Positions 1 to 64,000 of a stretch of 64,000 nucleotides of DNA are shown here, in pieces (position 1 is the first letter of the stretch; each line of letters starts with the position of its first letter). The position numbers and the translations under genes were made by a program. The notes below the pieces were generated by a model. That model had not been told where the DNA came from, searched no databases, and saw only the letters and a program-made list of their open reading frames with translations. The stretch is from Roseimicrobium gellanilyticum (GTDB taxonomy: Bacteria; Verrucomicrobiota; Verrucomicrobiia; Verrucomicrobiales; Verrucomicrobiaceae). Location of the stretch: assembly GCF_003315205.1 (NCBI RefSeq), contig NZ_QNRR01000003.1, positions 186,001 to 250,000 of the forward strand, given 5' to 3'.

Positions 1-879
1 GTCACGTTCTTCCGACAGGCAAATCGGCAGCCCGATGGCACCGTGCGCCAGTTGCATTTCGCCCATGCAGCTCTGCTTGATGCGAAGACCGGCAAGTTCA
101 TCCATCAGGAGCGCCTGAACCGCGAAGGATGGGACGCATCTTCCTCCTCCACCGGATTGGACGTGCGCAATGGGAACTGGACACTCAAGCAGGAAACAAA
201 CACGCAGCGTCTCCAACTCAACGCGACCGTGCATGCAGATGCCCTCCTGACCCTGACGCTCGATCCTGCGAAGCCTCTGGTGATTTTCGGCGAGAATGGT
301 GTCTCACGCAAAGGGGTGGCGCAGAACGCGGCGAGCCACTACCTAACCTTCCCCCGACTCAAGGTCTCCGGCTCAGTCAAACAAGGAGCGGAGACTCTCG
401 AAGTCGCCGGCGATGCCTGGATGGACCATGAGTTCAGCAGCAGCCAGCTCGATGACGGGCAAGTCGGCTGGGACTGGGCCGCGCTCCAATTTCACGATGG
501 CACGGAGATGATGGTCTACCGCATGCGGCGCGCGGATGGCAGCACGGATGCTGCGTCCAAACTGGTTCTGATTGGGAAAGATAGCACCCAGCGTGCGCTG
601 AAGGCGGATGCCTTCTCCTGGAAGGAAATCACCACGTGGCAAAGCCCGCGCTCAGGCGCGAAGTATCCCATCGAGGTGGAGGTCGCTATTGAGCAAACCG
701 CTTATCGTCTCCGACCTCTTGCCAGAGACCAGGAGCAAGGTGGCGACATCACAGGCCTGCCCTATTGGGAGGGTGCGTGTGATATCCTGGATGCTCAGGG
801 AAAGATCGTTGGTCGTGCATTCCTGGAACTGGCAGGGTATGCGGGCAATCTGAGGAAGCATCTCAGCGGGAAGCAGTAA
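1..879 (+). CDS. Secreted lipocalin-like protein, AttH/CrtC (carotenoid 1,2-hydratase-like) family, 5' truncated
   Basis: The frame is open from base 1 and has no convincing internal start. A GTG at 43 is the first possible start in the window, but upstream codons already read like family sequence (VTFFRQ), so the gene enters from the left edge. The protein is a beta-rich two-lobed lipocalin-like domain. The stretch GDAWMDHEFSSSQL followed by GWDWAALQFHDG is typical of the AttH/COG5621 predicted secreted hydrolases related to CrtC. In other genomes these proteins often follow an ABC transporter and FtsX-type permease, which would lie outside this window. The substrate is unknown. The family call is fairly secure, the enzymatic role is not. 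A perfect palindrome follows the stop. Confidence 0.72.
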   Translation, partial: VTFFRQANRQPDGTVRQLHFAHAALLDAKTGKFIHQERLNREGWDASSSSTGLDVRNGNWTLKQETNTQRLQLNATVHADALLTLTLDPAKPLVIFGENGVSRKGVAQNAASHYLTFPRLKVSGSVKQGAETLEVAGDAWMDHEFSSSQLDDGQVGWDWAALQFHDGTEMMVYRMRRADGSTDAASKLVLIGKDSTQRALKADAFSWKEITTWQSPRSGAKYPIEVEVAIEQTAYRLRPLARDQEQGGDITGLPYWEGACDILDAQGKIVGRAFLELAGYAGNLRKHLSGKQ

Positions 880-883
880 GCTC

Positions 884-905
884 AACGTAGCTCGCGAGCT
901 ACGTT
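884..905. repeat. 22-bp perfect palindrome after the lipocalin-like gene
   Basis: The left arm AACGTAGCTCG (884-894) is the exact reverse complement of the right arm (895-905). It lies between the ends of two convergent genes, so it could act as a bidirectional terminator. The right 15 bases, CTCGCGAGCTACGTT, recur with one mismatch at 2080-2094 on the other side of the phosphotransferase gene, which suggests a dispersed repeat. Confidence 0.7.
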
Positions 906-909
906 ATCA

Positions 910-1920
910 TCAGCATTGAGATAGCAACTGGCAAACATCCACCTGGTGGCTCTGACTCTCGACGTTCCTACGCATGACTTCCAATCCATCCCTGAACGAC
1001 TGGGGCAGACTCCCCACATCAAGGGTGCGGTGGTAGTGCACATAGATGATCGCTTCGCGAAGCAGGAAAAACTTCCCAATCAGACTTTCATCGAGAACGG
1101 TTCCGATGCCCGTACCGAAGTACCCCTCGAGGAATGATGCCAGCGGTGGAAGCATGCGCTGGTGCAGTTCCGCGTCCGCGAAGCGGTTGAGTGCTCTGCA
1201 GTAGATGGAGTCGTAGAGCACAGTGGCGATGTCCTGGAGGAAGCTTCCGTACTCGCAGTTGTCGAAATCAAAGAGCCACGGGTGTACCCCATCAAAGTGG
1301 CAGTTGTTGAAACTGACATCTCCGTGAACCAGTCCGTACCCCATGGTCACATCCAGGGACTGACGCAAATCTGCCACGAGAGTGGCCACACTGTGGCAAA
1401 AGTCCTCCCCCAACCTCTCCTCCATGGCGGACACATCCTGACAAAGGAGACGGGACTCGTGCCAACTGGAACGGTGCCCTGATGAGTCATGGGGTTTGTA
1501 TGGAATTGACTCGCGGTGCAAGTGTCCAAGCAGCCGACCCAATTGCCCATACTCGGCAGCATATCGCGGCAGGTCATCTGACTTGGGCGAGATCTGTTGG
1601 CCGGGTGCCTGCTCGAAGCAGGCCACCACGTACTCAGCTCCACCCTGTCGAAGACTGACGCACCATTCTCCAGCCAGCGTTGGCAGCGGTGCACACACTG
1701 AGACGCCACGTGCAGCAAGCCGCGATACCCACTTCAGCTCCGTTTCCACCTCAGTCAGCGTGCGGTGTCTGCCTTCTGAAATACGGACGATGCAAACGCC
1801 ACCGCCAGATGGTCGCCGTGCCCGATACACGGAATTCTGGCTCTTACGCAGAAAGACCAGATCGTCTGCGCGTAGACCGTAGGGTTCCACAAGTTGGTCG
1901 AGCAGGAGGGAAGGGCACAT
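910..1920 (-). CDS. Phosphotransferase (aminoglycoside/choline kinase-like fold)
   Basis: The protein belongs to the APH/SrkA/homoserine kinase II-like small-molecule or protein kinase superfamily. The catalytic loop reads GLVHGDVSFNNCHFDG (HGD...N) and the metal-binding motif reads LFDFDNCEYG (DFD). An N-terminal lobe resembles the nucleotide-binding part (LRKSQNSVYRARR). The substrate cannot be read from sequence. The start is uncertain. An ATG at 1998 and a TTG at 2010 extend the frame, but both lie in or just after a strong hairpin with a T run, leaving no room for a ribosome site. I prefer the ATG at 1920, which gives 336 residues and begins right at the domain. The gene sits alone between two related palindromic repeats. 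Confidence 0.75.
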   Translation of the reverse strand: MCPSLLLDQLVEPYGLRADDLVFLRKSQNSVYRARRPSGGGVCIVRISEGRHRTLTEVETELKWVSRLAARGVSVCAPLPTLAGEWCVSLRQGGAEYVVACFEQAPGQQISPKSDDLPRYAAEYGQLGRLLGHLHRESIPYKPHDSSGHRSSWHESRLLCQDVSAMEERLGEDFCHSVATLVADLRQSLDVTMGYGLVHGDVSFNNCHFDGVHPWLFDFDNCEYGSFLQDIATVLYDSIYCRALNRFADAELHQRMLPPLASFLEGYFGTGIGTVLDESLIGKFFLLREAIIYVHYHRTLDVGSLPQSFRDGLEVMRRNVESQSHQVDVCQLLSQC

Positions 1921-2007
1921 CCGAGTTTGGGCGATAGCACTTCCGCGCCTCGTCGTCGTGCACAAATGTACGGACCGATAGAGGATGGAGTCTCCCATCT
2001 GCAAAAA

Positions 2008-2039
2008 CAAAGCCGCATCCCAGCAGGGACGCGGCTTTG
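2008..2039 (-). terminator. Rho-independent terminator of the ilvBN transcript
   Basis: Fourteen-base arms (2008-2021 and 2026-2039) pair with a single A/C mismatch around the loop AGCA. On the minus strand the stem ends in GGCTTTG followed by five T residues. It lies about 70 bases after the ilvN stop, so it should end transcription coming from ilvB-ilvN. It also sits immediately before the longest possible starts of the phosphotransferase gene. Confidence 0.8.
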
Positions 2040-2065
2040 TGATTTGGAAATATCAAACCAAACTT

Positions 2066-2094
2066 CTCTCGCGAAGGGACTCGCGAGGTACGTT
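2066..2094. repeat. Imperfect palindromic repeat related to 884-905
   Basis: A 7-bp stem (CTCGCGA / TCGCGAG, loop AGGGAC) is followed by GTACGTT. The segment CTCGCGAGGTACGTT (2080-2094) differs at one base from 891-905. The two copies bracket the phosphotransferase gene. Confidence 0.5.
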
Positions 2095-2107
2095 TAGCGG
2101 CGCAGGT

Positions 2108-2653
2108 TTAGGTTTCAGCCGTACCACGAGCCATGACCACCTTGCCGGTGCGCACGGTTTCGATGATTTCGAACTTGGCCAGCAGGTTCACGGCGGCATC
2201 CACCTTGTCGCTGTTGCCGCTGATCATGACGATCATCGACTGCTCCTGAAGGTCCACGGTCTTGCCGTTGAAGTGCTCCACGATCTGCAGCACTTCCGTG
2301 CGGTGATCCGCACTGACCAGCAACTTGATGAGCACCATTTCCTTCACCACGGAATCGCGGTCCGTGTGCTCAAAGCAATGGATGACGTCAATCAGCTTGC
2401 GGCACTGCAGGATGATCTGGCTCAGGCCTTCGGGATGACCGCTGATACCCACTGTCATGCGGGAGTAGCGGGGGTCACGACCTTGAGAAACCACCAGCGA
2501 GTCAATGTTGAAACCACGACGGCTGAACACCGCGCAGACGCGGCCAAGCACACCGGGCTTGTTCGCCACGAACATACTGAGCGTATGCACGTTCACGATG
2601 TCCGGCTTCGGAGACGGCTTCACATCACTGGAGGGGATATTACGGGAGCTCAT
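2108..2653 (-). CDS. ilvN: Acetolactate synthase small (regulatory) subunit
   Basis: This is the regulatory subunit of acetolactate synthase, the first common enzyme of valine, leucine and isoleucine synthesis. It activates the catalytic subunit and confers end-product inhibition. An N-terminal ACT domain begins near residue 20 (HTLSMFVANKPGVLGRVCAVFSRRG), and the C-terminal ALS-small domain follows with GKTVDLQEQSMIVMISG. The 181 residues from the ATG at 2653 match the usual length. An upstream in-frame TTG at 2683 would add ten residues encoded by a simple-sequence repeat, so I reject it. ilvB lies upstream on the same strand, but a decayed four-helix-bundle cassette separates the two. A strong terminator follows at 2008-2039. 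Confidence 0.95.
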   Translation of the reverse strand: MSSRNIPSSDVKPSPKPDIVNVHTLSMFVANKPGVLGRVCAVFSRRGFNIDSLVVSQGRDPRYSRMTVGISGHPEGLSQIILQCRKLIDVIHCFEHTDRDSVVKEMVLIKLLVSADHRTEVLQIVEHFNGKTVDLQEQSMIVMISGNSDKVDAAVNLLAKFEIIETVRTGKVVMARGTAET

Positions 2654-2662
2654 AGGAACAGA

Positions 2663-2691
2663 GGGACAAGGGATATGGGACAAGGGACAAG
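2663..2691. repeat. GGGACAAGG-type repeat, ilvN-side flank of the four-helix cassette
   Basis: Four degenerate units of the type GGGACAAGG or GGGATATGG lie in tandem. Bases 2677-2691 are the reverse complement of 3072-3086 with one mismatch, so the four-helix-bundle gene is bracketed by inverted copies. Confidence 0.65.
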
Positions 2692-2698
2692 CAAGCTT

Positions 2699-3061
2699 CT
2701 AGCTACCCAGGCGGGCAATCAAAGCGTTCAGCATGCGTTCGATTTCATTGCAGAGATTGAGGACTTGCTCGGAGTCATCTGGAGATACAAAGCCAAACTC
2801 ACGGGATAGTTCTGTCTGGGTTTGCGTTTCGTAGAGGGAACCTCGAGCCATTTAAAGGAAGCGAATGTAGTCAGGTTTGGAACCGCGGCCGTTGCCCTCA
2901 GCGATATTTGAAGGGACAGACACCGAAGCCCGGCGAATTTGCTGACTCAAACCATACTGTTCTTCTTTTGGGAACTGGCGGCTAAGGGTGTAGACCAACT
3001 TGGCAAGGGACATGGCTTTCTGCCAAACAATCAAGTCTTTGTAGGATTTGATATCGCTCAT
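2699..3061 (-). pseudogene. Four-helix-bundle (S23/23S rRNA IVS-type) protein gene interrupted by an in-frame stop
   Basis: The first part (2852-3061, 69 codons) reads as a typical four-helix-bundle protein: YKDLIVWQKAMSLAKLVY, then RRASVSVPSNIAEGNGRGS and DYIRFL. A TAA at 2852-2854 then interrupts the frame. The next codon is ATG (2849-2851), and the same frame continues ARGSLYETQTQ through ERMLNALIARL to a TAG at 2699-2701. Without the TAA the product would be about 120 residues, the normal family length, and the stop falls where related proteins carry serine. This is either a nonsense mutation or a stop-start split into two polypeptides. Members of this family occur in intervening sequences of 23S rRNA and as scattered stand-alone genes; their role is unclear. 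Inverted GGGACAAGG repeats flank it, and it sits inside the ilvB-ilvN operon. Confidence 0.8.
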
Positions 3062-3070
3062 CGCATTGAG

Positions 3071-3100
3071 CCTTGTCCCTTATCCCTTGAACCTTGTTCC
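3071..3100. repeat. CTTGTCCC-type repeat, ilvB-side flank of the four-helix cassette
   Basis: CCTTGTCCCTTATCCCTTG and a degenerate further unit lie just upstream of the four-helix-bundle start. Bases 3072-3086 pair with 2677-2691 with one mismatch, so the two flanks form an inverted repeat about 400 bases apart. Confidence 0.65.
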
Positions 3101-3108
3101 TTCCTTAA

Positions 3109-4836
3109 TTACGTCGAACCCACCGGCTTATCCATCTTGTGCTTCGGAGGCTCGATGAGCATGTCCTCCAGAGCGGCGCCAGCCGGGATCATGGGGAACA
3201 CGTTCTCCGTCTTGATGCACTCGGCTTCAATGAGGCAGGGGCCGTCATTGTATTCCAGTGCCTGGGTGAGGACCTTCTCGATGTCCGCAGGGCGGCGGAT
3301 GTGCCAGCCCTTGATGCCGTAGGCTTCAGCAAGCTTCACGAAGTCCGGGTTGCCCAGGAGATCCACGCCGCTCTCGCGGTTTTCGAAGAAGAGCTCCTGC
3401 CACTGGCGCACCATGCCCAGGTAGCTGTTGTTCAGCACGAGGATCTTGATGGGCAGCTTGAGGATGGCAGCGGTGGCCAGCTCAAACAAGGTCATCTGGA
3501 ATCCGCCGTCGCCGCTGATGGACACCACGATGTCTTCCGGGCAGCCAAGCTGCGCGCCGATGGCCGCAGGGAAGCCGAAACCCATGGTGCCAGCGCCGCC
3601 GGAGCTGATCCACTTGAAGCTTTCGTCGTTCTTGTAGAACTGCGCCGCCCACATCTGGTGCTGGCCCACGTCGGTGGTGACGATGGCCTTGCCCTTGGTG
3701 AGCTGGAACAGCTCATCGATCACCTGCTGCATGCGGAGGCCGCCCTGCTTCTTGTAACCGAGGGGGAACTTCTTCCTGTAGCCATCGAGGTGCTCGTTCC
3801 ACTCCTTCGTGTCCAGCTCGGACAGGTGGGGGATGAGTTCCTGGAGCGCGGCCTTGGCGTCACCCTTCACAAAAGCGTCGGGCTTGATCATCTTGCCAGC
3901 TTCGGCTTCGTCGATGTCGAAGTGAACGATGGTCGCGTTTTTACCGAACATGGCAGGCTTGCCAATGATGCGGTCATCGAAGCGGGAGCCCACGTTGATG
4001 ATGCAGTCGCATTCGCAGATGGCCTTGTTCGCATACGCGGTGCCGTGCATGCCCAGCATGCCGAGGCTGAGGGGGTGCGTCTCAGGGAACACGCCCTTGC
4101 CCAGCAACGTGGAGGTCACGGGGCAATTGAGTGTTTCCGCGAGGCTGCGGATTTCCTTGTCCGCGCGGGCGATCATCGCGCCGTGACCGGCGAGAATGAG
4201 GGGACGCTTCGCCTGCATGATGAGGCGGGCGGCTTCCTTCACCGCGTTCTTGTCGATGTTGAAGTCTTCCTCGGGATGATAGCCCGGAAGGTCCATCTCG
4301 GCATTCAGGTCGCCGTCGAAGGGAGCCTGGCTGATGTCTTTGGGAATGTCGATGAGCACCGGACCGGGGCGGCCGGTGGTGGCGATGTGATAAGCCTCAC
4401 GCGCCACGCGGGGGAGGTCATTGGTCACCTTCACCAGATAGCTATGCTTCACCACCGGGGAGGTGATGTTGAAGATGTCCGCTTCCTGGAAGGCGTCCTT
4501 GCCCAGCATCCACGACACGGTCTGGCCGGTCAGCACGATCATGGGCACGTTGTCCATCTGGGCGGTCATGATGCCCGTCACGGTGTTGCCAGCGCCAGGG
4601 CCGGAGGTCACGAGCACCACAGCAGGCTTGCCGGTCGCGCGGGCGTAGCCGTCCGCCATATGAACTGCACCCTGCTCGTGACGCACGAGGACGAACTTCA
4701 TGTTCGTCTTCACGGTTTCCAGTGCGTCGAACATCGGCAGCGCAGCGCCGCCAGAGTAGCCGAACACGTACTCGATGCCGAGTTGGTCGAGGGTTTTGAT
4801 AAGCGCCTGAGCGCCGTCCATTTTTTCTTGGCTCAT
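3109..4836 (-). CDS. ilvB: Acetolactate synthase large (catalytic) subunit
   Basis: This thiamine-diphosphate and FAD enzyme condenses two pyruvates to 2-acetolactate, or pyruvate plus 2-oxobutyrate to acetohydroxybutyrate. The 575 residues contain the N-terminal ThDP pyrimidine domain ([31 protein letters not shown]), the central FAD-associated domain, and the C-terminal ThDP motif GDGGFQM...[11 protein letters not shown]. The frame stays open upstream to 5040, but the ATG at 4836 is the right start: AGGAGA lies eight bases upstream, and the family N-terminus ([19 protein letters not shown]) follows at once. It is first in the operon with ilvN. I see no leader-peptide attenuator in the 250 bases upstream, which it shares with the divergent proline-rich protein gene. 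Confidence 0.96.
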
Positions 4837-5107
4837 GGTTGTGTCTCCTGAAAAATCGGGTTTGGAGGGTGAAAATCCCACGAAAGGCGAGATCATCAAG
4901 ATGAAAATTGATGTTTTTAACCCGAATTTGAGAGAGGCGAGGCATTCCACCGAGAAAAATTGCCGAAAACAGGACAAAACCCGCACTCTGCCCGCTACAT
5001 CGCGTTCAAAAAGAGTAAAGATGGCCCGCCCATGAACCAATGCTGTTCTTTTCTCGCGACAGTTTCGAAGCTTGCTTACTCCATGATTGTATGAACCATG
5101 GGAGCGG

Positions 5108-6238
5108 ATGGCGAACCCGCAACCGCAGCAGCCCTATTTCATACCGCGTGTAGCCGGTGTGCCTCAACCCCCACCCCAGCCTCAGCCATTTCCGCCACCA
5201 CAGTCCCTGCCCGAACCTCCATTACCCTCGGAGTACCCCACTGAGGCAGAGGTCGCATTTCAACCTCCGCCCCCGCCACCGGTGGCGCCTCCTTTGGCCG
5301 CGCCACCGCCGCCCTTCATCGGTCGGACGCCCTTCAAAGCTCCTCCCCAGAAGACCGGTAGCTTCTTCCGGGTCATGGCCCACTACTGCTGGATGGCCGT
5401 CCTCCTGTCGATTGGAGTGAACCTGGCCCTGAACGCTGCCAAGCTCCCCACAACTGACGAGAGCACCCTGATCAAGGCTGTGTTCCTCGGAGTGATCTGG
5501 GGCAGTGGGATTGTGTCCGGCATCATTGCCCTCTTCGGCATTCGTCGGCACGGTCGCAAAGGCATTCTGATTCCGGCTTTGGTGGGACTTTTTCTCTGGA
5601 TGGCCCTCGTGGCACTGACGGCTCTGATGTTCCCCCTGCTAGAAAAGGTCAAGGAGATCGCCGCCAGCACGAAAGCCAGCACAGAGGCTGAGACGACCGC
5701 TCCCTCGACTTACGCCTCCACGTCCAGCCTCACCTCCGCACCTGCTCCCGAAGCCCCGCGCAAGATGGAGCCCGTCACCCAATCTCCTCCAGTCCATCCC
5801 GAAGGCGCCACTCGGGTGGAGGACCAGGAACTCGGCGTCTCCTTCGCACTCCTGGAGGGATACACCCTTCCACAGGACGCCAATCCCGCGGAGAAGCATG
5901 CCTACAAGCGCAAGTTCATGACAGAACCCACGCGCATCCTCGAGATCCGGACGTTTGAGGGTGATTACTCACGCCATCTCGCTGCAGCAAAGAATTTCCC
6001 AACCCCGCCCTCGGGCCAGACAAGCGAGTCCGCAGTCTTTGACTGGCGTGGGCGTAAAGTGGGCGGCACCCGCTGCGTCGATGCGACGAGGAACCCTTCT
6101 TATCTGACGTTCAACATCGTCATCCCCCTCCGCAAGCAGTCCATCGTGGTCACCATAGGCGGTGCTGAGGAGTATGAGCCGGTGCTTCAGGAAGTGGTGG
6201 ACCAGGTAGTGAGCTCCCTGAATGACGAGGCGAACTAA
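5108..6238 (+). CDS. Proline-rich membrane protein of unknown function
   Basis: I do not recognise the family. The first 75 residues are very rich in proline and glutamine (runs such as [11 protein letters not shown]), a typical unstructured cytoplasmic tail. Three predicted membrane segments follow (around [35 protein letters not shown] and [20 protein letters not shown]). Next comes an Ala/Ser/Thr/Pro linker and a C-terminal soluble domain of about 140 residues ([10 protein letters not shown] through VVDQVVSSL) that looks like a small alpha/beta fold. I chose the ATG at 5108, preceded closely by GGGAG. A TTG at 5087 would add seven residues. It is divergent from ilvB and convergent with the large surface-protein gene. 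Confidence 0.7.
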
Positions 6239-6252
6239 GGCTCGCCAGCCTT
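6237..6252 (+). terminator. Weak hairpin at the end of the proline-rich protein gene
   Basis: AAGGCT and AGCCTT form a six-base stem around CGCC, overlapping the TAA stop, with only three T residues at its 3' edge. It is a weak terminator candidate. The rest of the 282-base convergent gap (to 6520) shows nothing else I can support. Confidence 0.3.
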
Positions 6253-6520
6253 TCCACCCGACGGACGTCAGGGAGAATTGGGTGATATCCTCGCAACTTG
6301 ATTGCCCACGGGGAAACACCCACCCCCACGCTTGATGGAAACCTCTCCCGAAACCACCTCGTCACAAGACGAGATTCGTGGATCTGATTCACTCGATCGC
6401 TCCTCCTCTCGGACGACTACGGCTTTTCGATGTTTCACCCGCAGCACGAGAGCGCCAATGAATTTACCAGGAGCAAAGGCGTGATGATAGCCACCCTGCC
6501 CACGGGATAGGGCCTGCTGT

Positions 6521-9500
6521 TCAAGAAATGACGACAGGGCTTGGGCACCTCCGCCCGCGCCCGCGGCGCAGGACCAGTGCCATGGCAGCCAGACCGAGCA
6601 GCACCACTCGTCCGGGCTCGGGTACGGCGATGGCGATGACTCCCGAAGTGTACAGCGCGCTCGTGTCCCAATAGAAGGCACCCGTGAGCGTCGGCAGATC
6701 CAGCATGGTGAAGGCGCCTGTGCGATTGGCCTCCAGGGCGGTCCAGTCGATGATGTGCCACGCGTCCCCCACAGCCCAGTCCACGAGTCCATTCAGATTC
6801 TGCACACGAAGGATGCTGCCCTGATTCAGCATCACATTTCCCCCGATGACCAACCTGTCTGCGTCATCGGCATCATTGAGCATGCCACTGCCTGCACCTC
6901 CGGTGATGTCCAACACCACCGCACCACCACCCTCCACCAGTAGCGTTCCCGCGCCTGACGTTTCAATGTGGAGATCCGCTGCCACCGCCGGCACCTCACC
7001 AACACTCAGCGTACCGCAAACGATCACAGAATTCCCTGCACCCGGCGCGATGCGCCCCGTGCCAGCAAGAATACCTGCCGCCTCCACATGCACCTCTCCC
7101 GTGCCCGTGGCCGAACCGGAAGTATTGGTGACGACCAGCCTCCCCGAATTCACGCGAGTGCCGCCTCCATAGGTATTGCCATTCGAACTGAGGATGGTGG
7201 CTCCACCCGCTGCGTGCTTGATCATCACGGAACCCGCACCTGTAATGTTGTTCGCCACAGTGAAGGCATTGTTGCGATTCATGACCAGCGTAGCGCCAGC
7301 ACCGATGGCTACGTCGCCCGCGCCAACCATGCCGGCACCGCCTCCATTGCCGAGTTGCAGCACCCCTGCCGAAATGGTCGTGCCACCCGTATACGTGCTG
7401 TTGCCGGTGAGCACCCACTTGCCGGAACCCGTCTTTTCCAGCTTGCTGGAGATGGAGGCACTGGCATCCGCAAAACTGACGATCTCATTCTCCCCCGTGT
7501 TGGTGCCGCCGAGGCGGAGCACACGCTGCACAGTATTGGTGCCTCCCGCGGTGAAAGCAGCGGTGAACTTCAGGGTGCCTTTGCCTACATTCTCAATCGC
7601 AGCAATGACGGACGAAACGTCTCCAGGCTCATCTGAGTTGGTGACACTGATCGGCCTATTGGTGGCGGAATCGGTATCTCCAATGTAGCGAAGTGTGGCC
7701 AGTGCACTCGCGTTCGTGGCCGAGGTCGAGAGCGTGGCCATCTGGATGATATGCGAATTGGCATCGAAATCCCCGGTCCCGAGAGAGCTGGCCTGACCGC
7801 GATCCGCCAGCTTGGTCACCTCAAGGGTATTCCGATACATGTTTGTAGAGCCCTTGAAGGTATTGGCCTCACCCAATTGCAGCGTGCCCTGTGAGATGAT
7901 CAGGCTGAGATGATTTTCATTGGTCCCGCCGCCTCCCAGAAAGCCGTTCCGGAAATCGCTCGTACCGCTCACATAGTGGTGAAAGACCGAGAGGCTCGTA
8001 TTGCCACCCACCACTGCATTTCCAGTACCGGTACCCTGAATGCGCAAACCACCCCAGAGCGCGACGGATTGATTGCCTGCTCCTCCCAAAATAATCTTCC
8101 CACTGCTGGTGCCATTGCCGAGGATGTAGTTCGAATTGTAGTTCAATCCGTAGGCGATGGAGGACGATGTGGTTTTGACAAGCTGCAAAGTTCCTTCCTG
8201 AATACGAAAGTCACCTGAGTAATCCGTCGGTGCGTAGACGGCGTTGTATTCAATGACCAAAGCGCCAGCCCCTGCCTTGGTGAGGCTTGCATAGAGGTGA
8301 CTGGAAATGGTGAGAGCGGCCGCCGTGTTGTTCTGAATGATGACCAAGTCCGTGGCGCCAGCACCCGCACGAAGTCCCCCACCACGGATGGCAGTCGCAT
8401 TTGCGCCTACACCAGAGGTCACGAGGATGCCGCCCGTGGCGAGTTCATTGCCCGCGCCCAAGGTGACGGTCGTGGCCTGCGCTTGATTGAATCGCAAACT
8501 GTTGATGGCCGTATTCACGGTGAGGCTGGTGCCCGCGACACTGCCGGCAATGTCCGCATTGCCCTCCAGAGTCGTTGCGGTGCTGGCGGTGTATCCATTG
8601 ATAGTGGAAAGTCCCACAATATTTCGCACACCAGCCACAGCCACATCCGTGGCCGCCCAGTCGTCTGCGCCAACCGTGGCAAAGGCAGCGCCTCCGGTGC
8701 CTGTGAGCAACGCATTGTCCGATCCAGCCGTGGTTTTGATACTTCCGCTGGACGGAAGATCAAAACGCACCACCCCTCCAGCACCGCGATTGATGGCTCC
8801 AAAACGGATGTCCATGCCACCCGTGCCGGTGGACACAGCGGAAATGCGTGAATAACCACCATTCACATTGAGCGTTCCCAAAGCCTGGCTGCTCGCGCCA
8901 TTCGTTTTGCCCGTCGCGCGGAAAGTACCGCCCGCCATTGTGAGAGTGCCCACCGTGCTGGAAAGTGTGACATTGTTATACAGAATGTTGGTGGCAGGCG
9001 CGCCCGCAGCATCGAAGTTGAGGTTCAGCATTCCATCATTCACGGAGGTGACGCCGGTGTATGTGTTCGCGCCGCTGAGATTCACGGTGCCAGAATCGAT
9101 CTTTGTAAGGGCGGTGACACCAGCCGAATTATTGCCTATGACACCGGTGACGTTGATCGTGCCTGTTCCTCCGAGTTGAGCCGTTCGTGTGCCGGAAGTC
9201 GCGCCTGTTCTCACACTGCCAGAAAGGATCAGCGTCGTGCCTGAATCCGCGGTAATGGAACCAGTTCCCGAAGCGCCAACGCTGAGAGTTCCTGACAAAG
9301 TATTGTTCCCGGACACACTGCGAATCGCTCCCGCTCCATTGAATCCACCACCCTCGAATGTGATGTTCTCCGCGACGGAGGCGTCTGATCCGAAGAAGAG
9401 CTCCAATCCTCCCCCTGCGCTCACGGTAGTGGCTCCCGTGGTACTGCCGAGAGCGCTGGCATGCGTGATACGCAAGACACCGGCGCTGACCGTGAAAGCG

Positions 9501-11788
9501 CCGGACGTGATGACCGAATTATCTCCACCCAGAGTGAGTCGTCCCGTGCCCTGCTTGGTGATGGCTTGAGTCGTTGCATTGATCCGGCTGTTCACCACAA
9601 TATCTCCCGCACCCGAGAACGTCAGCGTGCTGCTGGTGCTGCCGAAGGTGATGGAATTGTTCGCCGCATTGGCATTGAAGAGCGTCAATGTGCCGCTGTC
9701 TGAGTGAATCCGCGCCGGTGCCAGCAGGGTGATGACTCCACTCATGGTATTGTTCCCGCCCAGGTTGCGGATAGCGCCGTCATTGTTCTCACCATGCCCC
9801 CCCACGCTGAAGGTTCTGCTGACCGTGATGCCTCCGGAGAGCTGCAGCGCTGCGTTCTCCAGGACCGTGATGGTGCCACTCGAGCCAAAGGCGCCGTTGC
9901 TGCGCATCTCAACCGCCCCTGAAGCAATCGTGGCACCACCGGTGAAGGTATTCGTGCCGCCGAGCACCACCTTCGATCCCGTGACGCCATTGAACAGCAG
10001 CATCATCGCCCCTGTGCCGTTGTTGGTGATGTTGGCATCGATACGCAGTTCAGAAGTGGTGGAGTTGTTCGTCAGGATGATCTGGCCTGCTGTGTTCGCA
10101 GTTGGTCCCCCACCAGTCAGGGTGCCGCCGGAGATAATCAGATCGCCGGCTTTCGCTCCGAGCTGGATGCCGCCCCCACCGGCCGCCGTTGCACCGAGTC
10201 GCAAAGTGCCACCCCCCAATGCCACCGTCCGATCCGTGCACATGTCCGTCATGGATACCGTGCTGATATCGTTGGTCCCACTGGTTACAGTCACATTTCC
10301 CGTGGAGCCGCTGCTGATGGTCAGGTGACTGGTGTTCGTGTAGCCTGAAAGCGTGGAGAGCGCAGTGCCTGTGGTGTGTGTTAGATTGCCCACGAAGCCT
10401 CCCATGACCACGCCGCCAGATACCCGCGCCCAGGATGTTTCACCAGCACCATCTCGGTAGGTGGCCCATGGGCCCAGAAAGCCATCAGCCATCGTGGTGG
10501 TGATCGCCCCTGAAGCCGCTGCTTTGAATGCGATCATGCCTGTTCCAGTCCGGGAGATGTTGCCGAGACTCAGGTTCATACTGCCGCCTGTGCCAGAGGT
10601 GAGGTTGACCACTGCCAATCCTCCCAGCGTGCTGGTGGAGCCTGTCACAGATACAGCACCAAACCTCTGGGAGTTGGTGGTGAATGCCTTTCCCACCAAA
10701 TTGAGCACCGTCGCCGAGTTGTTGCCTCCAATGAAGTTGAGGGCTCCCGCATCCGTCACATTGTTGTACAGGAGATCTGAAGCAGGCGCTGCGCTTCCTG
10801 AGAAATCCAGAATGGTCACACCACCTGCAAAACTTGAAGCACGGCCCAAGGTGGTGGCCCCCGTGTAGTTGCTGGTGCCAGTCAGCGTCAGTGTGCCCAA
10901 TCCCGAGCCCGTAGCAAATCGACTGAATCCGAAGTTCCCTGTGATGCCTCCGCTGATGACCGTGCCAGTGATGCCCCCCGTATTGGTCTGGATGCCTGCG
11001 TCACCTGTGAGCGTGATCTGCCCGCTGATGGTCGTGTTTGAGGCATCCACACGAATGGCACCATACTGGCCCAAGCCACCTGTACCGGCGATGCTGATCG
11101 GCACGTTGTAGAATCCTCCGCCCGCGATGGAGAAGCAGCTCCCATTTTCGACGACGATGTTTGACATGCTCGCGAGTGTCCCCGCGGCCGTGCTTCGCAC
11201 GAACAGCCCCCCGAACGCGCCTTTAATCGTGAGCGTACCCATGAGGGTCGAGGAGGTCATCCCGAACGAAAAGAACTGCTGTAGCGAGCCTCCTGACTTC
11301 TCGATCGTGAGTCCATTTCCCATGATCGACAACGAACTCGCCAGCGTGATGAAGTTGCTTCCTCCAGAGGAAAGATCCGCCAGCTTGATCGATGCATTCT
11401 CCCCAAAGGCGAGTGTACCTCCGCTGGCACCAGCGATGGTATACTGCTGACCATTGCCGCTCACCGTAGTCGGAGCGGAAGAAAAGCCCATGAAGTCCAA
11501 TCCTGCCACTCCTATGATTTCTCCGGTGATGGTCACGATATTCGGTCCCACTGGTGTAGAGCCCGTGACACCAAACTGTGCCGTGGTGGGATTGGCATTG
11601 TCCCAATCCACATTGTTCGTCCCATCCCACCACTGTCCGGCGCCGAGCCACTGACCACTGCCGTTCGGTTGACTGGTTCCAGCGCCATTGGCGTCCCAGA
11701 TGAAAGTCTGCGCAGATGCATGCGTTGCAACGAAGGTGATTGCCAGCATGATGCCTACTACGAAGAGACTGCGTGAACGTATATGCAT
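6521..11788 (-). CDS. Giant autotransporter-repeat (PATR) surface protein with PEP-CTERM anchor
   Basis: The 1755-residue protein begins with a signal peptide (charged start, then VVGIMLAITFVATHASAQ). A short domain with WDANGAG and WLGAGQWWDGTNNVDW follows. Most of the length is passenger-associated transport repeats of the type GTGTLTLGG / NTYTGVT / ISAGVLQLGNGG, a predicted right-handed beta-helix rich in Gly, Thr, Ser and Asn. The C-terminus carries a PEP-CTERM sorting signal: VPEPG, a hydrophobic stretch (VVLLGLAAMALVL), then RRGRGRR. Such proteins are exported, processed by an exosortase and thought to reach the cell surface or extracellular matrix. No exosortase gene is in the window. 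No Shine-Dalgarno is visible before the ATG. The ligand is unknown. It is transcribed alone, with a 580-base gap upstream. Confidence 0.9.
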   Translation of the reverse strand: MHIRSRSLFVVGIMLAITFVATHASAQTFIWDANGAGTSQPNGSGQWLGAGQWWDGTNNVDWDNANPTTAQFGVTGSTPVGPNIVTITGEIIGVAGLDFMGFSSAPTTVSGNGQQYTIAGASGGTLAFGENASIKLADLSSGGSNFITLASSLSIMGNGLTIEKSGGSLQQFFSFGMTSSTLMGTLTIKGAFGGLFVRSTAAGTLASMSNIVVENGSCFSIAGGGFYNVPISIAGTGGLGQYGAIRVDASNTTISGQITLTGDAGIQTNTGGITGTVISGGITGNFGFSRFATGSGLGTLTLTGTSNYTGATTLGRASSFAGGVTILDFSGSAAPASDLLYNNVTDAGALNFIGGNNSATVLNLVGKAFTTNSQRFGAVSVTGSTSTLGGLAVVNLTSGTGGSMNLSLGNISRTGTGMIAFKAAASGAITTTMADGFLGPWATYRDGAGETSWARVSGGVVMGGFVGNLTHTTGTALSTLSGYTNTSHLTISSGSTGNVTVTSGTNDISTVSMTDMCTDRTVALGGGTLRLGATAAGGGGIQLGAKAGDLIISGGTLTGGGPTANTAGQIILTNNSTTSELRIDANITNNGTGAMMLLFNGVTGSKVVLGGTNTFTGGATIASGAVEMRSNGAFGSSGTITVLENAALQLSGGITVSRTFSVGGHGENNDGAIRNLGGNNTMSGVITLLAPARIHSDSGTLTLFNANAANNSITFGSTSSTLTFSGAGDIVVNSRINATTQAITKQGTGRLTLGGDNSVITSGAFTVSAGVLRITHASALGSTTGATTVSAGGGLELFFGSDASVAENITFEGGGFNGAGAIRSVSGNNTLSGTLSVGASGTGSITADSGTTLILSGSVRTGATSGTRTAQLGGTGTINVTGVIGNNSAGVTALTKIDSGTVNLSGANTYTGVTSVNDGMLNLNFDAAGAPATNILYNNVTLSSTVGTLTMAGGTFRATGKTNGASSQALGTLNVNGGYSRISAVSTGTGGMDIRFGAINRGAGGVVRFDLPSSGSIKTTAGSDNALLTGTGGAAFATVGADDWAATDVAVAGVRNIVGLSTINGYTASTATTLEGNADIAGSVAGTSLTVNTAINSLRFNQAQATTVTLGAGNELATGGILVTSGVGANATAIRGGGLRAGAGATDLVIIQNNTAAALTISSHLYASLTKAGAGALVIEYNAVYAPTDYSGDFRIQEGTLQLVKTTSSSIAYGLNYNSNYILGNGTSSGKIILGGAGNQSVALWGGLRIQGTGTGNAVVGGNTSLSVFHHYVSGTSDFRNGFLGGGGTNENHLSLIISQGTLQLGEANTFKGSTNMYRNTLEVTKLADRGQASSLGTGDFDANSHIIQMATLSTSATNASALATLRYIGDTDSATNRPISVTNSDEPGDVSSVIAAIENVGKGTLKFTAAFTAGGTNTVQRVLRLGGTNTGENEIVSFADASASISSKLEKTGSGKWVLTGNSTYTGGTTISAGVLQLGNGGGAGMVGAGDVAIGAGATLVMNRNNAFTVANNITGAGSVMIKHAAGGATILSSNGNTYGGGTRVNSGRLVVTNTSGSATGTGEVHVEAAGILAGTGRIAPGAGNSVIVCGTLSVGEVPAVAADLHIETSGAGTLLVEGGGAVVLDITGGAGSGMLNDADDADRLVIGGNVMLNQGSILRVQNLNGLVDWAVGDAWHIIDWTALEANRTGAFTMLDLPTLTGAFYWDTSALYTSGVIAIAVPEPGRVVLLGLAAMALVLRRGRGRRCPSPVVIS

Positions 11789-12369
11789 GGGGGTATGACC
11801 GGCCCAGACATGGATTCTCCGTTCCGCGATGCTCCTTCATCGCAGCAATTGATGACGCAGTGGGTCTGGGGGTTTGCGTGCTTCGCAAAAGCACGGCGCG
11901 TGCCACGGACCCATGCGCCCAGACGTCTGATTCTGACCCGAACTGACGCTTTTATGTCACCGCACCACGGTATTCACCGACGTTATCTACAAAACCAGAT
12001 AACGCGCTATGAGCACCATCTATGGGCTCAACGATGAACGAGTGACCACACGGGACAATTGCTCTATCCCACGTCAATCATTGAGGGCATGGTAACAACC
12101 AACCTGCAGATAATCTTCCAGAGTTGAGCCAGTGCAGCAAATGCGCGCGAACTTTATGGATCCAGGCAAAGTGTCCAAAGCACACCGCAGCAGGCGAATG
12201 CAGACTATCCAAAAAGCGCTGCAACATGCAGGACCATGACCATTCGAAGGCCATTAGTCCCACTGCCGCCGCCACGCCCAGCATTCCGCCTGCCTCATAC
12301 GTTGAGCAGGAAGAGCTTCTGCCTTCCCGCATTTGTGTACCTCTGTACGGCTGCCTGTCCCGTTGGAGG
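11789..12369. other. 581-base intergenic region upstream of the giant surface-protein gene
   Basis: I find no conserved gene or RNA here. It must contain the promoter for the leftward PATR protein. A small hairpin GTGCTT-cgca-AAGCAC lies near 11880-11895. The only coding candidate is an 84-codon minus-strand frame at 12078-12332. It has AGAGG seven bases before its ATG and one hydrophobic segment (GGMLGVAAAVGLMAFEW), but no recognisable family, so I do not call it a gene. Confidence 0.5.
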
Positions 12370-12855
12370 CTACTCCAGAACTTCCACTTTCGGCAGATCG
12401 AGCTCAAAGATGCCTTCAATCTCCACCGCAATGTTGCCGGGCAGCGGTCCCATGCCAACCGCACTGCGAGCCCCCACCCCCTTGTCCTTGCCCCACACGT
12501 CGGCAAACAACTCACTGCAGCCATTGATGACCTTGGGGTGGTCATAGAAGTCCGGTGCGGAGTTCACCATGCCAAGGAGCTTCACCACGCGTTTCACCGC
12601 GTCGAGCGTGCCAAACTGCTTCTTCAGCGTCGCCAGCATGGCCAGGCCGACCTGCCGGGCCGCTTCCTTCCCCTGGGCCAGGGTGAGGTCCATGCCCACC
12701 TGTCCGGTGATGAGCGTGCCGTCTGAGCGCAAGGGGCCATGGCCCGACATGTAGGCGAGATTCCCCACAATGACGATGGGCTTGTACACTGCCACCGGCA
12801 CCGGGGCGGCGGGGAGTTCCAGATTCAGTTCGAGAAGACGGGATTCGGCGGACAT
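12370..12855 (-). CDS. RidA/YjgF/YER057c/UK114-family protein
   Basis: RidA-family proteins are small trimeric enzymes. The founding group hydrolyses reactive enamine/imine intermediates made by PLP enzymes, while other subgroups have other or unknown roles. The 161 residues show the family C-terminal signature ARSAVGMGPLPGNIAVEIEG, including the Arg that anchors the substrate carboxylate and the terminal Glu region. The central NLAYMSGHGPLRSDG matches the family sheet. It belongs to the longer subgroup often annotated as L-PSP endoribonuclease-like rather than canonical RidA (about 128 residues). It appears monocistronic, and its ATG has no upstream AGGAG. Confidence 0.85.
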   Translation of the reverse strand: MSAESRLLELNLELPAAPVPVAVYKPIVIVGNLAYMSGHGPLRSDGTLITGQVGMDLTLAQGKEAARQVGLAMLATLKKQFGTLDAVKRVVKLLGMVNSAPDFYDHPKVINGCSELFADVWGKDKGVGARSAVGMGPLPGNIAVEIEGIFELDLPKVEVLE

Positions 12856-12933
12856 GGGAGGAGACTACAAAACCCTCTGCAATTCTTCCAACCCGAAAGT
12901 GCGCAATCCTGACGAAGAAAAATCGACTTAGCC

Positions 12934-14757
12934 TCAGTGCTCCTTCGGCTCGATGACGTACAGGGCCAGTGTGGCCCTGAAGGCGTCCTCCAGGCCCATG
13001 CGTTTCAGCTCATGGCCGGCACCCCACGAATCGGTAAAAATGAGCTGCTGTCTGGCCTTGTTGTACCCAATAATCAGGCGCATGTGATTGCCTCCTGCCT
13101 GTGCGGCATTGGCAGGTTCCTCAGGGTAGCGCCCCAGCTCCAGAGCCCAGAGCATCGGCACCCCCTTGGAGGTATAATCCTCAATCTGCTTTTCGAACTT
13201 GGCTAGATTCACCTCGCTCAACCGGTTGCCATAAGGCACGCCGAGACCGCCGCTCCGCAGGCGGTAGCCCAACGGTTTAAAATTCACCTTGAAGCGGCTG
13301 TCGATCTTGCGAAGCGCATCCTCCATGTCCATGGAGTTGGTCCCAGTGTTCGCATCCGAGCCCGCAATCTGCGCGATTTCATGCTGGTCGCAGGGGATCC
13401 GCAGGTAGCCAAACAACCGCTGGCAGGAGGCTACGACGCAATAGCCCTTCGCCCCCTGATCCACCATCGGCACCTCGCTGATGAAGACATCGCCGTTCTT
13501 CTCCCGCTTCACGAATCTCGGCAACTCAGACTTGCCCAAGGCCGTGCGACGGATGCTCTGACCGGTCTCACTCGCGAAGGACTCCCGTTCACCCGGAGCT
13601 GCGAGACGCAAGCGAAGAAACTCCGGCTGGCCACCATCAAGGGCTCCCGCGTTGTATTCCAGGGCGGCAAGGGCGGCGGGAGCATTCCAGGCCCAGCCAC
13701 CGATTTTCACCGCTGTCTGAGCACCAGGGCGCCGCTCCGTGGGCCGAACCCCGAGGAGCTTTCCGACGGCCACCCCCGCTATCTTGTAGCGACGATCAAA
13801 TTCGCTTGAGGACACCTGCCCGCTATCGCCACGATTGTACAGCGACACTGACACGCGAGTAGCTTTGCCCTTGGTAAACTCAACCACCGCTTCGTCGACA
13901 GGCACCGCGCCATCGAAGATCTTGAGGTCCACCTCCACATTGCTGAAAGGACGGCGGGAGAAACGCACCCCCGACTTGTCCGTCGTGAGCCACTGGTAGT
14001 ACGGCGAGTCCGCCCCACCCGGCATGGAAAACAATTTTTCCACCCTCTCTGGAGTCAGCGACCATAGCGACGGCAATGCAAGAAGAGCATCCAGATTGAG
14101 GAAGAACTTGGGATCTTCAGATGCAAGTTTTTGCGCCGGATACCCAGCCACGAGCACGGGGTCCGCAGAAGCGGGTGCGAAAGAGATGCGCAGGAATTTT
14201 TTCTCCTTGCTGACATTGATCACGGCCATGGAATTTGCATTCCGCCAGACCTGGATCTGCATCCCCTTCTCCCCTTCAAATCCACGAAGCTGGGGCTGTG
14301 AAACCGGCGTGGAAGAAAATAGCGCGCCCAGGTTATTTTCCACAGCCGCACGTACTTCCTCAAAGTTTGAGGATTGTCCGGTCACCTGGACGATCATGTG
14401 ACTGACTCTTCCCCCCGCAAAATAAACCCCGGCAGATTCCACTGGTACCTTCCCGGCGAAGATGCTGAGAAGCGCTTCAGAGCCGGAGTAGGCCTTGGCG
14501 TCAAACAACGCCACGTCTTTGCCCCCTTTCGTGCGCCCGAGCCAGGAGAACTGCGGACTCTGCTTCACTCCAGCATCTGTGAACGTGCTGGCCACTGTGT
14601 CCTGGGTTTTCTCCCAAATCGCAGGAAACGCCAGAAGCGGGTCGAGGTTCACCTGCACCTTGCCGCCGTCAGACTGGGCGGGCAACGCAGGTTCTGCAAG
14701 TTGCACGGCACCGCAGATGAGCAGGAGGGTAAGTAGACGGCGGAGCATGGCAGTCAC
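12934..14757 (-). CDS. Secreted C39-like (papain-fold) cysteine peptidase with duplicated N-terminal domain
   Basis: A signal peptide (LLTLLLICGAVQLAEPALP) directs export of this 607-residue protein. The C-terminal 180 residues are a C39-like papain-fold peptidase domain. The predicted catalytic residues are Cys440 (QGAKGYCVVAS), His558 (AGGNHMRLIIGY) and Asp576 (IFTDSWGAG). The N-terminal part contains an internal duplication: residues 37-125 begin NLDPLLAFPAIW, residues 221-310 begin NLDALLALPSLW, and both continue through SP-x-(F/Y)-x-WL to a segment with (K/A)VPV(E/D)-(S/E)A. I do not recognise that repeated domain; it could bind the substrate or act as a propeptide. There is no transporter domain, so it is not a bacteriocin exporter. 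It is probably a periplasmic or secreted protease with unknown target. Confidence 0.82.
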   Translation of the reverse strand: MTAMLRRLLTLLLICGAVQLAEPALPAQSDGGKVQVNLDPLLAFPAIWEKTQDTVASTFTDAGVKQSPQFSWLGRTKGGKDVALFDAKAYSGSEALLSIFAGKVPVESAGVYFAGGRVSHMIVQVTGQSSNFEEVRAAVENNLGALFSSTPVSQPQLRGFEGEKGMQIQVWRNANSMAVINVSKEKKFLRISFAPASADPVLVAGYPAQKLASEDPKFFLNLDALLALPSLWSLTPERVEKLFSMPGGADSPYYQWLTTDKSGVRFSRRPFSNVEVDLKIFDGAVPVDEAVVEFTKGKATRVSVSLYNRGDSGQVSSSEFDRRYKIAGVAVGKLLGVRPTERRPGAQTAVKIGGWAWNAPAALAALEYNAGALDGGQPEFLRLRLAAPGERESFASETGQSIRRTALGKSELPRFVKREKNGDVFISEVPMVDQGAKGYCVVASCQRLFGYLRIPCDQHEIAQIAGSDANTGTNSMDMEDALRKIDSRFKVNFKPLGYRLRSGGLGVPYGNRLSEVNLAKFEKQIEDYTSKGVPMLWALELGRYPEEPANAAQAGGNHMRLIIGYNKARQQLIFTDSWGAGHELKRMGLEDAFRATLALYVIEPKEH

Positions 14758-14841
14758 ACGTTAAGTGAATGGTCCGGGTGAGAACCCACCAATGAACACT
14801 AACAGAACACCAATTTGTCTAGCAAACAGAAAGACACTGCC

Positions 14842-14859
14842 CACGTATTTCAATACGTG
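14842..14859. repeat. 18-bp palindrome in the gap between the DUF1501 and C39 peptidase genes
   Basis: CACGTATT and AATACGTG form a perfect eight-base stem around TC. It lies after the stop of the leftward DUF1501 gene and upstream of the leftward C39 gene. It could be a terminator hairpin without a T run or an operator of the peptidase gene. Confidence 0.45.
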
Positions 14860-14926
14860 CCCGCCCGTACAGACGGCGCACTGCAGGTCCTTTCCCAAGA
14901 CAGCTTGGTGACGCGAAGCAAGGACG

Positions 14927-16357
14927 CTAGGCTAGTAGCGGCTTCACCACATTCCCAGCCACGTCGGTAAGACGGAAATCGCGTCCCTGGAAACGGAAGG
15001 TCAGACGTTCATGGTTCACGCCCAGCAGATGCAGGAGCGTGGCATGAAAGTCATTCACGGATACCGGATCGCGGGCGATGGTGTAGCCCAGTTCATCCGT
15101 CTCGCCATAGGTCATGCCCCCCTTGATCCCTCCGCCGGCCATCCAGAAGGTGAAACATCCGCGGTGGTGATCACGACCAAAGCTCGGCGTGTCCCCCTTC
15201 GTGATGCTGCCTTGCGAATAACTGGTGCGGCCAAACTCACCACCCCAGATCACCAGGGTGTCCTTGAGCATATCACGTTGCTTGAGGTCCTTGATGAGTG
15301 CTGCACAGGGTTGGTCGATTTCCGAAGCACCCACGGCAAAGTCACGGGGAAGACCGCCGTGATGGTCCCAGCCCGGATGATAGAGCTGGATGAACTTCAC
15401 ATTCTTCTCAGCAAGACGGCGCGCGAGAATGCAATTCGCCGCGAAGCTGCCCGCCTTCTTTGCATCCTTGCCGTACATCTCATAGATGTGCTCCGGCTCA
15501 CCGCTGATGTCCGTGACCTCCGGCACGCTGGCCTGCATGCGGAAGGCCATCTCATACTGCTCAATGCGCGAATTGATGGCTGCATCCTGCCGCACCGCAT
15601 GCTCATGAGCATGCAGCTTGTTCAGCGCATCCAGCATGTTCCGCGTATCCTGCCGGGCAATCCCGGTTGGCTCACTGAGATACAGCACGGGGTCCTTTGC
15701 TGCCCTGAACTGCACGCCTTGATACTGCGTGGGCAGGAAGCCGCTGTCCCACAAGCGCGCGCTGAGTGGCTGGTCCACGCCACGCTTGCTGATGAGGACG
15801 ATGAAGCTCGGCAGATCACGATTGTCCGTACCGAGACCGTAGCTTACCCAGGCTCCAATGCTCGGACGCCCAGGAAGCGGAGAGCCCGTTTGAAGAAATG
15901 TCAGCGCGGGATCGTGGTTCACCGCGTCTGAGAACATGCTCTTCACAAAGCAAAGGTCATCCACGACCTTTGCCGTCTCCGGAAACACCGCACTCACCCA
16001 TGCACCACTCTTGCCGTGCTGGGCAAACTTGTACGGACTGCCCACAAGTGGGAAATAACTCTGCGAGCCCGCCATGCCAGGCAGCATCTTGCCCTTGCGC
16101 AAGGATTCGGGGAACTCCATCCCCTGTTTCTCGCTCAGGTAGGGCTTGTAGTCGAAGCTCTCCAGATGCGAGGGCCCCCCGCTCATAAAGAGGAAGATCA
16201 CCCGCTTCGCTTTCGGTGCGAAATGCGGCAGCCCAGGCAGGCCACCCAGTGCTCCTGCTGGCGACTCAGCATTCGGCGCCGCAGACATCATGTCTGCCAG
16301 GGCGAGGCTGCCAAGTCCGAAACCGGAACGCTGGAGAAGCTGACGACGAGAGAGCAT
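14927..16357 (-). CDS. DUF1501 family secreted protein (first copy)
   Basis: DUF1501 proteins are abundant in Planctomycetes and Verrucomicrobia. They belong to the alkaline phosphatase/sulfatase superfamily but their reaction is unknown. The protein has a twin-arginine-like leader (MLSRRQLLQRSGFGLGSLAL). The core shows FLFMSGGPSHLESFDYKP, then LYHPGWDHHGGL, VIWGGEFGRTSYSQG and GRDHHRGCFTFWMAGGGIKGG, which supply the family's metal-ligand-like Asp/His residues. The 476 residues are normal length. It lies 25 bases after the DUF1549/DUF1553 gene, and the two almost certainly form one transcript. This pairing is a hallmark of the phyla and is thought to act on extracellular polymers. A paralogous pair lies at 32523-37331. 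Confidence 0.92.
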   Translation of the reverse strand: MLSRRQLLQRSGFGLGSLALADMMSAAPNAESPAGALGGLPGLPHFAPKAKRVIFLFMSGGPSHLESFDYKPYLSEKQGMEFPESLRKGKMLPGMAGSQSYFPLVGSPYKFAQHGKSGAWVSAVFPETAKVVDDLCFVKSMFSDAVNHDPALTFLQTGSPLPGRPSIGAWVSYGLGTDNRDLPSFIVLISKRGVDQPLSARLWDSGFLPTQYQGVQFRAAKDPVLYLSEPTGIARQDTRNMLDALNKLHAHEHAVRQDAAINSRIEQYEMAFRMQASVPEVTDISGEPEHIYEMYGKDAKKAGSFAANCILARRLAEKNVKFIQLYHPGWDHHGGLPRDFAVGASEIDQPCAALIKDLKQRDMLKDTLVIWGGEFGRTSYSQGSITKGDTPSFGRDHHRGCFTFWMAGGGIKGGMTYGETDELGYTIARDPVSVNDFHATLLHLLGVNHERLTFRFQGRDFRLTDVAGNVVKPLLA

Positions 16358-16382
16358 TCGAAAGGTGGCTGGTCTTAAATGT

Positions 16383-19300
16383 TCACGGTTTCATCACACA
16401 CTCATCGTAGGCCAGCAGAGCCCGGGTGAGCATGGTGGTGGCGGCGACTTCAACGGCGTCCAACTTGTCATCCACGGCTGCCTCACCATTCTTGCGACGC
16501 AGGGCATCGGCCTCGCTGCGGCGGTTGGTGAAATTCTCACGCGCCTGTTTGACGAGTCCTACGAGAATATCGCAAGCGGCAGGGTCCAGTTCCTTTGCGG
16601 TGAGCAAGCGGAAGGCGGTCTTCGCACGGGCACAGTCATCGCTGGGATGTTCGCGCACGAGTCTTTCCGCAAGCACACGGGCGGCCTCGAGGAACTGGGG
16701 ATCATTGAAGAGCACCAGGGCTTGCAGCGGCGTAGCGCTCTTCTCACGGCGTGCCTTGCAGAATTCACGCGTGGGCGCATCGAACACCGACATCGAGGGC
16801 GGCGGCAGCGTGCGCCTCCAGAAGGTATACACACTGCGGCGGAAGAGATCCTTGCCCGTACTCTGCACGTAGTCGTGTTGGGTGCCGGAGTCCTCCCACA
16901 GGCCCGCCGGCTGGTAGGGCTTCACCGGCTCACCACCGAGGCGCTTGTCGAGCAGTCCGGAAACAGCCAGTGCATTGTCACGAAGCTGCTCAGCTGTCAG
17001 ACGCACCCGTGGTCCACGGGCTAGCAGCTTGTTCTCCGGATCCTGGATGAGCAGTTCAGGAGCAGCCGGAGTGCTGGACTGCCGGTAGGTGCCACTGAGC
17101 ACCAGCATGCGGGCCAGGGCTTTCACATCCCAGCCATTATCCATGAACCAGACTGCCAGCCAGTCAAGCAGCTCAGGATTCGCGGGCAGTTCCCCTTGAA
17201 TGCCGAAGTCCTCACTCGTGCCCGAAATACCACGACCAAAGAACTGCTGCCACATGCGGTTCACAAACACACGCGCTGTCAGAGGGTTGCGCCGGTCCAC
17301 CAGCCACTGCGCATAGCCCAGTCGATTCCGCGGAAATTCCGGCGGGAAAGCGAACACACTGGCCGGCGTGTCCGGACTGACCTTGTCCGTCGGAGAGTCG
17401 AAGCGGCCACGATCGAGGATGCGTGTCTCACGGCGCTTCGCCTCAGGAAGCTCACGCATGACCATGATCTCCTGCATCTTCATGGAGAGCTGATTCTCCT
17501 CATCACGCAGCTTTTGCAGCGCTTCCGTCTGGGCCTTCCATTCCGGATCCTTCTCGCGCAAGTACCACTCGAACCACTCCTGACGCGCTACGGGACCGCC
17601 GGTGCCGGCAATCAAGCGCGCCTCGACCGGCGACAATTCACAGCCGTACAGGCGGAAGTCATCGACAATGGCGTCCGTGAGGTAGTTGTCATTCTTGCGC
17701 CCGGCGAGACCGAGCATCGAGTCTTCCACCTTGTCCTTGTCGATGTAGACCTGCGCGTAGGTGATGTCCTTGTAAAGATTGTCCCGCACGATGTCACAAT
17801 CCGCGGCGACCCCATTGATGTACATGCGCAGGCCTTTCGCCTTGCTTGACCCATCGTACGTCGCGGTGATGTGCGTGAGCTGGTTGAGGGGCAGCTTTTG
17901 TTTCGCGCGAATGCGGATGGCATTGCCCGGCCAGAAATGGCAAAGCGCAAAGGAGGGCTTTCCGTCCTCGATGATGACCTCATAGCCACGCGAGCCTGCA
18001 TCAAGGCCGGCGCGCGAATGGTGCATGATCACGGCGCGCGCCGTCTCCTTCATGGGCTGAATCCAGAAGGACGTGCTGAAGGGCTGCGTGCGTGTCCAGT
18101 CGCCTGCTCCCGGGATGGACACATGATTATCCCCCCGGAAGTGCAGGCCATTTCCATTGCGTCCCGGCATGACCTTCGACTTCAGTCGCACGGAGGCAGG
18201 GAACTGGGGCTGGGCGAGATTGGCGAACTTCTTGTCCTCCGTCATCTCCTCAAACTCGAGCCTCACCAGCGGCTTCGCAGCGGCGACCTCAGCATCACCG
18301 GAGCGAATCCACTGCATGAAGCGCTCGCGTGCAGTGGGAAGAAGACTGGCCCGGGCCATTTCCTGGGCCGCGATCTCAAAACGCACTTCCGCGTGCCGTT
18401 TCTCTTCCCCCTTGTCCTTGTACACGAACATGGTAGGCGCGGGGATGGAGTCCGTGTACACCGTATAGAGGCCGCACTCGTCGATGTTGTTCAGGAAGGC
18501 CGCGATACTGTAGTAGTCCTTCGTGGAGATGGGATCATACTTGTGGTCGTGGCAGCGCGCGCACTCCAAGGAGAGGCCCATGAAGGTGATGCCATTGGTC
18601 CGCACGCGATCCGCGATGATGTCCTGGCGAAACTCTTCCTCATCGCTACCCGCCTCATTGCTTTGCTGGGGCAGGCGGTTGAAGGCCGTGGCAAGGTACA
18701 TGTCCTGCGTGGCGCCAGGCAACATGTCTCCAGCCGTCTGCCACAGGACGAACTTGTCATACGGCACATTGGTATTGAAGGCACGCACCACCCAATCACG
18801 GTAGGGCCAGGTGAGGCAGTCGTGATCTTCGTGGCGACCATAGGTGTCCGCGTACCGCGCCACATCCAGCCAGGCGACGGCCATATGCTCACCGTAGGCT
18901 TCGCCGGAAAGCAGGCGCTCCGTCACTTTCTCAAACGCCTCGGGCGATGTATCCGCCAGGAACGCATCCAACTCCGCCAGTGTCGGCGGCAGACCAGTGA
19001 GATCAAAGGTCACCCGACGCAACCAATCCTCCCGGGAGATCTCTGCCGCAGGGGTGATGCCCCCTTTCTCCAGCTTCGCCAGCACGAAGGCATCCACCGG
19101 GGCCTTCACACGGGACTCATAGCTCCGCAGCACAGGCATCTCGGGCTTCTGGGGTGGGATGAAAGCCCAGTGTTTCTCATAGGTGGCACCCTCTTCAATC
19201 CAGCGGCGGATGATGCCAATCTGCTCCGGCGTGAGGGGTCGCTGCTCCTTGGGTGGAGGCATGATGTCATCCGGATCATGGGTCACGAGGCGCTTCAGCA

Positions 19301-19544
19301 ATTCGCTCTCGTCCGGCTTGCCTGGCACGATGGACTTCATCGTCAGGACGTTTTCCCTGTCATCGAGACGCAGGTCCGCCTTGCGCTGCTTCACATCCTG
19401 TCCGTGGCACTTCAGGCAATGCTCGGCGAGGATGGGTTTGACTTGGAAGTTGTAACTGACGGGTGCGGACTCGTCCGCGAAGGCTCCCATCGCGGTACCA
19501 AGCACCGCAAGCCCAAGCAGAAGTTTTCGCATAGAAACTGGCAT
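16383..19544 (-). CDS. DUF1549/DUF1553 protein with N-terminal cytochrome c (PSCyt1) and LamG-like domain
   Basis: The 1053-residue protein has a signal peptide ([17 protein letters not shown]). A planctomycete-type cytochrome motif follows (CLKCHG near residue 43, then [17 protein letters not shown]). Next comes DUF1549 ([23 protein letters not shown] and [13 protein letters not shown]), then a concanavalin/LamG-like domain ([15 protein letters not shown]...[17 protein letters not shown]) around residues 450-650. DUF1553 ends the protein ([27 protein letters not shown] through [13 protein letters not shown]). The LamG insertion points to carbohydrate binding. The second copy in this window has a discoidin-type domain instead. 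It is first of a two-gene operon with DUF1501. ATGs exist at 19544 and 19532; the second starts directly at the signal peptide. The biochemical role of the family is unknown. Confidence 0.92.
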
Positions 19545-19700
19545 TCAGAGGGAATTTCGCCCGGACACTACCCGAGTATTTCAAGGCATCAAGCACCAAG
19601 CCTGCCACTGCCTTCGGAAGGAGTAAAATGATCCGGAAATGACACGAATCCAAGCTTCTAGGCTCTATGAACCCCATTGTGCAAAACGTGGCGATTCACA

Positions 19701-19739
19701 ATTTTTCCCAGCTAAAAACAACAAACGCGTGGGAAAAAT
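19701..19739. promoter_or_regulatory. 10-bp perfect inverted repeat in a divergent promoter region
   Basis: ATTTTTCCCA (19701-19710) and TGGGAAAAAT (19730-19739) are exact reverse complements separated by 19 bases. They lie in the 246-base gap between the leftward DUF1553 gene and the rightward glycosyltransferase gene. The spacing suits an operator for a dimeric regulator. No regulator is assigned. Confidence 0.4.
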
Positions 19740-19790
19740 CGGCTGGACGGAATCTGAAACTGGCTAAGCATCAGCCTCGCCGCTTTTGCC

Positions 19791-21725
19791 ATGCCCCGCC
19801 TCCGCTCTCTGTTTACCCCCCTGAATTTTGGGCGCCTGATCCTCTTGGGAGTGCTGCTATTTTCTGCGGAACAACTCGACGAAATGCGCCCGCCGTGGAA
19901 ATCCGCGTGGGCCCGCCACCGCGCGGAAGGCAAGGAACCGACCTTCAACGAGCATCTCTCGACCGGCCTCTGGTACGGCGCTGCAGCGCGGGTGGGCCTG
20001 TGCGGCCTGCTGCTGGTGGTCTCTCTGGGGTGGGGAGTGAAAAGGGAGCCCGGCAGCGGAACGACGTTCATGCTGGGAAAAAAGACGGATCCCCAGCTGT
20101 CCCCACAAGTCTTTGGCGTAGTGCTTGGAGTCATTGTGCTCGGCGCTCTGGCCATGCGGCTTCCCAGAATGGACCACTCCTTCTGGGGAGATGAGGCCCA
20201 TGCCGTGGGAGCGTACATCCACGGGAACTTCCGCCCGGTGGACAAAACCCAGCTCGATGGCCCCCTGTTTTTTGAGCAACCCACTTGGGAGCAAACCTTC
20301 TTCAGCGCCCGCCATGGGGCGAACAATCACGTGGTCTTCAGCGCCACGAGCCGCTTGTGCCTGAATCTCTGGCAGAAAATCACCGGCCAGCCACACACTG
20401 CTTTCACGGAGTGGATCATCCGGTTGCCTGTTCTGATCGCAGGACTGGGTGCCTTGATCACCATGGCTCTGCTCCTCAAGAGGTGGGGGGCTCCCTTGCC
20501 GGGACTGATGACCGCCGCATTCCTCACGATGCATCCGTGGCATGTGCGCTATGGCGTGGAGGCACGTGGTTATGCCTTCATGCTGCTCTTCGTACCGGCG
20601 TTTCTCATTTGTCTGACGAATGCCCTGGAGAAAAATCGCTGGCGGGACTGGCTGGCGGTGGCGCTGATGGAGTTCCTCATCATGTACTCATGGGCGGGCG
20701 TCATGTATGCGCTGGCGATGGTGAATGTGGCGGCCGCAGCCCTCATGCTGATGCGCCGGGACCGTCTGCCACTCCTGATACGGTGGCTCACCGCGAACCT
20801 GCTGGCAGCAGCGGTCTTCGTTTCCCTGTATCTTCCCCACGTGCCGCAGATCGAAAGTGCGCGACGACGCCTTCTCTGGCTCAAGGGGCTGCCAATGGAC
20901 AAGGTGTGGTTCCACAATCTGCTCACGCAGCCCTTCACCGGCATTTCATATCATGAGCAGTATGCCACCAATCCACATGAGCTGAGCTGGGAACGTCTGC
21001 TGTCCCAATCTCCCGTACTCACGGGCGTCGGATTCGTGGTCTTGTTTGGCGCATTCACACTGGGTTTCTTTGTCATGTGGCGACGTAGCAAGCCGGTGGC
21101 GTTGGTGGTGACCAGTGTGCTCTCTGCCGCGATTATCTGCACACTCCACTTCAAATACATCCTCGAGGACGAACTGCGCCCCTGGTACCTCATCTTCACC
21201 CTCCCCTTCCTCGCCATGTGTGTGGCTTTGGGCTGGCTGGAAGCAGCATGCTTCTGTGCGCGATGCGTGCCCCAACGATGGAGGAACATGACTTTCGCAA
21301 ACACGATGATTGCGCTGGTCCTGCTGATGAGCGCGTCCCTGTGGCCTGCAAATGCAAGCCTGGTCTCAATGGCGGAGGAAAACTACAAGGGCGCCGTGGC
21401 AGCCACCATCGCGCGTCATGAACCCTTCTCTCCCGATGCCACCTCCGGCGTGTTGACCGTCTGGCTCTGGCGCTTCTCAGCGCTCTACGATCCGCGCGGA
21501 GAAAGCCGCGCCCGCGACCTCGCCACCGTGCAGCCCTATATGGAGAGGGCACTCCAAACAGGCAAGGAACTGTATGTCATCGTGGGCTTCCGTGATCTGG
21601 CCCAACTCAAAAGCGCGGACATCCTTGCGGTGTTGGAAGACACCGCCCGCTTCGAGCGCACCGCAACCTTCCACTCACGTGAATCCCTGCACTCACTGGA
21701 TGTGTACCGCATGAAACGGCCGTGA
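19791..21725 (+). CDS. GT39-like polytopic membrane glycosyltransferase
   Basis: The 644-residue integral membrane protein resembles the GT-C fold glycosyltransferases of family 39 (ArnT/dolichol-P-mannose type), which use lipid-linked sugars. The key feature is the first periplasmic loop with the acidic motif MDHSFWGDEAHAVGAY, where the DE pair is the usual catalytic or metal site. About eleven hydrophobic segments follow, with the conserved sequence LTMHPWHVRYGVEARGYAFMLLF characteristic of bacterial PMT_2/GT39-like proteins. The C-terminal hydrophilic part (from about residue 520) is predicted periplasmic. The acceptor could be a lipid, glycan or protein, which cannot be decided. It stands alone, divergent from the DUF1553 gene and convergent with the hydrolase gene. 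The ATG at 19791 immediately precedes the first hydrophobic segment. Confidence 0.8.
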   Translation: MPRLRSLFTPLNFGRLILLGVLLFSAEQLDEMRPPWKSAWARHRAEGKEPTFNEHLSTGLWYGAAARVGLCGLLLVVSLGWGVKREPGSGTTFMLGKKTDPQLSPQVFGVVLGVIVLGALAMRLPRMDHSFWGDEAHAVGAYIHGNFRPVDKTQLDGPLFFEQPTWEQTFFSARHGANNHVVFSATSRLCLNLWQKITGQPHTAFTEWIIRLPVLIAGLGALITMALLLKRWGAPLPGLMTAAFLTMHPWHVRYGVEARGYAFMLLFVPAFLICLTNALEKNRWRDWLAVALMEFLIMYSWAGVMYALAMVNVAAAALMLMRRDRLPLLIRWLTANLLAAAVFVSLYLPHVPQIESARRRLLWLKGLPMDKVWFHNLLTQPFTGISYHEQYATNPHELSWERLLSQSPVLTGVGFVVLFGAFTLGFFVMWRRSKPVALVVTSVLSAAIICTLHFKYILEDELRPWYLIFTLPFLAMCVALGWLEAACFCARCVPQRWRNMTFANTMIALVLLMSASLWPANASLVSMAEENYKGAVAATIARHEPFSPDATSGVLTVWLWRFSALYDPRGESRARDLATVQPYMERALQTGKELYVIVGFRDLAQLKSADILAVLEDTARFERTATFHSRESLHSLDVYRMKRP

Positions 21726-21774
21726 GGAAGCCGGGCGATGCAATCCAAGTCTTCCGGAGACGCCTTCCACGTTA

Positions 21775-23961
21775 CTACTCCGCCGCCATCTTCGGCACAT
21801 CGCGTCGGGAGAAGCCAGCTTTCTTTTCCTTCCCCCACTCCAGCTTGTCACTCACTTGCTGGGGATAGGACCAGGCTTCCTTGTCATCATCATAGACAAT
21901 GACGCGCGTGCGCTCGCTCGCCATGGCAACTGCCTGTGGCATGTCGAGGTATTTCAGCACATTCAGATAGATGGGTCCCTCCGCGTGTGAGCGCGGCACT
22001 TCGTGCAGGTCCAGGCGCGTGATGCCGTTTTCAAACAAGCTCGCGTAAACTGCATTCCCGGCCTGCAGGCGGCTGGCCTGCAACCAGAGCTTCGTGTTCT
22101 CCAGCCCGCTGAACGATCTCACAGCCCGAATGGCGCAAAGGATGTCCCAAGTCTGCTGACCTTCCAACGTCTGCCCCAGCAGGTAAAAACGGCGCAGACG
22201 TTGGGCCCGGGCTTTGTCAGCGCTGGCTTTTTCCTTTGCACTGCTGCCGTCCACCGACTTGTCCCACGCAGTGGGTCCGATACCACGTGGACACACATAG
22301 GCCATCCCCCACTTGAAGTTCTGGAACATCTTCTTCTCCTGCTCGAATGCCTTCGCATCAGATTGCGGAGGCATGCCGCTGGGGAAACACTCAGGAAACT
22401 TCGAACCGTACGTGGAGACGAACTCAGTCCATCCCTGCTCATCGAGCACGTTGAGGACCACCAGTTCCAAATCCTTGTGCCCAAGCCCTGCACGATGTGC
22501 CAGATACACCGGCAATTTCGCACCTTGATTCCGCCGAAGCAGCAGGTCACTCCATGCTTCATCGACCACGGTCATCACCACGCCGTCCGCCTCGTTCATC
22601 TTTTGAAGTGTCAGGCTGGGAGCCTTCTGTTCTTCCCTGGGAACTGGCCAGCTTCGAAAGACCTTCTCACGCAACGCGTTCATGGAGCGTTCGCGCCACT
22701 CCTTCCATTGATCAGCATTTTCAGAATTGGCTGGCGCTGGAGCCTTCGCCACGAAGGTTTCATCAATCTTCGTGTTCCTTTCGTCCTTGGGGAGCTCGGT
22801 GAAGACTCGTAGCTTCTCCATCGGAATGCCCTTCACCGCCGGTGAATCCAGTGTGCTCATGAGTTCCGCGCCCTGCAGGAACCGTGTCATCCAATGGAAC
22901 TCACCCACATTGAGCGGCTGGGTATCCATGTGCGGTCCTTCCGCAAACTGCAGGCCGATATTCTTCTCCGCATCGAGCAGCTTGTAGATGCGACGGACGT
23001 TTTGATAGATGTTGAAGACCCCATCAATCGGGAAGATGCGATCCTTGTCCGTGTTCACAATGCACAGGGGGCGTGGTGCCACGAGAGCCGCCACGGTTTC
23101 GTAGTCCCACTGGTAGGTGTTCACCATGAACATGCAGTCGCAGTGTCCTTCCACGCACCCGTCCACCACATGATTGCGCAAGGTGGTAATGCCGGCGGTG
23201 GGCGCTGCGGCCTTGATACGCTCATCCAGTGCCGCCACCCACCAGGAGTACGCGCCGCCACCGCTGCGTCCCGTGACACCAAAGCGCGTCTTGTCCACTT
23301 CAGGACGTGACTCCAGATAGTCTAGGGCACGGATGCCCGCCCATGCCTCCACGCCAGCGGGTGTGTAGCCACGCGCCATCCACCACCAGCGTCCCTTGCT
23401 GTAGGTGCCATGATGCTCGCCGCGAATTTCACCGAGCTGCACGGTATCGATGACAAGACACACGAAGCCATGCTTCGCATACCACACCCCGTGGTGCTCG
23501 TAGCCCGTCTTGTTCCCGTAGCTGATGCCGTCCTTCATCTTGCTGGAGTGCCCACAGACGTAGAGGACGGCGGGCAGGGGCTTCTCCACCTGCTTGGGAC
23601 GATAGAGATTCGCCGTGACATACAGGCCGGGCATCGACTGGTAGTGGAGGTTCTCCACAATGATGCCCTCATGCTCGAACTCTCCGGTCTTCGTCGCCTT
23701 CAGGTCCGTGCGGAGAGGCATGGGATCGAGCCCGAGCATCTCCGCAAGCTGGCGGCGGTACTCATCCTTTTTCAAAAGCCAGTCTTCCTTCGTCTTGATT
23801 TCACGGGCCAGCTGTCCCTCAAGGCGGCCGACCTCGGTTTTGAAGTTACCACGCAGAGCATCCAGCTGGGAATTCCCCTGCTCCGTGTCGAACTGGGCGA
23901 GAACTCCGGAGGAAGGCTGGCTCAACAGAGCCGCGGCAAGCAGGAGAAAGCGGATGCGCAT
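21775..23961 (-). CDS. Secreted alpha/beta hydrolase (acetyl-xylan-esterase-like)
   Basis: The signal peptide (FLLLAAALLSQPSSGVLA) precedes a 728-residue protein of the large two-part alpha/beta hydrolases common in polysaccharide-degrading Planctomycetes and Verrucomicrobia. The nucleophile elbow is VTGRSGGGAYSWW with Ser233. The likely acid is Asp305 or Asp307 (IVNTDKDRIFP) and the likely base His344 (AEGPHMDTQP). The region around LPAVLYVCGHSS and FVCLVIDTVQLGEIRG matches the acetyl-xylan-esterase/cephalosporin-C-deacetylase-like group. The C-terminal 300 residues look like a second, degenerate domain. The substrate, presumably an acylated polysaccharide, is inferred. It lies 58 bases after the antiporter stop point and may be a separate unit. 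Confidence 0.8.
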   Translation of the reverse strand: MRIRFLLLAAALLSQPSSGVLAQFDTEQGNSQLDALRGNFKTEVGRLEGQLAREIKTKEDWLLKKDEYRRQLAEMLGLDPMPLRTDLKATKTGEFEHEGIIVENLHYQSMPGLYVTANLYRPKQVEKPLPAVLYVCGHSSKMKDGISYGNKTGYEHHGVWYAKHGFVCLVIDTVQLGEIRGEHHGTYSKGRWWWMARGYTPAGVEAWAGIRALDYLESRPEVDKTRFGVTGRSGGGAYSWWVAALDERIKAAAPTAGITTLRNHVVDGCVEGHCDCMFMVNTYQWDYETVAALVAPRPLCIVNTDKDRIFPIDGVFNIYQNVRRIYKLLDAEKNIGLQFAEGPHMDTQPLNVGEFHWMTRFLQGAELMSTLDSPAVKGIPMEKLRVFTELPKDERNTKIDETFVAKAPAPANSENADQWKEWRERSMNALREKVFRSWPVPREEQKAPSLTLQKMNEADGVVMTVVDEAWSDLLLRRNQGAKLPVYLAHRAGLGHKDLELVVLNVLDEQGWTEFVSTYGSKFPECFPSGMPPQSDAKAFEQEKKMFQNFKWGMAYVCPRGIGPTAWDKSVDGSSAKEKASADKARAQRLRRFYLLGQTLEGQQTWDILCAIRAVRSFSGLENTKLWLQASRLQAGNAVYASLFENGITRLDLHEVPRSHAEGPIYLNVLKYLDMPQAVAMASERTRVIVYDDDKEAWSYPQQVSDKLEWGKEKKAGFSRRDVPKMAAE

Positions 23962-24019
23962 TCAATCGAATCGCTGCCACATGGCTCGATCTTGCGGCGA
24001 GATATGCCAGCTTCTCCTA

Positions 24020-25537
24020 CTAAGATGTGGTCCCCAGCGAGGCGCCGTCTGGAGCCTTCCCCCGGTTGCCAAAGAAGGAGAGGAGAGGTCCCGTAAGCAA
24101 CGTGGTAGCGAGCGCCATGATCACCATCATCGTGAAAATCCGTGGTGAGAGGATTCCCATATCGTAGCCGATATTCAAGGCAATGAGCTCCATCAGCCCG
24201 CGGGTGTTCATCAGCGCACCCAGTTGGAGTGACTCCCTCCAGTTCATGCCTGCGAAGCGAGCAGCGCAAGCCGTGCCGCCGAGCTTGCCCAAAGTTGCGA
24301 CCACGATAATCACCAGGCACACGAGCCAGCCAGCCCAGTCATTGAGCAGTCCCAGCTGTGTGCGCAATCCGATGAAGGCAAAGAAGAGCGGCAGCAGCAA
24401 CACTGAGCTGAACTTTTCAACACGCACGGCAATCTTGTGACGGAATCCGTGGGTGTCTGGCATGATGGCCCCGGCCAGGAAAGCACCGAACAGTGCATGA
24501 ATGCCGATCACCTCTGTGAAGAGGGCTGCGGCCACTACCACACATAGTATGGTGGCGAGCACACCTCCCGAAGGCTCATCTTTTCCAAGGCGCGCGGCAC
24601 CAATCCAGCGGGGCAGCCCAGGCCTCACCACAAAGATCATTACCACCATGAACAGCACCAGAAGCAGGAGATTGAGAACGGTGCCTGCGACACCGGTGGA
24701 TTGGGCAAAAGCCACGACAAAGGCCAGAAAGTTCCATGCGGTCACATCACCAATGGCGGCGCAGGTGATTGCCGTGCCACCCAACCTTGTCTTCGTCATG
24801 CCACGCTCCTGCATGATGCGGGCCAGTACAGGAAACGCCGTGATGCTCATCGAGACGCCCATGAACAACGCAAAGGCAGTGAATTTCGCGCCTGGTGCCG
24901 CGAGATTGCTGTAGAGGAAATAGGCGAGAATCACCCCAAGCAAAGCGGGGAACACGATGCTGGCATGGCTCACCAGCACTGCGGTTTGCGCCTTGCTGCG
25001 CACATGCCCAATCTCCAGCTCCATACCCACAGCGAACATGAAGAGGCAAACCCCCACCTGGCTGAGCAACTTCAGCGACTCCATGGAAGACGCCGGGAAT
25101 ACCACCGCAAAAGCATCCGGCGCCACCGCGCCAAATAGTGACGGCCCCAGTAAAATACCCGCGGCCATCTCTCCGATCACGGAGGGCTGTCCCAGCAAGG
25201 TAAACACCTTACCCATCACCCTCGAAGCAGCGATGATGACGAGCAATTGCACAAAGAGATGGGCAAGCGGGCTCTGAAAATGCCCTGCTATCCCGTGCCA
25301 CATGGCATCAAGAGCATTCGCCGACGCAGCGTGCACCGCAGTCGACGGGGCCTTGGCCACCGCTGGCACGCCTTCAGGGACCGGCAGCGATGCACCCCAT
25401 TGCAATACCATCACCATGACCGCGCCAACCGCGGCAAGTGTGATGATGTAAAACAGGGAATTGCGTTTCAACTGCACGGGAGGAATGCGTTCGTAGAGGC
25501 TATGATTCGGTGGCAGAACGTCGATGCAAAGATGCAT
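24020..25537 (-). CDS. CPA2-family cation:proton antiporter (KefB/GerN-like)
   Basis: This monovalent-cation/proton antiporter exchanges Na+ or K+ for H+ across the inner membrane. The 505 residues contain about thirteen membrane segments. The core motif LGQPSVIGEMAAGILLGPSLFG and the ion-binding segment ITCAAIGDVTAWNFLAF, whose Asp is the conserved acidic residue of the CPA superfamily, fix the family. The N-terminal 100 residues add an extra hydrophobic segment and a loop (VPEGVPAVAKAPSTAVHAAS) that many family members lack. There is no C-terminal TrkA-N nucleotide-binding domain, so it is not a full KefB/KefC channel. A hairpin at 25592-25620 separates it from the upstream dehydrogenase gene. 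Confidence 0.9.
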   Translation of the reverse strand: MHLCIDVLPPNHSLYERIPPVQLKRNSLFYIITLAAVGAVMVMVLQWGASLPVPEGVPAVAKAPSTAVHAASANALDAMWHGIAGHFQSPLAHLFVQLLVIIAASRVMGKVFTLLGQPSVIGEMAAGILLGPSLFGAVAPDAFAVVFPASSMESLKLLSQVGVCLFMFAVGMELEIGHVRSKAQTAVLVSHASIVFPALLGVILAYFLYSNLAAPGAKFTAFALFMGVSMSITAFPVLARIMQERGMTKTRLGGTAITCAAIGDVTAWNFLAFVVAFAQSTGVAGTVLNLLLLVLFMVVMIFVVRPGLPRWIGAARLGKDEPSGGVLATILCVVVAAALFTEVIGIHALFGAFLAGAIMPDTHGFRHKIAVRVEKFSSVLLLPLFFAFIGLRTQLGLLNDWAGWLVCLVIIVVATLGKLGGTACAARFAGMNWRESLQLGALMNTRGLMELIALNIGYDMGILSPRIFTMMVIMALATTLLTGPLLSFFGNRGKAPDGASLGTTS

Positions 25538-25591
25538 CCACTCCCGCCAATGGACACCTTTCCCGTGATATCCAAAATACCATTTTATTCT

Positions 25592-25620
25592 GTGACTAAT
25601 GCTGAAGCGGCATGAGTCAC
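25592..25620 (-). terminator. Hairpin between the haem-fused dehydrogenase and antiporter genes
   Basis: GTGACT and AGTCAC (outer six bases) and ATGC and GCAT (inner four) form a ten-pair stem with one internal mismatch. It lies 25 bases after the dehydrogenase stop. There is no T run, so any termination would be weak. Confidence 0.4.
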
Positions 25621-25645
25621 GGAACGCCAGATTTCTGGATGGCCG

Positions 25646-28594
25646 CTATTTCAGTGAGCGCAGCCAAGCCACGAGGTCACACAGTTCCTGCTCGGTCATG
25701 GTGCCATCCAGTCCCATGGGCATGAGGCTCGTGGTGAGGGTGGTGTTCGCTACGATGCTGGCGTGGGGCACGCTCTTCTCCTGGCCGGCCAAATCCACGA
25801 GGAGCAACCCTTCAGCGGTGTGACTGCGGATGAGGCCCATGAGGCTCTGGCCATCGCTGGTCTCGATGGCATGCGCTTCGTAGTCACGTGCCAGCGTGTT
25901 GCTGGGGAACATGATGCTCTCGAGAAGATCACGCTCTGTGCGAATGGCGCCAATCTTCGTGAGGTCCGGGCCGAGCGCGCGCCCGACTTCACCCACCTTG
26001 TGGCAGGCAAGGCAGGTCCCCTTCCCCGTGGCGAAGTGTTTCTTTCCTTCCTCGGCCCTCCCTTGAGTCTGCACTTCGCTGGCCAGGGAGGCGAGTTTCC
26101 GTTTCTTCGCATCGGTGAGCGCCGCCGCCTGCCGGATGGCGGGAGCCACCAAGTCATATGCCTCGGGCAGCGAGTTGGCGAAGGCGGTCTTGAACGCGCT
26201 CTCTTCGATCGCACCGACAACCGGAGATTGAGCGAAGGAACTTGCGAGGGCCTTGATGGTGTCCGCATCCTTCGTCTTGCGCACGAGCTTGAGCATCTCC
26301 TGAAGCTCCAACGGCCCCAGCGTGGGAATCGTCCCCGCAAGCTGCAGCAATTGCTCCTTCATGAGAGGCACGGTGGCCAGCACTCGGGCGGCCTCGATGC
26401 GTGCGGTGACGTTCGTCACGTCTCCGAGCAACTGGGTGAGCAAGGCGAAACCTTCGGGACTCAAGATCTTGCTGCCACGCGAGGTCGCACTCAACGCCTT
26501 GAGGCGGATGGATTGAGGACGCTTCGGATCATTCACCATGGCTTGCAGCACCACGTTGAATCGGTCGCTCTTCAACCGGGTCACAGCTTCGATGAGCAGC
26601 CCCAGATCGCTGGAGCCCGCTTCCGCAAGACTCTTCTCCAGGGGCTCAAGCCATTTCTCATTCGTGATGCCGGTCGTCTGCGTGGAAAGGATGTGCCATG
26701 CCACACGGCGCACGGAGACCTGAGCGCTGCCGAGCATCGCTGCCACGAAATCCTGCACAGGCACCTCCTTGAAATGCGCCTCGATAATCTCCGCGGCCAT
26801 CTGCAGCTTCATCTCAGATGCAGGAGACTCCTCCAGCCACTTCTGCATTACCGGCAGCATGACTTCGCCACCGTTCGGCATGGCACACGCCGTACGACGA
26901 ATGGCATTGGCAAGACCGGAATCCCCAGCCGCGTTCACATTTCTGGCCGCTGACAGCAGTGAGGCAGCTGCATCGGCCTGATTCTCACCCTGCGATGCGA
27001 GGACCAGAAGGCGGCTGGCCAACAATTCATTTCGCGTATCGATGGGTGGAAGCCCCCCCTTGGCAAACAACGCTTGCGCGGCATGCATAATAGCATGCTC
27101 CAGCGCTGGCTCCACAGCTGAATCGAGCAGCTTCAGCACCGCATCGCGCACCTGGGGATTCTTGCCCGGATGCTCTGCGATCCACTGGCACGCCTGCACC
27201 TTGGCGCGGGCATTCTGATTCCCAGTCAGTTGCTTCAACGCCTCATTCTCATCGCGGATCTCCCAGGACTCCTTCCAGAATTTCAGGGTGTTGACCACCT
27301 TGGCCAATCCTCCCTTCACATCCTTTCTTCGCACGCGATACACTGCGCCCTTCGCCTCCGGCTTGGCCATGAGACTGCTGGGACAGCCAATGCGGAACCA
27401 TCCACCTGTATCCAGCACGAGCAGGTCGCCCAGTTCATCCTCGATCACGTCCGTGAAATGCACGTCCGGCGAATCCGGCAGCCGGAGGAACTCATGCTCC
27501 GTGGCCTTGTAAGTCACACCATGCGGCAGCAACTCCATACGCACCACCCGCTGGGTGTTGAAGTGGGTCACGAACATGCTCAACAGTCCGGCTTGTTGCT
27601 CCACCGTGGAATTCTTTGGGTCGAACAATCCACTCTTGGAAATCACACACCCACTCACCGCCACGTGGCCGAAATTATGAATCACCGGCATATGTTCCAA
27701 CGTGCGTGGCAGACCTTCAATGGCCTTCATCATGTCTGCCCGCTCATACACGCCCCCCTGCAGCCAGTGCATGAGTGTATCCCCACGCGGCTGGGAGTAG
27801 TAGAGGTTGCAGGTGCCGATGATGTCCCCACTGGGCGTGAAATCGATCTCCGTAGGGTTGTCCGCGCACCCCAGGGAATGCCACCGCACATCGCCGCCAT
27901 CCGGCTCGCAGGACCAGATGCCACTGGCCAGTCCTTCATGCACGAGAGTGCCATCCTTCTGCGCCACCTTGTGCCCCTTGCGCCCATGGCACCAGTAGAG
28001 CCTCCCGTTCGGATGCAGGAATGGTCCGTGCACATCTGCCGCATTGCCGGTGTACTCGAATCCACCCACGATCATCTCACGTTGTTCTGCCACGCCGTTG
28101 CCATCCGCATCCGTCAGTTTCCAAATGCCGGGAGGTGAAGCCACATACAGGCTGCCCTTCAGCCACACCGCGCCCTGGGGAAAAGTCAGCTTGTCTGCGA
28201 AGACCGTGCTCTTCTCGAAAACACCATCGTGATCCGCGTCCTCCAGCATCAACACGCGGTTGGGCGGATTCTCTTCGAGCCGTTTCTTGTTCCAGTTCAG
28301 TCCCACCGCATCCCCCAGGAACAAGCGCCCCTTGTCATCCAGGCAGCCCATGATGGGATGCGTGACCAGCGGGGCCGCTGCTGCCGTGACCAGCTCCCAG
28401 CCTTCCGGCAGCGTGGCCTTGGGTGCCTGAGATTTCATCCCTGCAACGGCTGCGGCATCTGCCGACACCACCACTGGTCGGATCGCGTCTGCAGGAATCG
28501 TCTTGGACTCATCCGGCTTGAGATCTGCGGCAGCAAGATCGCCAGCTGCTCCGAGGTGGAGTGCTGCAAGAAAAGCAAGAACGCGGTGAGGCAT
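25646..28594 (-). CDS. PVC-type membrane-bound dehydrogenase with HEAT-like region and C-terminal cytochrome c domain
   Basis: The 982-residue exported protein matches the Pirellula/Verrucomicrobium-type architecture. A signal peptide leads into a beta-propeller dehydrogenase-like domain (HPIMGCLDDKGRLFLGDAVG, NRVLMLEDADHDGVFEKSTVF, LYVASPPGIWKLTDADGNGV). A long alpha-helical HEAT-like region follows (about residues 430-840). The C-terminal haem domain has CLACHK starting at Cys861 and continues VGRALGPDLTKIGAIRT and SIMFPSNTLARDYEA. The closing LMPMGLDGTMTEQELCDLVAWLRSL supplies a candidate Met axial ligand. The propeller resembles quinoprotein sugar dehydrogenases, so electrons from a sugar-like substrate could pass to the haem. 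The substrate is unknown. Confidence 0.92.
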   Translation of the reverse strand: MPHRVLAFLAALHLGAAGDLAAADLKPDESKTIPADAIRPVVVSADAAAVAGMKSQAPKATLPEGWELVTAAAAPLVTHPIMGCLDDKGRLFLGDAVGLNWNKKRLEENPPNRVLMLEDADHDGVFEKSTVFADKLTFPQGAVWLKGSLYVASPPGIWKLTDADGNGVAEQREMIVGGFEYTGNAADVHGPFLHPNGRLYWCHGRKGHKVAQKDGTLVHEGLASGIWSCEPDGGDVRWHSLGCADNPTEIDFTPSGDIIGTCNLYYSQPRGDTLMHWLQGGVYERADMMKAIEGLPRTLEHMPVIHNFGHVAVSGCVISKSGLFDPKNSTVEQQAGLLSMFVTHFNTQRVVRMELLPHGVTYKATEHEFLRLPDSPDVHFTDVIEDELGDLLVLDTGGWFRIGCPSSLMAKPEAKGAVYRVRRKDVKGGLAKVVNTLKFWKESWEIRDENEALKQLTGNQNARAKVQACQWIAEHPGKNPQVRDAVLKLLDSAVEPALEHAIMHAAQALFAKGGLPPIDTRNELLASRLLVLASQGENQADAAASLLSAARNVNAAGDSGLANAIRRTACAMPNGGEVMLPVMQKWLEESPASEMKLQMAAEIIEAHFKEVPVQDFVAAMLGSAQVSVRRVAWHILSTQTTGITNEKWLEPLEKSLAEAGSSDLGLLIEAVTRLKSDRFNVVLQAMVNDPKRPQSIRLKALSATSRGSKILSPEGFALLTQLLGDVTNVTARIEAARVLATVPLMKEQLLQLAGTIPTLGPLELQEMLKLVRKTKDADTIKALASSFAQSPVVGAIEESAFKTAFANSLPEAYDLVAPAIRQAAALTDAKKRKLASLASEVQTQGRAEEGKKHFATGKGTCLACHKVGEVGRALGPDLTKIGAIRTERDLLESIMFPSNTLARDYEAHAIETSDGQSLMGLIRSHTAEGLLLVDLAGQEKSVPHASIVANTTLTTSLMPMGLDGTMTEQELCDLVAWLRSLK

Positions 28595-28665
28595 GCGATG
28601 GATACGCGATGCGCCGGAGCCCCTTGCAATACCAGGCTCTCCGGCGATGCCTCTACGGTGACCGG

Positions 28666-29697
28666 TTATGAGACTTTCGTCACGCTGAAGCTGAAGTCCG
28701 GGCGCTTCTCAAACTCATGCAGCAGCTTTCCATTGGCATCAATGTGGCGGAAAATGAAACGCTGCTCGTTCGCCTGGATGTGGCTGAAGCCATAGACGGC
28801 CTTCGAGTAGGGGCCACGGTCGGCAATCTTCGGTTCACGCACACGGGCACCACCACCACCTGAAAGGATGTGGCTGGTCTTCTTTCCCGCGAACTCCAGA
28901 TGCTGGAGGTCATGGTCATGACCGCACATGTAGAGGTGAACGCCGTTTTCCTGCATCAACGAATCGAATGCCGCCTGCAGTGGCTTGGAGTCGCCGTGGA
29001 TGCCATTGCTATACAAAGGATGGTGCCCCACCACAATCGTCCACGTGGCACGTGGCTTTTTCAATTCTTCCTTGAACCAGTAGAGCTGCTCTTGCTCCTC
29101 TGCTTCAATAAGTGAGTTCTTCAGCTTCCCATCCTTTTTGTTCCTCCCACCACTCACGGCACGGAAGTTGGTGTCAAGGCAGATGAAGGTGACCAGCGGC
29201 TTGCCAGCGCTCCCCCCCATGTCCATGCGATGCCACTTGTTCGGCATGGTCCAACGGGTGCCGGGCTGCTTGCTGTACTCCACCTGCACGAGCTCTCCGC
29301 CTGCATTGTCGTGGTAGTCGTGGTTCCCCAGCACGGCGGGGCAGGGGCAGTCAAAGACACTCTTGGGGTACATGTCGTCAAACCCCGTCTTCCAGCGCTC
29401 CGACTTCAGGCCGCCGGTCATCTTGCTGTAGAAATTGTCCCCGAGAAGCAGGAGTCCTTTCGGCTTCACTCCGAGTCTCCCCACGTAACCCTTCATGCCA
29501 TCCGCCACGGCGGACTGGGCGGGTTGCATGCTGCCAAAATCACCCAGCGCAAACCAGTGCTGATCGTCCGCCGCGGACTCCGCTGCGGAGATGCCATCGG
29601 GACGCAGATTCAGGCCAAGGGCCGCGCTCGAGCAGAATACAGTCTTCAGCAGGCGGCGGCGTGACCAGGTGGTGGAGGAAGAGGGAGCAGTCTTCAT
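28666..29697 (-). CDS. Tat-exported metallophosphoesterase (tartrate-resistant acid phosphatase-like)
   Basis: The dimetal phosphoesterase motifs appear in order: GDFGSMQPAQ, GLLLLGDNFY, VLGNHDYHDN, VVGHHPLYSNG and MCGHDHDLQH. The spacing and the GDNFY and GHHPLYS forms match the ACP5/purple acid phosphatase-like group. A twin-arginine leader (STTWSRRRLLKTVFCSSAAL) targets it to the periplasm. The start is the ATG at 29697, which gives 343 residues; the frame stays open far upstream only because it overlaps the divergent kinase region. It probably releases phosphate from organic esters outside the cytoplasm. The divergent 94-base gap contains an 11-bp inverted repeat. Confidence 0.88.
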   Translation of the reverse strand: MKTAPSSSTTWSRRRLLKTVFCSSAALGLNLRPDGISAAESAADDQHWFALGDFGSMQPAQSAVADGMKGYVGRLGVKPKGLLLLGDNFYSKMTGGLKSERWKTGFDDMYPKSVFDCPCPAVLGNHDYHDNAGGELVQVEYSKQPGTRWTMPNKWHRMDMGGSAGKPLVTFICLDTNFRAVSGGRNKKDGKLKNSLIEAEEQEQLYWFKEELKKPRATWTIVVGHHPLYSNGIHGDSKPLQAAFDSLMQENGVHLYMCGHDHDLQHLEFAGKKTSHILSGGGGARVREPKIADRGPYSKAVYGFSHIQANEQRFIFRHIDANGKLLHEFEKRPDFSFSVTKVS

Positions 29698-29721
29698 TGG
29701 AAAAGGAAACGCGGGTACGGG

Positions 29722-29776
29722 CAAAACCTTGCCACACTTATATCCCACCGGACAAGCCTCCCCTTGCAAGGTTTTG
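29722..29776. promoter_or_regulatory. 11-bp perfect inverted repeat between the phosphoesterase and histidine kinase genes
   Basis: CAAAACCTTGC (29722-29732) and GCAAGGTTTTG (29766-29776) are exact reverse complements with a 33-base spacer, filling the divergent promoter gap. It may be a regulator site serving both directions, for instance for the adjacent LuxR-type response regulator. Assignment is inference. Confidence 0.45.
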
Positions 29777-29791
29777 GCCACTCGGCTTCGT

Positions 29792-31801
29792 ATGAGCAAC
29801 GTCTGCTTCATGGATACCGTCCACCGTCTCTGCACTTTCATCTGCCTGCTGGCCCTTGTGCCGCTCCGGGCACAGGCGGAGGGAGATCTGCTCTCCCGCG
29901 CAGCGCATGTGCTGGATGGGGAACTCCAACGCACGGATGCCCGCATTGGTCAGATTCATCAGATTCTTGGCACCCTGGCACGCGTTCCCGCCGAGCAGAC
30001 CGGGGAACGGCTCGGCTATCACAGCCGCATCCTTCAAGGGACGCCAGAACAGCTCTGGGTACAGATTGATCTGTCAGCCAGTGAGACACTCGACACCGTG
30101 GTAATCGTACCGGTGGTTCTGCCTAAGGAACAGGGTGGCATCGAAGGCTATGGCTTCCCGTGGCGCTTCAAGGTGGAAGTCTCGGATGACGCAGGCTTCG
30201 CGACGGCATCGACCATCGATGATCATACGAAGGCGGACTTCCCCAATCCCGGAAAGGTGCCCGTGATCCTGCGGGTAGGAGAGACGAAAGGAAGATATCT
30301 GCGTCTCACTTCCACCCTGCCCGCGGGCCGTCGCAACAAGAATGGGCAGGTCAGCTGGCCATCGCTGGCCCTGGCGGAAATCATGGTGCTGCGAAATGAT
30401 CGCAATCTCGCAGCTGGCCGCCCCGTCACCGCGCCGACTTCCCGTGAAGCACCCCCCGTATGGTCACTGGCAAATCTGACCGACAGCGAGAGCATTCTGG
30501 GACCACCTGTGGGCGCCGTGCCGACAGAGCGAAAGGGCTGGCACAGCATTGCCTATCCCGAGGCGAACACGCCATTAGAGATCACGCTCGATCTCGGGGA
30601 GGCATATCCCATCGAGGATGTGCGCCTCTTTCCCATGCGCTGGACGGGATACCCACACTGGGTGGGATTTGGTTTTCCTGTGCGCTTCAAGGTGGAGAGC
30701 GCGCTTGAACCTTCGTTCTCGCTCCCTCATCTCGTGGCAGACTTCACGGCGACCGACTTCCCGAATCCCGGGATGAATCCGACCGTGATGCCAGCCAATG
30801 GCATCATAGGAAGGTACGTCCGAATCACGACCACCAAACAGTGGGAACGTTTCACCGACCATGCGGTGGCCTTGTCCGAGGTGCAGGTGTATTCCGCGGG
30901 CAGAAACGCGGCCAAGGGCAGAACACCGCGCACCACCAGTGTTTACCCGGACAAGCCCTGGGCCGACGCGAATCTGGTGGATGGTGATGCCAGTGAGAAC
31001 CCCATCCTGGCATTCCCAGCGTGGATCGCGCAATTGGAGCGGAGTATTTCGCTGGAGCGTGAGCTGACCGAACTCGAAGAAGAGCGCACCGCACGCATGC
31101 AACAATGGCGGGAGTGGGCGATGTCAGCAGGCATCACTCTCGGCACACTGGTGCTTGTGCTGCCTACCGTCTTTCTCATCCGCAACAGCCTGCGGCGGAG
31201 ACGTGACCTTCGGCAACTCCGTGAACGCATCGCGCGTGACCTGCATGATGAAGTCGGCAGCAACCTGGCAGGCATTGCACTGCTTTCGCGTGAGGCGGAA
31301 AAGGCGGATGCAGCAGGGCGGGCATCCCTGCTGGAAGAGATCCAGCGCGTGGCGCAGGAGACCGCCGGCTCCATGCACGATCTGGTGTGGATGATCCAGC
31401 CCGGAGCTCCCGGTGACCTCGTGAACGGCCTGCGTGCACTCGCAGAGCGCATGCTCAAGGGGATGGAACAGGTGGCCTTCAATGCGATGGAGGACGCACG
31501 ACGGATCACCATGAGCCTGGACATGCGCCGCGAGCTTTATCTGATGTGCAAGGAGGTGCTGCAAAACATCGTAAAACACAGCCAGGCCACTGCCGCCGGC
31601 ATGCTCGTGGAAGTGAAAGGTGGCGCTCTAAAGGTCACTATCGATGACAATGGCCGCGGCTTCGATACCGCTGCGTCCTCCAACTCAGGTTTCGGACTCA
31701 ACAACCTTCGCGAGCGGGCGCGACGCATAGGAGGAAGTTGCGCCTTTGAGTCTGATACCGGAAAGGGAACAACGGTCACCATCACCGTCCCGCTGCAATA
31801 A
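29792..31801 (+). CDS. NarL/DegS-type sensor histidine kinase with discoidin-like periplasmic sensor
   Basis: A signal peptide (TFICLLALVPLRAQA) leads into about 400 extracytoplasmic residues. These contain two discoidin (F5/8 type C)-like modules: each has a WVQIDL / LEITLDLGEAYPIEDVRLFP-type strand, FPWRFKVEVSDD or FPVRFKVESAL, a DFPNPG turn and a GRYLRLTST / GRYVRITTT strand. A coiled segment and a membrane helix (about residues 442-464) follow. The HisKA_3 dimerisation domain (RERIARDLHDEVGSNLAG) has predicted phospho-accepting His485. HATPase_c follows, with VTIDDNGRGFD and GFGLNNLRERARRIGG. The discoidin modules suggest sensing of an extracellular carbohydrate. The response regulator gene begins four bases after the stop. 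The ATG at 29810 is an equally good start. Confidence 0.88.
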   Translation: MSNVCFMDTVHRLCTFICLLALVPLRAQAEGDLLSRAAHVLDGELQRTDARIGQIHQILGTLARVPAEQTGERLGYHSRILQGTPEQLWVQIDLSASETLDTVVIVPVVLPKEQGGIEGYGFPWRFKVEVSDDAGFATASTIDDHTKADFPNPGKVPVILRVGETKGRYLRLTSTLPAGRRNKNGQVSWPSLALAEIMVLRNDRNLAAGRPVTAPTSREAPPVWSLANLTDSESILGPPVGAVPTERKGWHSIAYPEANTPLEITLDLGEAYPIEDVRLFPMRWTGYPHWVGFGFPVRFKVESALEPSFSLPHLVADFTATDFPNPGMNPTVMPANGIIGRYVRITTTKQWERFTDHAVALSEVQVYSAGRNAAKGRTPRTTSVYPDKPWADANLVDGDASENPILAFPAWIAQLERSISLERELTELEEERTARMQQWREWAMSAGITLGTLVLVLPTVFLIRNSLRRRRDLRQLRERIARDLHDEVGSNLAGIALLSREAEKADAAGRASLLEEIQRVAQETAGSMHDLVWMIQPGAPGDLVNGLRALAERMLKGMEQVAFNAMEDARRITMSLDMRRELYLMCKEVLQNIVKHSQATAAGMLVEVKGGALKVTIDDNGRGFDTAASSNSGFGLNNLRERARRIGGSCAFESDTGKGTTVTITVPLQ

Positions 31802-31805
31802 CCCC

Positions 31806-32450
31806 ATGAGCACACGCGCCCGCATCTGGATTGCCGAAGACAACGCGACCTATCGCGGCGCCGTGGCGCGTGCCCTGAGTGCACGGGAGGAGATGCTGTG
31901 CGAGAAACAATTCTCCACAGGCAAGGCCCTGCTGCAGGCCCTTGATGGCAGGGACACCGCGCCGGATGTTATCTTGCTCGACGTGGGCCTGCCAGATGGC
32001 AGCGGGCTGGACCACATCCCCCGCATCCGCGATCTCGCTCCGGAATGCCGCGTATTGATTCTCACGGTCTTTGAAGAAGAGGGAAAAATCACCGAGGCCA
32101 TCTGCAACGGCGCCCAAGGCTACCTGCTAAAGAGCGCTTCCGTGGAGGAATTGGTGCAGGGCATCCAGCTCTCTCTCGCGGGCGGCGTGCCCATGACACC
32201 GCGCATTGCCCACTGCATGCTGAAGCTCTTCTCCCAGTTCGCGCCGAAACAGGCTGACTACGGACTCAGCGCGCGGGAGAAGGACACACTGGAACTCATG
32301 GTGCAGGGGTACATCCGCAAGGAGATTGCCGATCGCCTGGGACTGAGCCTGCACACGGTGGATACCTACCTGCGTGGAATCTACAAAAAGCTTGAAGTCA
32401 ATACCCGCACGGGTGCCGTCGCCAAGGCGCTGAAAGAGGGGCTGATTTGA
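31806..32450 (+). CDS. NarL/FixJ-family response regulator
   Basis: The 214 residues have an N-terminal receiver domain (IWIAEDNATYR, VILLDVGLPDGSG with phospho-acceptor Asp59, LTVFEEE, and Lys in YLLKSASVEEL) and a C-terminal LuxR-type helix-turn-helix (LSAREKDTLELMVQGYIRKEIADRL...VDTYLRGIYKKL). It is the partner of the histidine kinase four bases upstream. The in-frame extension back to 31746 overlaps the kinase, so the ATG at 31806 is chosen. The likely targets are the DUF1553/DUF1501 genes immediately downstream and perhaps the 29722-29776 inverted repeat. Confidence 0.93.
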   Translation: MSTRARIWIAEDNATYRGAVARALSAREEMLCEKQFSTGKALLQALDGRDTAPDVILLDVGLPDGSGLDHIPRIRDLAPECRVLILTVFEEEGKITEAICNGAQGYLLKSASVEELVQGIQLSLAGGVPMTPRIAHCMLKLFSQFAPKQADYGLSAREKDTLELMVQGYIRKEIADRLGLSLHTVDTYLRGIYKKLEVNTRTGAVAKALKEGLI

Positions 32451-32466
32451 GAGCAGGCTCTTACAG

Positions 32467-32486
32467 CCTCACGATCTCTCGTGAGG
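32467..32486 (+). terminator. Hairpin between the response regulator and the second DUF1553 gene
   Basis: CCTCACGA and TCGTGAGG form a perfect eight-base stem around TCTC, 17 bases after the regulator stop and 37 bases before the next start. There is no T run. It could attenuate read-through or stabilise an mRNA end. Confidence 0.5.
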
Positions 32487-32522
32487 GAAGATTCGCCGGG
32501 AATCCCGTATTCTCGGACATCC

Positions 32523-35500
32523 ATGCGTCGGTCCCTGCCTACTTCCCTGTTTCTCCTGCTGGCTGCGAATGCCTGCCCTGCGGCCGTGGACTTTGCGCGG
32601 GATGTCCGGCCCATCTTCGAGAAACACTGCTTTTCATGTCACGGTGAAACGAAACAGAAGGGCGGCCTGCGACTCGATGTGAAAGCTGCCGCCCTTAAGG
32701 GTGGCGAGGAGCACGGCAGCGCCATCCTTGCGGGCAATAGCAAGCAGAGCCCTCTCATCAAGTTTACCAGCGGTGAGGACAAGGACCTTCTCATGCCACC
32801 CAAGGGGGAACGGCTCTCGGACACCGAGGTGCAGACGTTGAAGCAATGGATCGATGCCGGTGCCTTGTGGCCGGATGACGGTGTGGCACTGAACGATCCG
32901 CTGAAGACACACTGGGCGTTTCAGTCAGTGAAGAGGCCAGCCGTGCCAAACAACACTCAAAGTAGCTCGATTGATGTCTTCATCGAAGAGAAGCTGGCAG
33001 AAAAAGGGCTGAAAATGTCGCCGCCTGCCGACGGACGCGTCCTCGTGCGTAGGATGTATTTTGACGTGGTCGGTCTGCCTCCGACACCTGAGCAGATTGC
33101 CACCTTCACCCGGGCCTACGGGAAAGACGCAGATCTCGCCGTGCGAAAGCTGGCGGATGATTTGCTCGCATCTCCGCACTACGGCGAACGCTGGGCAAGG
33201 CACTGGCTGGACGTGGTGCGATTTGCCGAGAGCGACGGCTTTGAGAAGAACTCTGCCCGCGCGAATGCATGGCCCTACCGTGACTATGTGATTCGCGCGC
33301 TGAACGAGGACCGTCCCTACGATCAGTTTGTGAAGGACCAACTCGCCGGCGACAGCACGGGTCAGGACGAGGCCACCGGCTTTCTTGTAGGTGGCGCGGT
33401 AGATACCGTGAAGAGTCCCGACCCGGTACTCACCGCTCAACAACGCGCGGATGAACTCAACGACATGGTGAGCGCCACCGGCGCTGCCTTCATGGGTCTC
33501 ACGCTGAATTGCGCAAGGTGCCACACGCACAAGTTCGACCCCGTATCCCACACGGACTACCATGCCATCGCGGCAGTCTTCTCCGGTGTGCGCCATGGTG
33601 AGCGCACCCTCAAACCATCGGACTATGACGATCGCATGGTGAAGGCGAAGAAGCTGGAAGGCCAACTCGAAGGAGTACAAACTCAATTGGCACGATTCGA
33701 ACCTGCAGCCACGACTGCACGCACACTCGTCATTCATCCTGAAGACAAGGAGCACACCATCAAGCTGCAAATGGCAAACGCCAAACGCACCACCTACGAG
33801 GGAGGAACCAATCGGGGTGAGAAATCCTACACTGGCACTGAAAAGGACCTGCCCACGCTGGGTGACGGCTATTGGGTGTGGCTGCACGAGAACGCGAAGG
33901 GCGATGTCTTCCAGTGGAAGCCGAAGGCGGAAGGCAAGTTCCGTGTGTGGATCTCCTGGGGCAGCGGATACAAATCGCATGACGAAGATGCGCGCTACAT
34001 CTTCGACCGGGACGGAAACCCAAAGACCACTGGAGACCAGATGGAAATCGGCAAAGCAGACCATCGAAAGTTTGCCGATGGCAGCGGCACCACCCCCAAC
34101 CGCAAGCTGTGGAGCGGGTTCAAGGATCTCGGAATGCACGAGTTCACGGCAAGTTCGAGTCTGATTCTGCGCGTGGGGGGCGACGAGGGATACCCCACGG
34201 CGGATGTGCTGGTGCTCCAGGAGGATCTCGTGAGTGGCGATGCGTCAGATAAGGCACAGTCGCCCAGAGTTCGTGTGCCAGTGAAGCGGAGCGCGAATAC
34301 GGAGCGATTCGCAGCCACGAGCGCGAAGTTCGTCCGCTTCACCATTGAGGACACCACACAGTTGCAGCCCTGTATGGATGAGCTGGAAGTCTTCACGACT
34401 GAAGAAAAGCCCAGAAATGTCGCGCTTGCTTCGCTGGGTGCGAAGGCCAGCGCCTCCAGCACACTGCCGGGATATGCAATTCATCAAGTCGCTCATCTCA
34501 ACGACGGCCTCTACGGAAATGACCATAGCTGGATCTCGGATGAGCCTGGCAAGGGCTGGGTACAAATCGAGTTCGCAAAACCCGAAATGATCGACCGCGT
34601 GGTGTGGAGTCGGGACCGCGACAATGTACCCCGCTACAACGACCGCTTGCCCACGAAGTATGCGGTGGAAATTTCGCAGAATGGCACCCATTGGGTGCGG
34701 GTGGCATCTCATCACGACCGCCTGGACGCTGCCACCAAGTTGGGCATCGCCACGATTGCTCGCGCTGATGGACTGCCAGCATCGGAAGCAATGCGGTTCC
34801 AGGCGTTGCAAGGCAAACGCACGCAACTCAGCCAGCTCATCACCGATGCCACCACGATGCCTATGGCCTATGCTGGGAAGTTCGCACCGCCCGTCGAGAT
34901 TCACCGGTATCAGCGCGGCGATGTGACCCAGCCGCGTGAAATCGTTGCGCCCAACGCACTTGCCTCGCTCGGACCGAAAATCACCTTCACGTCTGAGATG
35001 CCTGAGCACCAACGCCGTCTCGCCCTCGCGGAATGGCTGGTGCGCCGGGAGCACCCCCTTACGGCCCGCGTCATCGCAAATCGTCTCTGGCACTATCACT
35101 TCGGCACTGGCATCGTGGATACACCGAGCGACTTCGGAGTGAACGGCGGCAAACCCTCCCACCCTGCGCTGCTCGACTGGCTGGCCAGTGAACTCATGGA
35201 CAGTGACTGGAGCTTGAAGCACCTGCACCGGCTCATCCTCAACAGCGCCGCCTATCGACAGGACAGCGCCACCAATGAAGCGGCCATGAAGGTGGACGTC
35301 GGCTCTCGTCTTCTCTGGCGCTTCCCTCCACGCCGCATGGAAGCGGAACCTCTGCGTGACACGATTCTCGCTGTCAGTGGCTCCCTTGATCTGAAGATGG
35401 GCGGCCCTGGCTTCGACCTCTTCGAACCGAACACCAATTATGTGAAGGTGTACACCACCAAGACCGACTACGGCCCCACCGAGTTCCGGCGCATGGTGTA

Positions 35501-35846
35501 CCAGAACAAGCCCCGCGTGGAGTTGGACAACATCTTCGGCACGTTCGATTGCCCAGATGCCGGACAAGCCACTCCGAGCCGCACCTTGAGCACGACCCCA
35601 CTCCAGGCACTGAGCCTGTTGAACAGCAAATTCGCCGTGCAGCAGGCGGAGCTGTTCGCCGCACGCGTGCAGCGTGAAGCCGGAAGCGATACACGAGCTC
35701 AAATCAACCGTGCCTTCCTTCTCGCCTTTGGCCGTGAATCCACCACCGGGGAATCAAACGCAGCAGAGGCACTCGTGCGTGAATATGGCCTTCCCGCCCT
35801 ATGCCGTGCGCTCTACAACGCGAATGAGTTTCTGCAAATCCGGTAG
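32523..35846 (+). CDS. DUF1549/DUF1553 protein with N-terminal cytochrome c and discoidin (F5/8 type C) domain
   Basis: The 1107-residue protein begins with a signal peptide (PTSLFLLLAANACPA). A planctomycete-type cytochrome follows (CFSCHG starting near residue 36, then LLMPPKGERLSD). DUF1549 includes RRMYFDVVGLPPTPEQIATF and CARCHTHKFDPVSHTD. A mid-region with YWVWLHENAKGDVFQWKPK is followed by a discoidin-type module at about residues 636-745 (ASLGAKASASSTLPGYAI, WVQIEFAKPEMIDRVVWSRD, YAVEISQNGTHWVRVA). DUF1553 ends it (WLVRREHPLTARVIANRLWHYHFGTGI, TPLQALSLLNSKF). The discoidin module probably binds an extracellular glycan. It is followed after three bases by DUF1501. The ATG at 32523 is used because it starts at the signal peptide. 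Catalytic function is unknown. Confidence 0.93.
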   Translation: MRRSLPTSLFLLLAANACPAAVDFARDVRPIFEKHCFSCHGETKQKGGLRLDVKAAALKGGEEHGSAILAGNSKQSPLIKFTSGEDKDLLMPPKGERLSDTEVQTLKQWIDAGALWPDDGVALNDPLKTHWAFQSVKRPAVPNNTQSSSIDVFIEEKLAEKGLKMSPPADGRVLVRRMYFDVVGLPPTPEQIATFTRAYGKDADLAVRKLADDLLASPHYGERWARHWLDVVRFAESDGFEKNSARANAWPYRDYVIRALNEDRPYDQFVKDQLAGDSTGQDEATGFLVGGAVDTVKSPDPVLTAQQRADELNDMVSATGAAFMGLTLNCARCHTHKFDPVSHTDYHAIAAVFSGVRHGERTLKPSDYDDRMVKAKKLEGQLEGVQTQLARFEPAATTARTLVIHPEDKEHTIKLQMANAKRTTYEGGTNRGEKSYTGTEKDLPTLGDGYWVWLHENAKGDVFQWKPKAEGKFRVWISWGSGYKSHDEDARYIFDRDGNPKTTGDQMEIGKADHRKFADGSGTTPNRKLWSGFKDLGMHEFTASSSLILRVGGDEGYPTADVLVLQEDLVSGDASDKAQSPRVRVPVKRSANTERFAATSAKFVRFTIEDTTQLQPCMDELEVFTTEEKPRNVALASLGAKASASSTLPGYAIHQVAHLNDGLYGNDHSWISDEPGKGWVQIEFAKPEMIDRVVWSRDRDNVPRYNDRLPTKYAVEISQNGTHWVRVASHHDRLDAATKLGIATIARADGLPASEAMRFQALQGKRTQLSQLITDATTMPMAYAGKFAPPVEIHRYQRGDVTQPREIVAPNALASLGPKITFTSEMPEHQRRLALAEWLVRREHPLTARVIANRLWHYHFGTGIVDTPSDFGVNGGKPSHPALLDWLASELMDSDWSLKHLHRLILNSAAYRQDSATNEAAMKVDVGSRLLWRFPPRRMEAEPLRDTILAVSGSLDLKMGGPGFDLFEPNTNYVKVYTTKTDYGPTEFRRMVYQNKPRVELDNIFGTFDCPDAGQATPSRTLSTTPLQALSLLNSKFAVQQAELFAARVQREAGSDTRAQINRAFLLAFGRESTTGESNAAEALVREYGLPALCRALYNANEFLQIR

Positions 35847-35849
35847 CCC

Positions 35850-37331
35850 ATGAGAATGACCACGAGCAAGACCATGAACAATCGACACCTCCTCGATCGC
35901 CGCCGCTTCCTTGGAAACACCTTCCATGGACTGAGCGGCATCGCTCTGGCGTCGCTGCTTTCGCGTGACGGACTGCTCGCTTCGGCACCACCTGTCCGCC
36001 CACTCATCGATCCGGCGCGCCCCTATGCCCCCCGGCAGCCGCACTTCGCGCCAAAGGCACGCCGGGTGCTGGTCATCTTCTGCACCGGAGCCCTCAGTCA
36101 CGTCGACACCTTCGACTACAAGCCTGAGCTGGTGAAGCGGCACGATACGCCCATGCCCGGCAGCGGAAAGCTAGTCACCTTCCAAGGGGAGCAGGGCAAT
36201 CTCATCAAACCACTCTGGGACTTCAAGCCTCGCGGTCAGAGCGGCAAGATGGTGAGCGATCTCCTGCCGAACATCGCGGAGCTGGCGGATGACATGTGCT
36301 TCATCCACTCCATGACGGGCAAGAGCAACACGCACGGCCCCGCGGAGAGCCAGATGAGCACGGGCTTCACGCTGGACGGATTTCCCAGCATGGGATCGTG
36401 GGCGAGCTATGCGCTGGGCAGTGAATGCTCAGACATGCCGGCCTTTGTCGCAATCCCTGATCCACGTGGTGGTCCGCAGATTGGGCAGCGCCAGTGGGCG
36501 AATGGATTTCTTCCCGCTGTCTTCCAGGGCACGGCATTCAATGCAGACAAGCCCATTCCGAATCTCGCGCCGCCCGCGACCATCACGGCGGCCTCTGAGA
36601 AAGCTACTCGTGATTTCCTAAAGCGACTCAATGCGGAAAACCTGGCTCAGCATCCCGGGGACTCGGAACTCTCGGCGCGCGTGGCCAGCTACGAACTCGC
36701 GGCACGCATGCAACTTGCCGCCGCCGAATTGGGCGACTTCCGGGGTGAGAGCAAGACCACCCTGGATCTCTACGGTGCCAACGACACCAATGCTAGCAAG
36801 GCGGGCTTTGCAAAAAACTGCATTCTCGCACGCCGCCTGCTGGAGCGTGGAGTGCGGTTTGTGCAACTCTTCCACGGAAGCTACGCCATGGGTGAAGGCG
36901 TGGGCAACTGGGATGGGCACAAAACCATCGCGGCACAGTACCCAGGTCATGCTCAGATCCTGGATCAACCCTGCGCCGCGCTGCTGCGCGATCTGAAAGC
37001 ACGGGGTCTGATGCAGGACACGTTGGTCGCCTTCGTCACCGAGTTTGGCCGCATGCCCACGTTCCAGAAGGGAGCGAACGGGCGTGATCACAATCCCAAG
37101 GGGTTCACGGTATGGCTGGCAGGTGCCGGCGTAAAGAAAGCACACAGCCACGGTGCTACGGATGAGTTTGGCTACCAGGCTGTGCAGGATGTGACCACCA
37201 TCTACGATCTGCACGCCACCATGCTGCATCTGCTGGGACTCGACCACGAACGGCTCAGCTACTACCACAACGGAATTGAGCGCCGTCTCACGGATGTACA
37301 CGGGCATGTAATCACGCCCGTGCTTTCGTAA
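35850..37331 (+). CDS. DUF1501 family secreted protein (second copy)
   Basis: The 493 residues carry a Tat-like leader (LLDRRRFLGNTFHGLSGIAL). The DUF1501 core shows LVIFCTGALSHVDTFDYKPEL, LPNIAELADDMCFIHSM, FVTEFGRMPTFQKGANGRDH and NPKGFTVWLAGAGVKKAH. The gene starts three bases after the DUF1553 stop, so translation is probably coupled. It is a divergent paralogue of the protein at 14927-16357; the two share the domain plan but differ in most loops. The ATG at 35850 is kept, and 35874 is an alternative just before the leader. The enzymatic role of the family is unknown. Confidence 0.92.
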   Translation: MRMTTSKTMNNRHLLDRRRFLGNTFHGLSGIALASLLSRDGLLASAPPVRPLIDPARPYAPRQPHFAPKARRVLVIFCTGALSHVDTFDYKPELVKRHDTPMPGSGKLVTFQGEQGNLIKPLWDFKPRGQSGKMVSDLLPNIAELADDMCFIHSMTGKSNTHGPAESQMSTGFTLDGFPSMGSWASYALGSECSDMPAFVAIPDPRGGPQIGQRQWANGFLPAVFQGTAFNADKPIPNLAPPATITAASEKATRDFLKRLNAENLAQHPGDSELSARVASYELAARMQLAAAELGDFRGESKTTLDLYGANDTNASKAGFAKNCILARRLLERGVRFVQLFHGSYAMGEGVGNWDGHKTIAAQYPGHAQILDQPCAALLRDLKARGLMQDTLVAFVTEFGRMPTFQKGANGRDHNPKGFTVWLAGAGVKKAHSHGATDEFGYQAVQDVTTIYDLHATMLHLLGLDHERLSYYHNGIERRLTDVHGHVITPVLS

Positions 37332-37352
37332 ACAACACAGAAGGCAGCATAC

Positions 37353-37382
37353 CGTGAAAGGCTTCTGGAGAAGCCTTTCACG
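37353..37382. terminator. 30-bp near-perfect palindrome between convergent genes (AAGGCTTCT repeat family)
   Basis: Fourteen-base arms CGTGAAAGGCTTCT and AGAAGCCTTTCACG pair perfectly around GG. The hairpin lies between the ends of the rightward DUF1501 gene and the leftward FG-GAP gene, a typical place for a bidirectional terminator. Its core AAGGCTTCTGGAGAAGCCTT recurs twice at 46280-46404. Confidence 0.75.
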
Positions 37383-37393
37383 TTGAAGCCAGC

Positions 37394-39772
37394 CTACTCT
37401 TGCACGTACAGCAGGAGACGATCATGCACCAGCAGGCAGAGATCGGCGCGGCCATCGCCATTGAGATCCGCCGCGGTGTAGTCGTGGGGTTCCGCATCAA
37501 ATCCGGTCTTGCCACGATAGTGTGGATCCGCCTGGAAGATGCGGAAGTAGAGGAAGCTCTGCCAATCGTGATGCTCCGCATCTTTCGTGCGGAAAAATTC
37601 CGCCACCCGGCTCTGCTGCGTGTCCAGCAGCATGAGGTCATCCGAATCGCCACCGGTGAACCTGGCTGCCAGCAGGTCGGCAGGCTTGGTGTCCTTGAGC
37701 TCCGTGGTGAAGCTGGCGATGGTCTCCAGCTTGAGCGTGCGGCCTTCCAGCGGCAGCACATCGAAGCTCTGCTTTCCCAGCAGCAGCAACCGGAGGTCGC
37801 CGCTCTTTCCCAGAACACGGACTTCTTCCAAGGCCGCCCCGTGGATCTTGCGGGAGCGCCGCACACGATAGACCCCATCCGCATCCACGGCCAGCTCGTG
37901 AAGCTGGGAGGAGGCATTGTCAAAGAGCAGCACCTTCTTCCCGGTGCCCGCCTTCCCGGGGAGCACGATGGCACAGGAAAGCTGCGCACTGGAATCGGGT
38001 GCATTGAACTGCTCCACCACCTTCGCCCTGCCGGATGCATCAATGCGGATGGCGCGGGCGAGTTGATCCTTCGCCGCAATCAATTCCGGTTTTCCATCTC
38101 CGTCGATGTCCGCCTGGGTGAGCGCGACGGGCTGGAGGCGGCTGGTGAGATTGTCGGGAAGCCCCTCCACCTTCTTGAAGGGAGCCTTCGCATCCGCACG
38201 GCTCACATGAATCTGCATGTTCGTCAGGCTGGCGAAGACAGCCACATCACCACGGCCATCCTGATCCGCATCCAGGATGCGCAGTGCTCCCGGTTTCGCC
38301 AGCAGTCCGGGAATCTCCAGCGCAGTCGGCACCAGCTTCTTCTCCTTCTCGTTCCAGGCGAGACTCACGAGCGAGTTCTTTGGCCTGGATTCGCGCGCGC
38401 AGAGCACCACCATGTCCTTTCCATCCGCGAGACGGCCAGTGGTCATGGCGGTGAGAGAGTCCTCGCTCTCATACACCACTTCGGGATAGGCGAGGCGTCC
38501 CTTATCCGCATCCCACCGGGCAAGCGCAATGCTCTTCTCCGCCGGGCTGAGAATCACCACCTCCGCCTTCCCATCACCATCCACATCCGCAAGGCTCATG
38601 CCCTCAATGCCGCTGAGCGAGGGATATTCTTTCCCCTCATCAAAACCACCGTCAGCGGTACCGGCAAAGAGCCACACACGGGCACGCTTTGGCTCGGCGA
38701 GCACCGCATCATCTACACCATCTCCCGTGACATCGCCGAAGACGGCAGCACCCGTCTTGGAATCCGAAGGCGGAATGGCGTGGCGCACAGAGGCCGCGCG
38801 ATCCGCATCTGCCACGGTCGCGGAGTTCAGGCGCGCGAGCTCCACCATTTCCGTCCCCGCCTGTAGCCAGCCCAGGGCGATATCTTTCCCGAGCTTCACG
38901 GGAGTCACCCAGCTCTCGCCGGAGGGGATTTCCAGCCGCCACTCTTCGCCGAAACCACCGTCCTTGGATTGCAATCTCACGAGCAGTGCATCCGCCTCCT
39001 CCGAGGTGCAGAAGAGATCCGTGCGCCCATCGCCATTGAGGTCTGCCGCACGCAGGCCTGCACATCCCTGCTGCGTGAGCGCATAGTTTCGCGGTTCTTC
39101 CCAGGCACCCTTTTCACCTTGCAGGCACACCATCAGTCTCGACTTCGTCAGCAGCGCGAGGTCCGTGCGCTTGTCCCCATTGAGGTCCGCTCCGAGGAGT
39201 GAATCCGCATCGTAGGCTACGGAGTCGAGCAGGATCTCCTTTTTCTGCGTCCAGTCCACCATGTCCTTGCCCTGCGTGCGCAAGACGAGGCGCTTGCCAT
39301 CGGTGGTATAAGCCACATCAGCCTTGCCGTCACCGTTCCAGTCACCGACCACGAGCGCGTACATGGATTCCCCGGTGACGAGTGCCTCCTTACGGAAACG
39401 CGAGACCTCCAGCACGGGATTCCAGACATCCTTCCGTGAACTGGGTGCGGCGTCCGCTTCCTTTGGTCCCTCCTTCGTTTGCAGAAGGAACTCCACACGA
39501 GAGCGATCGAGATTCAGCACCGCGAGATCCATGCGGCCATCACCATCGAAATCAGCCACCCGCGGGCAGCGTGTATTCCAATCCAGCCGGACCACCTCAG
39601 GACCAGTGAAGCGGATCGTTGGCAGGGCGGGCGCTGGTTCAGAAGCACCCAGCGAGCCGCCCAGCAGACCTGCATACGCCAGCCTGCAAGCCCACCGACT
39701 GCTCCTGCGGCATGCGGACGTAGTGCTGGAAATGACGAACCCGCGTACGCGGAGAGCGCTTGTTGCGGACAT
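37394..39772 (-). CDS. Secreted FG-GAP/VCBS repeat protein
   Basis: The 792-residue exported protein consists almost wholly of FG-GAP/VCBS-type repeats. Calcium-binding loops of the DxDGDGxxD type appear at least nine times (DFDGDGRMDL, DWNGDGKADV, DLNGDKRTDL, DLNGDGRTDL, DVTGDGVDDA, DVDGDGKAEV, DADQDGRGDV, DIDGDGKPEL, DLNGDGRADL), so it should fold into one or two beta-propellers stabilised by calcium. No catalytic motif is visible. It could bind a polymer or a partner protein. The ATG at 39772 lies four bases after the stop of the DUF3352-like gene, so it is the third gene of an operon with that gene and the trypsin-like protease. Confidence 0.87.
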   Translation of the reverse strand: MSATSALRVRGFVISSTTSACRRSSRWACRLAYAGLLGGSLGASEPAPALPTIRFTGPEVVRLDWNTRCPRVADFDGDGRMDLAVLNLDRSRVEFLLQTKEGPKEADAAPSSRKDVWNPVLEVSRFRKEALVTGESMYALVVGDWNGDGKADVAYTTDGKRLVLRTQGKDMVDWTQKKEILLDSVAYDADSLLGADLNGDKRTDLALLTKSRLMVCLQGEKGAWEEPRNYALTQQGCAGLRAADLNGDGRTDLFCTSEEADALLVRLQSKDGGFGEEWRLEIPSGESWVTPVKLGKDIALGWLQAGTEMVELARLNSATVADADRAASVRHAIPPSDSKTGAAVFGDVTGDGVDDAVLAEPKRARVWLFAGTADGGFDEGKEYPSLSGIEGMSLADVDGDGKAEVVILSPAEKSIALARWDADKGRLAYPEVVYESEDSLTAMTTGRLADGKDMVVLCARESRPKNSLVSLAWNEKEKKLVPTALEIPGLLAKPGALRILDADQDGRGDVAVFASLTNMQIHVSRADAKAPFKKVEGLPDNLTSRLQPVALTQADIDGDGKPELIAAKDQLARAIRIDASGRAKVVEQFNAPDSSAQLSCAIVLPGKAGTGKKVLLFDNASSQLHELAVDADGVYRVRRSRKIHGAALEEVRVLGKSGDLRLLLLGKQSFDVLPLEGRTLKLETIASFTTELKDTKPADLLAARFTGGDSDDLMLLDTQQSRVAEFFRTKDAEHHDWQSFLYFRIFQADPHYRGKTGFDAEPHDYTAADLNGDGRADLCLLVHDRLLLYVQE

Positions 39773-39776
39773 GCTG

Positions 39777-41669
39777 TTATTTCTTCTCCGCAGGTTGGGA
39801 GATGTAGATGAACTGGGTGGCATCCGTGAGCGGATACACAGCGGAAGCGCCTACGCCGAAGTAGCGCTCAAAGATCTCATCCGGCGGCGCGGCATTCGGA
39901 TCAAAGATGCTTTCATCCCCGTCTTCGGTCACTTCACCCTCGTCCACCTCAGCAGCAGCACCGGGCTTCGACTTCGGTCCCTTCTTGGCAGACTTCTCCT
40001 CCGCCTTCACATTGGGCACCATGGACTGGGCGCGTGACATCGTAGTCAGCAGCGTGCGCAGGATCGCGCTGCCACTGCTGAGTCCCATCGCGGTAAAGCC
40101 CTTCGGCAGGGCGGCCAGCGCCGCCTGGGACTGCGGCTGCTCCCACAGGCTCGTGCCAGCCGGGCTGTTCTTCAGTCGGCCCAGCACCTTGTGCAGCAGA
40201 TCCGGCGTCCCCTGCACCATGAAGACGTACTCGTCCGTGATGACATAGCCGAAATTCAGCGACGGCGTGCCGACGGTCTTTTGCCCGCCCGTAAGAGAGG
40301 GCTTCATCATGAAAATCTTGTGCCCCTCGTATTCCGTCTCCTCGAACACGCCGAAGCCATTTCCGATGAGCTTCCACAGCGCATCAAAGGAAGACTGGAA
40401 GCGGTCACGATTTTTCAGCTTGAAGGCGCTCACCTGATTCTGCTCCGGGAGCGGTCCTTCCGCGCTTGGGGACACCTTGCTCATCTCCAGATACACATCG
40501 TCCAGGCTGCCCAGGAGATCGTTGCGAATGTTGATGCCCGCCTGCTTCTCCAGACCTTCGAGTTGACCGGTCAGCATCATCGCCATGGGCCCGAGTTTGG
40601 CCAGTGACTTGAAGAGCGTGTCATAGATATTTCCCAGGCTCGCGCGATTCACCGTGGCAGCATCCACGTCTGCAGGAATGAAGGCGGGCTGGGGCACATC
40701 CGTACCGGTGCCACGGATCAAGGCCGGGATAATTCCTTGTGGTTTCTCATCGTGAAAGAGCACCACGTCACCCCGTGCGTGCTGGTCATTGAGCTCGATG
40801 CAGGCTGCCACCGCATGCAGCTCCCCCACCCCCAGCGCATCAAAGACACCCTGTGGAGTAATGGGAGACGGCTGATCCCCAGCCTCCTCCTCGAAGCGCT
40901 CTTTGGCCATGGCGAAGAGCGGATCGAGATGGCCATAGATGGTGATGTCCGCCTCGCTGCCGCGGATTTCCGCCAGTCGGGCAAAGTGCGCTGCAGCGGG
41001 GTGCTCCCCCTGTGCGGCCTTCACACGCGCGATCAAGTCGGTGATCAACTCTTCATCAGATGCCTCGAGGAGCAATCCATTCACCACCGCCCATGCTTCG
41101 ATCCACCAGGCATCTTCGTCATCGCCATCCGAGATGTAGCTCACCTGCACGCCGTCAATCTCCTTGCTCTTGAGCACGGCATCCGGATACTCATCCTTCT
41201 TGTAGGCCTCGATCTGCTTCGCTCTGGATTCGGCCAGCTTGTTTTCGTTTCCGGCAATGTCACTAATCGCAACGAGCCGGGTGTCATCAGACTCGAAGTC
41301 TTCCGGCGATTCCAGGATGAAACCAGCCACCGCCGCACCAGAGTACAGCGCCGAGGATTCGCGCAGCGATTCCCCGGTCCCCTCCTTGAAAAACTTGTCC
41401 CACGGCGCCTCTCCATTTTTGTACATCGGCGCCATCCAGCGCTTCACGGCTTCATCTTCCATGAAGCGGCCCGCACCACTGCCATCCCAGTCCTTCACGA
41501 ACTCCGGAGTGTCCTTGATGCCAATGACCACCACCGCGCTCTCCGGCAGGAGTTTCACCCAGTCTTCCACCTTGCCAGCACCTTGAGCGGCCACGCTGAT
41601 GGCGAAGAAGGCGCCCGTCAGCAAAGACTGACCGAGCGTGCGTAGAGAAAAATGACGTCTGGCTTTCAT
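39777..41669 (-). CDS. Secreted DUF3352-like protein
   Basis: The 630-residue protein has a signal peptide (SLLTGAFFAISVAAQGAG). An acidic alpha/beta body begins DWVKLLPESAVVVIGIKDTPEF. Segments such as YITDEYVFMVQGTPDLLHKVLGRL and SDEELITDLIARV resemble the DUF3352 family, in which the protein body is built from repeated modules that report or bind at the cell surface. The role of that family is unknown. The C-terminal part carries a charged low-complexity linker (KAEEKSAKKGPKSKPGAAAE) before a last globular piece. Its ATG overlaps the TGA of the upstream protease gene as ATGA, implying translational coupling. The family assignment is moderate. Confidence 0.65.
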   Translation of the reverse strand: MKARRHFSLRTLGQSLLTGAFFAISVAAQGAGKVEDWVKLLPESAVVVIGIKDTPEFVKDWDGSGAGRFMEDEAVKRWMAPMYKNGEAPWDKFFKEGTGESLRESSALYSGAAVAGFILESPEDFESDDTRLVAISDIAGNENKLAESRAKQIEAYKKDEYPDAVLKSKEIDGVQVSYISDGDDEDAWWIEAWAVVNGLLLEASDEELITDLIARVKAAQGEHPAAAHFARLAEIRGSEADITIYGHLDPLFAMAKERFEEEAGDQPSPITPQGVFDALGVGELHAVAACIELNDQHARGDVVLFHDEKPQGIIPALIRGTGTDVPQPAFIPADVDAATVNRASLGNIYDTLFKSLAKLGPMAMMLTGQLEGLEKQAGINIRNDLLGSLDDVYLEMSKVSPSAEGPLPEQNQVSAFKLKNRDRFQSSFDALWKLIGNGFGVFEETEYEGHKIFMMKPSLTGGQKTVGTPSLNFGYVITDEYVFMVQGTPDLLHKVLGRLKNSPAGTSLWEQPQSQAALAALPKGFTAMGLSSGSAILRTLLTTMSRAQSMVPNVKAEEKSAKKGPKSKPGAAAEVDEGEVTEDGDESIFDPNAAPPDEIFERYFGVGASAVYPLTDATQFIYISQPAEKK

Positions 41670-42655
41670 GGTTTGGACTTGGGAGAATTCTTGGCAGCCT
41701 CTTCAGCCTTGGGCCTTTCAGAGGAAACCGGCGGCAGATAGCGGAAGCCGTGATTGGGGTTGCGTGCGTCGAAGGCGAATGCCTCGCGGTTTTTCAGGAA
41801 GAGTTTCAGCAGGCTCGCAGGAATGGCAAAACCCACGCCTTCCACCCCGGCGCCCGCGAGCTTCATGTTGGTCACACCCACGACTTCACCCCGTGCGTTA
41901 AAAAGCGGACCACCGGAGTTCCCGGGATTGATCTGCGTGGTCGTCTGAATGTACCAACGACCACCATTCTCCCGGGCGCGGACACTTACGATGCCCTGCG
42001 ACACGGTGCGCTCCAGTCCCAGCGGGCTGCCGATTGCAAAAACATGTTCGCCCTGGGAAATGATATCCGACTCACCGAGCACCACGTGAGGAAGATTTTT
42101 TGCCTCCTCGTCATCGATCTGCAGCAGCGCAAGGTCGAGGAAACCATTCATGGCGACGATCTTCACCTTCGAGTAGGTTTCCTTCTCGATGCCGGTAGCT
42201 CTCTGCCGGTACACTACGACACGAATCTCCTGCTCTCCGGCGATGACGTGCTGGTTCGTCACGACGTGGCCGAGCGAGTTGATGATGAAACCGGAGCCGA
42301 GGCCGGTGGCGGTCTGGATCTGCACCACACCCTCGGAGACACGCTTCACATTCTCCTCCACCGCCATGGCGCTGCGGTCGGCCTCGGCATAGAAGATATC
42401 TTCCTGCCGCTGGCGGGTGGCGTCCGAGGGCTTCGCCTCCTGGGCCTGCTCATCCCGCTTCACTTCGGCGATTTCATTGCGCGGAATCGTCAGGATGGTG
42501 AAGCCGAGGTCGAGCACCAGCGCATCGGCTCGTTCCTTGAGGAGTTCACCCTTGACCTCTGCGCCGTTCTTTAGACGAACGCTGGCCGGAGTGACGGCAA
42601 ATCCTGGCGCCACAATGAGCGCCACAAGTGCAAGGCTAAGCAATACCCGACGCAT
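41666..42655 (-). CDS. Secreted trypsin-like (DegP/HtrA-type) serine protease without PDZ domain
   Basis: The signal peptide (RVLLSLALVALIVAPGFA) precedes a small SH3/LSm-like module (VRLKNGAEVKGELL...ILTIPRNEIAEVKR). A trypsin-like domain follows with a full catalytic triad: His136 (VTNQHVIAG), Asp174 (GFLDLALLQID) and Ser247 (NPGNSGGPLF). The 329 residues end soon after the protease domain, and no PDZ domain is present, unlike DegP and DegS. It therefore resembles stand-alone HtrA-like proteases. The start at 42655 is the ATG before the signal peptide. It is first in a three-gene coupled operon with the DUF3352-like and FG-GAP proteins, which may be its partners or substrates. Confidence 0.9.
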   Translation of the reverse strand: MRRVLLSLALVALIVAPGFAVTPASVRLKNGAEVKGELLKERADALVLDLGFTILTIPRNEIAEVKRDEQAQEAKPSDATRQRQEDIFYAEADRSAMAVEENVKRVSEGVVQIQTATGLGSGFIINSLGHVVTNQHVIAGEQEIRVVVYRQRATGIEKETYSKVKIVAMNGFLDLALLQIDDEEAKNLPHVVLGESDIISQGEHVFAIGSPLGLERTVSQGIVSVRARENGGRWYIQTTTQINPGNSGGPLFNARGEVVGVTNMKLAGAGVEGVGFAIPASLLKLFLKNREAFAFDARNPNHGFRYLPPVSSERPKAEEAAKNSPKSKP

Positions 42656-42711
42656 GACGGGCAGGATGTTAGCGGAGCCCGCTGGCAGCACCACTTATTT
42701 TTGCCGAATGC

Positions 42712-43554
42712 TCATACGATTCCGAGCACCTTGTCCATGCGTTGCGCCACGTCAGCCAGGTAGTCCCAGTCTCCCGCAGCCACTTCCGCAGCCGCCCAGC
42801 CTGTATAGTTGATCTTGACGAGTTCCTCGCGCACTGCCGCCCAGTTGATGCTTCCTTCGCCGATCGGCTTCTTGAATCCGGCGCTCATGCCTTCCTTCAT
42901 GGCGACGCCAAGGTCATACTCCTTGATATCGAGTTTCCCGATGTGCTTGCCAATCACCTGGATCCAATGCTCGGCCACGCCCCAGCGCATCACATTTCCC
43001 ACGTCATAGTGCACTCCTACAAACGGGTGGGCGATTTCCTCCACGTAGTGTTGCATATCCAGCGGACTGATGAGGAAGCTGGCCCACACGTTCTCAATGA
43101 GAACCTTGATGCCCTGCTTCTCGCCATGCGGACCAGCGGCTTTGATTTTAGCCTGGGACTCTTTCCAGTTCTCCCACCAGGTCTTCTTCTGGTCATAACC
43201 GGTGGTGACGAGAATGCTGTCACCGCCCAGCTTTTTCGCGAGGTCGATGACTGCATTGAGATCTGGCTCTCCCGCTCCGACCACGCAGTCAATCACGAGC
43301 CCAGTCTCCTTACTCGCAGCCAGCCAGGAATCCGCGTCCTTCACGTGTTTGAAGCTGGGCTCCACTCCATCATAGCCACAGGCCTTGAGTTTGCGGAATG
43401 CTTCCGGAAGTGGGAGCGATTGATCCTTCACCATGCCCCACTTCAGGCACTTGCGGATCTTGCCCTTGAAGGGGGCAGTCGTCTGGCCTTGGGCTGGCAA
43501 GGCCATGGCAGCAGCGGCGGAAGCAGCAGTGGTGAGAAGAGTGCGACGTGTCAT
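42712..43554 (-). CDS. Sugar phosphate isomerase/epimerase-like (xylose isomerase TIM-barrel) protein
   Basis: The 280-residue protein has a Tat-like leader (TRRTLLTTAASAAAAMAL) and an AP-endonuclease-2/xylose-isomerase-like TIM barrel. Strand ends carry GYDGVEPSFKHV, VLIENVWASFLISP, GVHYDVGNVMRWG and IKEYDLGV. The Glu, Asp and His at these ends are the usual metal ligands. Exported members of this family are frequent in Verrucomicrobia and act on sugars or inositols of unknown type. GGAG lies nine bases before the ATG at 43554; upstream open frame is not coding. It is divergent from the pectate-lyase-like gene, suggesting joint carbohydrate use. Confidence 0.87.
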   Translation of the reverse strand: MTRRTLLTTAASAAAAMALPAQGQTTAPFKGKIRKCLKWGMVKDQSLPLPEAFRKLKACGYDGVEPSFKHVKDADSWLAASKETGLVIDCVVGAGEPDLNAVIDLAKKLGGDSILVTTGYDQKKTWWENWKESQAKIKAAGPHGEKQGIKVLIENVWASFLISPLDMQHYVEEIAHPFVGVHYDVGNVMRWGVAEHWIQVIGKHIGKLDIKEYDLGVAMKEGMSAGFKKPIGEGSINWAAVREELVKINYTGWAAAEVAAGDWDYLADVAQRMDKVLGIV

Positions 43555-43639
43555 GCAATCTCCAACGGGGGATGTTCCAGCACCTTTACCGGGGAAAGAT
43601 GATATGTGTGCTCGAAGGTGACGTTTTCCCCTGTGCCTT

Positions 43640-44929
43640 ATGAAATTGTCGCTCCCGCTCCTCCTTTTGTGCGCCCTTTCATTGTCGACATCGCTCCCTG
43701 CCCAGACCGCCCCTTGGAAATGGCAGCACGCGCTGGTGCCGGATGTGGGCATGGATCTGGATGCGGCGCAGGTCATCCACGTGACTTCGCTCGCGTCAAA
43801 AGGCAAAGGGACCTTGCGCGACTCACTCAAGGTACCGGGACCAAAGATCGTCGTGTTTGATGTCGCCGGCGTGATCGATCTTGAGATGAAGGGCATCGAG
43901 ATCAAGGAACCGCAGGTCTATATTGCAGGACAGACAGCGCCCGCACCCGGCATCACCTTGATCAAAGGTGGGCTGAGCATCGAAGCCAATCAAGTCGTCT
44001 TGCAACACTTGCATGTGCGTCCCGGTGATGCAGGCCAGCCCAAGAAGAGTGGCTGGCAGCCAGATGGCATCACCACGAGTGGAGGTCCTGCGGATGTGTG
44101 GATCGACCACTGCTCGGTCACTTGGAGTCTGGATGAAGGCATCTCCGCCAGCACCTACAAGTCACCCACAGGCGAGCCTGCCCAGCGCATCTTCATTCGC
44201 AACTGCATCATCGCGGAGTCCCTCAACGACGCCACCCACGAGGAAGGCCCTCACTCAAAAGGCACGCTGGTGCTCGATGGAACGCAGCACGTGGCCATCG
44301 CAGGCAACCTCTACTCCAGCAATGTGGAGCGCAATCCCGTCTTCAAGCTCAACACCTCCGGCGTGGTCGTGAACAACGTGATCGCCAATCCCGGCCAGCG
44401 AGCCATCCACGCCTCGGTGCCCACAGCCGAAACGGCCAACCTTCCCAGGGCGAAAATCGCAGTGGTGGGAAACGCGGTCTTCTTCGGCGAGAAATCGAAA
44501 CGCAGTGCCCGGGCGATCTTTGAAGGGACGGCGGACGGTTACTTCAAGGACAATGAGGGATACGATTGGTTTGGTCAGCCGCTGGACTTGCTCCGTGCGC
44601 CCTTCCCTACTCTGGAGCAGCCACCCGTGTGGCCGGAGGGGCTGAAGGCTCTCGGAACCACGGCGGCCATCTGGCAGGTCACGCGCTTCGCAGGGGCGCG
44701 ACCGGCAGAGCGGGATGCCATTGACCGGCGTATCGTGGAGCAGGCCTTCGGAGGGACTGCACGCGTCATCGACAGCCAGGAGGAAGTGGGCGGCTATCCG
44801 AAGATAGAACCCGTCACCCACGTGGTCGAGGTTCCTGAAAAGAAGCGCACGGAGTGGCTGGAGAAACTGGCTGCCGAGGTAATCTATGGTCCGGAAGGAA
44901 AGCCAAAGGCCCGGTCATCCACGCCGTGA
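43640..44929 (+). CDS. Secreted pectate-lyase-like right-handed beta-helix protein
   Basis: The signal peptide (KLSLPLLLLCALSLSTSLPA) leads to a 429-residue beta-helix protein. The motif WQPDGITTSGGPADVWIDHCSVTWSLDEGIS matches the pectate lyase (PL1-like) calcium and substrate region, in the form found in probable pectate lyases of Planctomycetes and Verrucomicrobia. Further helix rungs include IFIRNCIIAESL and VAIAGNLYSSNVERNPVF. It would cleave polygalacturonan or a related uronate polymer by beta-elimination, but the substrate is inferred. It is divergent from a TIM-barrel isomerase-like protein gene across 85 bases. Confidence 0.85.
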   Translation: MKLSLPLLLLCALSLSTSLPAQTAPWKWQHALVPDVGMDLDAAQVIHVTSLASKGKGTLRDSLKVPGPKIVVFDVAGVIDLEMKGIEIKEPQVYIAGQTAPAPGITLIKGGLSIEANQVVLQHLHVRPGDAGQPKKSGWQPDGITTSGGPADVWIDHCSVTWSLDEGISASTYKSPTGEPAQRIFIRNCIIAESLNDATHEEGPHSKGTLVLDGTQHVAIAGNLYSSNVERNPVFKLNTSGVVVNNVIANPGQRAIHASVPTAETANLPRAKIAVVGNAVFFGEKSKRSARAIFEGTADGYFKDNEGYDWFGQPLDLLRAPFPTLEQPPVWPEGLKALGTTAAIWQVTRFAGARPAERDAIDRRIVEQAFGGTARVIDSQEEVGGYPKIEPVTHVVEVPEKKRTEWLEKLAAEVIYGPEGKPKARSSTP

Positions 44930-44975
44930 GATTCGCAGCTTGCGTGGCTCTGCTCAGCCGCGCACATTGCCTCGC

Positions 44976-45698
44976 ATGAGTTCGCACAACCACAAGACTG
45001 GAGTTTGTGCCATCACGGGAAAGTCCCTGCCGCTGCACCAGCTCGTTCCTTTGGGTGCCATGCGCCCCCAGATTGCGCACGAGCTGCAGGTCAGGCATCC
45101 CGATCTTACTCCCGACTCTCTCGTCTCCACCTCGGTGCTCAATGATGCGCGCCTGGATCACGTCCGAGCGCTGCTGGAAAGCCAATTGGGTGAACTCACG
45201 CATCTGGATGAAAGCGTGCTCAAGAGCCTGCATCAGCATGAGTTGCTGAGCCAGCATCCCGCAGACACCGAGACAGCCAGAGCGACTTTTGGCCAACGCA
45301 TGGCAGATGGCATCGCGACCTTTGGCGGGAGCTGGGCCTTCATTCTCACCTTTGGTGGATTCCTGCTCTTGTGGATTTCCGTAAATGTCTTTGTGCTCGC
45401 CGCACGTCCTTTCGATCCTTATCCCTTTATCCTGCTGAATCTCATCCTGTCCTGCATTGCCGCCTTCCAGGCGCCTGTGATCATGATGAGTCAGAACCGC
45501 CAGGAAGCCCGCGACCGTTTGCGCGCGGAAAATGACTACAAGGTGAACCTGAAAGCGGAGCTGGAGATCCGCCACCTGCACGAGAAGATGGACTTCCTCC
45601 TGCACCAGCACTCCGCGAAGCTGCTGGAGATTCAGCAGATTCAGCTCGACCTCATGCGGGAAGTGGCGGGACGTCGGGAGAATCGGGGAACAGCGTGA
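44976..45698 (+). CDS. DUF1003 family membrane protein
   Basis: The 240-residue protein has a soluble N-terminal half that begins with a zinc-ribbon-like start (CAITGKSLP, HQLVPLGAMRP). The DUF1003 core follows with TFGQRMADGIATFGGSWAFI, two membrane helices (TFGGFLLLWISVNVFV and FILLNLILSCIAAFQAPVIMM) and the conserved SQNRQEARDRLRAENDY-x-VNLKAELEI. A C-terminal helix (HEKMDFLLHQHSAKLLEIQQIQ) is coiled-coil-like. The function of DUF1003 is unknown. The ATG at 44976 is preferred; an upstream extension has no family sequence. Confidence 0.9.
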   Translation: MSSHNHKTGVCAITGKSLPLHQLVPLGAMRPQIAHELQVRHPDLTPDSLVSTSVLNDARLDHVRALLESQLGELTHLDESVLKSLHQHELLSQHPADTETARATFGQRMADGIATFGGSWAFILTFGGFLLLWISVNVFVLAARPFDPYPFILLNLILSCIAAFQAPVIMMSQNRQEARDRLRAENDYKVNLKAELEIRHLHEKMDFLLHQHSAKLLEIQQIQLDLMREVAGRRENRGTA

Positions 45699-45751
45699 AG
45701 CGAGTCAGCTCCATACTGACCTTGAAAGGCTGATCTCGAGTACCAGGATTG

Positions 45752-46279
45752 ATGTATAGCGTGATGAAACTCCGGCATCTAACTGCCAGCCTCTGCCTGC
45801 TTACCGGTATCGCCGCCCTTGCATCAGTGGCATACCTAACCTGGCGAAATGTTATGCATGGAGACGGCATGCTCCTGTGGGCGTATGCAGTACTCGTGCT
45901 CGCGGGCATCCCCCTCGCCGTCACATGGCGGAAGGATCTCGTTTCCGCAGAGTGGACGGTGGTCCTTTCTGGTATTCTGGCCGCAAGCGTGATGGTGATT
46001 AGCTTTGCAATGGTCCACGGGGTACTGGATCATGACACGGCATGGCATGTCTTCATGCCGGAGCAGTCCAGTCCGCCAGACCCACCCATGACCACGGAGG
46101 AATACATCAAGAACATGCCTCCCCCCGCGCCAGTGTGGCCCAAGATCTCCGCCTATTTTTTGTTCATGTTTTTGGGTCCCGCGTTCGTTGGCCTCATCTA
46201 CAAGGGCAGTCTCTTCTGCCTGCGCTCGCTACGCTGCCGAGCACCGGAGGAGAAAAACACGCAGGCAGCCCAAAAGTAA
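45752..46279 (+). CDS. Small four-helix membrane protein, unknown function
   Basis: I do not recognise a family. The 175 residues contain four hydrophobic segments (LTASLCLLTGIAALASVAYL, LLWAYAVLVLAGIPLAV, TVVLSGILAASVMVISFAM and YFLFMFLGPAFVGLIY). Between the third and fourth lies a proline-rich loop (EQSSPPDPPMTTEEY), and a cysteine-containing basic tail ends the protein. AGGA precedes the ATG at 45752; 45764 is an alternative. It lies 53 bases after DUF1003 on the same strand and may be cotranscribed. The AAGGCTTCT palindromes begin right at its stop. Confidence 0.6.
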   Translation: MYSVMKLRHLTASLCLLTGIAALASVAYLTWRNVMHGDGMLLWAYAVLVLAGIPLAVTWRKDLVSAEWTVVLSGILAASVMVISFAMVHGVLDHDTAWHVFMPEQSSPPDPPMTTEEYIKNMPPPAPVWPKISAYFLFMFLGPAFVGLIYKGSLFCLRSLRCRAPEEKNTQAAQK

Positions 46280-46404
46280 AAGGCTTCTCCAGAAGCCTTG
46301 CATGGCGTCACATCGCGCATCCACGAAGCGCACTGCCTGAGAGTAAGACGCTGGCATTGCCCTGCCCATCTTGACATCACTGAAAAGGCTTCTGGAGAAG
46401 CCTT
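46280..46404. repeat. Two inverted copies of the AAGGCTTCT palindrome between convergent genes
   Basis: The first copy (46280-46299) is AAGGCTTCTCCAGAAGCCTT and the second (46385-46404) is AAGGCTTCTGGAGAAGCCTT. They share arms but have opposite CC/GG centres, so the pair is inverted. They fill the gap between the end of the small membrane protein gene and the end of cysA. The same core occurs at 37353-37382. A dispersed hairpin repeat serving as terminator is the simplest reading. Confidence 0.75.
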
Positions 46405-46419
46405 CTACTTGGTTGGCCG

Positions 46420-47145
46420 CTATATCTCAATGAAGTCTGCCACGAACTCATTCGCTGGCTTGTCGCGCAGGCTATTGGGTGTGCCGATTTGCTGAATCTC
46501 TCCTTCGTTCAGGACTACCACGCGATCCGCGAGTTCGAACGCCTCATCCTGATCGTGCGTCACGAAAAGGCTGGTGAGCTTCGTTTCATCGTGGAACTTG
46601 CGCAGCCAGCGGCGCAGTTCCTTGCGCACTTTGGCGTCGAGAGCTCCGAAAGGCTCGTCCAGAAGGAGCACGCGAGGGTTCACCGCAAGCGCACGAGCCA
46701 GAGCTACGCGCTGGCGCTGACCACCAGAAAGCTGGGCAGGGTAGCGACGGCCAAGCTCAGGCATCTGGATGCGCTCCAGCAGTTCCTGCACGGTTTCCTT
46801 GATCTCAGCACGCGAGGGGCGTTCGCGACGCTTCATCACCTTCAAACCAAACGCGATGTTCTGCTCCACCGTCATGTGATTGAAGAGTGCATAGTGCTGG
46901 AACACAAACCCGGCACGGCGCTCGTAAGCCGTACGCCAGGTGACATCGTCCCCCTGGAAGCGGATGCCTCCCGAGCCCTCGTCGGCAAATTCAAGACCGG
47001 CGATGATGCGCAGGAGCGTGGTCTTGCCGGAACCGCTGGGACCGAGCAGGGCCACCAACTCACCGGTCTCCACCTCGAGCGAGACGTCCTTCAGCGCATT
47101 GTAGCGTCCAAAGGTTTTGCGGATGTGATTGACTTGAATGCTCAT
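46420..47145 (-). CDS. cysA: Sulfate/thiosulfate ABC transporter ATP-binding protein
   Basis: This ATPase powers sulfate import. The 241 residues contain the Walker A motif [18 protein letters not shown], the Q-loop region [21 protein letters not shown], the signature [16 protein letters not shown], the Walker B motif [13 protein letters not shown] and the H-loop [17 protein letters not shown]. The FVFQHYALF form and [16 protein letters not shown] are typical of CysA. It is shorter than the E. coli protein (365 residues) and lacks the C-terminal regulatory TOBE domain. Its ATG overlaps the TGA of cysW (ATGA). It is the last gene of the sulfur-uptake operon, followed by inverted hairpin repeats. 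Confidence 0.94.
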
Positions 47146-48020
47146 GTGGTGGCGGTGGCTTTGCGGTTCGTGAAGGTTTTCAAGAGGAGTGTGACAAGCG
47201 CCAGCAGCGCGAGAAGGGAGGCACAGGCGAAGGCAGGGACCATCTGGTACTCGTTGTAAAGCACCTCGACGTGAAGAGGCAGTGTGTTCGTCTGGTTGCG
47301 GATGTGGCCGGAAACCACCGACACCGCGCCGAACTCACCCATGCTACGGGCATTGCAGAGGATGATGCCGTACAGCAGGCCCCACTTGATCTTCGGTAGG
47401 GTGACACGCCAGAACATCTGCCAGCCATTGGCGCCGAGGGTCATGGCAGCTTCTTCTTCCTTGTGTCCCTGGGATTCCATCTGCGGCGTCAGCACGCGGG
47501 CGACAAAGGGGAAGGTCACGAAGATGGTGCTCAGCACGATGCCAGGCAGGGCAAAGATGATTTTGAATCCGTGCTCTCTCAGAGAGGGACCGAAGAGGCC
47601 TTGTGCACCAAAGAGCAGGATGAAGATCAACCCTGAGATCACCGGTGACACCCAGAGGGGAAGCTCAATGAGCGTGCCAAGGAACCGCTTCCCCTTGAAG
47701 CGGAAGTGCGCAACGCACCACGCTGCGGCAATGCCAAAGATGGTATTCAGTGGCACCGCGATGGCGGCCACTTTCAAAGTAAGCCAAATCGCATGCATCG
47801 CTGCGCGATCATCGAATGCCTTGAGATAAGCGGCCCATCCTTTGCGGAAGGCCTCCTGAAACACCACCCACAACGGCAGCAGGAACATGGCGCCCATGAA
47901 GGCCACCACGAGCAGAATGATGGTCCAACGGAGGAACCACGGCTCAGCCGTGGCGCGCAGCACCGGCGAAGGCGCGCGGCGTCTTGCAGAACGAACAGGA
48001 AGGTCAGCGATAGCACCCAT
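47142..48020 (-). CDS. cysW: Sulfate/thiosulfate ABC transporter permease CysW
   Basis: This inner-membrane permease has 292 residues and about six membrane segments. The EAA loop that docks on CysA is [33 protein letters not shown]. The CysW-type segments are [31 protein letters not shown] and [27 protein letters not shown]. The C-terminus overlaps the cysA start by four bases. The N-terminal 30 residues are basic and lie in the cytoplasm. It follows cysT after 55 bases. Confidence 0.94.
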
Positions 48021-48075
48021 GAATTTGAGTTTTCAGGAACAGGCGTTCAGTTTTCAGAGGAGGTATGGATGCCGC

Positions 48076-48903
48076 TTACTGCGCGGTCCGGCGTTCGTGC
48101 CAATTGATGAATCGATTGGAAATCACCAGGATGAGGAAGGATGCGAAGAGCATGAGCAGGCCAATCGTGGTGGCACCGGCATAGTCGTACTGCTCCAGGC
48201 GGGTCACGATGAGCAGCGGTGCGATCTCCGTCTTGAAGGGAAGATTTCCGGAAATGAAGACCACGGAACCATATTCCCCCACAGCGCGGCCAAAGGAGAG
48301 CGCCATGCCTGCCAGTGTAGAAGGCAAGATGGCCGGCAGGATCACGCGAGTAAGTGTCTGCCAGCGCGTGGCTCCAAGACAGGCAGCCGCCTCTTCCGGT
48401 TCCAGCGAAAGGTCGGCAATCACCGGCTGCACCGTGCGCACCACAAAGGGGAAGCCCACAAAGATGAGAGCCAGCGTGATGCCCGTGGGTGTGAAGGCCA
48501 CCTTGATATCAAATTCACTCAGCGGCTTTCCGATCAGTCCATTGACCGAATAGAGGGTCACCAAGGCAATGCCTGCTACCGCGGTGGGCAGAGCGAACGG
48601 CAAATCGACCATCGCATCGAGCAGGCGTTTCCCCGGGAAGCGATACCGCTCCAGGACCCATGCCGTGAGCACGCCAAAGAATCCATTCACCAGCGTTGCC
48701 GCCAATGCGGTGCCGAAGCTGAGCTTCAAGGAACCGAGCACCCGCACATCGGTAGCCGTTTTCCAGAAAGCCTCCCATCCACCCGTGCTGCTCTTCCAGA
48801 TAAGCGCAGAGAGGGGAATGAGGACAATCAGGATGAGATACAGGAGCGTGAACCCAAGGGTGAGCTTGAATCCGGGGAGCACATGGCGGCGATGTCGGGA
48901 CAT
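48076..48903 (-). CDS. cysT: Sulfate/thiosulfate ABC transporter permease CysT (CysU)
   Basis: This is the second permease of the sulfate transporter, 275 residues with about six membrane segments. Family features are [47 protein letters not shown] and the EAA loop [23 protein letters not shown]. The segment [26 protein letters not shown] is typical of CysT. It lies 17 bases after the M14-like hydrolase gene and pairs with CysW to form the membrane channel. Confidence 0.94.
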
Positions 48904-48920
48904 TGGCGAATTGGCAAAGA

Positions 48921-49667
48921 CTAGAGATTCGGTGCGTAGGCCTGCAGGCGGCGGTATTCACTGAGGATGGATTTCACGGCTGCGACGGTGGCCTGCACCT
49001 GCAGCTCCATGCGGACGTAGTCGGGAGTTTCGAAGACGATCTCCAGCGCATGCGGACGCTGCTCTGGAGGAGCACTCAGCACACCGAAGTAGCCCTCGGT
49101 GATGATGCCGCGCTCAGCAGCGAATCCATCGATGTAAGGCGAAGGATTGCGCGGAATGATCTTGTCCGCTGCCTCAAGCGCAGGCTCGAGGATCTGCTGG
49201 CTGAGCAAGGCACCACTGGCGAAGCCGTAGATGCCGGCAGACTCGTCATCCGTGTGAAGCGAGATGAGGCCATCATACACTTCACGACGGATCTCGCCTT
49301 CCAGGTAGGCCACCTCCGGTTGCGAGGAGCCCACCCAGAACTCGCGATTGAGATCATAACCACCCATGGAGTGGCGCGTGCCCACCGCTCGACCGGTGGG
49401 ATTGCACACCGGATAGAAGTGCAGTTCAAAGTCCTGCAATTCTTCCGGAAGTGTCAGCGCCCAATCCGCCAGCTCATGGGAAGCCAGGATGCCGGCTTCC
49501 TCATCTCCATGCATCCCGCCGAAGACGCCAAACTTCCATGTGGCCTTCCCATCACGGGGAGGGCACACAATCTTCGGGATGAAGATGGATTCCGGCGCAT
49601 TACGGCGGCGCGCGGAGCTGCGTTCGAGGCGGGCGTCTTCGGGCAAGAGCTGAAGGGCGGAGTTCAT
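48921..49667 (-). CDS. M14-like (succinylglutamate desuccinylase/aspartoacylase) zinc hydrolase in the sulfur operon
   Basis: The 248-residue cytoplasmic protein has the carboxypeptidase-like zinc site. [14 protein letters not shown] gives His53 and Glu56, [16 protein letters not shown] and [10 protein letters not shown] supply the substrate-binding Arg and Asn-Arg pair, and LISLHTDDE gives the second zinc His. This is the aspartoacylase/succinylglutamate desuccinylase subgroup, which removes acyl or amino-acid groups from small amides. It sits between cysK and cysT with gaps of nine and seventeen bases, so it is in the operon. A role in recovering sulfur from an acylated cysteine-type compound is possible, but that is inference from position. 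Confidence 0.85.
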
Positions 49668-49676
49668 GATTCGTTC

Positions 49677-50639
49677 TTAGGCGGCAGTTTTCAGTCGGGC
49701 TTCATCGGCAAGGGCGGTCGAGAGGTAGCGTTCGCCGGTGCTGCAGCCCACGGTGACGATCAGCTTGCCCTCACTGTCTGCGCGGGCCGCGACTTGCAGT
49801 GCGGCCCAGACATTCGCTCCGGTGGAGATGCCGACCAGCAGGCCTTCTTCCAAAGCCAGACGCTGGGCCGTGGCGATGGCGTCCTCATTCGACACCGTGA
49901 GCACTTCATCAATGATGGAGGTGTTGAGATTTCCAGGAACAAATCCGGCACCAGTGCCTTGAATCTTGTGCGGCCCAGGGGTGAGCGGTTCACCTTTCAG
50001 AGTCTGTGAAATGACAGGCGAGGCGGAAGGCTCCACGGCGATGGCCTTGAGCGAGGGCTTACGCTCCTTGATGACTTCGCTCACCCCCGTGATGGTGCCG
50101 CCGGTGCCGACTGCGGAGACGAAGACATCGATGGCACCATACGAGTCCGCCCAGATTTCTTCCGCGGTGGTCTTGCGGTGAATCTCGGGATTGGCGGGGT
50201 TTTCAAATTGCTGGGGAATCCAGGAGTTCGGAATACTGGCGTGCAGTTCATTCGCCTTCGCAATCGCACCCTTCATGCCTTGTGCGGCAGGAGTCAGCAC
50301 AAGTTCCGCGCCCAGCAACGCCAGCAGTGTGCGGCGCTCCAGGCTCATGCTCTCCGGCATGGTGAGAATCAGACGGTATCCACGGGAAGCTGCGACAAAC
50401 GCGAGCGCGATTCCGGTGTTTCCCGAGGTGGGTTCGATAATAGTGGTGCCGGGCTTCAATCGGCCGGACTCTTCCGCGGCTTCAATCATGGCGCGGCCGA
50501 TGCGATCCTTCACGCTGCCCAGCGGATTCTTGAACTCGGCCTTCAGCGCGATGGTGCCGGGCAGACCAGCGGCAATGCGGTTCAGCTTGATGAGCGGCGT
50601 GCCGCCGACGGCTTCGACAATGTTGGGATGAAATGACAT
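49677..50639 (-). CDS. cysK: Cysteine synthase A (O-acetylserine sulfhydrylase)
   Basis: This PLP enzyme makes L-cysteine from O-acetylserine and sulfide. The 320 residues show the PLP lysine Lys44 in [11 protein letters not shown], the substrate loop [11 protein letters not shown], the phosphate-binding loop [12 protein letters not shown], and [14 protein letters not shown]. These are the CysK/O-acetylserine sulfhydrylase signatures. The ATG at 50639 starts at the family N-terminus ([17 protein letters not shown]). An upstream extension to 50717 runs through a hairpin and is not coding. It follows the sulfate-binding-protein gene after a strong hairpin. Confidence 0.94.
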
Positions 50640-50674
50640 GGGTCTGCGTGTGGGAGTATTTCTTGGGGGAAGTT

Positions 50675-50700
50675 GGGGCTGCCGCACCCGCGGCAGCCCC
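50675..50700 (-). terminator. Strong intercistronic hairpin between the sulfate-binding-protein gene and cysK
   Basis: GGGGCTGCCGC (50675-50685) and GCGGCAGCCCC (50690-50700) form a perfect 11-bp stem with a four-base loop. On the minus strand no T run follows, so full termination is unlikely. It would partly terminate, or protect the upstream mRNA, giving more binding protein than cysK and permeases, as known for REP-type hairpins after binding-protein genes. Confidence 0.75.
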
Positions 50701-50755
50701 GTTTTCGCTTCACTCAACCATGGCCCTGCGGCTACTGAGTACTGAAAGGGAACGC

Positions 50756-51766
50756 TTAGTTCTGGGGCTTGTAGATCTGGTCGAAGGTGCCGCCTTCCGC
50801 GAAGTGCGTCTTGGCTGCCTTGGCCCAGCCACCGAACGCCTGATCGATGGTGAAGAGCTCAATCTTCGGGAACACACTGGCGTACTTGGCGGCGGCCTTC
50901 TCGCTGGTGGGGCGGTAGAAGTGCTTTCCGGCGAGGTCCTGACCCTCATCCGAGTAGAGGTAGTCAAGGTAGGCCTTGGCCACTTCGGTAGTGCCCTTCT
51001 TCGCGGCGTTCTTTTCCACGAGAGCCACAGTGGGCTGCGCGAGGATGCTCAGGGAAGGCACCACAATTTCAAAAGTATCCTTGCCGAATTCCTTCTGGGC
51101 GAGGAAGGCTTCATTCTCCCAGGAAATGAAGACATCACCCAGACCGCGCTGCACGAAGGTGGTGGTGGAACCACGGGCACCCGAGTCAAGCACTGGCACG
51201 TTTTTGTAGAGCTTGGCCACGAATTCTTTTGCTTTGTCTTCGCTGCCGAGCTTGCGCTTGGCGTATTCGAAAGCGGCGAGGAAGTTCCACTGGGCGCCAC
51301 CGGAGGTCTTCGGGTTCGGAGTGATCACGGCCACGCCTTCCTTGGTGAGGTCATCCCAGTCCTTGATGCCCTTGGGATTGCCCTTGCGCACTAGGAACAC
51401 GATCGTGGAGGTGTACGGCGCCGAGTCCTTCGGCAGCTTGGTCTGCCAGTCGGCGGGAAGAAGGCCGGCCTTCTCGGAGATGGCGGTCACGTCATTGGCG
51501 AGCGCGAGGGTCACCACATCCGCTTCGAGACCGTCGATGACGGAGCGAGCCTGCTTGCCGGAGCCACCATGCGACTGGTCGATGGTGATTTCCTTGCCGG
51601 ACTTTTCCTTCCAATGCTTGATGAAGGCGGCGTTGTACTCCACGTAGAATTCACGCGTGGGGTCATAGGAAACATTGAGCAGGTTCTGGGCGGAGGCAGC
51701 CTCGGAGCCGAGGACGCTGGCGCCGGCGAACGCGAGGAGGGATTTCAGGAAGGTTCTGCTTTTCAT
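50756..51766 (-). CDS. Periplasmic sulfate/thiosulfate-binding protein
   Basis: The 336-residue protein is the extracytoplasmic receptor of the sulfate ABC transporter (Sbp/CysP family). A signal peptide ([21 protein letters not shown]) precedes the family signatures [45 protein letters not shown] and [22 protein letters not shown]. Sbp and CysP cannot be told apart here. It lies between the porin gene and cysK, and the hairpin at its 3' end should raise its transcript level. Confidence 0.93.
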
Positions 51767-51841
51767 GATGATGGATGGTTTGGGTATGGTTCTGAAAGGG
51801 TGGGGAATTTTTTGTGCGTTGGTTGCTGGACGCGATTGGCT

Positions 51842-53041
51842 TTAGAAGGAGAAGCGCACGCCGGTCAGCACGGTCCAGCCGTCGTAGTCACCGCCGTTGC
51901 CGCCGCCATCGACCGTGGCGTATTCCGCGCCGGCCAGGACCTTGAGCTTGTCTCCGTAGATGAAGTACTGGAGGCCGCCGTAGAAGGCGTTGTAGTTCTC
52001 GCCACGACCGCTGCCGGTGAGTTCCGGAGCTGCGCGCTCATAGCGGCTCTGCGCCTGCACGCTGTTGTTGCCATCGCCCACGGAGAAGCTGTAGCGGCCC
52101 ACGGCCTGAAGCTTGTCCTTGATGATGTCGAATGTGGGCTGGATGTAGAAGCCGAAGGCATCATCCCAGCCGGGATCACCACCGGTGGCGAGGAAGAATT
52201 CCGTCACCAGGCTCCAGCGGCCTTCCTTCACCCAGAAGGTGGTGGTGAAGAGATCTTCGTAGCGATCAAGGATGGTGGCACCCTCGTCATCAGCCTCGCT
52301 GTGCAGCCAGTCAAAGCGGAGGTCCGCCTTGTCCGTGCCGAGCGCGTCCTTCAGATTGTAGCCCACACCAGCGCCGTAAGCGATGCCGCCGTCGAACTGG
52401 CCGAACTCCTCGTCGATGTCGTTCGAGTAGATGCCCGCCTGCCAGGTGAACTTGTCCACTTTGCCCTCGAAGACCGCACCCACCACGCGATCCACGCGGA
52501 GCTGGTTGAAGATCTGTGAACGCTCAAAGGTCGGCTGGTTGTTCGTGGACTGGAGGAAGTCGTAGTACGCGATCTGCGGCTTCTGGCGGCCCACGGTGAG
52601 CGCAAAGCTGTCCGAAGGCTTCCACTTCACGTAGGCGTCCACGAGGCCGTTGTAGAACGGGTCGAACTCATCGGAGCTCTGCGCATCCAAGCGGACTTCG
52701 AACTGGTTGAAGAGCTTCGCATCGAAGCCGAAGCGCGAGCGACGATCTTCCCAACCGTCGTCATCGCCCTGGTCGGAATCCACCCAGTGATACTGGCCCT
52801 GGTAGCGACCACGGAGCTTGAACTCCTGGAGTACGGGATTGTCCTTGTTCTTGTAGATGGTGGCGAGTCCCCAGATCTTGTCATAGATGGACTCGTCCTT
52901 CTTCTCCGTGGTGATCACGTCCTTGGCGGACTTGCCGGAGGAGGCGATGACAGGTTCGCCGGCGTGAAGCGCGCCTGCAGCAGACACTGCTGCTGCGAGG
53001 AGCAGGAGGTTACGTCGGCCAATGTGTTTCTTGAGATGCAT
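51842..53041 (-). CDS. OprO/OprP-like outer-membrane porin in the sulfur operon
   Basis: The 399 residues have a signal peptide (NLLLLAAAVSAAGALHAG) and an outer-membrane beta-barrel with alternating strands (FKLRGRYQGQYHWVDSD, FEVRLDAQSSDEFDPFYNGL, DLRFDWLHSEADDEG, SLVTEFFLATGG) ending in aromatic FSF. This pattern matches the phosphate-selective porin O/P family. It would admit anions to the periplasm, here presumably sulfate or thiosulfate since it heads the sulfate operon. The ATG at 53041 is chosen; the longer frame lies in the leader. A structured leader and an Rrf2-type promoter region lie upstream. Confidence 0.88.
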   Translation of the reverse strand: MHLKKHIGRRNLLLLAAAVSAAGALHAGEPVIASSGKSAKDVITTEKKDESIYDKIWGLATIYKNKDNPVLQEFKLRGRYQGQYHWVDSDQGDDDGWEDRRSRFGFDAKLFNQFEVRLDAQSSDEFDPFYNGLVDAYVKWKPSDSFALTVGRQKPQIAYYDFLQSTNNQPTFERSQIFNQLRVDRVVGAVFEGKVDKFTWQAGIYSNDIDEEFGQFDGGIAYGAGVGYNLKDALGTDKADLRFDWLHSEADDEGATILDRYEDLFTTTFWVKEGRWSLVTEFFLATGGDPGWDDAFGFYIQPTFDIIKDKLQAVGRYSFSVGDGNNSVQAQSRYERAAPELTGSGRGENYNAFYGGLQYFIYGDKLKVLAGAEYATVDGGGNGGDYDGWTVLTGVRFSF

Positions 53042-53135
53042 TGCTGATGAGGTGTGTGTTTGCGTGGTTGTTGTCGGTGGGAATCTGCGGTCCTCGGGGG
53101 TGGAGGTGGCCGGCGGCCCAAAAGGATCTGGAAAC

Positions 53136-53278
53136 AAAAAAAGAGACTGAGGGGAGGAACAGAGGACGGCAGAAGGATCCGTGTGGTGGCTCAGAGAGCC
53201 ATGCCACAGGTGCCTTTGTCGAAACCTCCGGTGCTCCGGTCAGTCTCCTGGTTGCTACAGCGGTTTTCACCGCGCTGT
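53136..53278 (-). promoter_or_regulatory. Structured leader RNA upstream of the sulfur-uptake operon, possible attenuator
   Basis: The leader starts near the predicted transcription start. Stem 1 (53278-53257) pairs ACAGC/GCTGT and GGT/ACC around a GAAA loop with a two-base bulge. A CCGG/CCGG hairpin lies at 53239-53228. Stem 3 (53208-53182) pairs TGTGG/CCACA and TGGCTC/GAGCCA. A long-range helix joins GAGACTGA (53247-53240) to TCAGTCTC (53150-53143), extendable by one G-U and one A-U pair. It is followed at once by seven T residues (53142-53136), as in an intrinsic terminator. It is not a SAM-I riboswitch by its core sequence. Ligand and function are unknown. Confidence 0.55.
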
Positions 53279-53283
53279 TCCAG

Positions 53284-53312
53284 TGTATACATATCTAATT
53301 TACATCTGGCAA
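53284..53312 (-). promoter_or_regulatory. Predicted sigma-70-type promoter of the porin-sulfate operon
   Basis: On the minus strand TTGCCA (53312-53307) and TATACA (53289-53284) are separated by exactly 17 bases, matching the -35 and -10 elements at five and four of six positions. The transcription start would be about 53278, where leader stem 1 begins. The -35 lies inside the Rrf2-type motif. Confidence 0.6.
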
Positions 53313-53321
53313 GTAGGAATT
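53300..53321 (-). promoter_or_regulatory. Putative Rrf2 operator at the porin-sulfate promoter
   Basis: Minus strand AATTCCTACTTGCC followed by two bases and ATGTA matches the site upstream of the Rrf2 gene (54191-54211) in 19 of 21 positions. The form CCTAC-N9-GTAA is a degenerate dyad like those bound by Rrf2 regulators such as CymR and IscR. It covers the -35 element, which would fit repression when sulfur is plentiful. Confidence 0.6.
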
Positions 53322-53352
53322 GGAGCAAAAATAAAAGAGCGTTGCTGCGACC

Positions 53353-53565
53353 TTAGATTTTGCGCTTCACGGCGGCGTAGGAGGAAGACGAACCATTCGT
53401 GGATCCGGCGTCGCTCAGGCGGGTCTTTTCGGTGCTTTCCACCTGGGTGACACGACCCTCATGCACGACGATCTGGACGGAGCCAAAGCGGAGGTTTCCG
53501 ACCTTGCGGCGGACGATTTCAAGCCACGGTTCGGCGGCGACTTCTGTTTCGTTGAGAATGCTCAT
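53353..53565 (-). CDS. DUF2292 (YezD-family) small protein
   Basis: The 70-residue protein has the DUF2292 core: PWLEIVRRKVGNLRFGSVQIVVHEG, then RVTQVESTEKTRL. In Bacillus and other genomes this family is encoded beside sulfate and sulfonate uptake or cysteine synthesis genes, and its molecular role is unknown. Here it lies nine bases after the Rrf2 regulator gene and just upstream of the sulfate operon promoter, which agrees with that association. The ATG at 53565 is used; four more codons upstream are possible. The C-terminal 20 residues are a Ser-rich, basic tail. Confidence 0.88.
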   Translation of the reverse strand: MSILNETEVAAEPWLEIVRRKVGNLRFGSVQIVVHEGRVTQVESTEKTRLSDAGSTNGSSSSYAAVKRKI

Positions 53566-53573
53566 GGGGCTGA

Positions 53574-54158
53574 TCATAGTTGGGGCTGGGAACTGGTGAG
53601 GAGAGAGAGGAATCCATCGAGGGGATCCGCGTGCTTAACGCGTTTCGGCTTGGTCACGCGTGCATTGGTTTTTTTGCGGAGATTTTTTTCGGGAACAGCA
53701 TAGGGCATTGCCACGCCATCCCGTTCCATCTTGCGCAGTGTCACGGAGACCACGTCCGCGAGTGTGTACTTGTCCAGGATGCGGGCAATGGCATTGCGCA
53801 CGTCAATCATCATCATGCGCAGACCGCAGTGCGTCTCATCCGGGCACGTGCAGCGGGAGTAGTCCGTTTCACTGGCGCAGCCAATCGGAGCAAGGCGCCC
53901 ATCGATGAGGCGGACCACTTCGCCGATGGTGATTTCCTTCATGGGCCGGGCCAGCCTGGCGCCACCTTCCTTGCCGCGTTTGCTCTCCACATACCCGTGG
54001 CGGCGCAGTTCCTGCAGGATGTTCTCAATGAACTTGTACGGCAGGTTCTCACTGTCGGAAAGGTCCGACACGGACACCACATCACGCCCGAGACGTTCGG
54101 CAATGCCGAGCTGGATGAGGGTGCGGAGTGCGTATTCGCCTTTCTTCGTGAGCTTCAT
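53574..54158 (-). CDS. Rrf2-family transcriptional regulator of the sulfur locus
   Basis: The 194 residues begin with the Rrf2 winged helix (MKLTKKGEYALRTLIQLGIA, ENLPYKFIENILQELRRHGYVESKRGKEGG). The dimerisation helix and a cysteine cluster follow (Cys94, 103, 105 and 111 in IGCASETDYSRCTCPDETHCG). Four cysteines in this region could hold an iron-sulfur cluster as in IscR or NsrR. CymR-type sulfur regulators lack such a cluster, so the mode of sensing is open. A basic C-terminal extension of about 45 residues (RKKTNARVTKPKRVK) is unusual. The gene precedes DUF2292 and the sulfate operon, and a matching motif lies upstream of both promoters, implying autoregulation and control of sulfate uptake. 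Confidence 0.92.
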   Translation of the reverse strand: MKLTKKGEYALRTLIQLGIAERLGRDVVSVSDLSDSENLPYKFIENILQELRRHGYVESKRGKEGGARLARPMKEITIGEVVRLIDGRLAPIGCASETDYSRCTCPDETHCGLRMMMIDVRNAIARILDKYTLADVVSVTLRKMERDGVAMPYAVPEKNLRKKTNARVTKPKRVKHADPLDGFLSLLTSSQPQL

Positions 54159-54190
54159 GGTGGTGGTGCCGACTATCGTACCTTCCAATC

Positions 54191-54233
54191 TACATAGGGC
54201 AAGTAGGAATTAAAACAATTGTACACCTGGCAA
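54191..54233 (-). promoter_or_regulatory. Putative Rrf2 autoregulatory operator
   Basis: Minus strand AATTCCTACTTGCCCTATGTA (54211-54191) matches the porin-promoter site and forms the dyad CCTAC-N9-GTAG. A further degenerate copy, TTGCCAGGTGTAC (about 54232-54220), lies just upstream. The site is 33-53 bases before the Rrf2 start. Confidence 0.6.
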
Positions 54234-54257
54234 ACCGTCGCCCAACAGGACGGCACA

Positions 54258-55259
54258 TTACTCGTTCAGCCAGAGACGAAAAAGCCCCTTGGACTGAAAC
54301 CCACCCGGAACCTTGCCCGCAGCTGTTTGCAGGGTCACCGCCTGTTGTCTGCCATTCGCTTTCAGTTCGGTCACCCTGCCCTCGACCGCCTCGCCGGAGG
54401 GCTTCCGGTCCACACCGGCAGGCGCGACTTTGACCGTCTTGCCCACCTTGAGTTGCTTCGCTACATCGCTCCCTTCGTTGAAAAGCGTGAGCTTCAGTGT
54501 CGCACCATTGACTTCATCCACATAGCCGGGAGCGCCTTCCTTCTTCATGCGATCCGCGTGCACGGCCTTCTGCTCGGACTGGAACTTTGCGAGGCTCTCG
54601 TCATCGAGGAAGACCTCCCACGCCACGCGTACTTTCCCCTTCCCCACCCCATGCGTCTTGGTGCGCAGCTTCTCACCCACCTTGATGTCCGTGAATGCGG
54701 CGGGCAGGCCTGCTTTCCAGTAGCGTGTGTCCGCATCGGTGGTGATGACCACGCCCTTCTCACGGATGAAGCTCTTGTCAAAGTTCGCCCACGTGCAGGT
54801 CACCTGCTTCTTCGCTGCATCGATGGTGTCCACATAGAAGTACTCCTTGTGACCATTCATCATGTTCATCTCATCCTGGATGTACGTGAGCCAGACCCAC
54901 TCACCCTTTTCATTCTCATGCAGGCGGAAGATGGCCCGCTCGCCCACGCGGAAATCCTGCAAATCACCATTGGTAGCATGATGCAGCAGCTCCGCGTACG
55001 GCATCACCGTGAAGCTCACGACTTCATCATTGCTCTCACGGCGAAATTTCCCGGTGCGCGTGGCGAAGTCCAAGCTGATGAGTTCGCCCCACGGGCGCTG
55101 CATGCGGTCGAAGGGGATGATGACCTTACCCGGTGTGATCTTGAGCACCGTTTTGACTTCAGGTGCAGGGAGTGTCGCTGGTTTGGCTGCAGGCTCCGCG
55201 GCACTCAAGGGGTGGAACAACAAAACCAAGGCAGCAAATGCAGGAAGGACAGATTTCAT
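54258..55259 (-). CDS. Secreted protein of unknown function
   Basis: I do not recognise a family. The signal peptide (SVLPAFAALVLLFHPLSA) precedes about 310 residues, mainly beta, with several short OB- or KOW-like strands: RPWGELISLDFATRTGKFRR, VVSFTVMPYAELLH, GHKEYFYVDTIDAAKKQVTCTW and GAPGYVDEVNGATLKLTLF. Repeated turns of the V-G-E/K-T type (FRVGERAIFRLHE, IKVGEKLRTKTHG, LKVGKTVKVAPAG) suggest three or more copies of a small barrel. It stands upstream of the Rrf2 gene on the same strand, with the Rrf2 operator between. Any link to sulfur metabolism is speculative. Confidence 0.65.
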   Translation of the reverse strand: MKSVLPAFAALVLLFHPLSAAEPAAKPATLPAPEVKTVLKITPGKVIIPFDRMQRPWGELISLDFATRTGKFRRESNDEVVSFTVMPYAELLHHATNGDLQDFRVGERAIFRLHENEKGEWVWLTYIQDEMNMMNGHKEYFYVDTIDAAKKQVTCTWANFDKSFIREKGVVITTDADTRYWKAGLPAAFTDIKVGEKLRTKTHGVGKGKVRVAWEVFLDDESLAKFQSEQKAVHADRMKKEGAPGYVDEVNGATLKLTLFNEGSDVAKQLKVGKTVKVAPAGVDRKPSGEAVEGRVTELKANGRQQAVTLQTAAGKVPGGFQSKGLFRLWLNE

Positions 55260-55364
55260 GGAAAACGGTCCACCATTACGCCAGCGACCGATGGGACCTT
55301 TCCAGCACCATCAGGACCAGCACGTGCTAGAGCGAACTGCTTTCCTCTCGGAGTCACCCGAATC

Positions 55365-55844
55365 CTAGTGAGCCGCTGGCATCGGCGGTGGCTGGGGAGC
55401 GACAGGTCGGCGGCAAGCCACGGCAAGATAAGCAGAGGCCCCTGCGGCAAACGCCGTGAGCATCCAAATCGGCAGGGAAAATAATGCGCTTCCCGTCTCA
55501 ACACGGCCGCTCAAAATCGTGACGAACAGCAAGGTCAGTCCAAGATAAAACGCCGAAGAAGCGATCCACCCGGCAGTGGCCACCGCCACGCTCGGCACTC
55601 GAGTGAGGACAATGAAATAGAAAACCACCAGCACCAAGGACGGCGCCACGACCGCTGCTGCACCCCATCCCACCACCGGGGGAGAAAGGGGCACCACCTG
55701 CCCCAATTCCGCATATACCTGCTGCAGAAACGCCAGCCCGAAAACTGCCACCAGCGCCAGACAGGTGACACCCACGGCCAGCAATCCCGTGCTCAGGAGC
55801 AGGAGCACGGCGGCAGCGCGGCAGATTTGTGTGTATTGAGGCAT
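55365..55844 (-). CDS. Small four-helix membrane protein, unknown function
   Basis: No family is recognised. The 159 residues hold four hydrophobic segments (AAAVLLLLSTGLLAVGVTCL, AAAVVAPSLVLVVFYFIVL, GWIASSAFYLGLTLLFVTIL and LPIWMLTAFAAGASAYLAVA) and a short proline-rich tail. The ATG at 55844 is preferred over 55865. It lies 81 bases after glpD on the same strand. Confidence 0.55.
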   Translation of the reverse strand: MPQYTQICRAAAVLLLLSTGLLAVGVTCLALVAVFGLAFLQQVYAELGQVVPLSPPVVGWGAAAVVAPSLVLVVFYFIVLTRVPSVAVATAGWIASSAFYLGLTLLFVTILSGRVETGSALFSLPIWMLTAFAAGASAYLAVACRRPVAPQPPPMPAAH

Positions 55845-55925
55845 GCGACTGCAACGTCGCTGCACGCATGACCTTTCACTCTCGCGCTTGGTTTCTGTCT
55901 AGCCGATAGGAACCGACTTCGCCGC

Positions 55926-57488
55926 CTAGCGCACCATGTATCCGCGGGCCACAGCGGTAAACGACTCTACTTGGGCAGACTGCCACACTTCATCATTGCC
56001 CAGTTCCTTCGCCAGCAATTCTGCCACCTTCGGCGCCATACGCACTGCCGCCTTCGCATTCAGGAAGAGTGCACGCGTCCTGCGCGAAAGCACATCTTCC
56101 ACCGTGCGGGCAAACTCGTGCCTTGCCGCCCAAACGACTTCCGCCGCGATATATGGCAGGGCGTCATCCAGCACGGCTCCCAGCGATGGATCTCCCGCAG
56201 CCAGTTCATCGATCAGCGGCGCATCGGAGCCATACACCGACTTCGCGCCGAACTTCTCCGAATGCGGATGGTAACCGTGGATGTTCAGCGTCTTCGTCAC
56301 GCAGTCCCGCTCCGGCAGATCCCCCAGCGTGGCCGCATGGTTCACACAATCCTGGGCCATGTTTCGATACGTGGTCCATTTCCCGCCCGTGATGGTGAGC
56401 AACCCACTCTGGTCAATATGGATCGTGTGGTCGCGGGAAAGTGCCGCCGTATTCTTCCCGCCACCTGCTTTCACCAGCGGTCGAATGCCGGCGAACGCAC
56501 TGAGGATATCCGCACGCGTCGGCTTCTTCTCCAGGTACAGTGCCGCCGTGCCCAGCATGAACTCAATCTCCTGATCCATGGGCACCGGTTCCATACTGCT
56601 TGCTTCTATCGCCGTATCCGTGGTACCAACCAGCGTGTGCCCATGCCACGGAATGGCAAACATCACACGTCCATCGCTGGTATGAGGCACCATGATGGCG
56701 GTATCGCCCGGAAGGAAGGAACGATCCAGCACGATGTGTGCACCCTGACTGGGTGAGATCATGGGCTCCGTGTCCGGCTCTGCCATCTTTCGCACACCAT
56801 CGGTGAAGGGACCCGTGGCATTGATGATCACATTCGCGCTGGAGGTGCATGCCTTCCCGCTTTCCATATCCTGCCAGGTGACACTCTCCACCGTGCCGTC
56901 CGTTCCCTTGTTCAGCCCCGTCACTTTCGCATAGTTCAGCAGCGTACCCCCCTGTTCGATGGCCGTCGTCACCATGTTGATGAGCAGCCGTGAATCATCA
57001 AACTGGCCGTCATAGTATATCACCCCACGACTCAGCCCCTCTGTGTTCACGTTGGGAAGCATCTTCAGCGTCTCCTCGCGCGACACAATCTTTGACGGTC
57101 CGAAACCATACTTCCCGGACAGCATCTGGTAGAGCTTCAGGCCTATGCCGTAGAATGGCCCCTCCCACCAGGAGTAGCTGGGCACAATGAAAGGCAGCTC
57201 ACTCACCAGGTGCGGAGCATTCTGCCGCATGATGCCTCGCTCTTTCAATGCCTCCATCACCAGGGACACATTCCCCTGCTCCAGATAACGCACACCACCG
57301 TGGACCAGCTTCGTGCTGCGGCTGGACGTTCCCTTTCCATAGTCATGCTGCTCCAGCAGCAGCGTACTGTAGCCGCGCGTCGCGGCATCCACCGCCACTC
57401 CAACTCCCGTGGCGCCTCCGCCAATGATGATGATATCCCAGGGCTTGGTTTGAGAGACAGCCGATTTCAGCAAGTCAGGGCGGTTCAT
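55926..57488 (-). CDS. glpD: Glycerol-3-phosphate dehydrogenase (aerobic, FAD, quinone-linked)
   Basis: The enzyme oxidises sn-glycerol-3-phosphate to dihydroxyacetone phosphate and passes electrons to the quinone pool. The 520 residues show the FAD dinucleotide motif DIIIIGGGATGVGVAVDAATRG, then SSRSTKLVHGGVRYLEQGN, GAHIVLDRSFLPGD and the GlpD C-terminal domain (EVVWAARHEFARTVEDVLSRRTRALFLN). The ATG at 57488 overlaps the TGA of the upstream NrfD-like gene as ATGA, so translation is coupled. A 5' extension to 57644 runs into that gene and is not used. No other glycerol gene lies nearby, which makes its place in a nitrate-reduction electron-transfer operon notable. Confidence 0.93.
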   Translation of the reverse strand: MNRPDLLKSAVSQTKPWDIIIIGGGATGVGVAVDAATRGYSTLLLEQHDYGKGTSSRSTKLVHGGVRYLEQGNVSLVMEALKERGIMRQNAPHLVSELPFIVPSYSWWEGPFYGIGLKLYQMLSGKYGFGPSKIVSREETLKMLPNVNTEGLSRGVIYYDGQFDDSRLLINMVTTAIEQGGTLLNYAKVTGLNKGTDGTVESVTWQDMESGKACTSSANVIINATGPFTDGVRKMAEPDTEPMISPSQGAHIVLDRSFLPGDTAIMVPHTSDGRVMFAIPWHGHTLVGTTDTAIEASSMEPVPMDQEIEFMLGTAALYLEKKPTRADILSAFAGIRPLVKAGGGKNTAALSRDHTIHIDQSGLLTITGGKWTTYRNMAQDCVNHAATLGDLPERDCVTKTLNIHGYHPHSEKFGAKSVYGSDAPLIDELAAGDPSLGAVLDDALPYIAAEVVWAARHEFARTVEDVLSRRTRALFLNAKAAVRMAPKVAELLAKELGNDEVWQSAQVESFTAVARGYMVR

Positions 57489-58795
57489 AGAGTCGGGAGG
57501 GGTGCGGGTGAAGATTCCGATGCCGGGGGCTCGTCCGGGATGGCGTGCAACTTGGTCCTGTTCAAAACGATGCCGGCCGCGATTTTGATGAACAAGGTGT
57601 AGATGATCAGGCCAAGCGCCCAGATGCCAGCGGTGATCTTCCACTCGATGGCGCTGGGCCGGTACTCCACGATCTCATGAAGCGTGGACGGCACGAAGCC
57701 GGGAATGATCAGACCCATGCCCTTCTCAATCCAGATGCCGATGAATGCCAGGATACAGGCGGTGTTCAAGATCCAGTGCTTGGTGAAGACACTGGGCAAG
57801 AGCATCAGCACCGCAGCGACCGCAACCAATGTTATCGAACTCCAGATCCACCACACCAGTTCATCATGACCATGCAGTCCAAAGTACAAATATCGCGCCG
57901 CTGAGGTGTGAGCACCGCCTGTGTAGAACTCTGTGAACACCTCTGACACGACCATGAGCAGGTTCACCAGAATGGTGATGCGCATGATGTTTACCAACGT
58001 GCGGATCGGACCGTCGCCAAAATGGCGCCCCACAGCCTGACGAATCACCTGGATCGCCAGCACAATAAACGCAGGACCCGAGACGAATGCCGAGGCCAGA
58101 AACCGGGGCGCGAGGAGTGCTGTGTTCCAGAACGGACGTCCACCGAGACCGCAATAGAGGAATGCCGTGACCGTGTGGATCGAGATGGCCCACACGATGG
58201 AAAGAAAGACAAAGGGCACATACCACCGCGGATCCGGGGTCTGCCCCAGATAGCGCATGTACAGGAGGTAGGCGCAGATGTAGGCATTGATGAAAAGGTA
58301 ACCATTCAGAACAATCACATCCCAGCTCAGCATGGAGACGGGAAAATGCAGGCGGCCAAAAGGCGGGAGCAAGTGCCAGAAGCGATCTGGGCGGCCCAGA
58401 TCGCAGATCACAAACATGAGGCTCATGATAATCGCAGCGATGGCCAGCAACTCTCCAATGATGACGATATCATGCATCTCCTCATCATGGTAGAGATAGG
58501 CGGGTATCACCATCATCACACCGCCGGCAGCGAGACCGACAAGGAAAGTGAAGTTCGCAATGTAGAGTCCCCATGAGACATGGTCACTCATATTGCTCAA
58601 GGCCATGCCGTCACGCACCTGCACCGCCCACGCATTGGCTCCCACCAGAAAGATGGCAGTCAGGCAGAACATCCATATGTAAAACAGCTTGCCCCCATCC
58701 AGTGATTCCAGCGCGGCATTGCCAAGAAAACGACCAAAGTTCCGCCAGAATGCGGGACGACTGGGACTCGGGCTGGCCTCGGGAGCAGCGCTCAT
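57485..58795 (-). CDS. NrfD/PsrC/HybB-type membrane quinol oxidoreductase subunit
   Basis: The 436-residue polytopic protein has about ten membrane segments. Typical NrfD-family sequences include WGLYIANFTFLVGLAAGGVMMVIPAYLY, LGRPDRFWHLLPPFGRLHFPVSMLSWDVIVLNGYL and SIHTVTAFLYCGLGGRPFWN. This subunit binds quinol and passes electrons through the adjacent ferredoxin. It follows the four-cluster ferredoxin gene by 33 bases and overlaps glpD. The N-terminal 20 residues are cytoplasmic. The direction of electron flow is inferred to be quinol oxidation toward periplasmic nitrate reductase. Confidence 0.9.
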   Translation of the reverse strand: MSAAPEASPSPSRPAFWRNFGRFLGNAALESLDGGKLFYIWMFCLTAIFLVGANAWAVQVRDGMALSNMSDHVSWGLYIANFTFLVGLAAGGVMMVIPAYLYHDEEMHDIVIIGELLAIAAIIMSLMFVICDLGRPDRFWHLLPPFGRLHFPVSMLSWDVIVLNGYLFINAYICAYLLYMRYLGQTPDPRWYVPFVFLSIVWAISIHTVTAFLYCGLGGRPFWNTALLAPRFLASAFVSGPAFIVLAIQVIRQAVGRHFGDGPIRTLVNIMRITILVNLLMVVSEVFTEFYTGGAHTSAARYLYFGLHGHDELVWWIWSSITLVAVAAVLMLLPSVFTKHWILNTACILAFIGIWIEKGMGLIIPGFVPSTLHEIVEYRPSAIEWKITAGIWALGLIIYTLFIKIAAGIVLNRTKLHAIPDEPPASESSPAPLPTL

Positions 58796-58828
58796 GATGC
58801 AAGTGTGCGAAAGGCGGCGGATGCAAAA

Positions 58829-59770
58829 TCAACTGTCAAAGAAGTAGAAGAACTGTGGCTTCAGGCCGAGATCCTCTTTCAGGATGAAGACACGCTTGTG
58901 CTCCAGCACCCAGCGGATCTCGGACTGGGGATCGAGGAGGTTTCCAAACACACGCGCGCCAGTCGGGCACGCCTCCAGGCAGGCGGGCAGACGTCCATTG
59001 CGCGTGCGATGCAGGCAGAAAGTACACTTCTCCATCGTGCCCTGTGGCCGGATGCGGTTGCTGAGATATCCCTGGTTCGGATTGATCTCCTCCTTGGGGA
59101 TCACCGGCTTGGTCCAGTTGAACCGGCGCGCATGGTAGGGACAAGCCGCCTCACAATAACGGCAGCCAATACACCAGTTGTAATCGACGACGACAATCCC
59201 ATCCGGCTCCTTCCATGTGGCCTCGACCGGGCAGACATCCACACAGGGCGGGTGCTCACACTGCTGGCACTGCACCGGCATGTAGAATTTATCCGGCTGC
59301 GGCACCGGCTTGTCGTAATGGGCATTCCCCTGCTCCATGTCCATGCTGCCCTTCTGCATTTCAAAGACGCGGATGTACGACTGATTGGAGGGCCGATCGT
59401 GATTATTCTCCAGATGACATGCCTCAGCGCATTTCCGGCAGCCGTTGCAGACACTCAGATTCAGTGCGTATCCAAACTTCACGCCCTCCTGCGGCTTCGT
59501 GTCTGAAATGGTGACATCGGCACCGTACTGCTCCTTTGTCTCCTTTTCGAGTCGCCGCAATACGACTTTCAGGTCGACCAAAGAGAGCTCTTTGTAATGG
59601 CGTTGCAGGAACTCATCGACCGAAAGTGTATCCACCCATTCTGTCAGGGGAGCAATGGCCCGTGCAAAGGCTGCCGCACCGAGGGTCGCGCCCACCCCCT
59701 TCATCACCGTGCGCCGGGACACGCAGCCACAGTCTTCTTTGCCACATCCACTAGTACTGCTGCTGCTCAT
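58829..59770 (-). CDS. Four [4Fe-4S] cluster ferredoxin (NrfC/DsrO/HybA-like)
   Basis: The 313-residue periplasmic electron-transfer protein carries a Tat motif (SRRTVMKG) after a cysteine-containing start (GCGKEDCGCV). Four cluster motifs follow: CNGCRKCAEACH at residue 108, CQQCEHPPCVDVCP at 168, CIGCRYCEAACP at 200, and CTFCLHR with CLEACPTGA at 249. This is the NrfC/DsrO/PsrB pattern. Its start overlaps the end of the tetrahaem cytochrome gene by four bases. It should link the NrfD membrane subunit to the cytochrome. Confidence 0.92.
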   Translation of the reverse strand: MSSSSTSGCGKEDCGCVSRRTVMKGVGATLGAAAFARAIAPLTEWVDTLSVDEFLQRHYKELSLVDLKVVLRRLEKETKEQYGADVTISDTKPQEGVKFGYALNLSVCNGCRKCAEACHLENNHDRPSNQSYIRVFEMQKGSMDMEQGNAHYDKPVPQPDKFYMPVQCQQCEHPPCVDVCPVEATWKEPDGIVVVDYNWCIGCRYCEAACPYHARRFNWTKPVIPKEEINPNQGYLSNRIRPQGTMEKCTFCLHRTRNGRLPACLEACPTGARVFGNLLDPQSEIRWVLEHKRVFILKEDLGLKPQFFYFFDS

Positions 59771-60468
59771 GGATTCTTCGGGAGGAGTTCATGGGTCTTC
59801 TGCACCGGATGCTCCGGCAGAGGCACAGAGATCCGATCTCTGGGTGGGAAAATCGGCTGCACCAGCGGGAACTTCGGCGCATGAGGATCGTGACAATTCG
59901 TACAGGTGTTGCGCGTCCGGGGACCGCGGGTCAGATCCCAATGTCCATTCATGCCTCCATGGGCGCCATGCTTGTAGCTCTCAAGCTGGTGGCCATGACA
60001 CTGGCCACACAACTGCATCACATCCTTGAACTCGATCCGGCGGTTGTCCGCCAGGTGAAGCGAGCTGTAGTCGGACGCATTGTGGCAGCTCAAACATGAG
60101 AGCCCGCCATGAGCGTAGTGCAGCCCCTGGTGAAACTTCAGGAGCTGATCACCCCTGTTGATCTGAGGATTGGGTGTTGATGTCGCGTGACAAGTGACAC
60201 ATGCAATCTCCACCGCCTTTCCCTGCGCATCGACCATGCCGCTGTTCACGGCTGGTGTACCGTCCGGCTCCCGGATGAGCACGGGATGAAGCACGGCGGG
60301 CTCAGATCTCATCGAAGAAGAACCCTCCTGGGCTCGAGGTGCAGACACAAGTTTTTCTTCAGAACCCAGGACATGATGCACCAGAAATCCTCCGCCAAGA
60401 AGCAATGCGACTCCTGCGAATAGAATAAACGGGAAGCGAGCGAGATTTTTGGATGCCCAAATCATCAT
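59767..60468 (-). CDS. Membrane-anchored tetrahaem cytochrome c
   Basis: The 233 residues have one N-terminal membrane anchor (FPFILFAGVALLLGGGFLVHH) and four CxxCH motifs: CVTCH at residue 90, CLSCH at 125, CGQCH at 154 and CTNCH at 189. The sequence is not a NapC/NirT protein and fits better as a functional counterpart of pentahaem NrfB. Gene order (cytochrome, then ferredoxin, then NrfD) equals nrfBCD. It is divergent from napD across 181 bases. It could carry electrons to NapB and NapA, though that partner choice is inference. Tandem ATGs at 60468 and 60465 are both possible. Confidence 0.85.
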   Translation of the reverse strand: MMIWASKNLARFPFILFAGVALLLGGGFLVHHVLGSEEKLVSAPRAQEGSSSMRSEPAVLHPVLIREPDGTPAVNSGMVDAQGKAVEIACVTCHATSTPNPQINRGDQLLKFHQGLHYAHGGLSCLSCHNASDYSSLHLADNRRIEFKDVMQLCGQCHGHQLESYKHGAHGGMNGHWDLTRGPRTRNTCTNCHDPHAPKFPLVQPIFPPRDRISVPLPEHPVQKTHELLPKNP

Positions 60469-60583
60469 TATCCTTGCTCACAGGTTGATAATTTCAGATA
60501 ATAACATGACTGCATCAATTTGTGTAAGCAAAACCATGTAGGAAATGGAGCGCGAATGAAAATCAACTCGGCCAGCTCCATCG

Positions 60584-60597
60584 GCACATGCATGTGC
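60584..60597. promoter_or_regulatory. 14-bp perfect palindrome in the nap divergent promoter region
   Basis: GCACATGCATGTGC is fully self-complementary and lies 52 bases before napD in the 181-base divergent gap. It may be an operator. I cannot assign a regulator. Confidence 0.4.
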
Positions 60598-60649
60598 TTG
60601 GGAGTTTGGAGGCGTCAGGAACAATCATCACGTTGAGCATCGGTTTATC

Positions 60650-60916
60650 ATGCCCATCAGCGGACTCGTCATCACCCTTGCCGAAGATTGCCGGCTTGCC
60701 CAGGAGGCAGTGACTGCTCTGGCAGCGCGGCCTGAAATCATGATGGGCGCTCGCCAACAGCGCTGGTTGCCGGTGGCGGTCGACGGACGCGATCAGACCC
60801 ACAGCCGGGAAGTGCATGACTGGATAGGCTTGCAGCCCGGGGTGACATTTGTCGATGTCACATCCGTCAGTTTTGAGATTGATTCTCCGTTGTCAGCGGA
60901 AGTTGGACACACCTGA
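60650..60916 (+). CDS. napD: NapD, maturation chaperone of periplasmic nitrate reductase
   Basis: NapD is a small cytoplasmic chaperone that binds the twin-arginine leader of NapA until the molybdenum cofactor is in place. The 88 residues match the family: MPISGLVITL at the start, then HDWIGLQPGVTFVDVTSVSFE at the C-terminal half (ferredoxin-like fold). It lies 26 bases before napA on the same strand. In many nap clusters napD immediately precedes napA, so the context agrees. Confidence 0.88.
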   Translation: MPISGLVITLAEDCRLAQEAVTALAARPEIMMGARQQRWLPVAVDGRDQTHSREVHDWIGLQPGVTFVDVTSVSFEIDSPLSAEVGHT

Positions 60917-60942
60917 ACCTAGCCCCCAAATCCGAATTCTTC

Positions 60943-63366
60943 ATGAATGCGCATCTCGATCGTCGGGAGATCTTGAAGCTCTCTGCGCTGGCCGGAGCTG
61001 GCGCCGTCGCCGCGGCACGTGCAGGTGCCAGCGCAGTCGCGGCTTCACTTCCCTCGGAGACGGGAGCCATCAAATGGGACAAAGCCCCCTGTCGATTCTG
61101 CGGTACAGGCTGCCACGTGCGGGTGGGAGTGAAGGAAGGACGGGTGGTAGCCATCGAGGGAGACCAACTCGCTGAGGTGAATAAAGGCCTGCTATGCGTG
61201 AAGGGCTACCACGTGGGACTCGCTCTCTATGGCAAGGATCGGCTTACCCGGCCCATGCTGCGCAAAGGTGGAAAGCTGGAACCTATCTCTTGGGAGGAGG
61301 CCATCGAAGTGGTGGCTCAGCGCATCATGACCTCGCCGGAGAAGTTCGCCATCTATGGCTCGGGACAATGGACCATCCCCGAGGGCTACGCGGCAAACAA
61401 GCTCATGAAGGCCGGGCTTTCCAACAACCACATCGAGCCAAACGCCCGTCTTTGCATGGCCAGCGCCGTGACGGGATTCCTGAGCGTCTATGGTGTGGAT
61501 GAGCCGGCCGGGGCCTACGACGATCTGGACAAGTGTGATGTGCTGATCCTCTGGGGCAATAACATGGCCGAAATGCATCCCGTGCTCTTCAGCAGGGTCA
61601 TCGACCGCCGTGCCCGCGGGGAAAAAGTCACCATCATCGACCTCGGCACGCGACGCACCCGCAGTTCGGAGTTTGCGGATCACTATTGGGAGTTCAAGCC
61701 GAATGGCGACCTTGCCATTGCCAATGGCATCGCTCATCTCCTGCTGAAGAATGGCACCTATGACAAGGAGTTCGTGGAGCGCCACTGTGCCTTCCGTCAG
61801 GACAAGACCGCTGCAGCCCTCCACGGCGAGTCCATGACCTTCGAGGACTACAAGGCCACACTCGCCCCCTTCACCCCTGAACATGTGGCCCAACTCTCGG
61901 GTGTGCCCGCGGAGAAGATCCAGATGCTGGCCGATCTCTTCGGCAATCGCGACCTCCGCATCACCAGCACGTGGTGCATGGGATTCAACCAGCACAACCG
62001 CGCGACGGACATCAACCGTCTCTGCCATTCCATCCACCTGCTAAGCGGCCACTTCGGCAAGCCTGGGGACGCCCCCACCTCCTTGACCGGTCAACCGAGC
62101 GCCTGTGGCACAGCGCGTGAGGTCGGCACCATGTGCCACTTCCTTCCGGGCGGACGCCTCGTGGAGAATGCCGAGCATCGCGCGGACGCGGAGAACCTCT
62201 GGAACGTTCCGGCCGGACGCATCAAGCCGAAGATGGGATACCACACCGTGCTCCTGTGGGAAAAATTTTGCACACCCACGGACAAGGGTGGTGACATCAG
62301 CACCGTGTGGGTCCAGGTGACGAATCCCGGACAGTCACTCCCCAACCTTCACAAGCTCTTCCAGGCGAAGAAGGACCTGGAGGACAAATTCCTCATCGTC
62401 TCGGATGTGTATCCCACCGCGACCACCGAACTGGCAGATCTCGTGTTGCCCTCGGCCATGTGGGTCGAGAAGAACGGCATCTACGGCAATTCCGAGAGAC
62501 GCACGCAACAGTGGTTCAAGATGGTGAATCCGCCGGGAGAAGCCCGCGACGACGCCTGGCAGAATATTGCGGTCGCACGCAAGCTGTTCGAGCTCGGGCA
62601 TGCCGGTATGAAGGACAAGGAAGGAAAATTTCTCTTCACCTTCAAGGACGAGGCGGGGAAAGACGTTCCTGCGTGGGAGTGGCCCCACTACCACGACCTC
62701 AATGTCGACAAGGCGCTCTTTGAAGAATACCGCGCCTTCTCCCGGCTGAAACACAAGGACCTCGCTCCCTACGATGAATATGTGAAGGCGCGCGGACTGC
62801 GCTGGCCGGTGGTGCAGCAGCCCGATGGGTCGTGGCGCGAAACGAGATTCCGCTTTGCCGAGTTCGATGATCCCTACGTGAAGAAGGGTGCAGGGATCCA
62901 GTTTTACCATTCCACTACCAAGGACGATCGCGCGCAGGTGTGGTTTGCCCCCTACACCCCACCGGCAGAGGCGCCCGATGCGGCATTTCCCTTCTGGCTG
63001 TGTACAGGCCGGGTCCTGGAGCACTGGCATACCGGCACCATGACGATGCGCATCCCTCAACTGCACGGCGCCGTTCCCTTTGCTTATGTGGAAATGCACG
63101 CCGCAGACGCGGAGGAACGCAACATCAGCAATGGCGACAGCGTGGTGGTCAAGACACGGCGGGGAGAACTGCGGCTGCCCGTCTGGGTAAATGGACGCAG
63201 CCAACCTCCGCGCGGCAATCTGTTCATTCCTTTCTTTGATGAGCGCCTGCTCTGCAATCTTCTGACTTTGGATGTGACGTGTCCGATCTCCAAGGAACCG
63301 GACTACAAGAAATGCGCAGCTGCTGTGGTGAAAGCAGGGCTCGCCGCCGGCGCAGGAACCTTTTGA
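60943..63366 (+). CDS. napA: Periplasmic nitrate reductase catalytic subunit NapA
   Basis: This enzyme reduces nitrate to nitrite in the periplasm with a bis-MGD molybdenum centre and one [4Fe-4S] cluster. The 807 residues have a Tat leader (DRREILKLSALAGAGAVAAA). The cluster ligands are Cys50, 53, 57 and 85 (CRFCGTGC and CVKG). The Mo-ligating Cys170 is in NARLCMASAVTGF, and NapA-specific sequence such as WGNNMAEMHPVLFSRVIDRR and QPSACGTAREVGTMCHFLPG supports the assignment. Related Nas assimilatory enzymes lack the Tat leader. Upstream is napD and downstream, after 12 bases, napB. Confidence 0.96.
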   Translation: MNAHLDRREILKLSALAGAGAVAAARAGASAVAASLPSETGAIKWDKAPCRFCGTGCHVRVGVKEGRVVAIEGDQLAEVNKGLLCVKGYHVGLALYGKDRLTRPMLRKGGKLEPISWEEAIEVVAQRIMTSPEKFAIYGSGQWTIPEGYAANKLMKAGLSNNHIEPNARLCMASAVTGFLSVYGVDEPAGAYDDLDKCDVLILWGNNMAEMHPVLFSRVIDRRARGEKVTIIDLGTRRTRSSEFADHYWEFKPNGDLAIANGIAHLLLKNGTYDKEFVERHCAFRQDKTAAALHGESMTFEDYKATLAPFTPEHVAQLSGVPAEKIQMLADLFGNRDLRITSTWCMGFNQHNRATDINRLCHSIHLLSGHFGKPGDAPTSLTGQPSACGTAREVGTMCHFLPGGRLVENAEHRADAENLWNVPAGRIKPKMGYHTVLLWEKFCTPTDKGGDISTVWVQVTNPGQSLPNLHKLFQAKKDLEDKFLIVSDVYPTATTELADLVLPSAMWVEKNGIYGNSERRTQQWFKMVNPPGEARDDAWQNIAVARKLFELGHAGMKDKEGKFLFTFKDEAGKDVPAWEWPHYHDLNVDKALFEEYRAFSRLKHKDLAPYDEYVKARGLRWPVVQQPDGSWRETRFRFAEFDDPYVKKGAGIQFYHSTTKDDRAQVWFAPYTPPAEAPDAAFPFWLCTGRVLEHWHTGTMTMRIPQLHGAVPFAYVEMHAADAEERNISNGDSVVVKTRRGELRLPVWVNGRSQPPRGNLFIPFFDERLLCNLLTLDVTCPISKEPDYKKCAAAVVKAGLAAGAGTF

Positions 63367-63378
63367 TCAAAAGGGAAC

Positions 63379-64000
63379 ATGAACCCACTCACGCCAGCCG
63401 AACGGGAACGCCGCGCCAAATGGCTGAAGGTGGGTGGCGTGGTGTTGATGACCACTGCAGTGAGCGGGTTCTTCATGGGGCTGCTGCAAACACGATCGCA
63501 ATTGAACCTGACCGTTCCGCTGCAACTCGTGACGGATGCGCGGGACCTCACCGAAGTGCCGCCCGGCAGCGTACCGATTGCGGTGTCTTATGCGAAGCAA
63601 GACTGGCTCCGTGAAGGCAGCAACGCGCAGTGGCGCAATGATCTGGCGAAGCTCATCCAGCCGCCACCACCTCCAGGTCCGCTCCAACCGGCGACTGATG
63701 AACAGCGCGCCCAGGCACTCCACCAGCGCGAACTGCGGCGTGCTTACGATGGCGCTCCTCCCGTCGTGCCTCACCCCATCACCCAGGAGTCATCCGCCTC
63801 GTGTCTGGCCTGTCATGGCCCGGGGCTGGTCGTGAAGGACAAGACCGCTTCAAAAGTCAGCCATGCGCACTTCTCGAGCTGCACCCAGTGCCACGTGCCG
63901 GGAAACGGCCCACAACTGCAGCCGTCCGAGACGACCTTGCTGGCTGAATTCGGAGAGGGGAACACGTTCCATGGCATCGCGTCCCATGGTAAAGGCACAC
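63379..64000 (+). CDS. napB: NapB-like dihaem cytochrome c subunit, cut by the window end
   Basis: The frame is open from the ATG at 63379 to the last base (207 codons), so the gene continues beyond the window. AAGGGA lies just before the start. The N-terminal part has a hydrophobic segment (VGGVVLMTTAVSGFFMGLL) that should anchor it in the membrane; classical NapB has a cleaved leader. The dihaem region reads PHPITQESSASCLACHGPG and then CTQCHVPGNGPQL, both haem motifs in NapB-specific surroundings. It would pass electrons to NapA. Confidence 0.85.
   Translation, partial: MNPLTPAERERRAKWLKVGGVVLMTTAVSGFFMGLLQTRSQLNLTVPLQLVTDARDLTEVPPGSVPIAVSYAKQDWLREGSNAQWRNDLAKLIQPPPPPGPLQPATDEQRAQALHQRELRRAYDGAPPVVPHPITQESSASCLACHGPGLVVKDKTASKVSHAHFSSCTQCHVPGNGPQLQPSETTLLAEFGEGNTFHGIASHGKGT

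Follow-up and report, generated by a model that had tools for sequence, protein, structure and literature searches.

How is the sulfate operon of Roseimicrobium gellanilyticum (Verrucomicrobiota) controlled by the RNA that precedes its genes? The window analysed here is a whole stretch of 64,000 nucleotides (contig NZ_QNRR01000003.1, positions 186,001 to 250,000), and all positions below are counted within it. On its minus strand, an Rrf2 regulator gene is followed by a DUF2292 ORF, a leader, and then the genes for a porin, a sulfate-binding protein, cysK, an AstE-like ORF, cysT, cysW and a cysA-like ATPase (Table 1). The original prediction described this region as a sulfate operon with an Rrf2 gene, and the profile matches confirm it; the sulfate genes around the leader likewise support the link to sulfur that was claimed for it. 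The leader was also said to be under Rrf2 control. In agreement with this, an operator-like sequence lies upstream of the leader, another copy is present before the rrf2 gene, and both share CCTACTTGCCNNATGTANATT. The chance figure of 0 for this pattern, which was written from its two copies, is flattering. Judging by their sequence, the copies are the probable operator of the Rrf2 regulator, which would bind there. By eye, similar operator-like sequences are seen before the leaders of two relatives (L005 and L006). A strict sigma-70 scan found no promoter at the leader.

The leader was further predicted to be a structured RNA, with a long-range helix that encloses about 90 bases and ends at a run of seven U residues. 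Both the sequence and the fold bear this out. On the minus strand, GAGACTGA and TCAGTCTC (53247-53240 and 53150-53143, respectively) are exactly complementary and pair with 89 nt between them; the U7 run (53142-53136, minus strand) is placed directly 3' of TCAGTCTC. The RNA fold of 53278-53130 has an energy of -64.1 kcal/mol, whereas shuffles average -42.8 (z -6.0) and none of 200 is as good; the computed helix extends to 10 pairs (AGGAGACTGA/TCAGTCTCUU). The putative U7 terminator was not called by a simple terminator scan, which is restricted to loops of 3-8. A comparison of 11 leaders, among them those of the window and of its genus-mate, shows a long helix of this kind in 8; these are not independent events, because several of the leaders are closely related. 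The three leaders without it are of the Verrucomicrobium type. In L005 and L006, the long helix is present and the U run is absent.

The leader was also said to differ in its core from SAM-I and was not matched to a known RNA class, and the Rfam scans agree. Rfam 15 gave no family at the gathering score in the whole window, and no match up to E 5 in 53040-53360. In 19 loci that carry the hairpin described below, only tRNA and pemK RNA were matched, both away from the hairpins. The matches in two further loci (L113 and L084) were sub-threshold only, and the best sub-threshold match is sau-63 (30.3 bits vs 100, E 4e-4), which overlaps the L113 hairpin. SAM-I or another listed RNA is ruled out by these scans of the window and of the hairpin loci.

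Which part of the leader, then, is conserved? A DNA search with the leader in 59 genomes of the family gave a match in 10, of which 8 are outside the genus. Seven of these eight cover 30-36 nt at the 5' arm and hairpin, and the eighth lies elsewhere. Conservation of the inner ~90 nt was not found outside the genus, and their sequence differs in the relatives compared. A conserved aptamer core was sought, and only a 23-nt hairpin turned out to be conserved. The long helix noticed at the outset is therefore real, but the conserved object is this short hairpin, which overlaps the 5' arm of the helix. Similarly, the proposed aptamer-plus-terminator survives as an attenuator layout in sulfur metabolism; its 90-nt aptamer was rejected, since seven of the eight matches outside the genus consist of the hairpin alone.

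Table 1. Features of the leader and its neighbouring genes (positions within the window)
Feature	Position	Strand	Basis or remark
Conserved hairpin GACT-GA-CCGG-AGCA-CCGG-A-GGTT	53223..53245	-	Model score, pattern scan, covariation in relatives
Long-range helix, 5' arm AGGAGACTGA	53240..53249	-	Computed folds; overlaps 5' arm of the conserved hairpin
Long-range helix, 3' arm TCAGTCTCTT	53141..53150	-	Sequence and computed folds
U7 run, putative intrinsic terminator	53136..53142	-	Immediately follows the 3' arm core
Small hairpin GCGCGGTGAAAACCGCTGT, 5' end of the presumed leader	53257..53275	-	Computed folds
Operator-like sequence CCTACTTGCCAGATGTAAATT, 21 nt, upstream of the leader	53297..53317	-	Pattern search
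Second operator-like copy, in front of the rrf2 gene	54187..54207	-	Pattern search
Rrf2-family regulator ORF	53574..54188	-	Likely start MKLTKKGEY at about 54158, inferred
DUF2292 (YezD/OscA-like) gene, 70 aa	53353..53565	-	PF10055, 6.8e-15; stop 107 nt before the hairpin
Porin (Porin_O_P), first gene behind the leader	51842..53041	-	
Sulfate-binding protein	50756..51766	-	NF008022, TIGR00971
Cysteine synthase A (cysK)	49677..50639	-	TIGR01139
Sulfate permease subunit cysT	48076..48903	-	TIGR02139
Sulfate permease subunit cysW	47142..48020	-	TIGR02140
Sulfate ABC transporter ATPase (cysA-like)	46420..47145	-	TIGR00968

In the window, the hairpin is made up of P1, a GA/A internal loop, P2 (CCGG/CCGG) and an NNNA loop, and it is situated at the 5' end of the enclosed part. 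The family consensus among the relatives is GRCU-GA-CCGG-NNNA-CCGG-A-RGUN. Its general form has a P1 of 3-4 bp, the asymmetric GA/A internal loop, a P2 of 4 bp and a loop of 4-5 nt that mostly ends in A. The internal loop is strongly conserved and the tetraloop is variable. A scan of the window found a single match, with 0.04 expected by chance. An exact scan of the genome contig collection gave 87 stretches with 88 hairpin instances, in Verrucomicrobiota, Lachnospiraceae and Ruminococcus relatives, Desulfuromonadales, Methylococcales, Nitrospira, Alcanivorax and Treponema. By position, 20 of the 87 stretches were judged to be coding or chance; this split from the contextual loci was made from position and partly from a visible yezD neighbour. 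A looser pattern with up to two mismatches matched 42 of 286 genomes and was not used alone as evidence, because its reversed control matches many genomes and many of the matches look coding by eye. On the sequences compared, the hairpin is, as far as can be judged from them, a widespread cis-regulatory RNA that is absent from the Rfam listing.

The hairpin also occurs in tandem. The descriptor found 17 further matches on the same strand as a known copy and no more than 400 nt from it (3 are the same place fetched twice), and its background is 26 matches elsewhere in 1.55 Mb, both strands counted. Tandem hairpins are present in L046, L048, L073, L074, L108, L113 and L132, which belong to several lineages. 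The second copies in L046 (GGTT-GA-CTGG-AAAAA-CCAG-A-GACC) and L073 (GACC-GA-CCAG-ATCC-CTGG-A-GGCC) have stems that differ from those of the first copy, yet remain complementary. A further form, CGCC-GA-(stem)-A-CGCC, is seen in L006, L007, L077, L095, L114 and L127 (for example L007:1670-1692), about 160-180 nt behind the first hairpin and shortly before the next start; the descriptor found none in the window leader or in L002. The window's own genome holds a weaker copy, GAACC-GA-CCGG-ACTA-CCGG-A-GGGC (21.7 bits), at about position 1000 of L314 (G000:C7:306505-308527), between an ORF that looks sulfatase-like by eye and an exported-protein ORF.

Strand bias and pairing were followed in 80 regions chosen by DUF2292 alone, namely the listed class-sample matches without an earlier locus, down to G563 (L241 and L307 are short, and no stop was found in L271). 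A sequence-only matrix at a score of at least 4 found a site on the sense strand in 42 of the 80 and on the antisense strand in none; 10 of the 42 sense sites are identical to a row of the matrix. When the matrix was built from 33 rows of other phyla, with no Verrucomicrobiota, it gave 42 sense and 1 antisense among the 80, and at a score of at least 10 it gave 40 and 0. The phylum labels are those of the record titles, and L123-L126 carry none.

For covariation, 40 of the 42 sites picked by the pairing-blind matrix were taken, two with repeated sequence being dropped. The score is 0.324 against 0.177 for shuffles, with 0 of 500 as high, and the best slid control is 0.123; P2 alone gives 0.241 vs 0.075. 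In this alignment, 37 cells are changed on both sides, and GC, AU, CG and UA are all seen at the inner P2 pair 9-17. The weakest of the five measures is that of further pair types, where 32 of 500 shuffles reach the observed value. A separate set of 84 sites (of 85, one stray match being dropped) was picked with the pairing descriptor, and its pair counts are therefore biased. Covariation together with the sense-strand bias supports an RNA element. Covariation analysis had been proposed as a check on the predicted helices, and it is the stems of the short hairpin that covary; the long helix first noticed is excluded by this hairpin.

The two structures are mutually exclusive because their 5' arms overlap. 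By sequence and computed folds, the leader thus has two alternative folds, one of which is terminator-like with a U run. In folds of the growing chain, which are equilibrium calculations and not kinetics, the window hairpin has a probability of 0.86-1.0 at six of seven lengths between 60 and 120 nt (0.45 at 90 nt). From 128 nt on, this falls to 0 and the long helix replaces the hairpin; forcing the hairpin in the 156-nt segment costs about 16 kcal/mol. In the wider collection, 16 of the 67 contextual loci contain a complement of a hairpin arm followed by a U run, where shuffles give 0.2 on average and 2 at most; the 20 chance loci contain none. Clostridia and Desulfuromonadales mainly re-use the 3' arm, and the window's family re-uses the 5' arm via the long helix. 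The 3' arm has an unusually good downstream partner (p<=0.05) in 23 of 66 loci vs 2 of 20 chance loci. One of these partners is found in Alcanivorax, where AAGTCTCCG of the 3' arm is complementary to CGGAGGCTT, a stretch that includes the presumed SD of a gene identified by eye as sbp. Since covariation backs the short hairpin and this excludes the long helix, the layout is that of an antiterminator hairpin against a terminator.

Scans of whole genomes give a measure of how far the hairpin can be used by itself. With a model built without Verrucomicrobiota rows (R3), the window hairpin is the best match in 115 genomes (32.6 bits). The two best matches (G000 and G142) are both beside DUF2292 genes, as is a third (G109), out of 12 at E<=0.005; the sites of G362, G370 and G116 fail this limit. 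As only 3 of the 12 are beside DUF2292, the hairpin by itself is not long enough for a specific search. An earlier model (R1), which matched 72 of 115 genomes at E<=0.3, was set aside because the sites of G000, G142, G362, G109, G116 and G370 had trained it and its E-values are lenient. Of 18 of its stronger matches in genomes without DUF2292, 14 are inside a same-strand ORF of at least 100 aa; the others are L156, L161, L163 and L168, the first of which precedes a prepilin-like ORF by 43 nt.

What do these hairpins precede? Outside Verrucomicrobiota, ten genes in first or second place behind a hairpin were checked against NCBIfam. A sulfonate-binding protein of the SsuA family (L110) and a nifH-type protein (L113) are above the curated cut-offs; two SsuA-like proteins, one SsuC/TauC-like permease, one NifB-like and one nitrogenase-alpha-like protein are below them, and for three of the ten NCBIfam gave nothing. 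Further assignments came from Pfam: two porins, two solute-binding proteins, an alginate-export-like protein, an ATC hydrolase and GST-like, DUF1847 and ferredoxin-like proteins, with one checked protein left without a match. Judged from these profiles, the genes behind the hairpin lean to sulfur scavenging, with no evident sulfur role for the prepilin-like, alginate-export-like, DUF1847 and GST-like ones. The nitrogenase-like genes may be methylthio-alkane reductases. A hairpin with a terminator-like stretch is seen before NifB-like, NifD-like or NifH-type genes in L085, L097, L102, L113 and L185, which suggests sulfur control of nitrogenase-like systems. Hairpins are also seen shortly before prepilin-like ORFs (L019, L020, L022, L156) and, in Limisphaerales and their relatives, before small exported proteins (L021, L064, L082, L107, L112, L120, L122), some of the latter directly behind a cysK-like C-terminus.

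A frequent companion of the hairpin is DUF2292. In at least 43 of the 88 instances, the hairpin follows a same-strand ORF of this family at a distance of -10 to 300 nt from its end; ORF counts of this kind are lower bounds because they were taken by regular expression. At the level of genomes, 33 of 34 with a contextual hairpin have DUF2292, vs 1 of 16 with a chance or coding match. These 50 genomes stand for 34 contextual and 16 chance loci out of the 87, with none titled Verrucomicrobiota and with L048, L103, L106, L109, L117 and L121 also left out. The single hairpin genome without DUF2292 is G415, a metagenome-assembled record. The base rates are 12/115 in the phylum sample, 126/385 in the class sample and 7/98 around the clostridial centre. 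Where the hairpin has no DUF2292 neighbour, eight of nine such genomes still have the gene (Fisher p 7e-5), in one case (L049) 1.2 kb from the hairpin; this count partly avoids the bias of a contextual split informed by yezD. DUF2292 thus shows the co-occurrence expected of a cognate protein, in a comparison that covered DUF2292 alone among proteins. No recognisable hairpin was found in 38 of the 80 DUF2292 regions or at the oscA-sbp locus of Pseudomonas (L194), and at the latter DUF2292 therefore needs no hairpin. Among the readable cores of the 80 regions (32 with and 32 without an adjacent hairpin), no clear residue separates the two groups. Two Desulfuromonadales genomes hold several DUF2292 copies, four in G431 (L078) and three in G429 (L074), with diverged hairpins nearby; a co-evolving specificity of protein and hairpin is possible there.

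The small ORF of the window is a member of the OscA/YezD/DUF2292 family (PF10055, 54.8 bits, gathering cut-off 22) and stays below the cut-off of the OscA equivalog NF033785 (36.4 bits vs 85). For DUF2292, the AlphaFold2 model consists of one helix and a beta hairpin, with a pLDDT of 78.7 and block means above 90 for residues 11-50. Foldseek gave no match better than E 2.4, and the best hit of the VIA comparison has a Z of 2.3 with an rmsd of 4.7 over 41 residues. Thus, no known RNA-binding fold was matched in these structure searches, which does not imply a new fold. On average, the DUF2292 core carries a net charge of +1.6, and its H, Q, E, K/R and R positions are nearly invariant, features compatible with RNA binding. 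According to PMC2996968 and PMC3596284, oscA of Pseudomonas corrugata forms one transcriptional unit with the gene of a sulfate-binding protein and is overexpressed after chromate, and OscA is described there only as a small protein, its function unknown, with a connection to sulfur starvation and to chromate. The Pseudomonas locus compared here (L194) lacks the hairpin that the window locus carries.

Taken together, the hairpin is very likely a cis-regulatory element of sulfur genes. It is most simply an ON state, because the competing folds would shut the gene, and we regard this polarity as likely. The reading that we favour, and hold to be probable, is that the hairpin forms the ON state of a sulfur-starvation attenuator and is held by a factor, for which DUF2292 is the best candidate. 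In the growing RNA of the window, the hairpin would form first. The long helix is far stronger and would displace it as soon as the 3' arm has been made, so that transcription would stop at U7 (53136) by default. In sulfur shortage, a factor would be made or activated and would hold the hairpin; RNA polymerase would then pass U7, and the porin-sbp-cysK-cysTWA genes would be transcribed. A standing hairpin is proposed to block the competing fold. In the window, this fold would be the long-range terminator; Clostridia and Desulfuromonadales would have a local terminator instead, and in Alcanivorax the fold may be a helix that masks the SD. The best candidate for the factor would be the DUF2292 (YezD/OscA) protein encoded just upstream; its direct binding to the hairpin is a tentative proposal.

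Other explanations account for parts of these data. The larger aptamer first envisaged, built from the ~90 nt that the long helix encloses, could draw on the very stable fold (z -6.0). It is very improbable, as the inner 90 nt are not found conserved outside the genus and differ in the relatives compared, and the covarying element excludes the long helix. A hairpin for mRNA processing or stability between yezD and the next gene, with no switching, would explain why many copies lie directly behind the yezD stop. However, the re-use of an arm in terminators is far above shuffles, the window copy follows an operator-like sequence and not only a stop codon, and there are copies near starts and away from yezD, all of which make mere processing improbable.

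The hairpin could also be a very small riboswitch, partly a tandem pair, that senses a sulfur compound, with DUF2292 merely co-regulated; the tandem hairpins in several lineages, the strongly conserved internal loop and the sulfur gene context would all suit it. Still, a 23-nt core with a variable tetraloop is small for an aptamer, and DUF2292 is present in eight of the nine genomes whose hairpin copy has none beside it. We consider such a riboswitch unlikely; the co-occurrence suggests that the binding partner is a protein (DUF2292) rather than a metabolite. The binder could be a different one: another RNA-binding protein, or general machinery, would have its site at the hairpin, and DUF2292 would act elsewhere in the sulfur-starvation response. 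The many DUF2292 genes without a recognisable hairpin (38/80) and the function of OscA, described as unknown in the sources above, agree with this. Such a binder would, however, need a similarly narrow range to that of DUF2292 (12/115 in the phylum sample, 126/385 in the class sample, 33/34 among hairpin genomes), and this possibility seems rather doubtful.

The favoured reading, a factor-held antiterminator hairpin, has known parallels. The LicT/SacY RAT and the ANTAR two-hairpin elements are protein-dependent antiterminator hairpins; they are small, sometimes tandem, exclude a terminator and serve genes of one nutrient pathway. The hairpin described here is like them in being small and conserved, in overlapping and excluding a terminator and in serving one nutrient pathway. 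It differs from them in its own sequence with the GA/A internal loop and in its candidate binder, a helix-plus-beta-hairpin family (Pfam core of 37 positions) with no recognised RNA-binding fold. For bacilli, PMC2965389 reports an attenuator upstream of a sulfonate ABC operon, with a proposed role in sulfonate metabolism; it is likened to the hairpin by this description. The dauA motif (PMC11109978) is a leader RNA with a possible response to sulfate, and the SD is covered by it; as a three-stem junction of Streptomyces, it differs from the hairpin in structure and lineage. Among the open-access literature matches listed, there was no description of the hairpin or of a DUF2292 mechanism.

The small size and clear definition of the hairpin make it amenable to direct tests of binding and termination, and further genes of sulfur starvation can be sought with it. 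It may be, though we put this forward with reserve, that DUF2292/YezD/OscA proteins form a new class of RNA-binding regulator, which captures a hairpin in nascent mRNAs at times of starvation and so frees sulfur-scavenging genes in several phyla. If this is true, such capture by DUF2292 would relieve the termination or start-site masking of sulfate, sulfonate and nitrogenase-like systems.
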